In this document: piece after piece, positions 1-64,000 of the stretch
Layout: each line of letters opens with the position of its first letter
How positions within the stretch are numbered: the first letter of the stretch is position 1
Source: Gautieria morchelliformis
Lineage: Eukaryota > Basidiomycota > Agaricomycetes > Gomphales > Gomphaceae
Assembly: GCA_015179125.1 (NCBI GenBank)
Contig: WHVA01000095.1
Location: forward strand, 212,113-276,112
Reading direction: 5' to 3'
DNA length: 64,000 nucleotides
The notes under the pieces: generated by a model
Seen by the model: only the letters and a program-made list of their open reading frames with translations
What the model was told of the DNA's origin: nothing
Database searches by the model: none
Translations under genes and position numbers: made by a program

Positions 1-16
1 GTAAGCACTGCGAACA

Positions 17-181
17 TGAGCAACGAGGATGCCACTCGATCCTGAGCCTCGTTTCCCATCGCTAGTCGAATCGCCCAACTCGCCATCAACGTCATTGGGA
101 AGCTCGTAGATACCACCTTCCGCATTGGAACTGGCGATCACCGATCGTTCGGCGTTATTGAAGGTGAACGTTCGTGGCTGA
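17..181. repeat. Inverted repeat arm 1 (partner 4558-4728)
   Basis: This segment is a near-complete reverse complement of 4558-4728, with a few substitutions and one small indel. On the minus strand here and the plus strand there, the repeat reads as a short degenerate coding stretch in the same frame as the copia RT scrap that ends near 4570. The arms bracket the OMA1-like relic, so that gene fragment may have been carried or trapped between copies. No terminal TG/CA or target duplication is visible. Confidence 0.75.
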
Positions 182-265
182 ACATACTGATTGCCGAGCT
201 TCCGCACGCTGAGTATTCCTATGTACATCCGAGCCCGTGGTGAGATCGTATTCACACTATTACAG

Positions 266-1565
266 TTTAGAAAAGGTTCCAGTGACTGGGCGTTGGCGCT
301 TCATGGACGTTACTCCACAGGAAGAGTATAGATTTGAAATGGAAACCTGCAAGGAGCTGGTTAAGCAAGACGAGAGCCTGTTTCTTGATCCGTCGCACCC
401 CGCCTCTGTTTCTGTGTGACAGGTAGTGAGCCGTTTACTCCATGCGTCTGAACTTGGACAATTGAAGGACGAGGATGATTTGGGAACGCCTGGAGATACT
501 TGAATGATGTCTCAACGCTTGGAGAAATCTCTGGTCAAACTACTACACCACAGCGACTGCCACGGACATGGAAGCTGCTGGTTGTGAACGATCCCACCAT
601 CAATGCGATGGCTAGTTATGGTATGACCACTATTTCATCTATACTGATAAAATCTCCTAGCAATGCGCTTGCAGGCACTATTGTACTGTTTCTAGGCATT
701 TTACCCTTCTCTGCGCAGACAAAGACCGTCTTGCTGCCGTGATCGGCCATGCCATGGTGATGGCCCTCTCATTCTCGATATTTAAGGCACGTGTCTGAAG
801 TTTTTACAATAGAAATCGCACACGTTGGTAAATACAGCGTTGTCCTACTGCCCAGTTATTCCTGATTCCTGTGCCTATATTTCATGAACTGGCCCGACAT
901 TCCGCTGAAAGGCTGTCGTCTGTGACCGTGTTCACATCCGTCGCCTTTCTCATCGACTTCCTCCTCCAATCCACGCTCAATATTGGAGGCCGCGTTACTA
1001 CACTTGAATTACAGTTCCGTCTCTAACACTCGCAGTAATCTCATACATTTTTTATATGACGGGCTTCCAAATTCGCGAAAACAAGAATTAGAAGGTTTGG
1101 CGCATGTGCAATCAGTGCACTTTTCCTGAGCTTTGACGCATCATTACAGCGGACCTGATAGGCCTTACTTTAACTGCCAGAGCGTGTTTTGAACCCCTAG
1201 CCGCTTCCGAGTATTCTCGTGTTTCTTATTCTCTATACGCTTTGCATTGATTGATTATCAGGGTGCAGAAAGGCTTGGCCACGTTTCAGAACTCCAGACA
1301 GGTAAAACCGAGGGCGTTGGATTACTAAACACCCATCCGCTATATCAAGAACGAATACAGGTAGACAGAGCTGTCTTGACGACAGTTAGGACCTATGTAT
1401 ATGCTTACACGATCACCCGCGCGGTTTCTTGAGCCACTTCTTCCCGATGCATATGCTATTCGAGCAGCAAGCCCATCGTGCGCTGGGATGGAGGAAAACT
1501 TGGGCGCGTTTGTAGAAATGGCAACGTCTGATGGTTCGAAGACTGAACGGAGTGCAGAGTGGTAA
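266..1565 (+). pseudogene. OMA1-like mitochondrial M48 metallopeptidase, decayed
   Basis: Several exons align in order with OMA1, the inner-membrane zinc metallopeptidase of the M48 family. The first begins after an acceptor at 265 and reads LEKVPVTGRWRFMDVTP. It continues through the ND-P-x-I-NAMAS stretch, a 54-bp GT-AG intron at 621-674, the TIVLFLGILP strand, and a tail with NTHPLYQERIQ, then after an intron PLLPDAYAIRAASP, ending at a TAA at 1563-1565. The gene is broken. A one-base frameshift lies near 706-712, and an in-frame TGA follows position 415. The zinc-binding HExxH helix, normally HEIAH followed by VVARH in this family, is collapsed to HELARH at 883-900, which would abolish catalysis. 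The mitochondrial leader is absent and is replaced by repeat sequence. I rate the family assignment good and loss of function near certain. Confidence 0.68.
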
Positions 1566-1765
1566 AATATCTTATAGCCTCGATATAGGAATCTGATGTG
1601 GCACACGTGTCTCCGTCACAGACAAGATAAACTGAGTATACAGTGCAGCATATATTACATTTAAGTACAGGAAACATGGAAACCTCTTCGGAAATTTGAG
1701 TACTGGGTGGGTGGTGCGACCCAGTCAGAACCTACTATGCTGGCATCTGTTGGGAAAATCTACTT
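1324..1765 (+). repeat. Direct repeat copy 1 (OMA1 tail plus 3' flank; partner 5266-5680)
   Basis: The block starting actaaacacccatccg is repeated in direct orientation at 5266 with roughly 90% identity by eye. It covers the last two exons of the OMA1-like relic and about 200 bp downstream of its stop. Small indels appear after about 1680 and 5620. It is a segmental duplication of the gene tail and not a transposon end, since it has no TG/CA termini or target duplication. Confidence 0.8.
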
Positions 1766-3500
1766 CCTCAGGGACTGCAGTTATAGGGGTTCGGTCTTGA
1801 ATTGGAATGGTCCAGCGTGTTGGTTTGGTCATGTCGAGTGGTTTTTTTGATAATCCCTAACATATGCTCGCTTTTGATGCACTAATGTATGACGCATGTG
1901 ACCTACTTATGCGCTATGTAAGTCGCTTGAAACCCCACGCGCGCGCAAATGAGAATTTTTCAGCACCGCGCGAAGTGTAAAATACCTCGAATGGGGCGCG
2001 CATGGGATAATTTTTGTGCATCTCGACCGCCATACGAGTCGTCCTTGTCCACGCGCTGCGCAAGAGTTGCAGGAATGGAGACGCACATAATAGGAGGCGG
2101 AGTGTGTGCCATGACGAGCACCCTCGAACGGCGGCCTTTCCATGCCAGCCGTCATCTTGAACCCGAGCCCAACCTGATGGATAATACTTCATCTAGCAGG
2201 TCGGTCATGACACCTCGCCCAACATGGTCTATATCTGTGTTCAGCCTCCCGCATGCAAAGGCAGCGACCGGGTCTGGCGTGACTTGGGTCTTCTGCAGTC
2301 CTGTTCAACTGGCGTCGTTACAATAAAATAATAATAATCTGCGTTTGCTTCTTGATGTGCACGTCCAGCCTAATAAGTCTCAGACAAAATCGCGCTACAT
2401 CAATCCGGGTCGTAGTACATAAACAAGTACACTGACCCGTCTTCTTCACTGTGTTTCGACTCGCAGCAGCCTCCTCAAGTGTACTACTATCACTCGTCGT
2501 CACGCCTCGATTTGGGAAGTCGAGCAGGGCGACGTCACCAGCGAAAACAAATCTCGGAGGCGCCAAGGCACACCTAGGAACAAAAAGGCTCCCTGGGTGT
2601 CGAACGCGGGCATCCATGTCCACTTTCTTGAGTTCGATCCTGCCCAGACAATGGATTACCACTGATCTAGCAGGGAAGCGATAACATAACATCCAACGTA
2701 CTCTGTATATGTGTTCAGCCTCCCGCATGCAAAGGCAGCGACCTCTCCAGCGTCACTAGCGGCGCCTTCCGCAGTCCTGTCCAAGGCTGCTGTCAGCCAC
2801 GGCGTTGTTACAGTAATTTGTAAAAATATATATATAATTTGCGTCTGCTTCTTGGCATGCCTACTAATTAGATACAGACGCGTTCTCGTCGTGTCACGCT
2901 CAGGCTACTTACTAGTGATTGGTGCTACATAAACAACTGCCACAACCGACCCCAATGCACTGGTGCAACCTACAGTCCTAGCTTCTTCTTCACTCTGTTT
3001 CGACGACTCGCACTAGCTTGCTCAAGTGTGCTATGTACTAGATCGACAGTGCGTGTTTTCTTACTTCACTGCTGCACTGCAGAGATGCGATGACGTTGAT
3101 GCCCCGCTTCGGTTGATGATTCTGGTTCGAGCTTTGGGCACAGCATTCCAATGGTGTGAGGCCTGAGGCCTGAGGGTTAGTCGGCATTCCTGGAGTCAGG
3201 CCTTGTGTTCATTCCTCCGTTTTCAGCGTTTCCTTTTGGTTTCTTTCGACTGCGATCTTTTCTTGACATATCCCGTCTTCACTCATATTACAAAATTGTC
3301 CGACATACCTCACAGTGTATAGCATCCCCATCTCAGTTCCCAGTAGTTTTCCATCGTCACAGCATTACAATTCATGCACCTTTTAACGGACAAACATACT
3401 AAGTAGCGACAACTGACGTGGATTTATGAAGAATTGCGTGCGCTGCTACCTTGAAAATTATGTTCTGCATCCAGCTCAATGGTGTCACCGATGTCCACCT
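1766..3500. repeat. Gene-free stretch with a degenerate direct repeat (2231-2485 / 2708-3035)
   Basis: Two diverged copies share the stretch gtgttcagcctcccgcatgc, an A/T-rich middle, a 'tttgcttcttg'-like stretch, and the end 'tttcgac..ctcgca..ctcaagtgt'. The second copy is about 70 bp longer. No reading frame is conserved between copies, so this is probably a non-coding repeat or an old LTR fragment. The rest of the stretch shows nothing I recognise. Confidence 0.5.
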
Positions 3501-3503
3501 CGT

Positions 3504-3587
3504 TCTAGAGGGACATTCCACATTCAAGGTAATCAGAAATCCATCAGCAAATTTCAGATTACCTTGGATGTGGAATGTCACTCTAGA
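3504..3587. repeat. Fold-back hairpin with about 37-bp arms
   Basis: The outermost bases TCTAGAG and CTCTAGA pair, followed by a nearly continuous stem with three or four mismatches closing on a short loop near 3541-3548. It is the first of a series of inverted duplications between 3.5 and 5.3 kb. It could be a small inverted-repeat element or a template-switch product. No flanking target duplication was found. Confidence 0.75.
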
Positions 3588-3766
3588 CACACACCTGTAA
3601 GGCCATGCAGTACAGCTTTGGTGGTTGGGAGAGGTGGATTTATAGCAATTGCAGGAGGATATCGGATAGGGCTATCAAGAGAAGCTGAGGTGTTGTATAA
3701 CCGGAACGGCAGGAGGTCCTTCCAAAATGTGAGAACCCGATGTGAATCATGACCGAAAATTGAATG

Positions 3767-3829
3767 GGCTTACATGGTTTGCAATCGTTGATTGATCCGA
3801 TCAACCAACGATTGCAAACCATGTAAGCC
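3767..3829. repeat. Near-perfect 63-bp palindrome
   Basis: Bases 3767-3797 and 3799-3829 are reverse complements with a single mismatch (3791/3805) around a one-base centre at 3798. A palindrome with essentially no loop is unstable in most genomes and normally decays fast, so this one is either recent or an assembly fold-back. It sits at the left edge of the fold-back cluster. Confidence 0.9.
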
Positions 3830-4175
3830 GAACAAGCGTTTTGTTTATCTGACCGAGCGTTTCGTTCATCTGAGCGACTCAGGCGTTTTGCTGATTCATC
3901 TGAGCCATGATTTGGGCGTTCTCGCCCAAATAATGGCTCAAATGAATCATCAAAGTGCGCAGAAACAATTGCTGAACATTTTCAGCAAGCTGTTCTTGAT
4001 TCACGGCTGGAAGGTTCGGGACTCGAAGCGCGGTCTTGTTGGATTGACCAATGAGACCGCGCTTCTCCAAAACATCCCAGCAGCGAATCACCAACAGCTT
4101 GCTGAAAATATTCAGCAATCATCACTATCATGGCTCAACAGTGATGCCCGTTCAACTGAAAGCACGTCCGACTTC

Positions 4176-4343
4176 ACCGGGCGTGGGAACTTGCGTACGA
4201 TTAGTAATCAGTACCGATCAAACTGTACTTAGCCCTGCAGATTACACCATTCGAAGCTGTCAACAACTTTGCTCACCCTCCCACAACTGGTACGCTCTTT
4301 TATTTGTTCAGTCACCAGGTTTGGATGAAATTTATATCAGGAC
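4176..4343 (+). repeat. Direct repeat (partner 5858-6031)
   Basis: The block beginning accgggcgtgggaactt and ending near 'gaaatt..accaggacac' recurs at 5858-6031 in the same orientation with about 90% identity and two small indels. No open frame is shared cleanly by both copies. It lies just 5' of the copia RT scrap and may be part of the same dead copia element. Confidence 0.75.
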
Positions 4344-4349
4344 ACTGAA

Positions 4350-4570
4350 TTGCGGCCCTCGACGAAGAGATCTACATGGAGCAGGCCGAAGGCAGCATCA
4401 TTAAGGGAATGGAAAATCATGTCTGCCGGCTACGGAAGGGACTATACGGACTGAAACAATCAGGCCGTCAGTGAAATAAGACGCTGGACAAGGCCATGGT
4501 CTCGCAAGGATTCACTCGCAACCCAGTTGACCACTGCGTATACAGCCGTTCCAGTGATCAGCCACGAACG
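4350..4570 (+). pseudogene. Ty1/copia reverse transcriptase fragment
   Basis: One frame reads LDEEIYMEQAEGSI, then RKGLYGLKQSGRQ, an in-frame TGA where copia RT has Trp, and NKTLDKAMVSQGFTRNP followed by DHCVYSR. This is the conserved copia RT stretch just N-terminal to the active-site YVDD, which is not present. Only about 70 codons remain, with no LTR nearby. It differs from the copia elements at 33-40 and 46-51 kb and is an older relic. Confidence 0.75.
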
Positions 4571-5265
4571 CTCACTTTCAATAACGCCGAACAATCGGTG
4601 ATTGCCAGTTCCAATGCGGAGGGTGGTATCTACGAGCTTGCCCTTCCCAATGATGTTGATGGCAAGTTGCGCGATTCGACTAGGGACGGGAAACGAGGTT
4701 CAGGATCGAGTGTCATCCTGCTCACAATCGTATGTAAATGGAAGCCAGGTGTGACATGCTTACTGTTGAACCGTCATCTACTACGGCTCCACCCAATTTT
4801 GCTACCATGCACCAGTGTCTACTAGACACTGGTGCAGTGCTTAGGTAAATGGAAGTCAGGTGTGACGTGCTTTCATTCTGTTGATTCATCTGTGTTATGA
4901 TCTGCGCATTTTGGAGGTTTATTTGTGTGGTGATGTGGGCGTTTTGTTGAAACAATTGTTCAACAAACTGTTGGTTATTCGCCGCCGGGATGTTTGGGAG
5001 ACGCGCGGCCTCATTTGCCAACCCAAGTAGACACTAACAAAACGCCCACATCATGACTCAAATGAACCTCCAAAACATGCAGATCATATCACAGATGAAT
5101 CAACAGAATGCCCAAGCCAATCACCATGTCGCTAAGATGAACGAGACCCTCACCCACATAAACGAAACACTTAATCAGGTCAATGAAACACATTCATGGA
5201 CCTGAATAAGCGTTTGATTCATACGGGTCAGGGTCTCGTTTATCTTAGCGACATGGTGATCGGTC

Positions 5266-5680
5266 ACTAAACACCCATCCGCTATATCGAGAACAAATAC
5301 AGGTATGCAGAGCTGTCTGGACGACGGTTAGGATCTATGTATATGGTTACACGATCACCCGTGCAGTTTCTTGAGTCGCTTCTTCCCGATGCATATGCTA
5401 TTCGAGCAGCAAGCCCGTCGTGCGCTGGGATGGAGGAAAACTGGGGCACATTTATTGAAATGGCAACGTCTGATGGTTTGGAAACTGCTCTGAGTGCAGA
5501 GTGGTAAAATAACCTATAGCCTCGATATAGGAATCTGATGTGGCACACGTGCCTCCGTCACAGACAAGATAAACTGAGTATACAGTGCAGCATATATTAC
5601 AGTAAGTACAGTAAAAATGGAAATGGGACCCAGTAAGAACCCAACATGTTGGCATCTGTCGGGACGGGAAAACTCTGGCT
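5266..5680 (+). pseudogene. Duplicated tail of the OMA1-like gene
   Basis: This is the second copy of the block at 1324-1765. It holds the NTHP-like exon end, the intron and the terminal exon with AYAIRAASPSCAGMEEN, closing at a TAA at 5505-5507. No upstream OMA1 exons accompany it. It abuts the fold-back cluster directly at 5265, so the duplication and the inverted repeats may have arisen in one rearrangement. Confidence 0.7.
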
Positions 5681-6278
5681 AGACCAGATAAGTGAGACAA
5701 TAGCAGCTGAGCGCAGAATGCGAGTGCGAGCAATATAGTACGTCGTGTAGCTGTAGTATGCTTAAGACCAAAGCAGACCAGCCCAGATTTAGCTAGAAGT
5801 CTTCTGAAAGCAGATCAGAACAGGTTAAAACATGCATACTATACACTTTTCGGTAGTTCACCGGGCGTGGGAACTTCGTACGATTAGTAATCAGTACCGA
5901 TCAAGCTGCAGCCCTGCAGATTATTTACACCGTTCGAAGCTGTCAACAACTTTGCTCACCCTCCGAACTCCCACAACTGGTACGCTCTTGTTCGGTCACC
6001 AGGTTTGGATGAAATTTCACACCAGGACACTTGACAAAGTAGAGGCCGCCACCAGCTATTGTAACCGTATCATTTCCGACTCGTGCTTGTAATCCTACGA
6101 CGTCTCTCTCTTGTATCTTATGGCTGGAATGTGAGTTGTTGTTTTCATATGGTGATGTTTTTAGTGCTGAATGGCCCTTGTGGTTCGCACTGACTGCAGC
6201 GTCGACATCATCTACCTGACGGCGGTACGTGGCTCCTGCTGACTCTGTCCCAGCCTCAGTCGCTCACCAGTCACCTCG

Positions 6279-6599
6279 ATGGCCATGCATACTCGGACAG
6301 ACGCTTCTCATTCTTGGAGGTGCCGTCGGTGCGTATATGACTGTTCGTGCTTAGTGAAAGTGCGACAGCTGACAGATCTTGGTACGGTGCGGTCAGCTGC
6401 AATACTCTTCGTCGTAAACTCAATTTCCGCGTTCACCTCGACGACAAAGGAGAAGCTTAAATCGAAGGGATATGACGTGTCTCGCAAGGGTGTTGCGGTG
6501 CAGACGCAGAAGCGGTTTAATCGGGAAGATTATGTGGATGCGACGCAGAGGTGGGCTCTCGTGTCTGGACCGGTGTTTGAGCTTTCATTTGACAATTAA
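6279..6599 (+). pseudogene. Unidentified fragment with a conserved-looking helix
   Basis: The most protein-like part is the segment STTKEKLKSKGYDVSRKG followed by FNREDYVDATQR. Its charge pattern and periodicity suggest a real protein rather than noise. I recall similar motifs from uncharacterised basidiomycete proteins but cannot name a family. The frame has an ATG at 6279 and a TAA at 6597-6599, with no extension in either direction. It is probably an exon of a decayed gene. There is no neighbour to suggest a role. Confidence 0.3.
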
Positions 6600-9500
6600 T
6601 TGCGCTGCGCTCTCTTGCACGGTGGTGACATTTGAACAACAGAGGGCTCGTCAAGGCGTTTGGTGCGTCATCGTATGGCAAAGCAAGCAGCGATGGTTCG
6701 GGCCCCTCGTCAGACAAATTACAAGTGAGCTGCATTATCCACGATCCCCGTTGCAGGAACCTTGTCCTCAGCTTTTTGTAGACCCCCGAGTCCGATCAGA
6801 CACTCAAAAAAACTCGTAGCGGACTACTTCGTCGGAAAGATAACAAGTCAAGCTGACTTTTATCGTCCGGCGCAAAACACGACGCATTTCCGGCTGCGTC
6901 ATGTCCTGTGCCTGATCGATGCACGATTATTGTCGTATGTATTGGATGTACGTTGCTTCTCTTCTAACAAGCTTGCTGGTTTGGTAGGTCTCACTTTCGA
7001 CTTGGCGAAAATACAGCTTGTTGTCTGCGCTGAAATTATTCTTGAACATACATACACTGTCCGTACTGTGACAGTACTAGTACTCACCATGCATGCCATG
7101 GATATATGTATTTGCACCTGAACTTCAAACTGTTATTATCTGTAATAACTTCAGAATTGCTTTGTGCGACCTTCGCCCTGCTTACTATTCGCTGTGATAA
7201 TGCTGAAGGTCGTGGTCAAACCAGTAAGTTTGGTACGGCCATTTCCACAAGTTTCGCTCCGATCGTATGTAGCCAATTTGTAGCCAGCGCAGCGCCCAGG
7301 ACCCTGCCTCCTTCTGTTTTTTCTTCTTTATGCAATATGACCGCCATAGGCAGGCATAAGTCGACGAATGCACATACGCCGGAAGTGCCGTCCCTAGCTC
7401 TTCTGGCAAGGTCTGAGCTGCATTTGACAAGGAACATGGCTGATAGGTTTCCAACCTTGCGCTATGACGGCCATCTTCGGGGGGAGCATGGATCAATGAA
7501 CAGCTTGTTGTAGATGCTAGGAGCGGATCGGTTCCTCGAAACGTCGCTTGTAGTACACGAGCGGCATAGATGTCGACAAGAATTTCCCGCAACTGAGCTT
7601 CTGGTTTCTATCGTCCCTTGCCTCTCTTGAGTATGGTCCCCTTCATGTAAGTTTGCGTAGACAAAATCTAGAGTGTGCAACTCATCGCTAAGTCCCAGTG
7701 GGGAATCGATGATGCTGATGAGGGTAGTCGTAGACCGATGTGCCACACACAGCCGGCTGGCGATGGACAAGGCTTGGCTGGTACGCAACGAATGGTGAAC
7801 TAGTCACGGTATGAGGCAATACGAGCAACAGACAACACCTGCGTCGTACGTCTCGTTGGGAGTGTTCGCCGTGGAGATGATATATTACCCCGGAGCCCCA
7901 TCGAGCGGGGGCGGTATTGAAAGATGCGTGCTCTTGCGCGATTCCGGGATCAGCGCTGTGCCCAACAACGAGATGTGCACCCAGCATCAAAAACGCCTGT
8001 ACTTCCGAATCCGGTACCCCTATTCAAGGCGCTAGCATTGCCGAGGACCGGTTTGAGTGCATCACTCGTCATCAGCCACGCCTGCGGCGAGGCTTTCGGA
8101 CGACTCGGACAAGGCACCATCGAACTCCCGATTCCCCGCTGAGACAGAGCATCATGCAACCAGGCCAGAGGCTGTGGGTAATGCGGCACAATTGACCATC
8201 GCTCAAGCATGGATGGACAACTTTGCAGTAGCATTAGGATGTATATAAGCTCACGATGCAGGTCGCTAAGATAATGGTGTCACGGAAATCCGAGCTGGGT
8301 GGAAATTGAATATAATCTCATATTCTTCATGTATCTGCTATACACAGCACGGATGGCGATCCATATGGCATGCTGAACACCCGGAATGGACTGCAACCAG
8401 AGTCTGGGAACTCATGTTGTCATGGTAGAAATGTGCCTGTTTTGGCAGTTCAGATCACACCAAGGCGGGATCCCCTTACAGTAATTTTCTGGGTTCACCT
8501 TCGTGTAATTGTTTTGTAAGTTGACGTGGGATAATGTAAGAGTGATAACGTGTACGATGCGTAAAATGGCAAGGAATATTAGTATGCACGCCAGGACTAG
8601 TAAGTTAGTAGCTCGAATACTCACAGAGACGGGCGTTGTCGCTGACAGTTGCCACCCGCTCCACACTGCAGCTCAGAATGTTCCTTGCCGGACAGACCTG
8701 GGCGGAAAGTATGTAAAGTTATGTAAGTACTTGATGTTGTGAGTGCCAGGTACTGACCTGGCATGCTGTACCGAGGCAAATTAGGGTTCAAATTTCCAAA
8801 CGTTCATGTACTTCGCAAGGACCAAGCCAGAAAAGCTCCGGTGGCGTGAGCCCTGTCGCTTGCACAGAATACCTTTTGGATCGCTGTCTCTCTCACCTGC
8901 ACCTGTACCGCAAGGCACACCGTGACGCGTGACATACTTGACTTGGCGATCGTCGGTTAGTTATACTTATATGGTTAGTCACGGACGGACGTAAGACGGC
9001 ACATCTGTGTGGTTCCACAGTCTAATCATGGGTCACAGGTGCGTATGATCCAGTGGTGTTTCCATTTTAGTTAATTATAATTCGGAGCCGCTACAAGTTG
9101 TGTTGCTTGCTAAGTCTTCATGCACGGGTTTAGCTGAATAGCATTCGGATAATGGTCTAGCCTGGCAGGTAGAATTAGTCACTATCACGGCAGACTATCA
9201 TGGTGGCAGTCGTTCGGGATTAGATACTTGAGTTACTAGTCTAGACGGTGTCTGAGGCCAGCCGCCAGTGCCACTGGCAGGGTTCGGTGGAAAGCTCAAT
9301 GTGCCTCCCGACGAACCCGCCGCCCCATTAATGGTCTCGGAGCCTGGAGGTTCCAAATCCCACATAAGTATGTGTGAGCTCGTCATTCGCTGGCGATTGG
9401 GCGGGTTCCTGACGAGCGTACCGCCACCGGATCTCAGTTTCCAACGGTTCTTTGGCCTGTTCGGGCCCCCAGGCGACCCGGCTGAGCAACCACATCAAAA

Positions 9501-10150
9501 ACCAAACTTGGACACTCACTGCCATAGCCGTTACACCCGACTACTTACCATTAACAGCTACAATAGCAGTTCAATGAATTTGGTTACCGCCACATATTCA
9601 CTGGCCAGGCGCCTGTCAATGATGTCTCAGGGAACGATGATGCCTTTCTGACAGCATGGCTAGTCGAGAAGGTCTAGCACATTTTCATCACCACCTTCAT
9701 TACTTTTGGGCGTGTAGATAGTGAGGGATGTATTACTCATTACCGCTTATCTTCCCTTGTAGACAGCTTCAAGGCTCTCTCGTCGTCCATACTTTAGGGC
9801 TAAGTACTGAGGATGCGTGGGCGCGAATTCCGTTTCAGCCAGGGACACATTCTGTGCACCGAGTTCAAGTGCTTTGGAGAGTGATCAAAATGATGAAACG
9901 CGCGGACGAGACGGTGTCAGGGGTCTTGCGAAATGCCCCGGTCGCCCGAGTTATCGCTTCGATATTCAACAGGCGTATCCAAGATTCCCCTTACCCTTAG
10001 CATTCCCTGAATTTGTCAACTTGAAGTTAAACGTTAATCATCAGAAGTATCCGACTGCCCCTTGCCAGCCTCCCGAAATGACTGTTGAATACACAGTCTT
10101 TGCGCGCTGGCAGATCAAGCTTCCAGTCCGGTCCCGAATCTGAGATCCTG
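6600..10150. other. Gene-poor stretch
   Basis: Both strands show only short overlapping frames without recognisable domains, credible splice-linked exons or codon bias. No LTR-like termini or repeats shared with the rest of the window were found. Parts may be decayed genes beyond recognition. The last 100 bp serve as the promoter of the synthetase gene at 10,251. Confidence 0.6.
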
Positions 10151-10250
10151 CTCAGCATTTCTGGATTCTGGATAAAAGCGGATGCTTCGTAGGTCCATTT
10201 GCTACAAACCCCCCCTCTCATCCGCCTCCCTCCATCTCACCGAAGTCACC
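10151..10250 (+). promoter_or_regulatory. Core promoter region of the NRPS-like gene
   Basis: A TATA-like gataaaag lies at 10,171-10,178, and a C/T-rich tract typical of highly expressed fungal genes runs from about 10,208 to 10,240. The start at 10,251 has a strong context, with CACC immediately before the ATG and G after it. No activator site can be named. Confidence 0.45.
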
Positions 10251-13177
10251 ATGGTTTCTCCTCAGACCCTCTCCCAACTCTTGCAGGTCCGTGCCGCCGA
10301 GGGCGACAATGCCAAGGGCCTGTCTTACCTCGATGACCATGGCTCTGTGTACAAGTACCTCTCTTACGCAGACCTCTTCCGCGACGCCACAGTCTACGCC
10401 AAGCGCCTCCTCGCCGCCGGCCTCACACAAAATGACATCGTCGTGGCCAGCTTCCACGACCATGACTCGCACATTCTCCTCTTTTGGGCGTGCTGCCTCG
10501 CCGGAATCCGCGTGTGCCCCCTTCCCCCGCTGCACCCGGACCCGACCCGCCAGGCCATGCTGTTCAAGCACCTCCAGGTATTGTTCCACGGACCGACGTT
10601 GATCGCACCAAAGGCCGTGACGGAAGGTGTCCTCAAGCTTGTGCCCGGGTTTAAAGTTCTCCCTTCAGAATCCCTTCCTGAAGCCACGGCGGCCACGTCC
10701 AAGGTCTTCCCGGCGCGCTCGGCCTCCCCCAATGACGTCGTCTGCTTCATGTTAACTTCGGGTTCCACGGGCAACTCCAAGGCGGTGCAACTGACACACG
10801 CCAACTTGTTGTCCAGTGTACGAGGCAAGATCCACCACCACGGTACCTCATCTTCCTCGCGTTTCTTGAGTTGGATCGCCTTCGACCATGTTGCATGTGT
10901 TTCCGAAATTCATATTCACGCACTAGAGGCTAACGCTAGGTAAGCATTCCCTTACGCCATGCTGTTGAAAGTGACTTAGTGTGTTCGTACAGCCAATGGC
11001 TTGTCGGTCCATCCGCTATTATCAATAATTCCCTGAACCTCCTCGAGTGGTCAAGCACCTACCGCATCACATACACCTTCAGCCCTAATTTCCTGCTCGC
11101 CCACATCCTGCGCGACGTCACTAACACCCCCTTCGCGTCCCCGCTCGACCTGTCCTGCCTACGTGTCCTCATTTCTGGAGGGGAAGCCGTGCCCATGGGC
11201 ACCGCCATCGCGTTCGCAGATTTGATCGGCAGTTTCGGGAGCCCACGAGATGCGTTGAGAGCCGGATTCGGTATGAGCGAGACAGGCGCTGGTTCCATAT
11301 ACGACAGACGCCCGATTCCCTTCAAAGGGCAGCGCGACGCGCCCAAGTATCTTTCGCTGGGCACTTGCGCCCCCGGCATCGCCATGCGCGTGGCGAACCC
11401 GGAAACGGGCCGCATTTGCTCACCGGGAGAGCCCGGTCAATTGCAAATCAAGGGTACCACGGTCTTCAGCCGCTACTACGGGAATGAACAAGCCACGATG
11501 GAGTCATTCGCCGACGATGGCTGGTTCATCACCGGCGACTCGGCAGAGATCGATGCCGACGGTAACTTATTCCTCGTCGGCCGAGACAAGGACTCGGTCA
11601 ACATCAACGGTGTCAAGCATCCTACGCAAGACGTCGAGCACTACGTCGAGGATGCCAAGATCGATGGTGTTATGCACGGATTTGTGTACGTATGCCCGAT
11701 GCGCCTTGCTGATGCCGACACCGAGACGTACGGCGTCTTCTACCAACATGAAGTCGTGGTCGAGGCAGGTGCAACTGAGGAGCAGAAGCACGCCATCGAT
11801 GCCGCTAACCGCGCGATCAGGAGGGCGTGTACCATATTCTGCTCACAGGCTCCTCACGTCATCCTCCCCCTCCCGCGTGCCGCATTCGTCAAGACGTCTC
11901 TGGGCAAAGTCTCTCGTTCACAGCTCACCAAGTCTTACCTGCAGGGCAACTACGGCGCACTCCAGGCGTCGTTGGAGGTCCAGAACGGCCATCTGTCTGG
12001 AGATGGGTCGCCCACCGATCTCTTGAACCCCATCGAGCAGGTCGTCGCTGAAGCCGTCGCCTCTATCGTCACCATCGAGGAATCCGCCCTCCGTCGATCC
12101 AGCAACATCTTCGATCTCGGTGCTTCGTCCATGCACCTGCTGCGCCTGAAGCACCTCATCCAGACCCGCCTCGGCCTCACCGACATCCCGACCATCGACT
12201 TGCTTAGACGCCCCGAAGTCGGCGAGCTATGCGACTATCTCTATGAATTGGTTCAGGAAAACGGACGAGGTGAGAAGGACACATCGTACCAGCCGGTGAT
12301 CTGCTTCAACGACACCGGGTCGAAGCCTCCACTGTTCCTTGTCCACCCCGGTGTCGGAGAGGTGCTTGTGTTCATCGCCCTCGCCAGGGCCCTTGCGGAC
12401 GACCGGCCAGTGTACGCGCTGCGCGCACGCGGATTCGACCACAACGACCCGACGTTTGCGAGCTTCGACGAGATGTCTGACACATACGTGGAGGCCATCG
12501 AGAAAAAGTACCCCAGCGGACCCTACTACGTCGCAGGCTACAGCTTCGGCGGTGCCGTCGCCTTCGAGATCGGGAAGAAGCTCGAAGCGAAAGGGAAGGA
12601 GGTGCCGTGGTTCGGCGTCTTCAACCTGCCCCCGCACATCCAGTGGCGTATGAAGGAGCTCACGTGGGTCGAGGTCCTGATGAACCTCGCGTTGTTCCTG
12701 TCCTTGGTCCCGCCCCCTGACTTGGACCGCGTGCGGGACGAGATCAAGGCTGAGTTCCCGGTCGTTGCAGCCATGGACGTCGAGCCCCCCAACCCACAAG
12801 ACCCGATTCAGTGGCTGTTCGCCCGTTCCGACAAGGCCCGTCTCGCCGAGCTCGACCTCGAGCTAGGCGCTTTCATCCGCTGGATCAAGGTCGCGTACGA
12901 GCTCAACCGGACTGGCCGCACCTTCGTGCCTCAGGGCCGCATCGAGGGTGCTCTCACCTCGATTTTCTGTGCCATCCCATTGCCATCGATGGGCACCCGG
13001 GAAGAGTTCAAGGCGAACCGCTTGTCTGTGTGGGAGGAGTTCAGCGGGGAACGGTTTGAGATGATCGACGTCGATGGCGAGCACTACACGATGCTTTCGG
13101 CTGAACATGTGGACAGCTTTGCCAAGCATCTACGGGGGGCATTGAGGCGGGCAGACGATGGCCGGAAGCGGATCTAA
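10251..13177 (+). CDS. NRPS-like synthetase, adenylation-thiolation-thioesterase (aryl-quinone/furanone type)
   Basis: The 957-aa protein is made from two exons joined across a 53-bp intron at 10,940-10,992 (GTAAGC..ACAG). Joining restores the expected EANASQWLVGP run. Visible motifs are the A-domain P-loop LTSGSTGNSKAVQ from about residue 168, GMSETG at about 323, GWFITGD and GRDKDSVNINGVKH further on, and KTSLGKVSR near the end of the A domain. The carrier motif is DLGASSMHLLRL, with Ser609 as probable phosphopantetheine site. The thioesterase has GYSFG with nucleophile Ser747 and GEHYT with His927. There is no condensation domain. Length and order match fungal synthetases that dimerise 4-hydroxyphenylpyruvate or phenylpyruvate to atromentin, polyporic acid or related products, so that chemistry is inferred from the family. 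Partner aminotransferase or dehydrogenase genes, often clustered with this family, are not in the window, so substrate and product stay open. I chose ATG 10,251 over an in-frame upstream ATG at 10,182 for its context and N-terminal fit. Confidence 0.9.
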
Positions 13178-14340
13178 TTGGGCGTCACTGGATATCTATT
13201 GCGGTGCCCGGGGGCACATGCATTGTAGACATTATTTTATCTAAGGCGAGCTTGCATGGTAACTGTAACATGTATTACAGTACATTTATTAGATTTTGGC
13301 AATGATTATTAGACTTTTTTTTTCTTCATTGTCGTGATCCCTCTGCATATAATACACCGCAAAATCAACCCACAAACTGTCAACACTCTAAGGTGTAGCG
13401 GGGATCGACTGAAGACCGAGGAAATTATTAAATCCAAAGGTAAAAGGAACAAAGCGGAAAGAGTCAATAGTCAATAGTTTGCCACTCGGCTACGGCAACG
13501 TGGCCGATCGATCTCCGACACGATCCCAAGACCCAAGAGAGCACCGGACCTGCTGTCACGTCCGCTCCGTCCCGCGCAGCGGACATGACATGTGGTCACA
13601 CTCATCACTGGTGGGTATTGAGATTAGAGGGAGAGCGGGGGTAAGCGGAGAACGCAGGGTCGCGTCCGATGCACGGACTGGTAGTTAGGAAGCCACGGTC
13701 ATGCTCGACCGTGGCAGTATATTTACGAACCCGCGCGGTAGCGTGCGTCCAGTTGAGCGCCAAGCACGGCGGACATGCACTGTAGAAAGAATAAGCGCTA
13801 TATTTCAGTTCCGCTTGCACTACAGCTAAATTACAGTACCGACTTGTACTGAAATTTAGTCCCCAAAAGATAATTTCACAGAGCACTAAAAATCAGTACT
13901 ATCCAAGTACTGAAATTTAGGTACAGGAAAAAATGCAAAGTCCAAATGATGAATGAGATTTTTTTTTTTACCTAATCATGATCAATCTCCAGAAGTCAAC
14001 TAAGTACTAGTGCAAGTGTCTGGGGTATGATCGTGAGTTGCGCTAATACCTAGTAGGCAAGATAATCGATTTCCGGCGGAAGGCGAAAGGCACAGGACGA
14101 GTCGGAGTACAACCTGGCTGACTAATGCAAGAACGAATGTATGCGCGCTCTTCATCCTTCGCTCTCGCCATCGCCACCACGGTCAGCCCCTCAACTCGCC
14201 TCGTCGTAGCGCACATAGTATTTTTCTCCCACTCTCCTCCTTACACCCGTGCCCTGGTTGGGCAGAGTCTTGAACTCAGCCTGACCGCACACGCGAGATT
14301 GATCCCTCCTGCACGGTTACCGGACTGCCTGCATGCTCAG
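13178..14340. other. Intergenic region, A/T-rich
   Basis: This is the downstream flank of the synthetase gene. A long T run at 13,315-13,324 follows about 140 bp after the stop and could lie in the 3' processing region. From 13,800 to 13,925 the phrase 'gtactgaaatttag' occurs twice. No gene was recognised. Confidence 0.5.
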
Positions 14341-14399
14341 CCACAACCTGAGTGATCCCAGGTTCTCCACCACCGCACCAGGTAGCTGTCCCAGCTGTT

Positions 14400-15430
14400 C
14401 TTTGTGGTGGAAGCTGTCGCGCGATTTGATAGAGAGCCTGATTGAGGCTGTGAAAAGGAAGATGGTGAGTTGGGCGTTCGCTCGACCAATCCCCTGTGTA
14501 CAACATGTACATCAACGATCCCTCCTCCAATATTTCCGACAAGCATGTCAATGAGGTATGTTAGTATTTTGAGAACTAACAGAACCGGTCAGCACCTTTC
14601 TGTGACAGCCTATCCATCTGTTCTCCCCAACCGCAGTGCCACCATACTCCCAGTTTATAACTCATATTGTCAAATTATCCGACCAGCAAGCATCCATTTT
14701 TTTCCAGCAGGAGCTCAAGATCGCAGAGGCTACCGAGAGGAAGAAAGTTGTTGATGCTGTCAGTCAGAGGGGCGTTGGGATTATGGTATACATTATTTCT
14801 CTACTTTTCCCACCGCTCAAGTCTATACCTCCATAGACGAATGGGTTTGGAAACTGGGCTGTGCAATGCTGTTTGGAACCTCCTGTGAGCTCGCCGATAG
14901 GATGAAAATTGTACGGTGCATGAGGTTTGTAAAATTACTCTTATATGCCTCTATTTCGACCTCAATATTCCATGTAGGGGACAAGTCGTCGAACTTACCA
15001 CGAATTGCTATGGAACCCATGTTTTGCAGAAAGCACTGGACTGTGAGGAGGATGTTTAGGGTAAGTTTTCCTATAGCTGCTGTATGGTTTCATGCCAGTT
15101 CACACATCATCAAGCTCCTCATTGTGTCGGAACTTCTCCTTGGCGACCCTTTTTCGACATTGCTCAACAAGCGTTCTGCGCATGTTTGGAGCAAGATAAT
15201 ATGGGCTCTCCTGGCACCTCTGATCTTCGCATAGTAAGTCGTATTCTAGAATGTTTTTCACTTGGGTTGCACTAAATTGTAAATTGTTATAGTGTTAATA
15301 AATCACTAGCAGGTAAATGGGCCTCACTGGCCTGCCATGAGACTGGCTCACTCGTCGTGCAGACTGCATTTGAACAGTGTGAGAAAGCATTGTTGGGGTG
15401 CTTCTCAACGAGGAGGCGGTTTCAAGATGT
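14400..15430 (+). pseudogene. PUF (Pumilio-homology) RNA-binding protein relic
   Basis: A string of small exons matches a Pumilio-homology domain. In order I read MYINDPSSNISDKHVNE, then QFITHIVKLSDQQASIFF through QQELKIAEATERKKVVDAV, GFGNWAVQCCLE, DRMKIVRCMR, GQVVELTTNCYGTHVLQKAL, LLIVSELLLGDP, NKRSAHVWSK and NKSLAGKWASLACHETGSLV. These are successive PUF repeats with the usual aromatic/Gln RNA-contact positions. Introns of about 50 bp with GT-AG ends separate them. Decay is clear: a frameshift near 14,880, a one-base insertion at 15,054-15,060 beside a donor, and a lost frame after 15,410. N- and C-terminal repeats are missing. PUF proteins bind mRNA 3' UTRs in the cytoplasm. This copy cannot make a full domain. 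Confidence 0.7.
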
Positions 15431-15454
15431 GTTGCCTGGTGCTGATCGCTTGAC

Positions 15455-15720
15455 GTCACCAGGCAGCAAGAACGGCCCTCCCGTCATTCATGTCGACTCT
15501 ACTTGATGAGAGCCTCCACCCCGATGTGAAGATCAACAAGGAGACGGTGCAGAACATGGCTGCAATGGTATATGCTGGTACGTCCCATCTCTCCACCCAA
15601 GTCTTATTCCCCTTGCTTACTGGCCCCTCCTTAGCCGGCGCCGCCTTGCACCCGCCGTCATCCTTGTACCCCCTTAATATTTACCACAGATCCACGCCTT
15701 GCTGTTTTTGGTTTTGGTCT
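15455..15720 (+). pseudogene. Cytochrome P450 fragment (region before and at the I-helix)
   Basis: The frame ALPSFMSTLLDESLHPDVKI followed by NKETVQNMAAMVYA matches the segment before the oxygen-binding I-helix in basidiomycete P450s. There, PSF..SxLLEE precedes a helix ending in AGADTT. A GT donor follows at about 15,578, and after an acceptor near 15,635 the degenerate AGAALHP could be the AGADT remnant. It is joined directly to the PUF relic. The haem-binding Cys region is absent. Family assignment rests on about 35 residues, so it is moderate at best. Confidence 0.5.
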
Positions 15721-15810
15721 ATGGTGCGTCGCGAGACATCTATCACCCGCTTACTGGTACATCGCCTGACACATTATGATACAGAATGTGTCTGGGGCAC
15801 TTTATGGGAG

Positions 15811-17638
15811 TGTTACGATACGATCCGTCGTAAGTGTCAAGATTGGTTTTTAGGCGTTAATATCGTGTATTAGTGAACACAGCGAATGCCGAATAACTTG
15901 TGCGAATAAGTATGCCGCTCGGCGAATAAGTGAACCGATGAATGTTCACGAAACAAAGGGGTTGCCCGAACGGGGCTCGCCCTGTCTACAGTCGTAGCGA
16001 AATAGCTCGCAGCACTTGACGACGTAACGTGCAAGATATCGCGGAAGGGCTGTCTAAGTTTCGACGGTCCCTTCGCTGGCGAAGGTGCTCCTTTGGAGCC
16101 CTTCGCCAACAGCACAGAAAGTAGTTCGAAGGCTAAGGTAACGAAGACGAAGTATGAGAACTCACCAGTGATGCCTAAGTCCTTGGCTGGTCGAAGATAG
16201 AAATCTTCAAGGAGAGGCTCAAGACGATGATCACAGCGAGGTCAAGTTTGCACAAGATGGATGACGTATGATAATTGAACTGGGGAATGTACATGCAAAT
16301 GTAAACTACTTATATCGAATGCTTGTAAGGTATCAGCGAATAGGAAAGAGGCCGTCACGAGTCAGGGTTGGATAGGGGTGCACAGTCATGATACAACATA
16401 GATGAAATAAACATACAATAGAATGTAAGGAGGGAGAAAACATGAAACGACGGAGAGTAGAGGTGGCGAAGGCATTTATGGACAAAACCATGTCTTGGGA
16501 CCCGTGTACATGCTACCCTGCACGGACTCTTGGTCTACTGGGTTGATTCCGCACGGCCTATGGGGGGGATGTCCTGCGAACATACTCTGACCATACGAAC
16601 GCCCAATGGGGTTGGATTTAAGAAGACGATGGGGTTAATGATGGACCATTATGCCGGGTGAATGGTATCGATTGTTTTTGATGGTGTGCCTGCTGACGAA
16701 TGATGCGGGCAGCGAATAGCCGTTCGGCGAGATGCAAGGGAGGTAGAACAGAGGTGACACAGGGGAGGAGAGGCCGAGGAGGAGGGCGAAGCCGAGCGAA
16801 CACTGAGGAGGAGTGGCAAAAGGGAAAACGGGGATACCACGATGCAGGAAATGCACAGGTCATGACAACCCAACTATTCGGACACTATCGGAAGAGGGTC
16901 GAGTAGAGGAGGTGGTAGGCCCAGCGATGACTGCCGAGTCAGTCTCAGGACGTCGATAGTGCATTTTGACGGCGCGGCTACAGTAGTTGGTGCGAACAGC
17001 GAGAGTTGGTTGCCGAACATAACAATGGTGATCGGAACGAACACGAAGGTGGGGTGAAAAAATAGGGAAACTGAGCTTCCTAAGTATGGGAGATAAACGC
17101 GTCATGACAGTAAGGTTGACTGAGGTCGGGGGCGAAACCCGAGGTAAGGTCCGAGGTTGTGGGGCGAGGTTTGGATGGGGAAGTCGGAGAGGGACTAGGC
17201 TTCAGCTTATGTGCTGCGCCGACCCTACGCACGAGTCCCAACTTCGGAGGCAAACGAATAAGAGGTGAGGTTTGGCTTAAGAGGCGAGGCTTAGAAACGA
17301 ACTAGGGATCGAAGTTGTACGATAGGTGATTTTCAGACTGAGGAGTAGGAATGCATACAGGGGGTTTATATACAAGCGAGGGTACGAGTCAGGGGTGAAC
17401 ATATTAGTGGAGGTCAGGGCGAGGTCAGGGGAGCGAGGTCAGGGCGAGGTAATATATGAATGATGCGTGATGGAGCGGAATCAGTAACTAAGGGAATATG
17501 GGCATGGGATCAAGGTCGGATATGAGCTCTAGCTCTAGCTCGGGCTTGGGCGCAGGATAAGAGTCATATGTACTCGGGCACAAGTATCACAAGGAAAGTT
17601 ATACCGGTAAGTAACCAGCCAAAGGCTGGGTTCTTACA
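15811..17638. repeat. Possible old long solo LTR or unknown repeat
   Basis: The stretch begins TGTTACGATACG, resembling the LTR start of element A (TGTTACGACCG), and ends TTCTTACA, with no coding sequence between. It is rich in CGAA words at its left end and GCGAGG words at 17.1-17.5 kb. The five bases on each side (gggag and gctgt) do not match, so an LTR call is speculative. Overlapping short frames on both strands at 16.6-16.9 kb look like composition effects. Confidence 0.3.
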
Positions 17639-17657
17639 GCTGTTCAACCAGCCCTAG

Positions 17658-18337
17658 TGTTACGACCGTTCATTTCCGACTTCCGACCCTCAGTTCCGCC
17701 ACTCCTTCCGCCCCTCCGATAGTTCCGTCACACGTTCCGCCCCTCCGACATTTCCGACATTCCGCCCCTTGTACATTTCCCTTGTTCTTTCGACTCTATT
17801 ACTCGGACCCACCGGACCCACCTCGCCATCCATCAAAACCATATATCCGGTCACCCTTGTAGTTCGTTGTCAGATATCTTTTCCCGACCCCTTGTTCTTT
17901 GCCATTGTTCTACCTTACCCTGAACCCCCCTTGTAGTCCCATTGTTCCCAATTAGTTAGTTCCCACACATTGTACTCGACTTCCGCTTCCTCCGGAATTT
18001 GTTTAGTACAACACCATTACTTGTTGCTCTGCGCTTTGTATAAAACCCCCTCATGTATGTCTGTTATTCTGCAATCAGATAATCACCTTCGATACTTGAT
18101 TTCCTTCGCTCCATCTCCTGTTCTTAGCACAGCGAGTCTAGCAAGATCTCAGTCCTTCCGTCTTCCGCCTTCCGCCTCAGTTCCGACTCAAGTTCCGACC
18201 AACCTCTAGTTCAGTACTTTCCGACTTCCGACTCAGTTCCGAAATACTTAGGACGATAGTTCATCGGGGGCGCAACCTATAAGTTGAAGCCGCCGTCCTT
18301 TCTAGTTCCGACTTAGTGGAAATCTCGATACGTAACA
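17658..18337 (+). repeat. 5' LTR of element A
   Basis: The 680-bp repeat starts TG and ends CA. It carries TATA at 18,039-18,045 and a probable transcript start at about 18,073. By eye it holds 18 TTCCG pentamers but only one CGGAA, far above chance. U3 is about 415 bp if the start is right, leaving about 265 bp of R-U5. Confidence 0.93.
18039..18083 (+). promoter_or_regulatory. TATA box and predicted transcript 5' end of element A
   Basis: TATAAAA at 18,039-18,045 is followed 34 bp later by aatcagataat at 18,073-18,083. That 11-mer is exactly complementary to the primer-binding site, which in Tf1 is the very first stretch of the mRNA. TATA spacing and self-complementarity therefore point to the same start site independently. 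The 3' LTR has the same arrangement at 25,340 and 25,375-25,385, one base further apart. Confidence 0.75.
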
Positions 18338-18339
18338 GT

Positions 18340-18350
18340 ATTATCTGATT
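18340..18350 (+). other. Self-priming primer-binding site of element A
   Basis: The bases attatctgatt begin two nucleotides after the 5' LTR and are perfectly complementary over 11 nt to 18,073-18,083 in the LTR. In Tf1 and relatives the mRNA 5' end folds back here, is cleaved, and primes minus-strand synthesis without a tRNA. I did not recognise a tRNA-complementary site at this position. Confidence 0.8.
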
Positions 18351-18370
18351 CCCACCCGATAACTATCACC

Positions 18371-21300
18371 ATGCCTCCTCGTACCACAGCAACTTCAGCT
18401 CGAGCAGGAGCTGTCGAAGCTCTCTCTTATTTTGGCAGTCTTAGATCCGCAGCACCAAGGCACGCGGAACCCTCCAGCAGCTCTCGTGCCGACGATGAGC
18501 TTTCCGATGCTTTTCCGCAACGTTTCGAAGAAGTTCCCGACGCTAATCCCGACGACAATCCCGACTACGACGGGAATTCGACGAGTAGCAGCGGCGAACA
18601 AACAGCAGCGTCATTCCGACGCCCAGCTCCACCACCACCACCTCCACCAGGACCACCTCCAGGCGGCCCTCCAGGCGGCCCTCATGGCGGCCCACCCGGC
18701 GGTCCCCCAGGCGGTCCTCCACCTCCAATTCCACCTCAGATTCCCGCCAACCCAGTTCCGCCCGCGCCAGTTCCGGATCTTGCACAAGCCATCGCCATGC
18801 TAGCCGGACAACTCCAGCGCCCGGCCCAAGCACCACCACGCCCCAAGACAAAGGTCCACGAACCAGATCAGTTCGACGGTTCCGACCCCAAGAAGCTCCA
18901 GCCATTTCTGGTCCAGCTTCAACTCAACTTCCGCCATCGTCCTGACGCGTTTCCCGACGACGAACGAAAGGTCAATTATGCCCTTTCCTATCTCCGAGGC
19001 ACGGCGCTCGACTACTTCGAACCCGCCCTCATGGATCCGTTCGCTCTCGTCGACTGGGCCGACGATTACCCCAATTTCATTTCCGAACTCCGCAGCAACT
19101 TCGGACCATTTGATATGGAAGCCGATGCGGAAAATGAACTCGATAAGCTTCGTATGAAAGACACTCATAAGATAGCTAAATATATCGTCACATTCCAGCA
19201 GCTCGCTCCTCGAGTCCAATGGGGAGAAGCCGCACTCCGACGCCAGTTTTACATGGGCTTGCCATCCCGCATCAAGGATGAAATTGCCCGCGTCGGAAAA
19301 CCCGCCACCCTTACCGACCTCCGCAACCTCGCTCAATCCATCGATTCACGCTACTGGGAAAGACACTCCGAGATCGCTCGCGAAACTTCCACCCAGAGCA
19401 AGAACGACAAGTCTTCCGACAAGAAGTCTGATAAAGACAAGAAGAAGACCAATTCCGGAAACACCAACCCGGAAACAACAACAACAGCTCCGGATCCAAC
19501 TCCGGCAACCGGAACAACAACAACACCCCTCGGAACAACCAGGCCTCTGGTTCTAACACCAACGCCCGGAAGAGCACCCCGGATCTTTCCGACAAACTTG
19601 GGAAGGACGGAAAACTAACCCCTGTAGAACGCCAGCGTCGCATGGACAACAACCTTTGCCTCTTCTGCGGCAAAGGAGGTCACGTCGCTCGCGACTGCAC
19701 TCGCGCTTCCGCCTCCGCTGCTAAGGCCAAGGGCCGCGCAGCAAAGACGGAAGAGAAATCCGAAGCGGTTCCCGCTGCGGATTCAAAAAAATAGTCAGCA
19801 GTCCTCCGGCCTCCGCACGAGCTGAGGGCTGTGTTGACCCCATTCGTGCGACAAACGAGGTTAAACTCAACGCATCCGCTCTTTCGTCCTCCGACTCTCT
19901 CTCTGTTCCGCTCACTTCCGACACCATTTCCGCACCCCCGTTTACAGCATTGGTCGACTCCGGTTCGACTCATTGTTTCCTCGATTCCGACTTTGTTTTG
20001 AAACATAAACTTCCGACCCGCAACATTCCGACTATTCCGCTCCGCCTTTTCGACGGGTCTTCCAACACGGGAATTTCCCAAGTTGTGGATCTGTCTATCC
20101 GTTTCGCTACTGGGGACAACCATGAAGTTACGTTTTACGTTACTCCGCTAGATGCTAGCTGTTCCGTTGTACTAGGACACAATTGGCTCACCCGATATAA
20201 TCCGTCGATTAACTGGGCATTGGGTCAAATACAGTTCCGTACCCCGGATCAACTTCCATCTATTCCGACGTCTTCTGCAAAGATGGCTCAGGCCTCTTCG
20301 CAACTCCGCTCGTGGATTCAGTTCCGCACTCCGGTCCCGCTTTAGCACCTCCGCCCCTCGAAGCTCCTCGAATTGCGCTCGTTTCCGCCATCGCTTTCCG
20401 CGTATTGCAAAGGCAAGATGATACGACCGTTTTCCAGCTTCACCTCTCCGATTCGGCTTCAGTCAAGGCTCGTTCCGCCTCGACTTCCGCTCCGGTCGAC
20501 ATGAGCTCAGTTCCGGAAGAATATCGCGACTTCCCGGACGTGTTCAATAAGGCCAAAGCCGACAAACCTGCTGAACATCGACCTTACGACTTGAAGATAG
20601 ATTTGGAAGAAGGAGCATCTCCGCCCCTTGGACCGATCTACTCTCTGTCGCAAAGTGAACTCCTAACTCTCCGAGAGTTCGTCGATGAACATCTCAACAT
20701 GGGCTTTATCCGCCCTTCGCTGTCTCCGCACGGCGCTCCGGTCCTCTTCGTCAAGAAGAAGGATGGATCTCTCCGCCTCTGCGTCGATTTCCGCGGACTC
20801 AATGCCCTCACTAAAAAGGACAAATATCCGCTTCCGCGCATTTCCGACTTACTCGACACTCCCCGCAGGGCGAAGATCTACACCAAAATTGACCTCCGGC
20901 ACGCTTATCACCTTGTCCGCATCCGGGAAGGTGACGAGTGGAAAACCACCTTCCGCACCCGCTACGGTGCTTTTGAGTGGACTGTCATGCCTTTTGGTCT
21001 AACCAATGCTCCCGCCGCTTTTCAGCGATTCATGAACGACGTATTTTCCGACCTCCTCGACGTATGCGTCCTAGTCTACATTGACGACATCCTCATCTAT
21101 TCCGACACACCGGAAAAACATCGGGAACATGTCCGCGAAGTACTCCGCCGTCTACGCAAACATCATCTCTATGCAAAAGCAGAGAAATGCGAATGGCATC
21201 GCGACACGGTCGAATACCTCGGCTACATCCTCTCTCCAACAGGTCTTACCATGGCAAGGACAAGGTCAAGGCAATTCAAGAATGGCCGGAACCCCGACGT

Positions 21301-23488
21301 GTTAAGGATGTGCAGTCTTTCCTTGGCTTCGCCAACTTTTACCGGCGTTTCATTTATAATTTTTCCGACATTACTGTTCCGCTCACGCGTCTCACCAGGA
21401 AGGGTGCCCCATGGAATTTCACACCGGAATGCCGTTCCGCATTTGAAGCTCTCAAATCGGCCTTCACCACGGCTCCCATACTCGGTTTCTGGATTCCTGA
21501 TGCCCAACTTGTACTCGAAACCGACGCTTCTGACTACGCGCTAGCCGCCATTCTTTCCATCATTTCACCCGACGACGGAGAAATTCATCCGATCGCCTTT
21601 CATTCCCGCACCTTTTCCGCCCCGGAACTCAACTACGACGTCCACGATAAGGAACTACTTGCGATTTTCGAAGCCTTCAAAATTTGGAGACACTACCTCG
21701 AAGGTCCAACTTATCCATCGACGTTGTAACGGATCATAAGAACCTTGAGTATTTTGCAACCACTAAGATTTTGACTCGCCGTCAAGTCCGCTGGTCTGAA
21801 TACTCTCACAGTTCAACATGGTGATCCGCTTCCGCCCCGGAAAGCTCGGAGCAAAACCCGACGCGCTCACTAGACGTTGGGACGTCTACCCAAAAGAGGG
21901 AAGTAGCGACTATGCCAGCGTTAATCCGCACAATTTCCGCCCAGTATTCTCCACTGAGCAACTGGCATCGTCCCTGCGTGCCACAGCATTGCAGTTTCCA
22001 CTACTCCGCGCCTCAATTATTATGGACACCGAGTCTCTCCATTCCGACATCCGTTCCGCACTCCGTTCCGACCCCACCTCCGCAGCCCACCTCGATGACC
22101 GCACCAGTCCTGGATGGTCCCTCGATTCCGACGGATTTCTCCGGTACAAGTCCCGGATTTACGTTCCGGACACCAACGATCTACGACTTCGCGTGCTCCA
22201 GCAAAGCCACGATCATCCGCTCTCAGGACACCAAGGCCAGAACAAGACCCTCGACATAATCCGACGACCTATACTTGGCCTCTCCTCCGCACGATGGTCC
22301 AAGACTACTGCAAGTCATGCACCACCTGTATGCGAGCCAAGCCTCAACGTCACAAACCCTACGGCCTCCTGAAGCAACTTCCGATCCCGGAACAACCGTG
22401 GAATTCGATATCCATGGATTTCATTGAGAAACTTCCTAAGTCATCCGGCTATGATACCATTCTAGTGATCGTTGACCGCCTTACAAAGCAGTCCATCTTT
22501 ATTCCGACCTACGACACCATAACTTCCGCCCAGCTCGCACAGCTCTTCGTGCTCCACGTCTTTTCCAAGCACGGAATACCTTCCCATGTCACTTCCGACC
22601 GTGGATCCGAATTCGTGTCATCCTTTTTCCGCACCCTCGGAAGGCTCTCGACATGAACTCCACTTCACTCCGGTTATCACCCGAAGGAGACGGACAACGG
22701 AACGTACTAATCAGACCCTTGAGCAGTATCTCCGCGTCTATTGCAACTACCAACATAGCAATTGGTCCGACCTTCTTCCGCTCGCGGAATTTGCCTACAA
22801 CAACGCGCCTTCCGCTACCACCGGAATTTCACCCTTTTATGCCAACAAGGGCTACCACCCGAATCTCGCCATCCACCCTGAACGCGACCTCGCCTCTGCA
22901 AGAGCCCGAGATTTCGTTGTGGAACTTGACGACCTTCACCAGCACCTCCGAGAGAACATTACCGCTGCCCAGAAGAGATACCAAACTTCCGCCGATCGGA
23001 AACGACTTCCGCAACCGGCATTCGAGATTGGCGACAAAGCCTTTGTCAAAGCGGAAAACTTCCGCACCACTCGCCCCTCGAAGAAACTCTCTGAGAAATA
23101 CCTCGGTCCTTACGAGATCATCGCTAAGGCCGGCAGTCGTTCTTTCACCCTCAGACTTCCTGACAATATGCGCGCAGTACATCCGGTATTCCATGTCTCC
23201 ATGCTTGAACCCGCAGTTCCGAATACAATTCCGAATCGAGAACAACCTCCGCCTCCGCCAGTCGTCATTGACGGAGAACCGGAATATGAGATCTCGGAAA
23301 TTCTCAACTCCAAGCTCGACAGAAGATACCGCTGCCAACTCCAGTACCTAGTCAAGTGGGCAGGCTATGAAAACACTGACGAAGAGACTTCGTGGATTTC
23401 CGCCACGGAACTTGACCACGCCTCTGACCTCGTCTCTGACTTTCACAAGTCATATCCTGATAAGCCTGGCCCCGTTTCCGCGCCCTAG
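18371..23488 (+). pseudogene. gag-pol of element A, multiply frameshifted
   Basis: Gag starts at ATG 18,371 with a proline/glycine-rich segment at about residues 87-120 and a retrotransposon Gag core after residue 160. The zinc knuckle CLFCGKGGHVARDC is in another frame at 19,657. Protease has VDSGSTHCF near 19,953. RT has YIDDILIY near 21,080. RNase H has [10 protein letters not shown]. Integrase has VTSDRGSEF and a C-terminal chromodomain (YEISEILN..., ending near 23,460). At least six frame changes are needed to link the parts: near 19,470, between 19,790 and 19,950, near 20,330, 21,270, 21,710, 22,260 and 22,640. An upstream stop also lies near 19,793. Some early shifts could be programmed, but most must be decay. 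The element cannot supply its own proteins from this copy. Confidence 0.88.
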
Positions 23489-23608
23489 TCAATTCCGACC
23501 CACTTCCGATACCCCCATTTCTTACGGTTCTTAAGTCACAACATTCCGCCTAATTTTCCATTATGATTTCCGACACTTCAAGAAACTATGTTACAAGTTA
23601 TTCGACCC

Positions 23609-24836
23609 CTACTCCTCCCTCATTGTCTCCGCCTCGACCCCTTTTTCCGCTTCCGGCTCTTTTTCCGCCTCCCCTACCTCGACACTCACCAACTCCGTTT
23701 CCACCCTTTCCCTCGTTTCCGCCCCACCGCTCGAACCAGCTTCCGCCCCATTTCCTTGCTCCCGCAGCCGCGCATCCATTCGGTCCCGGACCAGATCGTT
23801 CCGCCACCGCATTTCCCGCGTCAACTGCTGCAGGACGGTAGACATGACAGTCATCTGGTTCTGAATTGACAGAACCTGATGCTGCTGAACCTCGGACATC
23901 TCGATCATGATGTCCCGGATTTCACGCTGCTGTTCCCGCATGGCCCTCAGCGACCCGGCGATGTCGAGGAGCGGAGAAGCCATGGTGAACCGATTCAACA
24001 CCGCCTGTGCCGACTTTCCGGTCACCGGAAATGATTCCTCAGCCCTCCCTCCGCTCGGTCCCGGTTCCGCCTTCGGATTCGACTCCTCAACCTTCTGTTT
24101 CTTTCGCTCCAGCCTGGAAGCGCACCCGTCCACAACGCAGCGCCTTTTCCTGTCACGGCACTGGTCGCACGACGTTTCCCGTGGATTGCTCGACCACGAG
24201 CAATCCACCCCCTTAGACTCGCATGGGTCACAAGGGGCCTTTTCCTCTTCGCCGTCCCGAGTTTTCCGCTTCTTAGTCGCGGGATTTTCCGGCCCCAGTT
24301 CACGGAGTTCCAACATACGACTCAACTTCTCCTTTCGAGCCTTCTGGAATGCGTCCGCTCGACGTTTCCGTTCCGCCACAAGGTTCACCGGGGTCGCAAT
24401 CTCCTGTTGCTTCCCTTTTCCTTCCGGAGTCGGTGTACTTTCCGCCGAACCTTCCGAGTCTGACTCTGACTCGTCCTGAACATGATTCTGGAAGAACTCT
24501 AGTTAATTTCAAGATCATTTCCGCCGGACATTTCCGACTCACCTGATCCCTTTCCGCTTTCTCCGCAGCCGCTTTCTCTGCAGCAGCCTTGTCCGCAGCA
24601 GCCTTCCGTGCCGCGTTCCGTTTCCGTTTCTCTTCACGGACGCGCTCCTCCTCCTCGCGGCGTTCGCGCTCTTTCCTCTCCTGCTCCTTCCGCTCCTTCT
24701 CCCGACGTTCTTTCTCTTTCCGCGCAGCTTCCTCAGCCTCGCGTTTCTCGGCCATTTCCTTTTGCGCGAGCATATCAGCGAAGTGCTGTTTCATCTCCCC
24801 GCTGGACATCTTCGAGAAATCTACTGGGGCACTCAT
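23609..24836 (-). CDS. Antisense accessory protein of element A: coiled coil plus Zn2Cys6-type cysteine cluster
   Basis: Two exons on the minus strand, 24,836-24,543 and 24,487-23,609, join in phase across a 55-bp intron (GTGAGT..TTCCAG) to give an uninterrupted 390-aa protein. The N-terminal third is a highly charged K/E/R helix followed by AAADKAAAEKAAAEKAE. Next come an acidic linker, a basic stretch, and six cysteines at residues 184, 187, 194, 205, 208 and 215, that is CX2CX6CX10CX2CX6C, the Gal4-type spacing. Unlike typical Gal4 proteins, the basic CDQCRDRKRRC is in the second half. The C-terminal part is predicted helical and Gln/Met-rich. The gene lies between pol and the 3' LTR, with about 120 bp upstream for its own promoter. 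It is intact while gag-pol is not. DNA binding and any role in expression or silencing are inference. Confidence 0.8.
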
Positions 24837-24958
24837 GATGGAATAGAGAGAAAACGCGTTTGTCCTTCAGCCCATATTTCAAACTCCGACGCGTTTGTTC
24901 ACAGGTCACGTGATTCCGACTTGTGGTCTCGCAGGGCTCGACCTTAGAAGGGAGATAC

Positions 24959-25651
24959 TGTTACGACCGTTCATTTCCGACTTCCGACCCTCAGTTCCGC
25001 CACTCTTTCCACCTCTCCAATAGTTCCGCCACACGTTCCGCCCCTCCGACATTTCCGACATTCCGCCCCTTGTACATTTCCCTTGTTCTTTCGACTCGAT
25101 TACTCGGACCCACCGGACCCACCTCGCCATCCATCAAAACCATACATCCGGTCACCCTTGTAGTTCGTTGTCAGATATGTTTTCCCGACCCCTTGTTCTT
25201 TGCCATTGTTCTACCTTACCCTGAACCCCCCTTGTAGTCCCATTGTTCTCAATTAGTTAGTTCCCACACATTGTACTCGACTTCCGCTTCCTCCGGAATT
25301 TGTTTAGTACAACACCATTACTTGTTGCTCTGCGCTTTGTATAAAAACCCCCTCATGTATGTCTGTTATTCTGCAATCAGATAATCACCTTCGATACTTG
25401 ATTTCCTTCGCTCCATCTCCTGTTCTTAGCACAGCGAGTCTAGCAAGATCTCAGTCTCTCTCTCAGCCTTCCGTCTTCCGCCTTCCGCCTCAGTTCTGAC
25501 TCAAGTTCCGACCAAACCTCTGGTCCAGTACTTTCCGACTTCCGGCTCATTTCCGAAATACCTAGGACGATAGTTCATTGGGGGCGCAACCTATAAGTTG
25601 AAGCCGCTGTCCTTTCCAGTTCCGACTTAGTGGAAATCTCGATACGTAACA
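24959..25651 (+). repeat. 3' LTR of element A
   Basis: The 693-bp copy of 17,658-18,337 carries about 20 substitutions, an insertion near 25,455 and one extra A in the TATA region. It holds 16 TTCCG and one CGGAA by eye. Directly after it comes the interrupted integrase of element B, cut just after the codons for DRVYLS. Confidence 0.93.
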
Positions 25652-26758
25652 GAGTGGACAGGTATACGCGGTCGCCGACCACGTACGTGTCACTATCCCG
25701 GCGTTTCTTATTTGCTTGAAATGCCTGCGACACTCGGTGCTCCAGTATAGCATCGTGTGCCAGCATCAGGTTCCAGCGAGCTTGTTGTGCGAACCGGGAC
25801 ACCCCCTTGAATGGGGTGTCCGTTGTCATGGGCATGTCTATCCTCGGCATGTACCCGTGGTTCAGCTCGAAGGGAGCGAACCCTGTTGTGGCACTGACGT
25901 TGCTGTTGATGGCCATTTCGACCATCGGGCACCTGTGTGCCCAGTCCTTCTGGTCGTCTCTGATGACCGTTCGTAGGACCTGTCCAATCGAGCGGTTGGC
26001 CCGCTCGGTGGCTCCATCCGTTTGTGGATGGAACGCAGTCGCCATGAGGAGCTTGGTCCCCATGAGCCGCTGAAATTCACGCCAGAAGATTGACGTGAAC
26101 TTTGAGTCTCGATCCGAGACGATGGAGTCGGTGACTCCGTGGAGTCTGACGACTTCCTTGAGGAATAGCCAGGCTACTTCCTTCGCGGTGACCCTCGTCG
26201 TTGTTGGGACAAGGTGGACGTGTGAAGTTAGCCTGTCTATGATTACCATGAGGTAATCACAGCCGTCTGGATTGGGCATTGGTCCCATGAAGTCGATTCC
26301 GATCGACTGCCATGGCCTGTCTGGGATGGGCAGGCTGTGTAGCAGGCCTTTGGGCTTTTGGGTGCCAGTTTTGTTCATCTGGCACCTCGTGCACGAGATG
26401 CAAAATGTCTCGATGTCGGGGCCCATGCCTTGCCACCAGTATGCTCTTCGAATATAATTCGAAGTCTTCATGTGGCCGTAGTGGCCCACGGTCCTGTGTG
26501 CGTGATTGATTATGATTTCGATCAGTCTCCTTCCCCCGTGGAAAACAGTCCAGGCGACGGTGATGACATCGCGTTTGAGCTGATTCTTTGTCCATATCAG
26601 CCCGTCCTTGATGCCGAACCTGGGGTGGGCCTCTGGGTGTGCCATGATTTTTGAAAACATGGCGTCTTTGTGGTATGCGTCGCGCAGGACCTTCGGCAGG
26701 TCCATGTCGCCTTCGGCGCTCACGCGCAGCGGTGTACCGTCATTGCCTGCAGCGATGG
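25652..26758 (-). pseudogene. Integrase part of element B pol
   Basis: The frame runs from RVSAEGDMDLPKVLRDAYHK through the zinc-binding HRTVGHYGH..CISCTRC module, the catalytic core with SIGIDFMGP, IVSDRDSKF and the downstream Glu helix, to DRVYLS, where element A begins. No stop interrupts it. It was separated from its RNase H by the solo LTR at 26,759-27,468. The protein is therefore truncated at both ends. Confidence 0.85.
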
Positions 26759-27468
26759 TGTGAGGAATAAGAGTCGAGTTTTTAGATAGGAAGGCGTTAT
26801 AATTCAGACTTCAACGTGAAGTCGAATCGAGTGTATGATTGCTCCAATGTGAGCGAATCGTGTGGGATATGTGAGCGGTGAGATGTATGCGTTGTGGGAG
26901 AATAATATCCAAGCCGAGTAACTATGTCTGGGGATAATGAGTTTGATTGACTGATCTTCTACTATACATATGACAGCTTTTATCCCCAGTGTGTAACACG
27001 CTAAGTCAAAAGAGATGTTACCGGCGCCGGTGGATGGATGTACGAGGCATGTGCTACGGGGGTTGGAGTGCCGGCTGCTGTTATGCACGTGTATTCTACT
27101 TGTCGAATAGGAAAGGAGTCGTATGAAGTGGACATAAGGAATGTGTGGTATGTGGGGAAGGGGGGATGGAAACGAGTGATCGAAAACTATCAGAATCGGA
27201 ACGCGTCTATACGAAGTGGAGCGTGTGATGGAACGATCGTACTACTGATCCGTGGGGGTGTCTCGGTCTCGGGGTTCGGGGGCGGATCCGCTGATGGCTG
27301 CATCGTCTGTACACTCGTGGACCGGTGGGGCGTTGTGGTGTAGCGAGTGGAGATGTGTGCGTTCGAGGGGTGGACTGATGATTAGTGGCACGGTTTATGA
27401 TATGGGTTCTGGGCAGGGGGAATGGGGATATATGGAGTGGGAATGTGTATGATGTTGGAATTGTAACA
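26759..27468. mobile_element. 710-bp solo LTR inserted in element B
   Basis: The insert begins TGTGAGGAAT and ends TTGTAACA on the plus strand, and is flanked by the 5-bp duplication gatgg (26,754-26,758 and 27,469-27,473). Comparison with element C shows that removing the insert and one gatgg restores the RNase H to integrase linker exactly (DVRAIAAGN..). It has no coding capacity and no sequence match to the other LTRs in the window. It is the footprint of a further retrotransposon family lost by LTR-LTR recombination. Confidence 0.9.
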
Positions 27469-27473
27469 GATGG

Positions 27474-29289
27474 CGCGGACGTCATCGTTGGTTTCTGGTG
27501 TGACGTCCCTTTCTGGGTCCCGTTCGGGACCCTCGTGCAGGGTGGCTGCCTCTGCCGTCTGTGCCTCCGTCTTTTCTGCGAGGCGGGTTGACCGCCTCGC
27601 GGCTGCTGCCCGCACTTCAATGTATCGATCCGTGGGCAGAAGCTCGCCATCCGGATCGAGGCGTTCGTCTGCATTGACGAACACGTGTTCCGGATGTTTC
27701 TTGTCGCTCATGTCGCTTTTGTAGTATCGAGAGAGACAGTCGGCGACTTTGTTCTCAACACCGTCAATGTGTACGGTGTTGAAGTTGAAACGGGAGAGAA
27801 ACTCCCACCATCTGACCTGTCGGTCAGATAGGTTTTTCTGGGTCTCGAAATATTCGAGACCCTTGTGGTCAGTCACTAGGGTGAACTTTCGCCCTAGGAG
27901 CTTGTCCTCCCATTTCATCAGGGCTTCGAGCATGGCAATGGTCTCGTGCTCGTGGGTCCTGTAGTGCTGTTGGGCCACGCTGAACTTCTTTGACAAGAAG
28001 CCCGCTGGCCGGCACATCTTCCAGTCGGGGCCCTGGCCGTATACGGCACCGACACCTGACTTCGAGCCATCCGTGATGACCCAGATAGGGTCATTGCTTC
28101 TGGGGTCGACCGACCGCAGGATGGGGGCCTTGCAGGCCAGTGCCTTTATGCTTTGCAGGCACTTGTCCAGCAGCGGCGTCCATTCGAACGGCCGGTTATT
28201 GCGGACACACCCTGACAACGTGGTGGTGTATGCACTCACATCTGGCATGTAGTGTGCCAGGTATTGTACGAGTCCAAGGAAGCGCTGGACGTCGTTGAAC
28301 GTCCTGGGCCTCCTCCATTCGCGGATGCGTTGCATTTTGTCCGCATCCGCGTGCACGCCTTGGCCGTCTATGATGTGGCCAAGGCACTCCATGCGTTCTG
28401 AATATAGATCAACCTTCTTCTTACTCAAGAAGAGGTGATTCTTGCGTAGTCTGTCAAATACTATGCCTAAGTGCTCTTCGTGCTCTTTTATTGAGTGTGA
28501 GAAGATAAATATGTCATCCATATACACATGGACGAAGCGACCTATGCTGTCGCAAAAGATTGCGGTCATCAGACGTTGGAACGTTGATGGTGCATTGCAA
28601 TCACCCATCTGAATAACTTGACTTCGGAATGTGCCAAGTATCGTTGCGAACACCGTCTTTGCGACGTCTTCAGGACGAATCCGGATCTGCTCGTATGCTT
28701 CAGACATATCGAGTTTCGTCTGGTATCGGCAGCGCACTATGTCGCTGCGGATAACATCCTGGTCAGGGAAGGGTGTGACGTCCTTCACCATATTTTCATT
28801 CTGCTGCCGCAGATCGAAGACCGTACGGAGTGTGCTGTTTTTCTTGGGCATGCAGAGCATGGGCATCGCATGGTGTGCTACTGCTGGTATCCACCACCCT
28901 GTGGTGGTGTATCTTTCCAGTTTCACAGAAAGTTCTTCACAGAAATGCTCTGGGAATTTCGGCAACCGATACCGCATGCGTTTGTTGGGATCAATGAGGT
29001 TGATCTCATGGTTGACCTCCTGCAGGGGCGGGAGTTCAAGTGGAATACCACTGACGAGGTCAGTGATCTTTTCCATCCATTCCTCATGTAGGCGAGGAAT
29101 GTCATCGTCCGTGAGGACGATGTTGGCAGAACAAGATGCCATTAAGCGCCTTGTGCGTCTATTCGGTCCCGCAGGGCGTGGGAGCGCTTTCTTCTTCCCC
29201 AACGCCTTCATCGTCAGATGGGCGCATCTCTCCCTGCGTGTGTAGGGAGAGTTCGAGGACGAGTCGTTCCTCGACTCGTCCTCCTGGCT
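27474..29289 (-). pseudogene. RT and RNase H of element B
   Basis: The frame is open from the codon after the UGA at 29,290-29,292 to the solo-LTR insertion. An ATG at 29,211 could start it, but the frame is continuous with gag-protease across the UGA. RT shows RTVFDLRQQN, the DMSEAYEQIR stretch and the active site VYMDDIFIF. RNase H has WVITDGSKSGVGAVYG and the HEHETIAMLEAL helix. Catalytic residues look intact in this piece, unlike the broken gag. Confidence 0.87.
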
Positions 29290-29292
29290 TCA
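29228..29292 (-). promoter_or_regulatory. Candidate stop-codon readthrough signal, element B
   Basis: An in-frame UGA (plus-strand tca at 29,290-29,292) separates protease from RT. After a 7-nt spacer comes a perfect 9-bp stem, aggacgagt with actcgtcct, with a 9-nt loop (29,256-29,282). A second 8-bp hairpin follows at 29,228-29,251. Element C has the same arrangement with different loop sequences. This resembles gammaretroviral readthrough sites, where structured RNA follows a stop after about 8 nt. Readthrough itself is not shown. Confidence 0.65.
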
Positions 29293-32200
29293 ATGGGCTG
29301 AGGTGGACTGTGGTCCGGAGGTGAGCCTGCTCACCTTCAGCCTCTGGTCCTCTTTCGACAAGTCTTCGTCGAAAGAGACTCTGCCCGTTGGGATCATTTC
29401 GTCTCCTATACGAATTGTCCCTGGGCTAGAGAAGTCCAGGGTGACGCCCAGCTTCCTCAGGAAAGGTGTTCCGAGGATTGTGTCATAGTATTTGACGTTA
29501 GCTACGTTGAAATACTCATCGTGGAGTTTACGACCGAATTTAATGGTCGTATTCATTCCATAGTTGATTGTGGAACGGCTCCCGATGCATGCCAATTGCA
29601 GTGCAATTGGCTGTTCTAGGGCAAACGTCTTCATGCCCGTGACCCATGTGAACTCAGGGGAGATCAACACCCCTTCGCTCCCACTGTCGAGGAGACAGTG
29701 GGCCTTCACACTGTTGATTTCCCAGTACCCCGAAAGGGTACGGTTCTCATGTCACGGTCGCGCGGGGCGCGATCGCTGCTTGCTCCAATGGTGATACATT
29801 GGCTCGGCCGCCTTGTCAGGGGTGGCCGCTGTGCGAGCTGCCATTACTTTGGCGGTCCCTTCGCTGTCCGGCGCAACCCTAATTGCGCTAGACCTGTAAG
29901 CGGTCTGGTTGTCCGCTGTGTCCTCGTCCCAGTCGTAATACTGGGATGGCTCGGGCTCCCAGTCGTCTGCGGGAGCCTCTGCTTCTCCCTGATCCTCATT
30001 GTTTTGAGGTTCACCCCACCCCTCTTCATCGATTTGTGGAAGATGGGTGTGGCCGGGGTCCAAGTCTGGATCCTCGTCATCACCGTGTCTTGCGGCCGCT
30101 GTCCGTAGGCTGGACTTGAGCCGTGGGCCCTCGGCCTTCCTGTGCCCTGGCTGGCCGCATTCAAAACAAGTGATGCCGCTCAGGGCGTTGCCGGGTCAAT
30201 CTGGTGGTCAACCAGTTGGTTTCGGGGGGAAGTTCGGCTTCGACGAGCTTCCCGATGCCTGAGGCTGTTTAGTCTCAGGTGGCCGTCCCGCCGGGGCTGG
30301 ACGGGGCGGCAGCGGACATTGGGACGTCCCGCTCCTCTGAAAGGGGGCAGGCCTGCTCGGGCCTGCCTGCGACGTCGGCTTGCTCTGCGCAAACCGTGAC
30401 GCCGTGGCCGTCGCGGCCGCGTTCTCGGCTCGATGCATCCCCATATTGTAGCGGGATGCTTCTTCGATCATCCGGGCCACTTCGAAGAGCTGCTTTCAGC
30501 GTTGTAGCCCTTCTTGAGGACCTCATTCCTCAGTGTTTTGCGTAATGTGGATACGAACTGCCTCCGGAACGTGTAGTTGTCGGGCGGCTGTATGAGGCAG
30601 GCCGCGTACTTCGTGAGATCATTCAGCATTTCCTGAACGGTCTTCGCGCCCTGCATGACCGCGTCGAATTTATTCGACGCGTGGTGGTATGTCAGGGTGT
30701 GCAGGAACCGCTTTTGCAGGCCCTGCATCACCGTCTCCAAGGTCCAATCGCGGACCTGGCGGTCGAAGCGTTTGACATTTCGAAGAAACCATTCTTGGGC
30801 CTCGCCTGTGAGGCGAGTGCCCACGTATCCGACCCGCATGTCAATGCTGGTCGGCCCCAACAGGCAGTTCATCTTGAGCCATCTCAAGATTGCTGCGATG
30901 AAGACCTCAAACTCTTCGAGGTCTGACCCTCCCGCGTATGGCTCAGGATGGGCTAGCATTACGCCGGCCTTTGCCAGCGCGGACCTTTCAGGGTCCATGT
31001 CTATGGTGTCGGCCATCGCGACGCGTATCATTCGTGTGATACCGTCGTATGGCTCTTGCGCGTTATCTGGCTGGTCTGGTATGCCCTGGCCCTCGGTTGG
31101 GGCCATGGATCTGTCACACGGCTGTGATGTCACACGGGCCATGTCCGTGTAGGCCCTTATCGGGACTGGGGGCGGGTCCGGCTCTGGTCCGGGTGCATGG
31201 GTCTCCAGCGGGGGCGCATGACGTGTGTCCCCTGTCAGACCGGCATTGCGCAGGCGCAGCCTGCTATTGTATGCTGCACGCGCTTGTCGTGCGTCCTGTA
31301 CGGCGTGCGTGAGCAGTTCGTCTGGCTGCCGGTCAGTGTGGCCTTGTGCCACAGCGGTGGCAGCATTCTGTGCTAACAGCTCGAGAGCCCGTGTGTGGCG
31401 ACGCGCCGCACTGGCTTCCTTTCTTTGCCAGTGCTCAGCCTTGAGCTCCAGGCTCTCCGTCGTGCTCAGAGTCGGGCTCTGAGACGACTTGTTCCCTGAT
31501 GATCTGTTGGATCATCTTGCGGCTGCTCGTTGGCGCCGCCGGCTCTGTGTGCGGTTTGTTTCTGAACCATACGTCTTGTTCGATGGGGGCGGCCGGCGGC
31601 GGCATGCGTTGTCGGTCCTGCTCCTGTCGTCGTTGTCTGTCGGGGGGGCGAGATTGGTTGCTCGCTGCAGCATGGGGCGCGCTTCCGATGGACGCTACGG
31701 GCCCTTCGTGTGAATGAAGGGTTTTCTGCACGTCTTCTAGAGACGCAGCGTCTCATTCTCGGATCTCCTGCATTTGATGGAGTTCCTTACTGAGCTGCAT
31801 GAGAGAAGTCGCGATATTGTTGAGACGCGACGAAATGTTATCATGCTTGTGGCCTGTGAGCATGTTTCGGTGCAATGTGTCTTGTACTTGTTTGGCCAAT
31901 GCGCCAGCCGTCTCGTCGTCGATGCTGTGTTTCCTCAAGCTTTTGCGACTTGAGCTCAAGTATTCCGAGGCTTGCCCATCATCGTCGGGCACTCATCTTT
32001 TGGGTTGTCATTCCCCTTCAGGGACGACGGTTGTCGCTCGACTCCGTGAGCGGTGGGCCAAGTTTCTGCTTCGAGATCTAGCCAAAGCTTGCCCTACTCT
32101 TGAGGCTCTGCCATCGGACGACGGTGAGACGTCTCTACCCTTGCCCTTGTCTCAGGGCCAGGGGGAGCGGGGTGGGGACGCCGGGTTGTTATCTATCGGT

Positions 32201-32415
32201 GTCCCCTCTTCAGCCACGCTAGGCGATACGTGATCGGGCCCTTGCTCGTCCTCGATTGGGGGGACGAGCGCGGTGCGATCTACGATCTCTCCTTCTTCAG
32301 GCATCCTGGACTCTTGGTCCAGGGTAGTGTCAGCCGTTGTGTCGCTAGGCTGCACCTGGGGAGTTGTCCGCGAGCTGGACGCTCGTGTTCTTCTTCGACT
32401 GCGTGGGATCATCAT
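29290..32415 (-). pseudogene. gag-protease of element B, frameshifted
   Basis: The start MMIPRSRRRTRA at 32,415 matches the gag start of element C. The frame closes after about 87 codons and is then recovered piecewise. A frame change near 31,462 and its reversal near 30,485 are inferred by comparison with C, and at least two stops lie between 32,150 and 31,990. The last part holds protease with LLDSGSEGVLIS, ending at the UGA at 29,290. Removing one gag-like piece is not enough to repair it, so this copy is dead for Gag. Confidence 0.82.
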
Positions 32416-32708
32416 GCTCGCAGTCGATAGTAGGGGGCCTACTGGATGATGGTCGACGGTAAACAGCCGTCGACATCGTGATCTTTTTCAAGATCGCGCG
32501 GATTTCCACAATTCAGTTGTTCGCTTGGCAAACAACTGCAGGAAGTTCAAAAAGGTGTAAGTTAGTGAATCTTAGTGCCTTGTGTCACAAGGGCAAGCGG
32601 AACTCGACCAATGAGTGGTAATTCCATGTGCTACATAGTGACAGTTGTAAGGTAAGATCTGGGGAACCGCCGCACGGTTCCCACGCAAGAACTGTACAGT
32701 GCTTAGCT
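32416..32708 (-). repeat. LTR/leader remnant of element B
   Basis: Read on the minus strand this region aligns with 53,420-53,705 of element C, including 'ccactcattggtc' and 'cacctttttgaac'. It stops being alignable at about 32,708, where copia sequence begins. C continues upstream for a further 65 bp or so, so B's LTR is truncated. Confidence 0.75.
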
Positions 32709-32869
32709 AAGCAATCCAGTAGCGCGCATTGCATTAAGGGCAATGCGGGTAAATAGTGTATTTACACCCACCGACAATATGGTTGCCGATACGTTGACTA
32801 AAGCCTTACCGTCCGCAAAAGTAAAGCATTTCGCCATTGAACTCGGGCTGTCAACGGTTTGAGGGGGAG
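32709..32869 (+). pseudogene. 3' tail of a copia pol with polypurine tract
   Basis: The frame PTDNMVADTLTKALPSAKVK, then HFAIELGLSTV and a TGA at 32,860-32,862, matches the RNase H C-terminus of element D2. The polypurine tract gagggggag at 32,861-32,869 follows and leads straight into an LTR. The body of this element is absent. The order pol-tail, LTR, gag means two copia copies share one LTR here. Confidence 0.85.
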
Positions 32870-33208
32870 TGTTGGAGTTGCAAACCGCAGCGCCCAAAGC
32901 CCCTGATTAGTCAGCAGGTCATTATTGACCGCTTTAGGTCTTGCGCAGTCGCAAGACATTTTTTATTCCCCTTTATTGCAAGTCTTATTGTTCTCGTGAA
33001 ATTATATAAGTAGCTACTGTCATGTAAAGTCTCCCTCAGTGGTTTGACACCGTACAAACACTGAGGTAAGACTCTATTCGATCCCTCGTATTGTATTTCA
33101 CTCACCTGTACGCTACAGTTAACTTGTCGTCATATAGGTAACTATAACACAGTGGTTTGACACCGTACAGACACTGAGTTAACTTGTCGTCGTATAGTCA
33201 TTCTTATA
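32870..33208 (+). repeat. LTR shared by the copia tail and element D1
   Basis: The 339-bp LTR runs from TGTTGGAGTTGC to TTCTTATA. TATATAAG at 33,003-33,010 is followed 24 bp later by an 8-bp-stem hairpin at 33,034-33,066. A second copy of the hairpin sequence occurs at 33,150-33,176. Between them the sequence starts GTAAGA and ends CACAG, like an intron. Ending in TATA instead of CA fits element E, whose LTR end is fixed by its target duplication. Confidence 0.85.
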
Positions 33209-33224
33209 GGTTATTGGGCCCCGC
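33209..33224 (+). other. Copia primer-binding site, element D1
   Basis: ggttattgggccccgc directly follows the LTR. D2 has the identical site and E a one- or two-base variant, ggttatagggccccga. It resembles the copia primer site complementary to the anticodon stem-loop half of initiator tRNA-Met, with one extra base in the middle. The exact tRNA would need the host tRNA set. Confidence 0.55.
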
Positions 33225-33259
33225 TCACCTAATCTTGTTCCCTGCCACTCCCTTGCATT

Positions 33260-34778
33260 ATGTCTGCTACAGCTCTTACCACCACTGATCTTCTCCCCTC
33301 ATCTGTCCCTAAACTTCTGCCTAACGGCCTAAATTGGACGGCCTTCTCCATGCGCTTCCAAGATGCTGTTGAAGCAAAGGGTCTATGGGGGCACTTCGAT
33401 GGCTCGTGCACCCAGCCGGCTGTCAGTACACCACCAGTCACTGGAGAAGAAGAAGCCCTAGCTCAGTGGACCAAAGAGAATAGAACGGCAAAAGCTCTGC
33501 TCACTCCTCGAATCCCCGACTCGACCCTCATTCGCATACATGGCAAAACTTTGCTCAAAGATGGATGGGACCTCATCGTGACTGAATTCTCATCGAAGGG
33601 AGCATTTGCGCAAGCCGACTTGCGCTCTCACTTCATGGAGTTGAGGTGCCCCGACAGAGGAAACGTCCAAGAATTTCTTGATGGCCTACGTGTCAAAAGG
33701 GAAGAGTTAGCAACGTTTGGAGTAGACATCGAAGAAAAGGATTACCGCTCTACTATCATAAAATCCCTCCCACCTCACCTGTCAGCTTTCACATCCAACC
33801 TACTCGCTGGCGCCAAACTATACAGTACAAGCAAGACTGTTGACCCAGATGAGCTCATCACGTTAGTTCCTGAGGAATATGAACGACATGCAGCTCACAA
33901 GTCACGTCGCCCTGGCCATGCTAGCAGAAAGGCCGAGGACAAAGACGAAGCTATGTTTGTATCAGGAAATGGGAAAGGAAAGAAACAAGAGCACAAACCC
34001 AAGGGAGCTTGCTGGAACTGTGGCGACAAAGGACACTACAGAAACAAGTGTCCTAAGCCTGCCAAGGTTGCTGATAACAAGAAACACCACTCACCGAGCA
34101 ATAGCGGCTCTGCCAACGCCGCTGTCGAGTCTGACTATGAAAGTGAGGCCGCCTTCCTTGCAGTCGACTCGGACGATGACGATGCTGTGATGCCACCACT
34201 GATATACGCATCAGACCCTGATTCTGATTCAGATGATGCAGAATGTGATGCAGTGGATGATGAGGATTGGTTTTCAGAGGTAGAAGACGCGTTAGTCGAT
34301 GATGAACTCACTGATGCACCGATTCTGATGGACGAAAGCGATAGTGCTTCGCTCATCGAGCATGATGAACTTCCAGTTGCTGAGCAACTGGAAGATGCAT
34401 ATGCCGCTAGCACGAACCCTGAAAAACCAACAAACTCACTTCGCACGGAAGTCTATGACTCTGGATGTACTCGGCACATCACTCCCTATCGCGATGCAGT
34501 CACAAACCTTACTGTGACCCTCCGAAGACTTTTCAAGTAGCTAACAAGCAAAGTTTCAATGCGGTTGGAACAGGAGAGATGGTAATTGACATACCTAATG
34601 GTGCCAATATCTCTCAGTTACAACTCACTGAGGTGTTCTATTCACCCGAAGTCAGTTATACGCTTGTCTCTGTTGGACGCCTTGATCAAACTGGACTCTC
34701 TGTCACGTTTGGCGATGGGAAGTGTATCGTGAAGACGAGTGATGGGATGCAGATTGGCCAGATACAGAGATCTGGCCA
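33260..34778 (+). pseudogene. gag-protease of copia element D1, 5' part
   Basis: The start MSATALTTTDLLPSSVPKLL at 33,260 leads into a UBN2/copia-type Gag core, a zinc knuckle CWNCGDKGHYRNKC at about 34,011-34,052, an acidic Ser/Asp-rich linker, and a protease motif YDSGCTRHIT. A one-base frameshift at about 34,512-34,521 shifts the rest (PPKTFQVANKQSFNAVG) into another frame. It ends at the D2 insertion, in the GHG codons of the GAG-pre-integrase linker. Confidence 0.85.
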
Positions 34779-35031
34779 TGTAAGACTTGGTTATAAATAT
34801 ATATATATATCTATGGGAATAATCTCAGTAGTTGCGCGAGTGCAAAGTACTGAGGGAAGAGTGGCTTCTAGCTACCTAATATATATTGTAGAAGAACAAT
34901 GGGAACTAAACTACAATAGGCACGTAGAACAATAGATGAGTGGAACAATGAGACTGCGGCGCATATTGAGTCACAATGGGGTGACACGGGGTGACGCGGT
35001 TTGCCCCTGGCTTACGCGTTCTCCTCTCACA
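34779..35031 (-). repeat. 3' LTR of element D2
   Basis: The 253-bp LTR is identical to 39,462-39,714 apart from one t/g difference near 34,886. It starts TG and ends CA, and the polypurine tract (ggtttgagggggag on the minus strand) borders it. A hairpin with 7-bp stem CTCAGTA/TACTGAG lies at 34,824-34,854. Confidence 0.93.
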
Positions 35032-35038
35032 CTCCCCC

Positions 35039-38000
35039 TCAAACCGTGGTCAACCCGAGCTCAACCGCAAAATGTTTCACTTTCGCAGACGGCAACGCTT
35101 TAATAAGCGTGTCTGCTACCATGTCGTTGGTAGGGCAATAAACCAAACGAATCGCGCCTTTCTCAATAATCCACCGAATGAAATGATATCGTACGTCGAT
35201 GTGTTTCGTTCTGGTGTGGTACTGATGATCTTTAGCGAGCGCGATGGCGGATTGATTATCGGAAAACAACGTCATGGGTAACATCTTTTTGTCGAAAAGT
35301 TGCTCAATCAGTGACCGAAGCCACAGGGCTTCTTTCGCGGCGTGTGCAGCAGCTACGTATTCGCTTTCCGTCGTGGAAAGGGATACTATTGACTGACGCT
35401 TTGCGCTCCAGGATACAGCTCCTCCATTGATGATGAATGCGTATCCCGAGATTGCGTGCCTATCTTCAGCCATACTGCCATCGGCGTCAGCGTACCCAAT
35501 CAACTCATTTTTCGTATGACCGTAAGTCAGCCATAGGTTCATAGAACCTTTCAGGTACTGAAAGATCCGTTTGACTGCACTCCAGTGACCGGGGGCGAAC
35601 TTGGTCGAATACCTGGATACGGCTTGTACGGCGAAGGCGATGTCAGGGCGGGTTCCGAGGGCGGTGTACATGAGCGATCCAACAGCCTCTCTATAAGGTA
35701 TGTCTCGCATTTTATCCCATTCGGCCATGGTCTTAGGGGTTGGCGACATGGAGAGGAGTAGGCCACGGTCCATCGGCATCGATACAGGTTTGAGATCTTC
35801 GAAATTATACCTTCGTATAGTTGGCTCTATGTAGGATCGCTGTGAGAGGTGTATGGTTCGTCTTTCTCTGTCCCGTTTTATTTCGATGCCTAATAGCCAA
35901 TGCAGCTCGCCGAGGTCAGTGATTTCGACATGCTTCGAGATTCCAGCCTTGAATTGCTTTACCGCTATCTCTGACGTTGCAGCAATAGTGCAATCGTCGA
36001 CGTGTACCAGGACGATCGTGAGTGCATTGTTTGTGCGTCGAAAGAAAACGGCCTGATCTACATCGCAGCGGGAGAAGAGTAACTTGGTGAGCATAATGTC
36101 AACAAGTTTTTTGGTACCAACGGCGACCGGATTGTTTTAACCCGTACAACGTCTTTTGCAGGAGACATATTTTCCCCGAGGAGCTTGGCGCAGGATACCC
36201 TGGTGGTTGAGACATGTATATTGTTTCTTTTTCAGTGAGTTCACCGTTCAGGTATGCGCCCTTAATATTGATCTGATGAAGCTCCATGTCGTTCGCAGCC
36301 GCCAAAGCCAGTACCGTCCGAATCGAAGCTAGTTTTGCTACAGGGGCAAACGTGTCGAAGTAGTCAACGCCAGGTACCTGTGAGAAGCCCTGCGCAACAA
36401 GGCGGGCTTTATATCTGACTATGTTTCCCGCAGCGTCCTTCTTTGCTCGAAAAACCCATTTTGACCCGACGATGTTTGCGCCATTAGGGGCCTCAGTGAG
36501 TCTCCAAGTCCCGGCATCACGGAGTACCGCTAATTCTTCATGAATGGCAGTCTCCCATAGGTGCCAGTCAGGGCGTCGTCTTGCCTCAGCCAGGGATCGA
36601 GGTTCGATTGCTTCGACCTCGCTTGTCTCTGCTACCAGTACGTACCCATCCACTTCATCAGTGATAAGCATCCACTCAGCGGTTCCTTCCCCTTCCAGTG
36701 TATCCTTTTCTGAGATGGAGGGCATTTGAACTCCTTGTGGTATGGCAGGATCTGACGATCGGTGAGACGACGTTCTGTGCCCTTCGAGGATGTCTCTAAT
36801 ACGCTGACTGGGCTTTCGCAGACGTTTGGCAGGTGCCTCGGCATCGGAGTCGGACTGGGGTTCGCTGGTGTGGGGCACAGACGGGGCATTGGGTATGGGT
36901 GCATTGGGGGAGGGGTTTTTGTTTACTGGTGCGTTAGTTTCCGTCTCGATTATTTACCAGTTCTCCCCCTCGAGGCGAGAAGCTGACGCAGAGCTGTTGT
37001 CGAAGTGGACGTTGCGTTCCACTGTGACAGATTTCTTTTCAGGCCAATAAATTCGGAAACCCTTACTCCTTTCATCAACCCCTATCCAGCGGCCTTCAGA
37101 CACTCGACCGCCGAGTTTGTTGCCCCCTTCAGTGCGTATCCACACTCTTTCCCCCCATTCACGAACGTGCTTAAGGTTCGGTTTGTCACCGAAGGCAGCT
37201 TGGTGCGCGGTCTTGCCATCGACTGCTTTAGTCGTGGTATGGTTCATCAGCCAGACAACATGCCGAGCCGCCTCGCCCCACAGAAACCTTGGAAGCCCAC
37301 TTGCGTGGAGCAGGGCTCGTACACGTTCAACTATCGTGCGGTTGCGTCGTTCGGCCACGCCGTTTTGCTGGGGTGTGTCATGCACGGTAAGTTTTTGTGT
37401 GGTTCCTTTCGACTTCAAATTAACTGTGAATTCTTTTCCCAGATATTCACCGCCTCTGTCCGAGTGGAGCGTTTTGACACGAGCCTTCAGCTGCGCATCA
37501 CACCATGACTCATACTCCTTGTAGGCACTAAATGCCTCGTCTTTGGAGCGCAGCAGATAAAGGTGAGTCAAACGCGTCATATCATCCGTAAACGTGATAT
37601 AGTAACACTTCCCGGCTTTTGTGGTGACTGGAGCCGGTCCCCATAGATCGCTGTGGACTTCTTGTCCAAACGCCGTGGCTCTCGTGCCATCCCTGATCTT
37701 TGGGAACTGTTTCCGTGTGGCTTTTGCATATACGCAGGATTCGCAAAAAAAGGGGTCGCCTGACGGTAAGGTTTCAAGCTTTACTCCAGTTACAAAGCCC
37801 TTTGTAACTAATCTCCTGGCTATTTCAGGAGAAATATGACCCATTCTTCGATGGAATTGGTCCAGGGTAAGCACATCCTCGGCTGAGTTCGCTGTTTCCT
37901 GCTCATGTGAAACGCGGTAGAGGCCGTGTCCGGTTTTTAGGACCGTGCCAACAAGCTGGTCGTCTCGATCCCGTATGACACATTTGCCATCTGCAAATGA

Positions 38001-39401
38001 TACGGTGAAACCAGCATCATCGAGCCGTCCGATTGATACAAGAGTGTACCCGACATCAGGTGAGTACAAGACCTCAGTTAGATTAAGCTGAGATGTTGTA
38101 GTTCCATTTGGTACGTCAATTTTCATCTCACCCGTCCCGACTGCGTTGAAATTCTTTCTGTTTGCAGCTCGGAAGGATTTTGGCGGTATGGGGGTATAAC
38201 TTGTCACTGCGTCTCAGTATGGCGTTATGTGTCTTGTGCATCCGGAGTCGTAGACTTCGGTCTGAGGTAAGTTTTCCGCCGCGCTGTTGACCTCTGCACA
38301 TACTGCATGTGCATCCTCCTGATCAACGCTGACAAGTGAACAGGTATCACTTTCGTCAGCTATGGGCAACTCCTCGCTCTTGCGATCATTTTCTAGGTCA
38401 TCGTCGACTTCAGAAAACCAATTGCCTGCACAGTCCTCATCCGAGTCAGACTCACAGTTTGTCAGCAGTTGAGGTAGCTCGTCATCCGAGTCGTAATCGG
38501 CGAAGAAAGCAGCATCGTCTTCATCATCGGATTCCACAGCGACATTGGCAGAGCCCACACCTCTAGGTGAGTCGTGCTTCTTGTCACCTGTCGCTTTATC
38601 AGGTTTAGGACACTTATTTTTATAGTGTCCTTTGCCTCCGCAATTCCAGCAAGTTCCCTTCGGTTTGTGCTCAAATTTCTTCCCTTTCCCATTTCCGGCT
38701 ACAAACATAGCTTCATCATTTTCTTCACCTTTTCCGTTGGCATGCCCAGAGCGACGAGACTTGTGAGCGGCATGTCGCTCATGCTCTTCTGACACTAACA
38801 TGATGAGTTCGTCAGGGTCGATAGTCTTGGTCGAACTGTATAGCTTGGCGTCTGCCAATAGGTTTGATACGAAGGCAGAGAGGTGAGGTGGGAGGGATTT
38901 TATTATTGTAGAGCGGTAATCTTTTTCTTCAATGTCGACTCCGAAGGTTGCTAATTCCTCCTTTTTGACACGCAGACCGTCAAGGAATTCGCGGACATTT
39001 CCTCTGTCTGGGCACTTCGACTCCATGAAGTGAGAACGCAAGTCAGCCTGCGCAAACGCACCCTTCGATGAGAATTCTGTTACTATGAGGTCCCAACGAT
39101 CTTTCAGCGATGGTTTGCCATGTACATGTATGAGAGTGGAGTCGGGGATTCGGTGAGTAAGAAGGGCCTTCGCTGCTCGATCGTCCTTGACCCATTTGGT
39201 AAGGGCTTCCTCCTCGTCGGTTGTAGGTGGAGTGCTGACGATTGGCTGGGTTGTGGTGCCGTCAAAATGGCCCCATAACCCTTTTGCTTCGACAGCGTCC
39301 TGGAAGCGCATCGAAAAGGCAATCCAGTTCAGGCCATTAGCAAGGAGTTTTGGGACAGAGGAAGGGAGAAGGTCTGTTGTGGTGAGGGTCGTAGTGGACA
39401 T
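35039..39401 (-). pseudogene. gag-pol of copia element D2, three lesions
   Basis: The polyprotein starts at ATG 39,401 with MSTTTLTTTDLLPSSVPKLL. In order it has a Gag core, zinc knuckle CWNCGGKGHYKNKC, protease YDSGCTRHITPY, GAG-pre-integrase HRRMGHISPEIARR, integrase with HSDLWGP, LHSDRGGEYLG and HDTPQQNGVAERRNR, RT with GLKQSGRRWYQK and active site VHVDDCTI, and RNase H with SLSTTESEYVAA. It ends at TGA 35,039-35,041. Lesions are a TGA at 38,214-38,216 where D1 has Arg, a TAA at 36,954-36,956 in the linker, and one extra A in a run near 36,098. Otherwise the frame is open. The catalytic residues I can check are present. Confidence 0.9.
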
Positions 39402-39461
39402 TGCAGAGCAGGAGCGGCGTGGAACGAGCTAGTAGTGGGATATATGCGGGGCCCAATAACC

Positions 39462-39714
39462 TGTAAGACTTGGTTATAAATATATATATATATCTATGGG
39501 AATAATCTCAGTAGTTGCGCGAGTGCAAAGTACTGAGGGAAGAGTGGCTTCTAGCTACCTAATAGATATTGTAGAAGAACAATGGGAACTAAACTACAAT
39601 AGGCACGTAGAACAATAGATGAGTGGAACAATGAGACTGCGGCGCATATTGAGTCACAATGGGGTGACACGGGGTGACGCGGTTTGCCCCTGGCTTACGC
39701 GTTCTCCTCTCACA
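39462..39714 (-). repeat. 5' LTR of element D2
   Basis: The LTR drives minus-strand transcription towards 39,401. The primer site ggttattgggccccgc follows it directly on the minus strand at 39,461-39,446. The hairpin lies at 39,507-39,537. A long TA run (39,479-39,493) sits near the downstream end of the LTR. Confidence 0.93.
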
Positions 39715-40281
39715 GGCCATGGCTTATATCGGGTCACACATGATGCCGATACAGCAAATTCTGCTGTCGAGGTGCTAACACTTGATCAGTTTCACCGTCG
39801 CATGGGTCACATCTCACCTGAGACAGCCAAGAAACTTGTCGCTAGGGGCTTTGTTACAGGGATAAAGCTTGACTTGTCACCGACAGGTGAACCTTTCTTC
39901 TGTGAGTCGTGCGTATATGCGAAGGCCACTCGCAAACCTGTCCCAAAGGTCAGAGAAGGCAGTTGTGCCTCTGCCTTTGGAGACGAGGTACACAGCGACC
40001 TGTGGGGACCTGCTCCAGTCGAAACCAGGGCTGGAAAGCGATATTATATCACTTTCACTGATGATATGTCACGCCTCACTCACCTTTACCTCCTGCGTAC
40101 CAAAGACGAGGCCTTCAGCGCTTTTAAAGAATATGCCAGCTGGGTCGATATGCAGCTCAATGCACGCATCAAAACCTTGCATTCTGATAGAGGCGGTGAA
40201 TACCTGGGGAAGGATTTTGTGCTTTATCTGAAGTCCAAAGGCACTGCACAAAAACTTACCATCCATGACACTCCAACAGGG
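39715..40281 (+). pseudogene. GAG-pre-integrase and integrase of D1, 3' part
   Basis: This continues D1 after the D2 insertion: HGLYRVTHDADTAN, FHRRMGHISPETAKKLV, the CESCVYAKATRK zinc half-site, VHSDLWGPAPVETRAGKRYY, and LHSDRGGEYLGKDF, then HDTP where the frame is cut at about 40,281. The sequence beyond is not copia. The Glu-bearing part of the integrase core is therefore lost. Confidence 0.87.
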
Positions 40282-43200
40282 TGTACTTAATAGCTGCTTC
40301 ACATTGGATTTTATGTGATGCTCCATCCAGAACAAATTGGTGTAGAGCTGATTAGGTTGTCTTTTGTACATCCCATTGCCTCCCGGCCCATCTTCGGCCT
40401 CGGTCTGTCTGAACCATTTTGGGTGTGTCACGCATCACATGGACCCTTGAGCCATTGTCCCGGTGGAAGTTCCGTGTCACGCAAAATATCGTTGAGCCAT
40501 TGGTCGTGCGGCTACAGTACTGGTAACCGGTAAGTCCCCACGTCTACCGGTAAGTCCCAGCGCACGTCTACTTTAGGAGGCATATTTGGTAATACTCTGC
40601 AAATTGCCAGGCACGGGGGCTGCCGGTACACCAGCATCATCAACAGTGCGCCTGAATCAGATGCCAGGGTAGATGCATCGGCACCGATGGAGCATGCCAG
40701 TCGAAGGAGGGGCCGTTACATAATCACGTTATCTTTGCTCACGTCTTTGTCTCTCACGTCTTCGCCTCGTCCTCCCTGCCCTCCACGTCGTCCCTGCCCT
40801 CACCGCCCTCGCCCTCCCACGCCACCCGCCAGTGGACTGCCCCTGCAACATCCCCCTCGACCCGCCCCCCAGCGTGCTCCCGCACGACCTCCAGCGGCTC
40901 CCGATGGCCCTCCACTTTGACCCACCTCCAAATCCCCATTCCCCACTCCGCGGCGCTGCCCAAACGCTTAGAAAACGGGTGACCCCCGCCCCTCCATCTC
41001 ACCCCCGCTGCGATCCGCGACCTTCCCCAGCTTATCCACGAGAACGCCCGCCAGCGTGCCCTCCCCCAGCCGCAAGGCCAAGGCCATACCCATACCCACT
41101 CATTCCTGAGCCGAACGGTGTATCCCTCCTAGCCGGTCGTTAGGATCCCCGTACCGTCCGTCTTGGTCAACAATGGGTGGTATCGGAGAACCGTCTGCCA
41201 CGCGGAATTTTGGTGACACGCAGCTCCCATAGTGGGCACGTCAAGCTTCCGTTCATCCCGACCTTAGGCTCGTCTTCATAACGCTCCACCGAGTCATACA
41301 CACTCAACTGCCAGACAAAGGCTTTGCCGTCACTCCTGGACCGAGACTCGACGCAATGATTGCATGATTTGTACATCCGTACGGTAAATATATCGCGTTG
41401 TATTTCACTGGTGCACGTGTACATACAACGATACTTAGCAATAAAATGCATGGCGAGAGGGAATGGTATATGCGCACCCTCTAAGCTAGAATACAGCTAC
41501 AGCTCTTGCGTCTTCGCTGTTTGCATGGAGACAAGGCTTTCGAGGCATGTCCCTCTGCTTGACACAGGGTGTGTGTACAGCGATGTACCGTGGCTACGTG
41601 ACTTGAAATATCAAGCCATCCTTAGCGGCCCCGTACGCGAAGGGATTCTGCCCGATTCGTCCACGGTACAGCGTGCGGGACACGGCAACCTTATGAAGCC
41701 AGTGCAGGAAATACATGGTGAACACGTCCCCGTCGTCGGTGTGGCGTGCAGCTTCGTAGTACTGGCACGCGGCGAGGCAGATGTGTGTTGCTGTGTCCGT
41801 ATTCCACAGGGGGACCGTGACGGATACGTAGTGGTGATAGATCAGAATCGTAGCGCGTGTCTAGTAATGCATCATCATGCCTGTGTACACCACCTACTGA
41901 CGAAATTGTCTGCAGGGGAAAATGATTTTGCCGAGCTACAAATGAGTCGGTCGACTATAATGATTTATCATGATGTGTTCCTGATGATCTTCCAGAGGTC
42001 GAACTCTCCCTACTGCTCGAGACTTCCCGCCTCTCGTTGCCTGGGGAGAATATTGTCTGAAGTATCCAATCGATTATGTCTGGGTCGGGCTGCCCCTACA
42101 CGTTCCTAGATCTCTTGACCGAGTTATTCTCATTTGACGATGGTGAAGGATAAACAGTTACACCAGGAGAAAGTAGTTTGTGGGCATAAAGCGAATATAA
42201 ATCTAGAATAAACAATGCACATATCACGGGAGAAGACTGTTCAACTTACAGCGCCTGCGCCACATTTGAAATTTGGATCTCCAAACGAGAAAACTGGTAC
42301 GTGCAGGACGCGACATCAAATCGCCCTCACAATGCAAGGCAAACTGTGTAAAATAGTCCGATAGTTTAGTCCAGCTGTCCGCGTCTGAATCCTGAAATTT
42401 GAATGCGAGTAGTCGCACTCGAAATCGAGCATCGGAATCGACACACCTTATGTACCGGAATCCCGTAACTGGGACGATGTCGGACATGTTTTTATCGTGA
42501 TTCTCAAAGGATTGCACGAGAGGAGTCGCACTCAAGATCGAGATCGAAATCGAGACACTTCATGTACGGGAATCCCGCAACCAGGACGATGTCGGACGTT
42601 TTATTCCCGTGATTCTCAACGGATTGCACCCAGGGGTAGATGTCGTTCCACGTGTATAGTTCCAAAAAATTTCTTGTTTTATGTCGAGGACGTCCCGATC
42701 GCAGATATCGACATTGCTCCAGCTTAGTAGAATGTAAATTTGCTGACGCTGACACTGAGTGGAAGTTTGAAACTGTACTCGACATCGCTTAGTATCTTGT
42801 CCTAGTGTTCACAGACACAGTTGCCATTGCAGTGCCGTCACCGGGTCTGCCTCCGGCTGCTTCCGGTCCGCATGGAGAGCCGTATCCCGGGTCACCGGCC
42901 GCAACCCACATTTCTGGAACCAAGGTACACGTCCCTTGCTCTCGTGTACTAAGCACCAGTGGTAAGTACTAAATGCCGTATTATCGGGCATAAGCCGGCC
43001 AAAGGAGCAGAGAGTGAAGTCAAAAGCGTCAAGGATGGCATCCATAGAGCTTATAGTTAACACGGCGCGGCACTATCACCTTCAAACCTATCCGCAGGTA
43101 CGTCTCTCGACTATATATTATTCTTGATGCAATAGACGCTAAATCTTTCCTTTGCCGGGAATCTATGGTGAGTGAGTTGTAGCGCGCTGTCAGTCTTACT

Positions 43201-43340
43201 TTCATCCAGTTATTTCCACACATTTCTTTCCAGTCATCCTCGTGGCCAATTGGCGGTAAAATACTTGATATTTATTGGTCAAGTACACCGCTAGTCCTAC
43301 ATGGTTGTGATACAGCAATCCATACATGGTCATGACGAAA
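40282..43340. other. Gene-poor stretch with a duplicated host segment and a short tandem repeat
   Basis: The region 40,690-41,110 is a C-rich, proline-coding stretch of low complexity. The segment 41,205-41,680 is a direct copy of 45,990-46,325 plus 51,291-51,430. A tandem repeat of about 115 bp lies at 42,410-42,640, and on the minus strand both units read a VQS.ENH..K.SDIV motif. A 249-codon plus-strand frame at 41,360-42,109 has no recognisable domain, and I do not call it a gene. Confidence 0.5.
41205..41680 (+). repeat. Segmental duplicate holding the empty target site of element E
   Basis: The stretch from 'acgcagctcccatagtgggcacg' onwards matches 45,990-46,325 and, across tgtcc at 41,548-41,552, continues into 51,291 onwards (ccctctgctt, accgtggcta). 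This copy has one tgtcc and no element, so it is an unoccupied paralogue of the insertion site. The coding capacity of the segment is unclear. Confidence 0.85.
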
Positions 43341-43348
43341 TTGCAAAT

Positions 43349-44179
43349 TCAGTCTCGCTCTTTCAGGACGCAGCGCTTCTTGTGTTGGTCTCGGTAGTCC
43401 TGGCGGGCATACCACTTGTTACTGGTAGACAGACACGTTGACTAACTGTGTAGGAACAGAATGGGGAGGATGCGCTCACCAGATGCAGCATTCGTGAATT
43501 TTGCCCTGGTTCTTCGTATCGACGTGGCGTTTCGCATCCTGGGCATATGCATACACCTTCCCGCTGTAATGACTGTAAGTGTGTCAGGCTCACACCCGGG
43601 ATCGACATACCAGCTGCACATGAAAGGCTTTTCTTTAAGGTGGACGCGACGAATGTGAGAGATCGCGTGTCTCCTGCTAGGGATGTGAGCCTTGTCTGAA
43701 CAGCTTGGATATGCACAGCGGTGGTATGTGTTGCCTTCCTCGTTGGTCTTGATGATGTAAATTTCCAGGTCGGACAAGCTGGTGAAGGTGCCAACCTGGC
43801 TGAACGTGTGCTGGGGAAACTCGGACGGAGGAAGGAGAGGTTGGGCCGACGCTTGTGGTGGAGCCATGGAATGAACAGTAGTATTCTGCATGCCACATCA
43901 GTGTCGTGGTGACTAGCGACGCAGGACACTCGATGGACGACTCACCGGTAGCGAATGCATGTTGAATGCGGGGGCTGCAGTAGTGTTGAGGCATGTATGG
44001 TTAATTGTTGTTTTGTGTGGTGCTGCAAGGTACGTACTGATGGGGGAATTGGAGGCAGGAATGTCTGCATCGGTAAGAGAGTATGTGTCGGTGAGTAAGA
44101 CACCAAGACAATCTAGACTGATACTTGAGAGGCAGCCCAGGAAGTCGAGGTCCATCGTCAAATGGGATGAGTCGTCCAT
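43349..44179 (-). CDS. C2H2 zinc-finger protein, four exons
   Basis: Exons on the minus strand are 44,179-43,946, 43,885-43,611, 43,563-43,480 and 43,421-43,349. They are joined across introns of 60, 47 and 58 bp, all GT-AG, and all junctions keep frame, giving 221 aa. Finger 1 is C-X4-C-X14-H-X4-H around YHRCAYPSC. Finger 2 is created only by splicing and reads FMCSCGKVYAYAQDAKRH. Finger 3 is also splice-made, ECCICNKWYARQDYRDQHKK then RC, with C-X2-C-X12-H-X4-C. The N-terminal 80 residues are Ser/Thr-rich and unstructured. The fit of three fingers to splice sites is strong evidence of a real gene. It is probably a nuclear DNA-binding regulator, target unknown. The first exon is the least certain part, because an overlapping frame from ATG 44,234 has a good context too. 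Confidence 0.75.
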
Positions 44180-44293
44180 GAAAGTCGCTAGTTGTGCCTA
44201 TGATGCTGAGAGTTGTGTGGGGTGTGGTAGCCATGTTGAGTTGCTTGCCTAAATACTGAATAGTGGAACGAAATGATGATCCCATACTGAGTC

Positions 44294-44301
44294 CTTATAT
44301 A
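44294..44301 (-). promoter_or_regulatory. TATA box of the C2H2 gene
   Basis: TATATAAG on the minus strand lies 115-122 bp upstream of the chosen start, which would put transcription initiation near 44,270. A long hairpin lies about 40 bp further upstream. Confidence 0.5.
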
Positions 44302-44338
44302 ATCCAACTGCCAGAGCGACGGCTGTACACCATAGAGG

Positions 44339-44413
44339 CTGTACCCGTAGTTGAGGTAGTATCTCAAATGACATGGCATATCATTTGAGATACTACCTCA
44401 ACTATGAGTACAG
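44339..44413. repeat. 37-bp-arm hairpin upstream of the C2H2 promoter
   Basis: Arms 44,339-44,375 and 44,377-44,413 pair around a single centre base with three mismatches. It could be a small inverted-repeat element, a cruciform regulatory site, or a small-RNA precursor. No 2-10 bp target duplication is obvious. The loop is too short for a canonical animal-type precursor. Confidence 0.85.
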
Positions 44414-46320
44414 TCGCGCTCAGTGAGCGCGGAAAGGAACTATTTACGGCGAGTCACGCGTCAGGGGCATGATGCGTGCCAGACACGTCCGACTTCCTGT
44501 GAAACTCAAGCTTCTATCTGGAGATTGAGATAGCCACCGTAACGAAGAGATGACCTTCTGTGTCCCCGCCACAAAGCATCGGAGATGTCCGATGCTACTG
44601 GAGAGGATCCAACTTCGGTCTCCCTCGACTGGGATATTTCCCCTGAATAAGGTAGCTCTATTGTCTTATTATACGTGTGCACACGCGCATTGTGTTTTGA
44701 ATGTGTGCAATTGGAGCATCTGTGCTCATACCAGACTGACTTTTGCATCAAATGGAAGTAATATAAGGGTGTCTATAATGAACAAAAAATTGCACTATTG
44801 TATACTCCAACCATTTCCAAGATTGGCCAAGTTGCGTAAATCAAGCTTCTGTTCACCAGGACATGCAAGGCGGCTTGCTGAGATTTTAGATTGTCGGAAT
44901 ATAGTTCAGAGAAATGTGCATTCGTCTCATAATGTCGTTGAATTTCTTCAATCTGCTAGTCGTCCAAATGTAGCATCTTAATGTTTACCTGTTCAAACAA
45001 GAAAATATATCAGCAGAATCACACAGAAAGTAATGATAGCGACTGACTTTTATCACCCCTCCCCGCTGCATGAGTGGCTTGCTAGGAAAACATGGGATAT
45101 TCATGGTCTAGAGGTAAACAGCGAATGTTAGCAGGTAAGATCAACGCAACGAGGAGATTGGAGACTTGACCCAATTGAGGTGCCACATGAGGTGGGGGAA
45201 AAGACGGCTGCGAGTTGCGGCATCATTCAGAGAAAGGAGCAGAACGCACTGAAGCAAGACGATGAAAACGATGACTAAGAAAAAAAAGTCTCTAGTAGGC
45301 GACATATACACGTCATATGAGCGGATCTACAAAGGCTCCAAATGGTGCATTGAGTACATTATCAGTGAAGCGATGCCCTCCGATGATGGAGGTCGAACAG
45401 TTGCTCCAAAAGGGAAACGACGGTAAGCGAGTTTTGGTATTTGGACCAAACTGCCGGTCATTCCGATAGTCTGGATTGATCAGCTGCTGACCAAGCTGGT
45501 TGCACCTCCAGTGGAATGGCAGTTACATAATCACACGATTAACGCCCCCGCTAAAGCCTCCCTTCCATAACTGTTCACCGCTCCCCCCCCGAATCGGATG
45601 CCACACATTATCTTATGTGACGCTACACCGGTAAGTGGCCGTTACATAGCCACTAAGAACCTTGAGGCCTCAGGCCCTGAGGCAGGGGATAGTGGCTACC
45701 AGCGCCTAGCGAGGTCGCCGCGGCAAGAAAAAGATGCTGTCACCTCTCCCTCCCCGGCCAGGTCGCACCCCATTCTCCGAAGTTGCCCTGCTACTGCTCA
45801 GACATGGTCTCGCTAGCCATGTCTCGTCGTATACTGGTATGAGCCGTGGACGCAATAGGTAACCAAGCCCCGCGATTTTCTCAAGCCCTGTCGTGACTCG
45901 TTGCAATCCGATGTCGCATGGTCGACAGCACCTCGAAGCCATTGTTCATCCAGTGTGAAAGGGTGTTCCCTGGCATGCACACTCCAGCCATTTTCGTGAT
46001 ACGCAGCTCACATAGTGGGCACGTCCAGCTTCCATTCATCCCGACCTTAGCTCATCTTCATGATCGAACGCACCGAGGCTTCCCCGCCACTACTGGACAG
46101 GAACTTGGTGCGGCAATGATTGCATGATTTTGTACATCCTTATAGTGTTGCATTTCACCGGTACGCATGTACGCACAAGGATACTTAGCAATAAAATGTG
46201 TTGGCGAGAGAGGGCGTGGTGTGTGTGCGCACTTTAAGCTATAATACAGTTACAGCTCCTGCATACTGTCACCGCGTCGTCACCGTTTGCATCGAGACAA
46301 ACCTTTCGAGAAGAAGCCCA
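44414..46320. other. Gene-poor stretch
   Basis: I see short unrelated frames only. The final 330 bp (45,990-46,320) is the duplicated host segment described at 41,205. A frame near 45,270-45,425 reads TKKKKSLVGDIYTSYERIYK and ends SDDGGRTVAPKGKRR, which looks like a protein C-terminus but has no identifiable partner exons. Confidence 0.4.
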
Positions 46321-46325
46321 TGTCC

Positions 46326-46638
46326 TGTAGGATATGACAAGCCTACGCGTCGTTGTGGACGCGCGGCATATTATGGTTCGTTGTGTACCATTACGTGTAT
46401 TTGTTTATTTTCGGTCTGTGCACGTTGTCTCGCTGAGTCTTAAGTCTATAGGATAAAATACTAGCCATCGTGTTTATTCCACCTCAGCGCTCGTATTACT
46501 TGCGCTGAGATGAGTAGGTCTACATTCATGTATGTTCCGAGCTCTAACAGTAGTTTAGTTGTATTTCAGGTAGCTACAAATCTACAGCGCTCGTATTACT
46601 TGCGCTGAGTTGTATTTCAGTATCAATCAACTTCTATA
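46326..46638 (+). repeat. 5' LTR of element E
   Basis: The 313-bp LTR starts TGTAGGATATG and ends CTTCTATA, an unusual non-CA terminus confirmed by the target duplication on the other side. A TATA-like gataaaat at 46,452-46,459 precedes a hairpin with stem CTCAGCGC/GCGCTGAG at 46,483-46,509. The hairpin is repeated at 46,585-46,607. Confidence 0.93.
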
Positions 46639-46660
46639 GGTTATAGGGCCCCGACAAAGA

Positions 46661-49600
46661 ATGTCCTCTATCAATACGAAGCTGATTGCTATTGAGAAGC
46701 TCGCTGCCGATGGCGCGAATTGGCTCTCATGGAAGAGTTGCATGTTGTCGATCCTAGAGTCGAGTGCGTTGACAAAGCACGTCCTAGGCACTGCACGTCG
46801 CCCACCTGATCCCAGTACTTTCCCTCCTAATCATATGCTCACTCCTGATGAGTTAGAGACACTTGAGAAGGAAGAGGAAAGAATGGAAAAGTACCTCGCC
46901 CGCGAGGGTCATGCAAAGGCCCAGATCTTTGTATCAGTCTCGGATTCCCTCCTCCTATCCATCCAAAACCTTGCGACATCGAAAGAGGTGTGGGATGCCG
47001 TGTGCGCCGAGTACCAGGTAAAGCCGAAGATGGCCCAAGTCGATCTGCAGCGCAGAATGTGCGCATTGAGATGCGAGGATGGCGGTGACGTTCGTGCACA
47101 CCTTGACTCCCTTGTGGAGATGCACGAGAGGTTAGCTGGGATGGGAGCAAGAGTAGATGAGAACGAGTTTTACAATATCGTTCTTGCATCGCTCCTGGAG
47201 TCCTATGACATTATGCTGAATGCTGTCACCTCTGCCGTATCTGCCACAGGCAGAACACTCAAACCCAATGAACTTGCAACCCTAATAAAAGCCGAGTACG
47301 ATCAACGAAAAGCTCAGTCACGCCCTACCGACAGTAATGAGAACAACGCTCTCACAACAAATATACGTGGAGCTAAAGGTCGCTCGAATCACACTGACAT
47401 GTCAAAAGTCAAGTGCTACAATTGCCAGCGAATAGGGCATTTTCAGAGCGACTGCTGGGCGAAGGGCGGTGGTAAAGAGGGTCAGGGGCCAAGCGGAAAG
47501 AGGGGCAAGCGTGGTAAAGGCAAGGGCAAAAGAGAAAAAGGGGGCAGTACCGCAAATGCAGCCGGAGCGAACACAGCGGATGATGGCGATGATTGTGCTT
47601 TCACAACTACGTTTGATGGAGCAACTCTTGCTCAAACAGCTGCATCACAATCTGACAAGGTCACTGAAATCTGGGATACAGGCGCAAGCATTCACATGTC
47701 ACCGTATCGAGACCTTTTCACTAATTTTGCCCCCATTATCCCTCCTAAAACTATCCATGCTGCAGACAAGACCATTTTTGAAGCTATAGGCCGAGGGGAT
47801 ATGAAAATCGAAGTCCCGAATGGAAACGGGATGACTCGCCTGACACTGAAGAATGTCTTGTATGCCCCCACAATCGCTTTTACGCTCATCTTGATTGGAC
47901 ACTGCGACAATGCAGGTTTCTATTGCACATTCGGTGGAGGTTTGTGCACTCTTCGCAATGCTACTGGCAAAGTCTATGCCTCAATCCCGAAGACTCGAGG
48001 CCTTTATCGTTTCGAGCATGACATGAAAATGAGTGCCAATATGACACATACCATCATGTCACTCACAGATTTGCACACTCATATGGGCCACATCTCTCCT
48101 ATCATTGCAAAACGTCTAGTCAGTGATGGGCTAGTCGAAGGCATAGAACTTGACTTATCTGCACCCGCCGAGTTTTGTGAAACATGCGTAAAGGCGAAGA
48201 TTACATGAAAGCCCGTGCCCAAAGAACGAGTCAGTGAGAAAGCAAAAGTTGAAGGCGAAAAAATACACACAGATGTGTGGGGACCTGCACAGGTCGAGAC
48301 AATAGGTGGTAAACGTTACTATATTTCCTTCACGGACGACTGCACGCGTGAGACAACAATTTACCTTCTGCATAAAAAGAGTGAAGCTTTGAGAAATACA
48401 AAGGTCATGAGGCCCTCCTTTTAACGCAAAGGAATATCAAAATAAAAAAGCTGCAATCGGATCGTGGAGGTGAGTACCTCAGCAACGAGTTTAAAACTTA
48501 CCTTGCCACTCAAGGTACTCAATGTCAACTTACCGTCCACAATACACCAGAACAAAACGGTGTAGCCGAACGCCTCAATCGCACGATTATTGAGCATGCC
48601 CTTGCTATGCTTCTCGATGCCAATTTGCCTAAGTTCCTTTGGGGCGAAGCAGTAATGCATGCGACGTACCTGAAGAACTGCACTTCCACACGCGCACTCC
48701 CTGATAAAACCCCCTTCGAAATGGTTCATGGGGTGAAACCAAACCTAGCTGAGTTACCGAAATGGGGAGAAAAAGTTTATGTGAAGGTAGAAAATGTTGT
48801 GAAGCTAGATGATAAAGCAACAGATGGGCGTTGGGTCGGATTCAGCACCAAAAGCAAAGGACATCGAATCTATTGGCCAGCAAAGCGCAGTGTTACAGTG
48901 GAACACAATATTGTTTTTGAAAAGAAAGTACGTACCTCTGTTCCGATTCTCCAGTCCGAGGGGGAGATTAGACCAAGTAGCGGTCTGGAAAATCCAAGTG
49001 TACCTTTCAAATCCATTTCCGTTCCACTTCCGGCCCCTCCACCTTCAGAACCTGATCCACTAGAAGACTTTGAAAAGACTCCCAGTTCCGACAAGCTAGA
49101 AGGACGCGGTTTGCGAGTAAAGAAGCCATCAGAATATATATGCCGAGTTGTAGAGGGTGTAGGTACCGGCGAAGGTCGTCCCAAAGGCCCTACTTTCCCA
49201 AAAGGGCTTCAGGTGCCGAAAGAATACACCACTGCTATGTTTTTCGAAGCAAAGGGTGAAGAGGATGAGGACGAGTTGCCGGCCCTGATCGTGGATGAAG
49301 AAGACGACCCACCATTTTCAATCTTCGATGATTTCGTCGAAGAGATCTCAACCCTGATTGCTGACGACGAAGATGAGCCAGACATTTTTGCTATGCCTGC
49401 ACGAGTGGATCTTGGAGAACCTGAAACATTGGAAGAGGCGTTACAAAGTGAGAATGCACCAGAGTGGATGAAAGCGATGAAGAAAGAACTTAATGCGCTG
49501 CGTGCTACTGGTACGTGGACCATCATCGAAAGACCTGAAGACGTAAATATAGTCGGCTGCCGATGGGTCTTCCGAATTAAGTGCAATGCCCAAGGAAAAA

Positions 49601-50970
49601 TCCTGGAATTCAGAGCTCGACTTGTTGCCCAAGGATATACACAGGCATTCGGAGTAGATTATGACGAAACGTTCTCACCTGTGGCTAGGCTAGAATCACT
49701 CCGCATCATATCTTCGCTCGCTGCCAGAAACGACTGGCCTCTCCACCAGATGGATGTCAGTAGTGCGTACCTCAATGCTCCTCTCACAGAGCCAATTTAT
49801 ATGTGCCAGCCACCAAATTTCACCGAGGGAAGCCCAAAGCATGTTTGCCTACTCAAAAAGGCATTATACGGCCTGAAACAATCAGGTTGCGAATGGTATA
49901 AATGTCTTTCACGTGCCTTTTATGACTTTGGCTTCACCCGTAGTGCCGCCGACCCTGCTGTGTTTTATAAACACGCTCATGGCGCGCACACCATTGTGGC
50001 GGTCGCAGTCGATGAGTTAACCATCACAGCCAACGCTCAAAAGCCTATGGCCGAGGTAAAAGAGCAGTTAAAATCCAGATTTAAAATGAAAGATCTTGGA
50101 GACTTATCTTGGCTCTTAGGAATGGAGGTAAAACGAGATCGCGTGAAACGTACCATTTCATTCGCTCAACATGCCTATATCGACACCATCCTCAGACGTT
50201 TCAATTTACAAAATGCAGCGCCACTCACAATCCCACTCGACTCACATAGCTTCCTATCCAAATCACAATGCCCCTCGACATCGCAGCAATTTGAAGACAT
50301 GCGCAATGTACCCTATCGCGAGGCAGTTGGTTCACTGATGTGGGCGGCTCTCGCAACACGACCAGATATCACGTTTGCAGTTTCCTACCTCTCACAGTTC
50401 ATGGAAAATCCTGGGAGGCCGCATTGGGAAGCGTTGAAGAGAGTATTAAGATATCTAAAGGGAACGAAAGAAAAGAGGTTGATATTTGGAGAAAAGAAGA
50501 ATGGACTAACAGCTTACACTGATTCAGACTGGGGGTCTCAAGAACACCGTCACTCCATTTCAGGATATGTTTTCCTGATAGACGGCGGCGCTATTTCTTG
50601 GAGTTCAAAGAAACAACCCATCGTCGCCCTCTCAACTGCTGAAGCAGAATTCATTGCAGCTACGCACGCCGCAAAAGAGTCATTTTGGCTACGCACCTTC
50701 CTTTCTGAGATTGCGCGACCTCTAACATCCCCAATCACTCTCTATTCCGACAATCAGTCAGCAATTGTCATAGCCAAAGACAATCAGCACCATGCACGCA
50801 CTAAGCATATCGATATTCGTTACAATTTTATTCGCGAAGCCATCGAATCTGGCGTCATTTCTATCATATATTGTCCTACCGAGGACATGATCGCCGACAT
50901 GCTTACCAAACCCCTTCCCCGTTCAAAAATCGAACGCTTCACAAGTTGCATTGGCCTCCGCTCGGCTTGA
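46661..50970 (+). pseudogene. gag-pol of copia element E, nearly intact
   Basis: Gag starts at ATG 46,661 (22 bp after the LTR). Zinc knuckle CYNCQRIGHFQSDC, protease WDTGASIHMS and GAG-pre-integrase THMGHISPIIAKRL follow. A TGA at 48,206-48,208 stands where D1 and D2 have Arg. The frame then reopens through integrase HTDVWGPAQ, and a one-base loss near 48,385 shifts it to the frame used from there to 50,970 (QSDRGGEYL, HNTPEQNGVAERLNR, RT, RNase H). In RT the usual VDD active site reads VAVDELTI, so the second Asp is Glu, which should cripple the enzyme. RNase H has SLSTAEAEF-type residues as ALSTAEAEFIAA. The end is LRSA and TGA just before the polypurine tract. Confidence 0.9.
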
Positions 50971-50977
50971 GGGGGAG

Positions 50978-51290
50978 TGTAGGATATGACAAGCCTACGC
51001 GTCGTTGTGGACGCGTGGCGTATTATGGTTCGTTGTGTACCATTACGTGTATTTGTTTATTTTCAGTCTGTGCACGTTGTCTCGCTGAGTCTTAAGTCTA
51101 TAGGATAAAATACTAGCCATCGTGTTTATTCCACCTCAGCACTCGTATTACTTGCGCTGAGGTGAGTAGGTCTACATTCATGTATGTTCCGAGCTCTAAC
51201 AGTAGTTTAGTTGTATTTCAGGTAGCTACAAATCTACAGCGCTCGTATTACTTGCGCTGAGTTGTATTTCAGTATCAATCAACTTCTATA
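50978..51290 (+). repeat. 3' LTR of element E
   Basis: This is the copy of 46,326-46,638. Here the first hairpin is followed by GTGAGT (51,162-51,167), a good donor-like sequence that reads ATGAGT in the 5' LTR. The matching acceptor-like CTACAG ends at 51,239, just before the second hairpin. Confidence 0.93.
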
Positions 51291-52053
51291 TGTCCCTCTG
51301 CTTCCAAAGGCAGCAAGGCGACGCAGACTATGCGTACAGCGGTCTACCGTGGCTAGTATGTGACATGAAATATCAGGCACTCCCCAGCGCCGCCTACACC
51401 AAGGGATTCTGCCCTGGAGTGAGGAGGCCGATACGACCAGCGGGACAGCAGACAGTGACGGGGACGTGCGGCCCGCAATGAACTTTGCTCACCAGTGACC
51501 ATACCCAAGACGCAGTGAGAAGCAAACATGCGTGGCGTGCGACGCGTTGATCACGTGACATGCTGGAGACATGGGTGGCATCCTGATCACGTGCATGTCC
51601 GAGGGGGATGCTCACGTTCACCTGGGCCTCATCCACGCGGTACTGGTCCTCACAGATGTACCACCAATGCCATTGACACTGATGTATATCTCTTTGGCAT
51701 AAATATATATTTATTAATGTCTTGGAACTGGTCTGCATGTGTGGTAGCACTCTAAGGGGGGAATGAAAGGACATGGATCAGGTCCTTTCTAACATGGCAT
51801 CCATGTTAGCATCTGCACGTGTGCGGTGTGCACATTAGGATTTTAAGCAATGAATGGATGAACCAAGTTCGGATTCACGCACTCGCACTGTGTGTGCGTA
51901 TTCTAAGCCATGAAATCACCTGGGTCGTTGGGTGAGGCGCATGTCCAGTGCCTGTGGGCATGGAGTACAAATTAATCTATGTAATTCATAGAGCAGGAAT
52001 ATCCAGAGTGAGAACAAATGAGAGTGTGTCAGTTGGGGATGGGCCCCATTGGT
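51291..52053. other. Right flank of element E and gene-free spacer
   Basis: The first 140 bp continue the host segment duplicated at 41,548-41,680. The rest shows no recognisable gene. It ends at the stop codon of the KDZ transposase relic on the minus strand. Confidence 0.5.
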
Positions 52054-53350
52054 CTATCCCATCGCCATGCGCTGGATTTTCAGCCTGTTCCATACACTTA
52101 CAAAGACCTGAGTGTATACTATGGCCCGTCCCTGCGTCATGTAGCTCACCCCTTTGCGTATGCGGTTGAGGCCGCTGTTACCACACTCAGCCGCACTCGT
52201 GTTCACGGCTGCCAGGTGTGGGTCGAGAGCTGCGTAAGTTGACAAGAACGAGGAAGGTGAGCACTTGGTATGACCACCAGAGTGAAAATCATCCACAGCA
52301 AAGAGGGTGTCTGCAAAGAAGGCAGGCTCACGTGTCATGCAATATGGTGCGAGGGCGCAGGTGAAATCATACACGACGAGTTTGGGGGCAACCTCCCACC
52401 TCGTGAACAACGCGGAAAAGACATCATTGCGTCCCTCCCCACTCGGGATGCAATGGAATCCATAGCAGACAGAGTGTGTGCACCAGCAGCACATGATGCC
52501 ACCGGTTAGGCCCTGCGTTTTGTAGCTCCCGAAAAATTTCGAGCACTTCCCACCGCGGTTGCCTGAGGGCTCATTTCGGGTGTCATGGCGCAGCAGTGGG
52601 TAGGAGGGGCGCTGGCGAATGGGGCGCTGTGTGTACCATGTCCCAGTCTGGCGACATTGTGTGAACATCTGCCGCCCTGGCTGTTAGAGCAGTGACTCAC
52701 CTGGCGCCAGTCCAAGGCCTCCATGGATGCGGAAGGTGATTGCGTGCGGTCTGCACCAAGGACCAGCTGCCACACTTCTCGGGAGCGCATGAGGACCCAT
52801 GCAATCGCATCATATGCCACGCGAGGCAACCTGGGATTCTCTGACTGCCACACAGTGATGAGGTTACTGATTGCTGGGACACTGGACAGAATGGATGCAG
52901 AGTGGTGGCCACCTTCAGTGATGAACCGGTCCAAGGCCGCGTGCGCGTGCGGCAGAACGAACTGCAGGATAGATTCCTCCATGGCACACTGGGCCATGGG
53001 CAGTCAGTGTGCAGTGGTGTAAGTAAATGGAGTGTACTCATTTCCCTCAAAAACGCGGTGATGGCGTGGGCCTTAGGGCCGCCCCGTCAGGTTTCCATGG
53101 TGGCCTCCAACACCTCGAAAAGGGTCGCAAGGGCGGGACATACCTGCTGCAGACGGTTGACGAGGCCTACATGGTTGTCCCAAGCTGGCAGCTGGCCCTC
53201 AGGGGGATCCGGGCCTGCTGGGGACCCGGTGTGCATGGCGTCGTCCAACTCGGAGCCATGGGGGACTCGTGTCGACTTGCCATGTGAGATGGCAATGCGG
53301 AGGTCATGACGCAGGCCCTTGTCCACGATGGGAGCTTGGTGGGGCTGGGA
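52054..53350 (-). pseudogene. KDZ transposase C-terminal region
   Basis: On the minus strand a segment reads VDKGLRHDLRIAISHGKSTR and so on to EVLEATMET, a TGA at 53,087-53,089, then RGGPKAHAITAFLRE. A further exon has ILSSVPAISNLITVWQSENP and ALDWRQ. A 53-bp GT-AG intron at 52,648-52,700 joins this in phase to TGTWYTQRPIRQRPSYPLLR, LTGGIMCCWCTHSVCYGFHC, GEGRNDVFSALFTRWEVAPK, VVYDFTCALAPYC, VDDFHSGGHTKCSPSSF, AAECGNSGLNRIRKGVSYM and VFVSVWNR. These are landmarks of basidiomycete Kyakuja-Dileera-Zisupton transposases, including probable catalytic Asp in YDF and VDDFH and Glu in AAEC. The N-terminal part is absent because the LTR of element C begins at 53,354, right in the coding sequence. The junction near 53,000 is unresolved. 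Confidence 0.75.
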
Positions 53351-53705
53351 CCTTGTAAATAACCCATGTACCTACATGTACATTAGTTATTATATAATCC
53401 CAGTGGGCCCCTTAGGGACCCACTGTATAGTTTATGCATGGGAACCGGCTAGCGGTCCCCATCGCATCTTACTCTTACCTGTCACTACATAGCATTCAGA
53501 ATACCACTCATTGGTCAAGTTCTGCAGTGCCCTTGTGATACAAGGTCCTAAGATCGACATCTTTACACCTTTTTGAACTATCCTGCAGTTGATCGCCACG
53601 CGACCAACCGATAGTGGATTCGAAGCAATCTTGAAAAAGATCGCTGTGTCGACGACTAAACATCGTTGAGACCCTCCAGTAGACCCTCTACTGTCGGCTG
53701 CGAGC

Positions 53706-56700
53706 ATGATGATTCCACGCAGTCGAAGACGGACACGAGCGACGAGCTCAAGGTCCACACCCCAGGCGCAGCCCAGTGACACGACGGCTGACGCTATCCT
53801 GGACCAGGAGACCAGGACGATAGAAGACGGAGAGATCGTAGATCTCACCGCCCTCGTCCCCTCAGTAGAAAACAAGGAAAACCCCGACCACGTCTCGTCG
53901 AGCGTGGCCGAAGAAGAGACGACACCGAGCAACGAGCCGGCACCGCCCCCCCATCTCCCTCTGCCCGAGGACAAAGGAAAGGGCAGAGAAGTCTTGCCGT
54001 CGTCAGACGGTAGAGCAACAACGTCGAGACGGGCACAAAGCCACGACTCAAACCGACGCTCACGAAGTAGAGCGACGACGATCGTCCCTGAAGGAGGACG
54101 ACAGCAAAAAAGACGAGCCCCAGACGATGGTCAGGACTCGGAATACTCGAGCTCTAGTCGCAAGAGCTCAAGGACTCACACCATCGACCACGAGACGGCA
54201 GAGGCCCTGAACAAACAGGTGCAGGCTGCGCTGCACCGAAGCACGCTGACGCGCCACAAGCACGATCAGCTGGCATCTCAGCTTGACAACGCCACCGCCG
54301 CCCTAATGGCAATCGGCAAGGAACTCCACCAGGCGGAGGAGATCAGGCTGCAAGACGCAGCCACACTGGAGGACGTCCAGAAAGCACTCCGCCCACGCGG
54401 GGAACGCGACGCAACTCGTCAGAGCTCGCAACAGTCCGCAGCTAACGAACGCAGTCGCGATGCATGCCGAAATGAGCGAGACAAACAGCGGATGCTGCCA
54501 CTAGCCGTCCCGGTCGAACAGGACGTAAGGTTCGGGAATGAACCTCAGGAGCAACCGGCTGCCCCAACGGACAGTCGTAAAACGATCCAACAGATCGTTA
54601 GGGATCAGGTCGCCTCAGAGCCTGACTCTGAAACGACGACCGAGAGCTTAGAGCTCGAAGTTGCACACTGGCAGTGTAAAGAAGCCGCAGCCGCGTGCCG
54701 CCACACACGGGCACTCGAGCTACTAGCCAAGAACGCCGAAGAGACGGTGGCCCACAGCCACACCGCTCAGCTGCCCGACGAGCAGCTCACGCAAGCCATA
54801 CAGGACACACGGCAAGCGCGCGCTGCCTACAACAGCAGGCTACGGATCCGCAATGCGGGACTGACCGGGGACACCAGGCACAAAACACCCCCAGAACCAA
54901 GAGCACAAAAGGCTCCCGATCCCGAGCCCGATCCGGGCCCGGGGCCTGTCAGGGCATATAACAGCCTACCCCACACGGCGTCACAACCGCGCGAGCGATC
55001 CATGGCCCCAACGGAAGGCCAGGGAATCCCTGACCAGGCCGACATCGTACCAATGGAGCCGTACGACGGGATCACGCGGATGATCCGTGTAGCGTTGGCA
55101 GACGCCACGGACACAGACCCAGAGAAGTCTGTGCTAGCGAAGGCCAGCGTAAAATTGGCCCACCCCGAGCCATATGCAGGGGGATAGGACCTCGAAGAGT
55201 TTGAAATCTTCGTGGCAGCCATCCTACGATGGCTGAAAATGAATTGCCTCCTAGGACCAACCAGCATTGACATGCAGGTCGGCTATGTGGGCACTCACCT
55301 CACCGGTGAAGCCCAGGAATGGTTCCTTCGAAACGTTGAACGTTTCGATCGCCAGGTCCGCATCTGGACGCTGGAATCTGTGATGCAAGGCCTTCAAAAG
55401 AGGTTCCTGCACGCACTGACATACCATAACGCATCGAATAAGTTCGACGCGGTCATGCAAGGCATGAAAACCGTTCAGGAGATGCTGAACGAGCTCACAA
55501 AATATGCGGCGCGTATGATACAGCCGCCAGACGAGTACACGTTCCGGAGACGGTTCGTATCTGTGCTATGCGAAACGCTGCGCAACGAGGTCCTCAAAAA
55601 GGGCTATAATGCCGAGAGCAGCTCAATAGAGCAACTCTTCGAGACGGCCCGGATGATCGAGGAGGCATCCCGATACAACATGGGGATGCGCCGCACAGAA
55701 AGCGCAGCAGCAACCGCAACCGCCGCCCGGCTCACAGGGAGCAAGCCGTTGACACAAATGGGCCTGACCAGGCCCAGCCAGTTCGCAAGAAGTGGAACAG
55801 GTCAACGGCTACCGCCCTCACGCCCAGCACAAGCTGGACGCCCGCCTGAAGCTAAACAGCCTCAAGCGTCAGGATCGTCCCCGCAACTTGCCCCACCGAC
55901 GAAAACGTCGGGCCGGCCCAATGACAGGCCCAGCGGCAGCCAAAGCAACACCGCATGCTTTGAATGCGGCCAACCTGGCCACAAGGAGGCAGAATGCCCC
56001 CGGCTTAGGTCCGGTATAAGGACAGCGGCCGTGAGGCACGACGGTGAAGCCGAGGATCCAGAGACGGATCCCGATCAAAGCTCTCTTCAACAGATTGATG
56101 AAGAGGGGGAGGGTGATCCCCAACCCAACGACACTCCGGATAACGGAGACACGCCCGCTGAAGAGTGGGACCCTGAGCCGTCCCAATACTATGAATGGGA
56201 CGAAGAGGTGGAGGACACCACCTACAGGTCCAGCGTGATCAGATTCGCGCCGGAAGACAAAACTGCCACGAAAGTCATGGCGGCACGCACATCGGTCATG
56301 CCAGACAAGGCGGCCGAGCCGGTGTATCACCACCAAAGCAAACACAGAACGCGGCCAACGCGTCCGCGTAGTGAGAACCGTACCCTATCGGGGTACTGGG
56401 AAATAAACGGCGTAAAAGCCCACTGCCTGCTAGATAGCGGCAGTGAAGGGGTACTGCTGTCCCCCGAATTCACACGAGCTACCGGAATGAAGACATTCTC
56501 CCTGGAGCAACCAATCGCGCTGCAGCTAGCCTGCATAGGCAGCCGTTCCACGATCAACTATGGAATGAACACAACCATCAAGTTTGGTCGCGGGACATAC
56601 AACGAATACTTCGACGTAGCAAACGTCGAATATTACGACGCGATCTTAGGGACACCGTTCCTAAGGAGATTCGGCATAACCCTGGACTTCTCAAGCCCAG

Positions 56701-56834
56701 CGACGATCCGCAAGGGAAACGAGGTGATCCCCACAGGCAAGGTCTCATTCGACGACGATGAATCGAAGAATGAGGACAAGGGGCCACGGGTGAGCAGGAT
56801 CACCCAAGCGCCGACGCCGAACCTGGCTCATTGA
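53706..56834 (+). pseudogene. gag-protease of element C with one premature stop
   Basis: It starts MMIPRSRRRTRATSS at 53,706. An acidic N-terminus, a basic linker and coiled-coil segments precede a Gag core (GEAQEWFLRNVERFDRQVR). A zinc knuckle CFECGQPGHKEAEC lies near 55,955, and the protease has LLDSGSEGVLLS near 56,427. A TAG at 55,185-55,187 replaces the Ser codon present in B. Otherwise the frame is open to the UGA at 56,832-56,834, which is shared with B. Confidence 0.87.
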
Positions 56835-56896
56835 AGCCAGGAGGACGAGTTGCGAGACGACTCGTCCTTGAACTCACCCTACAGTCGTAGGGAGAG
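56832..56896 (+). promoter_or_regulatory. Candidate stop-codon readthrough signal, element C
   Basis: UGA at 56,832-56,834 is followed by the 7-nt spacer agccagg. Then comes a perfect 9-bp stem, aggacgagt (56,842-56,850) with actcgtcct (56,860-56,868), with loop tgcgagacg. A second hairpin pairs ccctac (56,877-56,882) with gtaggg (56,887-56,892), extended by three pairs beyond an A-A mismatch. The RT frame is the same frame as gag-protease. Confidence 0.65.
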
Positions 56897-59800
56897 ATGC
56901 TCTCACCTAACGGTGAAAGCGATGGGAAAGAGGAAAGCGGGCCCATGCGCCACGGGACCTAATAGACGCCAACAGCGCCTAATGGCTTCTAAGCCAACCA
57001 CTACCATCATCCTCACGGATGATGACCTTCCTCGCCTCCGCGAGGAATGGATGGAAAGAATCACTGACCTAGTCAGTGGAATTCCATTAGAACTCCCGCC
57101 ACTATGGGAGATCAACCATGAGATCAACCTCATCGATCCCAACAAGCACATGCGGTATCGACTACCGAAATGCCCCAAACACTTCCGAGAGGAACTGTCG
57201 GCAAAGATAGAACGATACACCACTGCAAAGTGGTGGATTCCGGCAGTAGCGCAGCAGGCAGTGCCCATGCTGTGTGTGCCGAAGAAGAATGGTACGTTAA
57301 GAACCGTGTTCGATCTGCGCCAGCAGAACGAAAACACGGTGAAGGACGTCACGCCCTTCCCGGATCAGGATATCATACGCAGCGACATGGCTCGCTGCCA
57401 ATATTGAACTAAAATCGATATGTCAGAAGCATACAAGCAGATCCGGATCCATCTGGATCACGTAGCAAAGACAGCCTTTGCCACGATCCTCAGCACCTTC
57501 AGGAGCCAGGTGATACAGATGGGGGACTGTAACGCCCCATCAACATTCCAACAGCTGATGACAGCCATTTTCCACGACTGCATAGGTCGCTTCGTCCATG
57601 TATACATGGATGACATCTTCATATTCTCGCTCTCAATACAAGAGCATGAAGAGCACCTCTACATCATCTTTGACAGACTGAGGAAGAACCACCTCTTTCT
57701 GAGCAAGAAAAAGGTGGACCTCTACTCCATCCGAATGGAGTGCCTCGGCCATATGATCGATGGCCGAGGGGTACATGCCGACGAGGATAAGATGCAACGC
57801 ATCCGCGAGTGGCGCAGGCCATGGACGTTCAACGACGTCCAGCATTTCCTCGGGCTCGTACAGTATCTGGCACACTACATGCCGGATGTTAGCGCATATA
57901 CCACCCCGCTATCGGGCTGTGCGCGTAATAACCGTCCATTCGAATGGACACCACTGCTCGACAAATGCTGGCAAAGCATTAAGGCGTTGGCCTGTAAGGC
58001 ACCAATCCTGCGTCCAGTAGACGCAAGGTGCCCAGAGCCGATCTGGGTGATCACCGACGGATCAAAAGCCGGTGTCGGTGCGGTCTACGGCCAAGGTCCT
58101 GACTGGAAAACTTGTCGACCAGCCGGCTTCTTGTCAAAGAAGTTCAGCGTTGCTCAGCAACACTACCGGACTCACGAGCATGAGACGATCGCAGTGCTCG
58201 AGGCTCTCATGAAATGGGAGGACAAACTGCTGGGGCGAAGGTTCACCCTCGTCACAGACCACAAGGGACTCGAGTACTTCGAGACCCAAAAGAGCCTATC
58301 TGACCGACAGGTCAGATGGTGGGAGTTTTTATCCTGGTTCAATTTCAACACCGTTCATGTTGACGGTGTAGAGAACAAGGTAGCGGACTGCCTGTCGCGC
58401 TACTACGAGAGCGACACGAGTGATGACAATTACCCGGACCACGTCTTCGTGAACGCGGATGCGCGTTTACACCCGGACGGTGAGTTATTGCCCACCGACC
58501 GGTATGTCGAGCTGCGAACAGCGGCGACAAGACGCTCTAAACGCCTCGCTGAGAAGACAGAGGCGAGAGTAACAGAAGCCGCCACATTAAACGAGGGCTC
58601 ACCAGAGCCCGCGAACGTCGCCGCGTCCAGCGACGACGACGATGACGTCAGAGCCATCGCTGCAGGTAACAACGGCGCACCCCTGCGCCGGATTGTCGAG
58701 CAAGGCGTAGACCTGTCTAAGGTCCTGCGAGATGCGTACCATAGGGACACCATGTTCACAAAGATCATGGCGCACCTGGACGCGCACCCGAGATTCAGGA
58801 TCCGGGACGGGCTGATCTGGACTAAGAATCAGCTCAAGAGAGATGTCATTGCCGTCCCCCGCTCTGTTCTTCAAGGGGGAAGGAGGCTGATCGAAACTAT
58901 CATCGATCGGGCACATCAGATAGTCGGCCACTACGGCCATCTGAAGACTTCGAACTACGTTCGAAGAGCATATTGGTGGCCGGGCATGAGCCCAGACATA
59001 GAATTGTTCTGCACATCGTGCGCGAGGTGTCAGATGACGAAAACCGGACCACAACGGCCCAAAGGCCTACTACACAGCCTACCCATCCCGGATAGGCCAT
59101 GGCAGTCAATTGGCATCGACTTCATGGGGCCCCTGCCCAAATCTAACGACTATGACTACCTGATGGTAGTCATCGACTGACTAACGTCGCTCGTTCACCT
59201 CATACCAACCACGACGAGCGTGTCAGCCAAGGGAGTAGCCTGGCTGTTTCTGAAAGAGGTCATCCAACTGCACGGAGTTCCCGACTCCATCGTCTCAGAC
59301 AGAGACTCAAAGTTCACGTCGATCTTCTGGCGTGAACTCCAGCGACTCATGGGGACTAAGCTCCTCATGTCAACTGCCTTCCATCCACAAACGGATGGAG
59401 CAACCGAGCGGGCAAACCGCTCGATCAGCCAGATATTGCGCGCGGTCATCAGAGACGATCAGAAGGATTGGGCAATGAAATGCCCAATGGTTGAGGTCGC
59501 CCTCAACAGCAACATCAGCGCGACCACAGGATTCGCACCTTTCGAGCTGATCCACGGCTATATGCCGCGGATAGACCTCCCCATATCCGCGGACACCCCG
59601 TTCAAGGGGGTGGCCCGATTCGCACATCAGGCAAAATGGAACCTGATGGCGGCACACGATGCAATCATAGAGCATCGAGTGACGCAAACGTTTCACGCAA
59701 ATAAGAAACGTATGGCGAGCGACAGGTACGCGGCCAACGACCGCGTCTACCTTTCAACACAAAACCTAACTCTCCCGAAAGGAAGAGCCAGAAAGCTAGT

Positions 59801-60197
59801 CCTGCGGTACATCTGACCGTACCGCGTCATCGAGGCTCACAACGACGCCTCGACGGTGACCCTCAATCTTCCCGACAAACTGAAAAGCCGTCGCATTTCA
59901 CCGGTCTTCCATTCAAGTCTCGTGCGGCGATACGAGGCTAACAACGACGAATTGTTCCCTCGTCGTGAGGCCAAGTCATTTTATGACTTCGGAGCAAATG
60001 ACGACGAGGAGTGGCTCGTCGACGAGATTATCGCACATCGATGGATAAACCCGACGGACCTGGAGTTCCAGGTCCGTTGGACCCTAGGCAATGTGACATG
60101 GGAACCCATGTCGTCCTGCAAGGACCTCGAAGCCCTAGATAGCTACCTAGAGCTTCGGGGGGTGGGCAAGCCACGCGACCTCCCCAGACGCCGCTAG
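56835..60197 (+). pseudogene. pol of element C with three premature stops
   Basis: The whole region is one frame: RT (RTVFDLRQQN, VYMDDIFIF), RNase H (WVITDGSKAGVGAVYG, HEHETIAVLEAL), integrase (HQIVGHYGH..CTSCARC, SIGIDFMGP, IVSDRDSKF), and a chromodomain WLVDEIIAHRWINP with FQVRWTLGNVTWEP. Premature stops are TGA 57,405-57,407 just before the DMSEAY segment of RT, TGA 59,178-59,180 in the integrase core, and TGA 59,814-59,816 after RYI. Catalytic residues appear conserved. Confidence 0.88.
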
Positions 60198-60317
60198 ACG
60201 CATCTGTCACGTGTAGACCACGTGATGCGCCGGCCACGGCGCGGTTAAATTTTCACCTCGCATCTTTCCGAGGGCGCATCGCTTCTTGGAAGCAACCACC
60301 ATCATCTACCCACGAAG

Positions 60318-60976
60318 ATGATGCCCCCCAAAGATGGAATGGACGTTGACCCGTCAACGTCCACAACGCAGACATCGGCCCCGAGACAAGGGGCCGCAGA
60401 CATTCTCCGTGCTCCAATAGACCAGGAGCACTGGATGATCGTGGCTGGGAGGACGCCCTCGCCATCGTCCACCCAGATGATTGCTCAACATGCGCGGACT
60501 ATGCCGCGCACCTTAGGGCCGCGACCGGCACCCGCAAGGTCAAATTGCGAGATGAGGACATCGGCGACGCCGTCGATGCAGCCTGGGGATGGCTCCCATG
60601 GGGCATCACGCGTGACGCGCGGGAGGAGCCCCTCCGGGACATCCATGACCTTAAAAAGGAGGTCAAGGAGCTGGAACGCGCGGTCGAGGACCGCAACGAT
60701 GCACTTGCAACCGAGCGCGCAAGGATCAAGGAACTGGAGCAACAGCTAAGCACAGCCCATCTCCAGGTTACCCTGGCCCACGTTGCCTCAAAAAGGCCAC
60801 AATATGACCCGGCTACGGACCCAGTGGCCGGGCCATCATCCCTTCGTGCGACGGCACCTCTGCCGGCGCGCGCAACATCGGGGCCCACTTACGAGGACTG
60901 TTGGGTCATCTGGACTGTCTACGGGGCACGCGGACTCCTTGAGTTTGCGATAGAAGAATTGGTTGAAGGTTTCTAG
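60318..60976 (+). pseudogene. ORF3 of element C: coiled-coil protein with a His/Cys cluster
   Basis: An ATG at 60,318 starts MMPPKDGMDVDPSTSTTQTS. After an apparent one-base shift near 60,430 the better frame reads GWEDALAIVHPDDCSTCADY followed by AAHLRAATG. That is a possible H-X4-C-X2-C-X5-H zinc-binding patch. A WGWLPWGITRD stretch follows, then a long heptad-like helix (LKKEVKELERAVEDRNDALA on to LEQQLSTAH) and a C-terminal WTVYGARGLLEFAI. The protein is neither envelope-like (no signal or membrane segment) nor any pol domain. It is 120 bp downstream of the chromodomain, in sense. Element B is truncated before this region, so conservation cannot be tested here. Function unknown. Confidence 0.5.
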
Positions 60977-60984
60977 ACACAAAA

Positions 60985-62470
60985 TGAGTCGTATTTCATT
61001 CCTTGCTTGATGGACATTGACTTGAGCAGGCCACGTGCTAAAAATGAGGGCAGTATTAGACGAGGATCAGCCGTGAGCAACGTGGAGTACCTCGATGGCC
61101 TTCCATTCTACTTGTCGCACCCTGTATTAAGTAGTCAACAAAAAAGTAACCAATATTTTGAACCTGGTCAAACCTTGTACAGTAATCGAATGCCTAATCG
61201 CACATATACTTGCATCTTTTCTTCTTCTAGTTGGCCAGTCATCCTATTTTGGACGATAATCTTCACTGAGTTCTCTAGAAGTGGCATCAAGGTATGGCGA
61301 AGAACCACTAGAATGCGCTTACCGCTCCCAGCTGGTACGCGCCACTTGACACCTTCGTAATGACTTTGGTGTACCATTTGCGCCGTGCCTGGCTAGCGGT
61401 GACAAAGTTTCCAACAACAATCCTGTCAACTCTCCCAATCACGACTCGCACATAATGCAATATGTGTTACTATGTCCGCCTCCGCCCTTGATTTTAAACG
61501 ATGTCGATGACAAAGGGGACAATTTTCAATATTAATCACATGCTCCACAACGTCGTCAGACTTTCCAGAAGAGTCCTCCGCCTCAGAAGATGATACAGAA
61601 GATTGATGCGTGTCTGAGGTCGCTAATGAACCTCCCGTCACACCGGGTCCTAACCCAGTGGTGGAAGAAGATGAAGACGTGGTGAAAGAAGGGGGTACAA
61701 GCTCAGACAAAGGCTGCTGGGGGGTTCACTGAAATGCACTGGTGCCTGGATCGAATCGCTACTGGATGATTCACCGCCCCCCAGATGGGGCACTTGTTGC
61801 AATAATGGACCAGGAAAATTCAGTCTATCGAGGACAGGAGGAAGCGAAAAGCCTCTGGGAGGAAACCTGGGGTTACAGAGGCGCACGAGTCGAAGTGGGG
61901 TGCGTTGTCGTCTGATATACGTTTCTTCTCAGACCTTGGATGCACGAGCTCCTGCTCAAGACACATGACAACTTCATCAAATGATAGCTCCCCATCAATG
62001 GGCTTTCCGTGCCTGGTTAAGAAGCTATCGACGGTTTCCCTGCTTGTCCCAATCTAGAATCGTGAAATGAACCTTGAAATTCGACTCATACCGGCGAACG
62101 TGGAACCAAAGTTTCTCATCCCAGGTCGGGTTGAGAGAATGGCGAATGACGCGTGTACGGAACACTTTCTTTCCGAACGACACGACAACAAAAGGATCCA
62201 TATCCCAGCCTAACCGTGTCACTAAAATAATTCTATTTCCAATCAATGGCATCGAAGGTGACTTACGATTCTTTAGCTTAGGCCCCAATCTAGAATCGTG
62301 AAATGAACCTTGAAATTCGACTCGTACCGGCGAACGTCATCGAAGGTGACTTACGATTCTTTAGCTTAGGCAAATCTTTAGCACTCTGAACTTCTAGCAT
62401 AACAATACCCAGAATATCATTACCAGCAGAAAGATTATATTCCGTATTTCTCGCTCACCAGGGCCTTCTG
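60985..62470 (-). pseudogene. Phosphatidylserine decarboxylase (C2/EF-hand type) relic
   Basis: Minus-strand exons follow the order of the large fungal decarboxylase that makes phosphatidylethanolamine. A C2 domain comes first (IVMLEVQSAKDLPKLKN, intron, LGWDMDPFVVVSFGKKVFRT, RHSLNPTWDEKL), then the EF-hand region (GKPIDGELSFDEVVMCLEQE). Next are ENCPLCHRHRLKSRAEADI, VDRIVVGNFVTASQARRKWY, then after an intron NSVKIIVQNRMTGQLEEEKM and VYVRLGIRLLYK, and GLLKSMSIKQGMKYDS. Lesions include a partial internal duplication (62,050-62,100 repeated at 62,287-62,337), a deletion inside the C2/EF linker, stops near 61,848 and 61,730, and a frameshift at about 61,430. The catalytic decarboxylase domain with its self-cleavage Ser is missing: the sequence ends where element C begins. 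Confidence 0.78.
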
Positions 62471-62727
62471 AATTTTAATCTTTTACCCTTGACAACTACA
62501 TCCGGTGAAAGAATAGGTGTTGTCTCGATGTGGCGCCCGAGTCTTGCGATATCGGGCTGGACGATTGTCTCCGATGAAACTTGGGGACGAAGCTGGCCGA
62601 AAGGGCCTATGAGGTTTGACTCTCTCTGGTCCCGGTGATTGGGCCCCGGATTTAGAGATGACCGAGTGTTCCTGGTATCAGCGCTAGTTGTTATCTAGGC
62701 GACTCGTAACAATCAACTGGTCACTGC

Positions 62728-64000
62728 TTGCTCACCTACACATGCCTAAGAACGCACCCTTTAGGTACCCGCGTCCCCCTGGAGGGGGGGCCCAACCCGC
62801 GATGCATTACCCGCAGCCCCCAGGTGGGGGTGGCCTCTCCCCGCAGAAACGGGCACGTGCGGATTCAGGAGGGTGGCACTGTATGTCTGAGCCGCCAACA
62901 GGAACGACCCGCGGTCAGAGGATCAGATGTGATGGGCAAGGTGTGGGGCGTGCACAGGCCTTGGACGACTCACGTGATGCGAGCACCTGGAGTGGGACGC
63001 CTTCGTGAGCGCCCTCGAGAGTGGAGGCATGGGTATCTATCCCTTGTCTCCCAATATTTTCGTGGTCCAAGGGTGGAATGGGAAGCTTTCCTGAGCTACA
63101 GTGCGTCTGTGATGGGTCTCTCCTCCCATCAAGAGTGACAGCCGCCACAGAACCACTGGTACCACTTGAAGAGGTCAGCCATTGGTGAGGACGTCACACT
63201 GGCATGTGCGTGCCCCAAAGGCCCCACAGCATGCCTGCACGCGGCGTGGGTGAAGGCACTTCCATTCCAGGGCATCGACTGTGATGATGCCCCAGGTGAT
63301 CTCGTCACCTCAATATCACGGCCGTCTGGCGATCAACTGACTACCTAAGCAGGCACGTCCGACAATGTCATATTATTCCTGAGGGATGCATCAAGTGTCC
63401 CTCAAGAATATCTTTTCTCTGTGGCCGCCCACCATGGGCCGGGACTTAAAGGTCGGCCCATAGTCACACACCGAGGCGATGAGGAAGACCCTGGGGTGTG
63501 GCGCTGTGACCACCATGCCACCAGCGGGATTGCCCTCACATTGCCCAGGCGCGGCAGCACTTGCACCTGCTGCGGGCCACGACCCCAACTCACTGAGGCA
63601 ATGACACCCGAGCAAGGGGTGCCACTGATGGGCACTGCTGTACCTGGTGCGTGCGATGATACCTATGATTGCAACTGCCTCACCGCAATCTGAAGCACAG
63701 ATCGGGTCGACATGCCCCCTGCCCCAGAGTCGACCTCCGCTGACTGCGAGCGATCTGTGTCGTACCACACAGTCCCGCTCCCTGTGTGGGCGGCCCTCCC
63801 GGGCGAGGATAGCCGTGACTCGCTCACGCGCACAGCGCTCTGTCCCCCGGCCCTGTTGGCACTAGAGGCAAGCTCACGGTGCGCATGGCACCCTCAGATA
63901 ACAGTCATGCCGGGACACCAGGGCATCAAACCCCTTGAGTGCACGATTTACACCCTGACATGCACTTTGGACCGTGTCATGCAGGTGGTGCGATGCCCAG
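62728..64000 (+). pseudogene. KDZ-type gene, SWIM-finger and CxC region, runs off the window
   Basis: One frame carries YFRGPRVEWEAFLSYSASVM, TGA (63,136), then NHWYHLKRSAIGEDVTLACA. A SWIM motif C-X-C-X6-C-X-H (CACPKGPTACLH) is at 63,205-63,240. TAA (63,346) follows, then SVAAHHGPGLKGRPIVTHRG and VWRCDHH, TGA (63,691), and RSVSYHTVPLPVWAALPGED with CTIYTLTCTLDRVMQVVRCP at the edge. SWIM fingers followed by Cys-rich CxC modules precede KDZ transposase domains in basidiomycetes. All three stops could arise by C-to-T change (CGA or CAA). The transposase core lies beyond 64,000. It is not contiguous with the C-terminal relic at 52-53 kb, which is on the other strand. Confidence 0.6.

What the first reader, a model, noticed from the sequence alone, without database searches (positions are those of the whole stretch)
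17658..25651. Element A is saturated with the oriented pentamer TTCCG
Seen, counted by eye: 18 TTCCG and 1 CGGAA in the 680-bp 5' LTR, 16 and 1 in the 3' LTR, about 30 and about 3 across the antisense gene region, roughly 12 and 9 in gag. The 2.9-kb synthetase gene at 10.25 kb has about 3 and 4. The orientation bias in the LTRs and the antisense-gene region persists where coding switches strand, so codon use cannot explain it. Inference: motif accumulation by selection at the DNA level. Arabidopsis VANDAL transposons accumulate short motifs recognised by their own VANC anti-silencing proteins. Here a Zn2Cys6-like protein (a class that reads CGG/CCG triplets) is encoded in the same element, suggesting a comparable self-recognition or anti-silencing system in a fungal LTR retrotransposon.
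Basis: partly seen in the sequence, partly recalled or inferred. Interest (0 to 1): 0.92.

Follow-up and report, generated by a model that had tools for sequence, protein, structure and literature searches.

The report
Fungal retrotransposon saturated with TTCCG
A fungal jumping gene carries about 150 copies of one five-letter DNA word along its whole length, kept by natural selection even inside its protein-coding genes, and it also carries a backwards gene for a possible DNA-binding protein that could read that word.

Summary
The 8-kb Ty3/gypsy element holds 121 TTCCG and 30 CGGAA, z about 21 for TTCCG against dinucleotide shuffles; flanks have about 1 per kb. Codon-preserving shuffles still leave an excess of both words in gag and (7 of 8 copies) pol, and of CGGAA in the antisense coding strand. 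This points to double-stranded DNA, not RNA or codon use; in coding DNA the sense bias is largely codon opportunity. Between two antisense-gene lineages near synonymous saturation (dS 0.85-1.55), the window copy's TTCCG sites are kept 1.8-3.5 times as often as NNNCG controls, although motif CpGs mutate as fast as other CpGs in resident copies: selection, not a cold spot. The antisense gene is under purifying selection (dN/dS 0.11-0.31). Its protein has a Zn2Cys6-like cluster whose two halves look swapped, plus a long helix. None of 34 other gypsy contigs is enriched in TTCCG; one unrelated family in this genome has it in LTR arrays only. Self-recognition by this protein is the best but untested explanation; anti-silencing is one of several possible outcomes.

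The parts
17658..25651 (+). Ty3/gypsy LTR retrotransposon with TTCCG/CGGAA sites along its whole length (121/30)
   Evidence: largest gap between sites 275 bp
17658..18338 (+). 5' LTR; TTCCG clusters at 17674-17764 and 18156-18241, TATAAA at 18039
18371..19618 (+). gag (Retrotrans_gag, Ty3_capsid); 11 TTCCG, 9 CGGAA
20312..21544 (+). reverse transcriptase part of pol (pol in several frames in this copy)
22586..23488 (+). C-terminal pol with Tf2-1-like SH3 and chromodomain
24543..24836 (-). antisense gene, exon 1 (charged helical stretch)
   Evidence: splice sites inferred
24488..24542 (-). inferred 55-bp intron of the antisense gene; 2 TTCCG
23609..24487 (-). antisense gene, exon 2: six-cysteine cluster and long C-terminal helix
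24071..24304 (-). zinc-cluster-like domain, C-x2-C-x6-C-x10-C-x2-C-x6-C
24959..25651 (+). 3' LTR; TTCCG cluster 24975-25065 lies 140-230 bp upstream of the antisense start codon

Best explanation
TTCCG/CGGAA is a double-stranded DNA recognition site that this Ty3/gypsy family has accumulated over its whole length, through synonymous choice in coding DNA and partly through small local duplications in the LTRs, and that selection keeps in the active lineage. SHOWN: excess of the word on both strands, excess at the synonymous level, retention beyond matched controls, no mutational cold spot, absence of comparable enrichment in the other families examined, and a co-resident antisense gene under purifying selection. 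It would coat any DNA that carries the dense sites and so tell its own copies from host DNA; the 3' LTR cluster beside the antisense start codon suggests that it also tunes its own promoter. MOST LIKELY OUTCOME (inferred, weakest step): keeping the element's chromatin open or its promoters active against host silencing. Less likely outcomes: copy-number repression or handling of the cDNA.
For: Dinucleotide and Markov nulls. Codon-preserving null: TTCCG z 4.8-9.7 in eight pol copies or pieces and 6.5 in gag; CGGAA z 5.7 in gag, 0.8-5.7 in pol; antisense CDS 21 CGGAA against 9.3. Retention between cassette lineages 14, 14, 14, 11 and 9 of 27 against 22, 16, 14, 14 and 17 of 94 controls; beyond codon usage at unchanged amino acids in 9 of 10 ordered pairs tried, of 56 possible. 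No cold spot. Antisense gene dN/dS 0.11-0.31 in 28 pairs; six cysteines in 35 of 35 loci, one of them the window copy. TTCCG z -2.5 to 1.9 in 34 other gypsy contigs.
Against: No binding, expression or methylation data. Pfam zinc-cluster score below cut-off for the window protein and above it in only 2 of 6 isolated domains; AlphaFold gave no confident cluster. Motif CpGs decay like other CpGs, so resident copies show no protection. L071, without a detected zinc-cluster gene, has TTCCG arrays in its LTRs. In the case of 11 of 30 ordered cassette pairs the retention test was not below p 0.05, and in pol 12 of 15 forward comparisons were not. A sister pol family that could test the pairing of gene and motif was not read.
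Confidence: 0.5

Rival explanations
1. A host zinc-cluster or other transcription factor binds TTCCG and the element collects sites as enhancers; the antisense gene is unrelated to the motif.
For: Clusters lie in the LTRs around the TATA box; the unrelated L071 family has TTCCG arrays in its LTRs only.
Against: Sites are selected throughout gag, pol and the antisense gene, where enhancers are not needed; in the seven other pieces of the window TTCCG is not among the top six pentamers.
Confidence: 0.22
2. The word works in RNA: UUCCG in the genomic RNA serves packaging, Gag binding or RNA stability.
For: Strong sense bias in LTRs, pol and antisense region.
Against: CGGAA is as enriched as TTCCG in gag (9 against 2.1; 11 against 2.4) and is also raised in 7 of 8 pol copies at z 2.6 or more; per-neighbour enrichment in gag and pol is similar on both strands.
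Confidence: 0.08
3. The antisense protein binds the word but as a repressor or copy-number control, or to handle cDNA, not to open chromatin.
For: Whole-length sites suit coating of cDNA as well as of chromatin; two antisense cassette lineages sit on similar backbones, as an immunity-like system might show; motif CpGs in resident copies are not protected.
Against: No data separate these outcomes; both cassette types keep the same word and cluster, which does not fit type-specific immunity.
Confidence: 0.2
4. Composition, tandem duplication or mutation bias produced the word without selection.
For: The sense strand is C-rich (34% C, 20% G); the LTR clusters contain short tandem units.
Against: Dinucleotide, second-order and codon-preserving nulls all leave an excess; rare changes do not spare motif CpGs; retention is raised at synonymous level.
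Confidence: 0.05

Closest known systems
VANDAL transposons with VANC anti-silencing proteins, Arabidopsis (PMC5735166, passages seen; PMC10398659, abstract and section list seen)
   Same: A mobile element dense in one short word, in one orientation in its noncoding parts, next to its own extra protein gene; the word is rare in other elements.
   Different: VANDALs are DNA transposons; VANC words are longer, lie mainly in noncoding DNA and spread by tandem repeats; VANC binding and hypomethylation were shown by experiment. Here the word fills coding DNA too, is mostly not tandem, and nothing has been shown by experiment.
Retand/Grande/RIRE2 plant LTR elements with antisense ORFs between pol and 3' LTR (PMC11963269 and PMC7264820, passages seen)
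   Different: Plants; TRP28 instead of a zinc cluster; no dispersed word reported in the passages seen.
Boty-like gypsy elements of Botrytis with antisense gene brtn (cited in PMC8365987 and PMC7264820, passages seen; original paper not seen)
   Same: A fungal gypsy element with an extra antisense gene.
   Different: Ascomycete; relation of BRTN to this protein not tested.
Fungal Zn2Cys6 proteins such as Gal4, Pho7 and AlcR (PMC5559640, passages seen)
   Same: Six-cysteine spacing, a downstream helix, CGG-containing sites; AlcR is cited there as binding DNA as a monomer.
   Different: The halves of the cluster appear in swapped order, with the basic stretch in the second half; the gene belongs to a retroelement.

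Membership tests
VANDAL/VANC anti-silencing system | MULE-type DNA transposon carrying a VANC gene | tested here: not met
   Element is Ty3/gypsy with gag, RT and chromodomain; the only Pfam family near its cut-off in the antisense protein is Zn_clus
VANDAL/VANC anti-silencing system | High density of one short word, same orientation | tested here: met
   TTCCG 18/1 and 16/1 in LTRs, 28/1 in the antisense region; but 11/9 in gag and 37/17 in pol
VANDAL/VANC anti-silencing system | Word accumulated in noncoding DNA as tandem repeats | tested here: not met
   Enriched in coding DNA at synonymous level; short tandem units at some LTR, pol and antisense clusters only
VANDAL/VANC anti-silencing system | Protein binds the word and removes methylation | not testable with these tools
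   Indirect only: motif CpGs decay like other CpGs
Zn2Cys6 (Pfam PF00172 Zn_clus) | Six cysteines in C-x2-C-x6-C-x5-12-C-x2-C-x6-8-C (spacing recalled) | tested here: met
   35 of 35 loci
Zn2Cys6 (Pfam PF00172 Zn_clus) | Pfam curated score | tested here: inconclusive
   Window protein 13.5-13.9 bits against 21; isolated domains 2 of 6 above 21
Zn2Cys6 (Pfam PF00172 Zn_clus) | Canonical order of the halves, basic residues in the first | tested here: not met
   First triplet aligns with profile positions 8-36, second with 1-13; weak matches
Zn2Cys6 (Pfam PF00172 Zn_clus) | Fold | tested here: inconclusive
   AlphaFold pLDDT under 60 across the cluster in two jobs
Ty3/gypsy chromodomain element | Ty3-type gag, RT, integrase-end chromodomain, LTRs | tested here: met
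   relatives with integrase domains
Retand-type antisense ORF | TRP28 domain (PF04195) | tested here: not met
   No PF04195 match in Pfam scans
Boty brtn antisense gene | Sequence homology to BRTN | not tested
   No BRTN sequence at hand

The most novel reading that the evidence does not exclude
An LTR retrotransposon has written a self-identity code into its own DNA. A zinc-cluster protein with swapped halves, made from its antisense gene, reads TTCCG on either strand, and selection has pushed the word through every gene by synonymous codon choice, so that any copy is recognised and kept active along its whole length. It would be a self-recognition system in a fungus and in an LTR element, where my searches listed none. 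L095, an unrelated gypsy with dispersed TTACG, hints that other families may carry words of their own.
Probability: 0.35. Interest if true: 0.9.

Novelty: new variant of a known kind. Interest (0 to 1): 0.78.

Why it matters
Motif-guided self-recognition by a mobile element has been worked out for a group of plant DNA transposons. A fungal retrotransposon with selection on one five-letter word through its coding DNA would mean that the strategy arises in unrelated elements. It would also give a genome-only test (saturation with a word beyond codon-preserving shuffles) for finding other cases, and a short protein-DNA pair that can be assayed. It also shows selection on synonymous sites of a mobile element that is still visible near synonymous saturation.

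Tried and rejected
Compositional artefact: rejected by three nulls. Mutational cold spot: rejected. RNA-level motif: disfavoured because CGGAA is as enriched as TTCCG in gag. Helical-phase array: pair distances show a peak at 12 bp (11 pairs) and no 10-bp series. Extended motif: sense sites prefer A or C, then C, after the pentamer; reverse sites do not, so the core is the pentamer. The 10-bp TTCCG arrays are of the kind seen in the LTRs of L071 and are hardly commoner in the genome than the reversed control pattern (111 against 99). Homologues of the antisense protein: none at E 0.001 in two protein searches (the first used residues 130-310 only, the second scored a capped 7,997 candidates), none in viral contigs. 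PDB sequence matches: none for the cluster, one irrelevant weak hit for the helix. Structure of the cluster not confident, so no fold search was run. Viral contigs gave no pol relatives. Literature: ten searches listed no report of a motif-saturated fungal LTR element with a zinc-cluster antisense gene; only open-licence PMC papers are held there, and passages or abstracts of six papers were seen.

Full report
THE THING. The window (G000:C1059:212113-276112 of an unnamed 122-Mb assembly) holds an 8-kb Ty3/gypsy element at 17658-25651 with LTRs of 681 and 693 bp that are 97% alike, gag, a pol region with RT, a Tf2-1-like SH3 and a chromodomain, and, between pol and the 3' LTR, a gene on the other strand. 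Among the best pol relatives three carry fungal species names: Leucocoprinus birnbaumii (71%), Pisolithus tinctorius (63%) and Lentinula edodes (63%); most have no name and one is filed under a bacterial MAG. The host is therefore most likely a mushroom-forming basidiomycete (inference). Pol in this copy lies in several frames; the antisense gene is open over 390 aa after removal of one 55-bp intron (splice sites inferred from the sequence).

OBSERVATION. TTCCG is present 121 times and CGGAA 30 times, against about one per kb outside. Over the element with one LTR, TTCCG is 105 against 17.8 +/- 4.0 and CGGAA 29 against 9.1 +/- 2.9 in 500 dinucleotide shuffles. In seven other pieces of the window (7-9 kb each) the top pentamer reaches z 4.0 to 7.9; in the element it is TTCCG at 20.7, in the copies L069 and L070 it is TTCCG at 22.7 and 16.9. 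In L071, an unrelated gypsy of the same genome, the top pentamer is TCCGT at 8.4 and TTCCG reaches 6.1, from 10-bp arrays in its LTRs; its interior has 6 TTCCG against 3.5 expected. In 34 gypsy contigs from other sources (relatives at 23-48% identity filed under prokaryote records) TTCCG z runs from -2.5 to 1.9, CGGAA reaches at most 3.4, and the top pentamer of each reaches z 4.3 to 10.5.

DNA-LEVEL SELECTION. (1) With amino acids and codon counts held fixed, TTCCG in eight pol copies or pieces is 12 to 41 against 4.1 to 13.6 expected (z 4.8-9.7), in gag 11 against 2.4 (z 6.5). CGGAA in gag is 9 against 2.1 (z 5.7), in pol z 0.8 (L045) to 5.7. In the antisense CDS CGGAA on its own strand is 21 against 9.3 (z 5.1). 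With the same null the best pentamer of any kind in 33 control ORFs (32 of the 34 gypsy contigs, and L071) reaches z 3.2 to 6.6; TTCCG reaches 9.7 in L063 and 7.4 in L069. (2) The antisense cassette exists in two old lineages. Of 147 hits, 67 have 85-100% identity to the window protein, 75 have 60-74%, and 5 lie between (more matches were not listed, and some hits are partial). Between the lineages dS is 0.85-1.55 and dN/dS 0.13-0.31; over all 28 pairs of 8 sequences dN/dS is 0.11-0.31. In this near-saturated DNA the TTCCG sites of the window copy are kept in 14, 14, 14, 11 and 9 of 27 cases in L069, L070, L072, L073 and L074, against 22, 16, 14, 14 and 17 of 94 NNNCG controls; over all 30 ordered pairs p is below 0.05 in 19 and not in 11 (the pairs are not independent). 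At codons whose amino acids are unchanged the motif is kept beyond codon usage (p below 0.05) in 9 of 10 ordered pairs tried, of 56 possible. (3) Among 29 close copies, rare CpG transitions hit motif CpGs (24 of 1293 site-copies) as often as other CpGs (51 of 3095; p 0.61), so the motif is not a cold spot; CpG sites changed in more than two copies are 2 of 47 in the motif and 16 of 123 elsewhere. In 15 pol loci compared with the intact copy L063, retention of the motif from L063 is mostly like the control (p below 0.05 in 3 of 15), while motifs still present in the other copy are found in L063 more often than controls (11 of 15). I read this as the active lineage keeping the motif while dead copies lose it. 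Across the aligned cassettes and LTRs the commonest one-base alternatives are TTCCA and TTCTG (147 of 242 cells), as CpG deamination would give.

ORIENTATION. In coding DNA the fold excess over the codon null is similar on both strands, so the bias there mostly reflects what the codons allow. Sites per one-mismatch neighbour are 0.39 forward and 0.56 reverse in gag, 0.50 and 0.35 in the PR-IN region, but 1.20 and 0.13 in the LTR and 0.62 and 0.05 in the antisense region. LTR clusters contain local duplications of 7, 12 and 29 bp. Enrichment on both strands in coding DNA is what a reader of double-stranded DNA predicts, and it argues against an RNA signal.

THE CANDIDATE READER. Six cysteines in C-x2-C-x6-C-x10-C-x2-C-x6-C are present in 35 of 35 loci, one of them the window copy itself, and a seventh in all 12 sequences aligned. 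Pfam Zn_clus scores are near the cut-off: below it for the window protein, above it in 2 of 6 isolated domains. The first triplet aligns with the C-terminal part of the profile and the second with its N-terminal part, so the two halves look swapped; this rests on weak matches. A helix over residues 170-249 of exon 2 is predicted, with pLDDT of 90 or more in the blocks from 181 to 240; the cluster is not predicted with confidence. No relative was found among 5.8 billion proteins at E 0.001, although 7,939 of 7,980 scored pol candidates were relatives: the gene is a lineage-specific addition or evolves beyond reach of this search.

CASSETTE EXCHANGE. The window copy and L069 are 94-100% alike per 250-bp window along LTRs, gag and pol, but 70-83% alike in 23.4-24.9 kb. 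In 31 copies where an antisense hit and an RT hit could be paired by position (the window included), 11 carry the window's cassette type and 20 the other; 8 of the 11 and 14 of the 20 have RT identity of 93% or more to the window. So the cassette has moved between backbones, probably by recombination (inference). Both types keep the cluster and the motif.

GENOME CONTEXT. Triple TTCCG clusters number 21,761 (overlaps counted), the reversed control pattern 1,299. Of 15 cluster strings that I picked from the 100 listed places, all on one contig, 11 match family copies at 91% or better, one is L071-type (89%), one (68%) lies next to a family LTR, and two are unassigned at 74-75%. The exact first 15 bases of the LTR occur 729 times.

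MECHANISM. Shown: a selected DNA word, not found enriched in this way in the other families examined, beside a selected gene. Inferred: that the gene's protein reads the word. Zinc clusters typically read CGG triplets, and monomeric binding is cited for AlcR (PMC5559640, passages seen); CGGAA contains one CGG. Inferred and weaker: the outcome. Sites about every 53 bp, never more than 275 bp apart, suit coating of chromatin or cDNA better than ordinary promoter control. Anti-silencing is the closest worked example (VANC; PMC5735166, passages seen), but CpG decay gives no sign that resident copies are protected, which fits only if the protein acts transiently in active copies.

LIMITS. The family comparisons come from one genome; a sister pol family could not be read; no binding, expression or methylation data were available; p values across overlapping pairs are not independent.

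Noticed in passing
L095:1-6908 (contig JAPYPR010000051.1, filed as Erythrobacter MAG): An unrelated gypsy element has dispersed oriented TTACG: 37 against 11 CGTAA, dinucleotide z 10.5, codon z 5.7 in pol (20 against 6.7), 12:1 in 5404-6908; gag is not enriched (3 against 2.1). Possibly a second family with its own word.
   Followed up: partly
L079 and L080, longest ORF: CATAC 14 against about 4 expected by codon shuffles in both (z 6.6 and 6.0), the highest among the 33 control ORFs.
   Followed up: no
L071:886-1305 and 7083-7484: Unrelated gypsy of the same genome with 10-bp TTCCGTCAN arrays in its LTRs and no enrichment inside.
   Followed up: partly
window 23450-24900 against L069: Antisense cassette 70-83% alike in elements otherwise 94-100% alike; two old cassette lineages sit on similar backbones.
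   Followed up: yes
L070 LTR pair: All 11 differences between its two LTRs are CpG transitions, against 5 of 18 in the window copy and 3 of 22 in L069: a methylation-like decay signature in one copy.
   Followed up: no
window 17641-17657 and 25652-25668: No target-site duplication flanks the window copy, while L070 seems to have a 5-bp one (CTACC); the window copy may be a recombinant.
   Followed up: no
G000:C200:175712, C182:214123, C376:121164, C826:274783 and others: A sister pol family with a 1249-aa open frame shares the genome; its antisense gene and TTCCG content are unread.
   Followed up: no
G000:C1:128544 and C1:364715: Two TTCCG clusters match the family at only 74-75% and are unassigned.
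   Followed up: no
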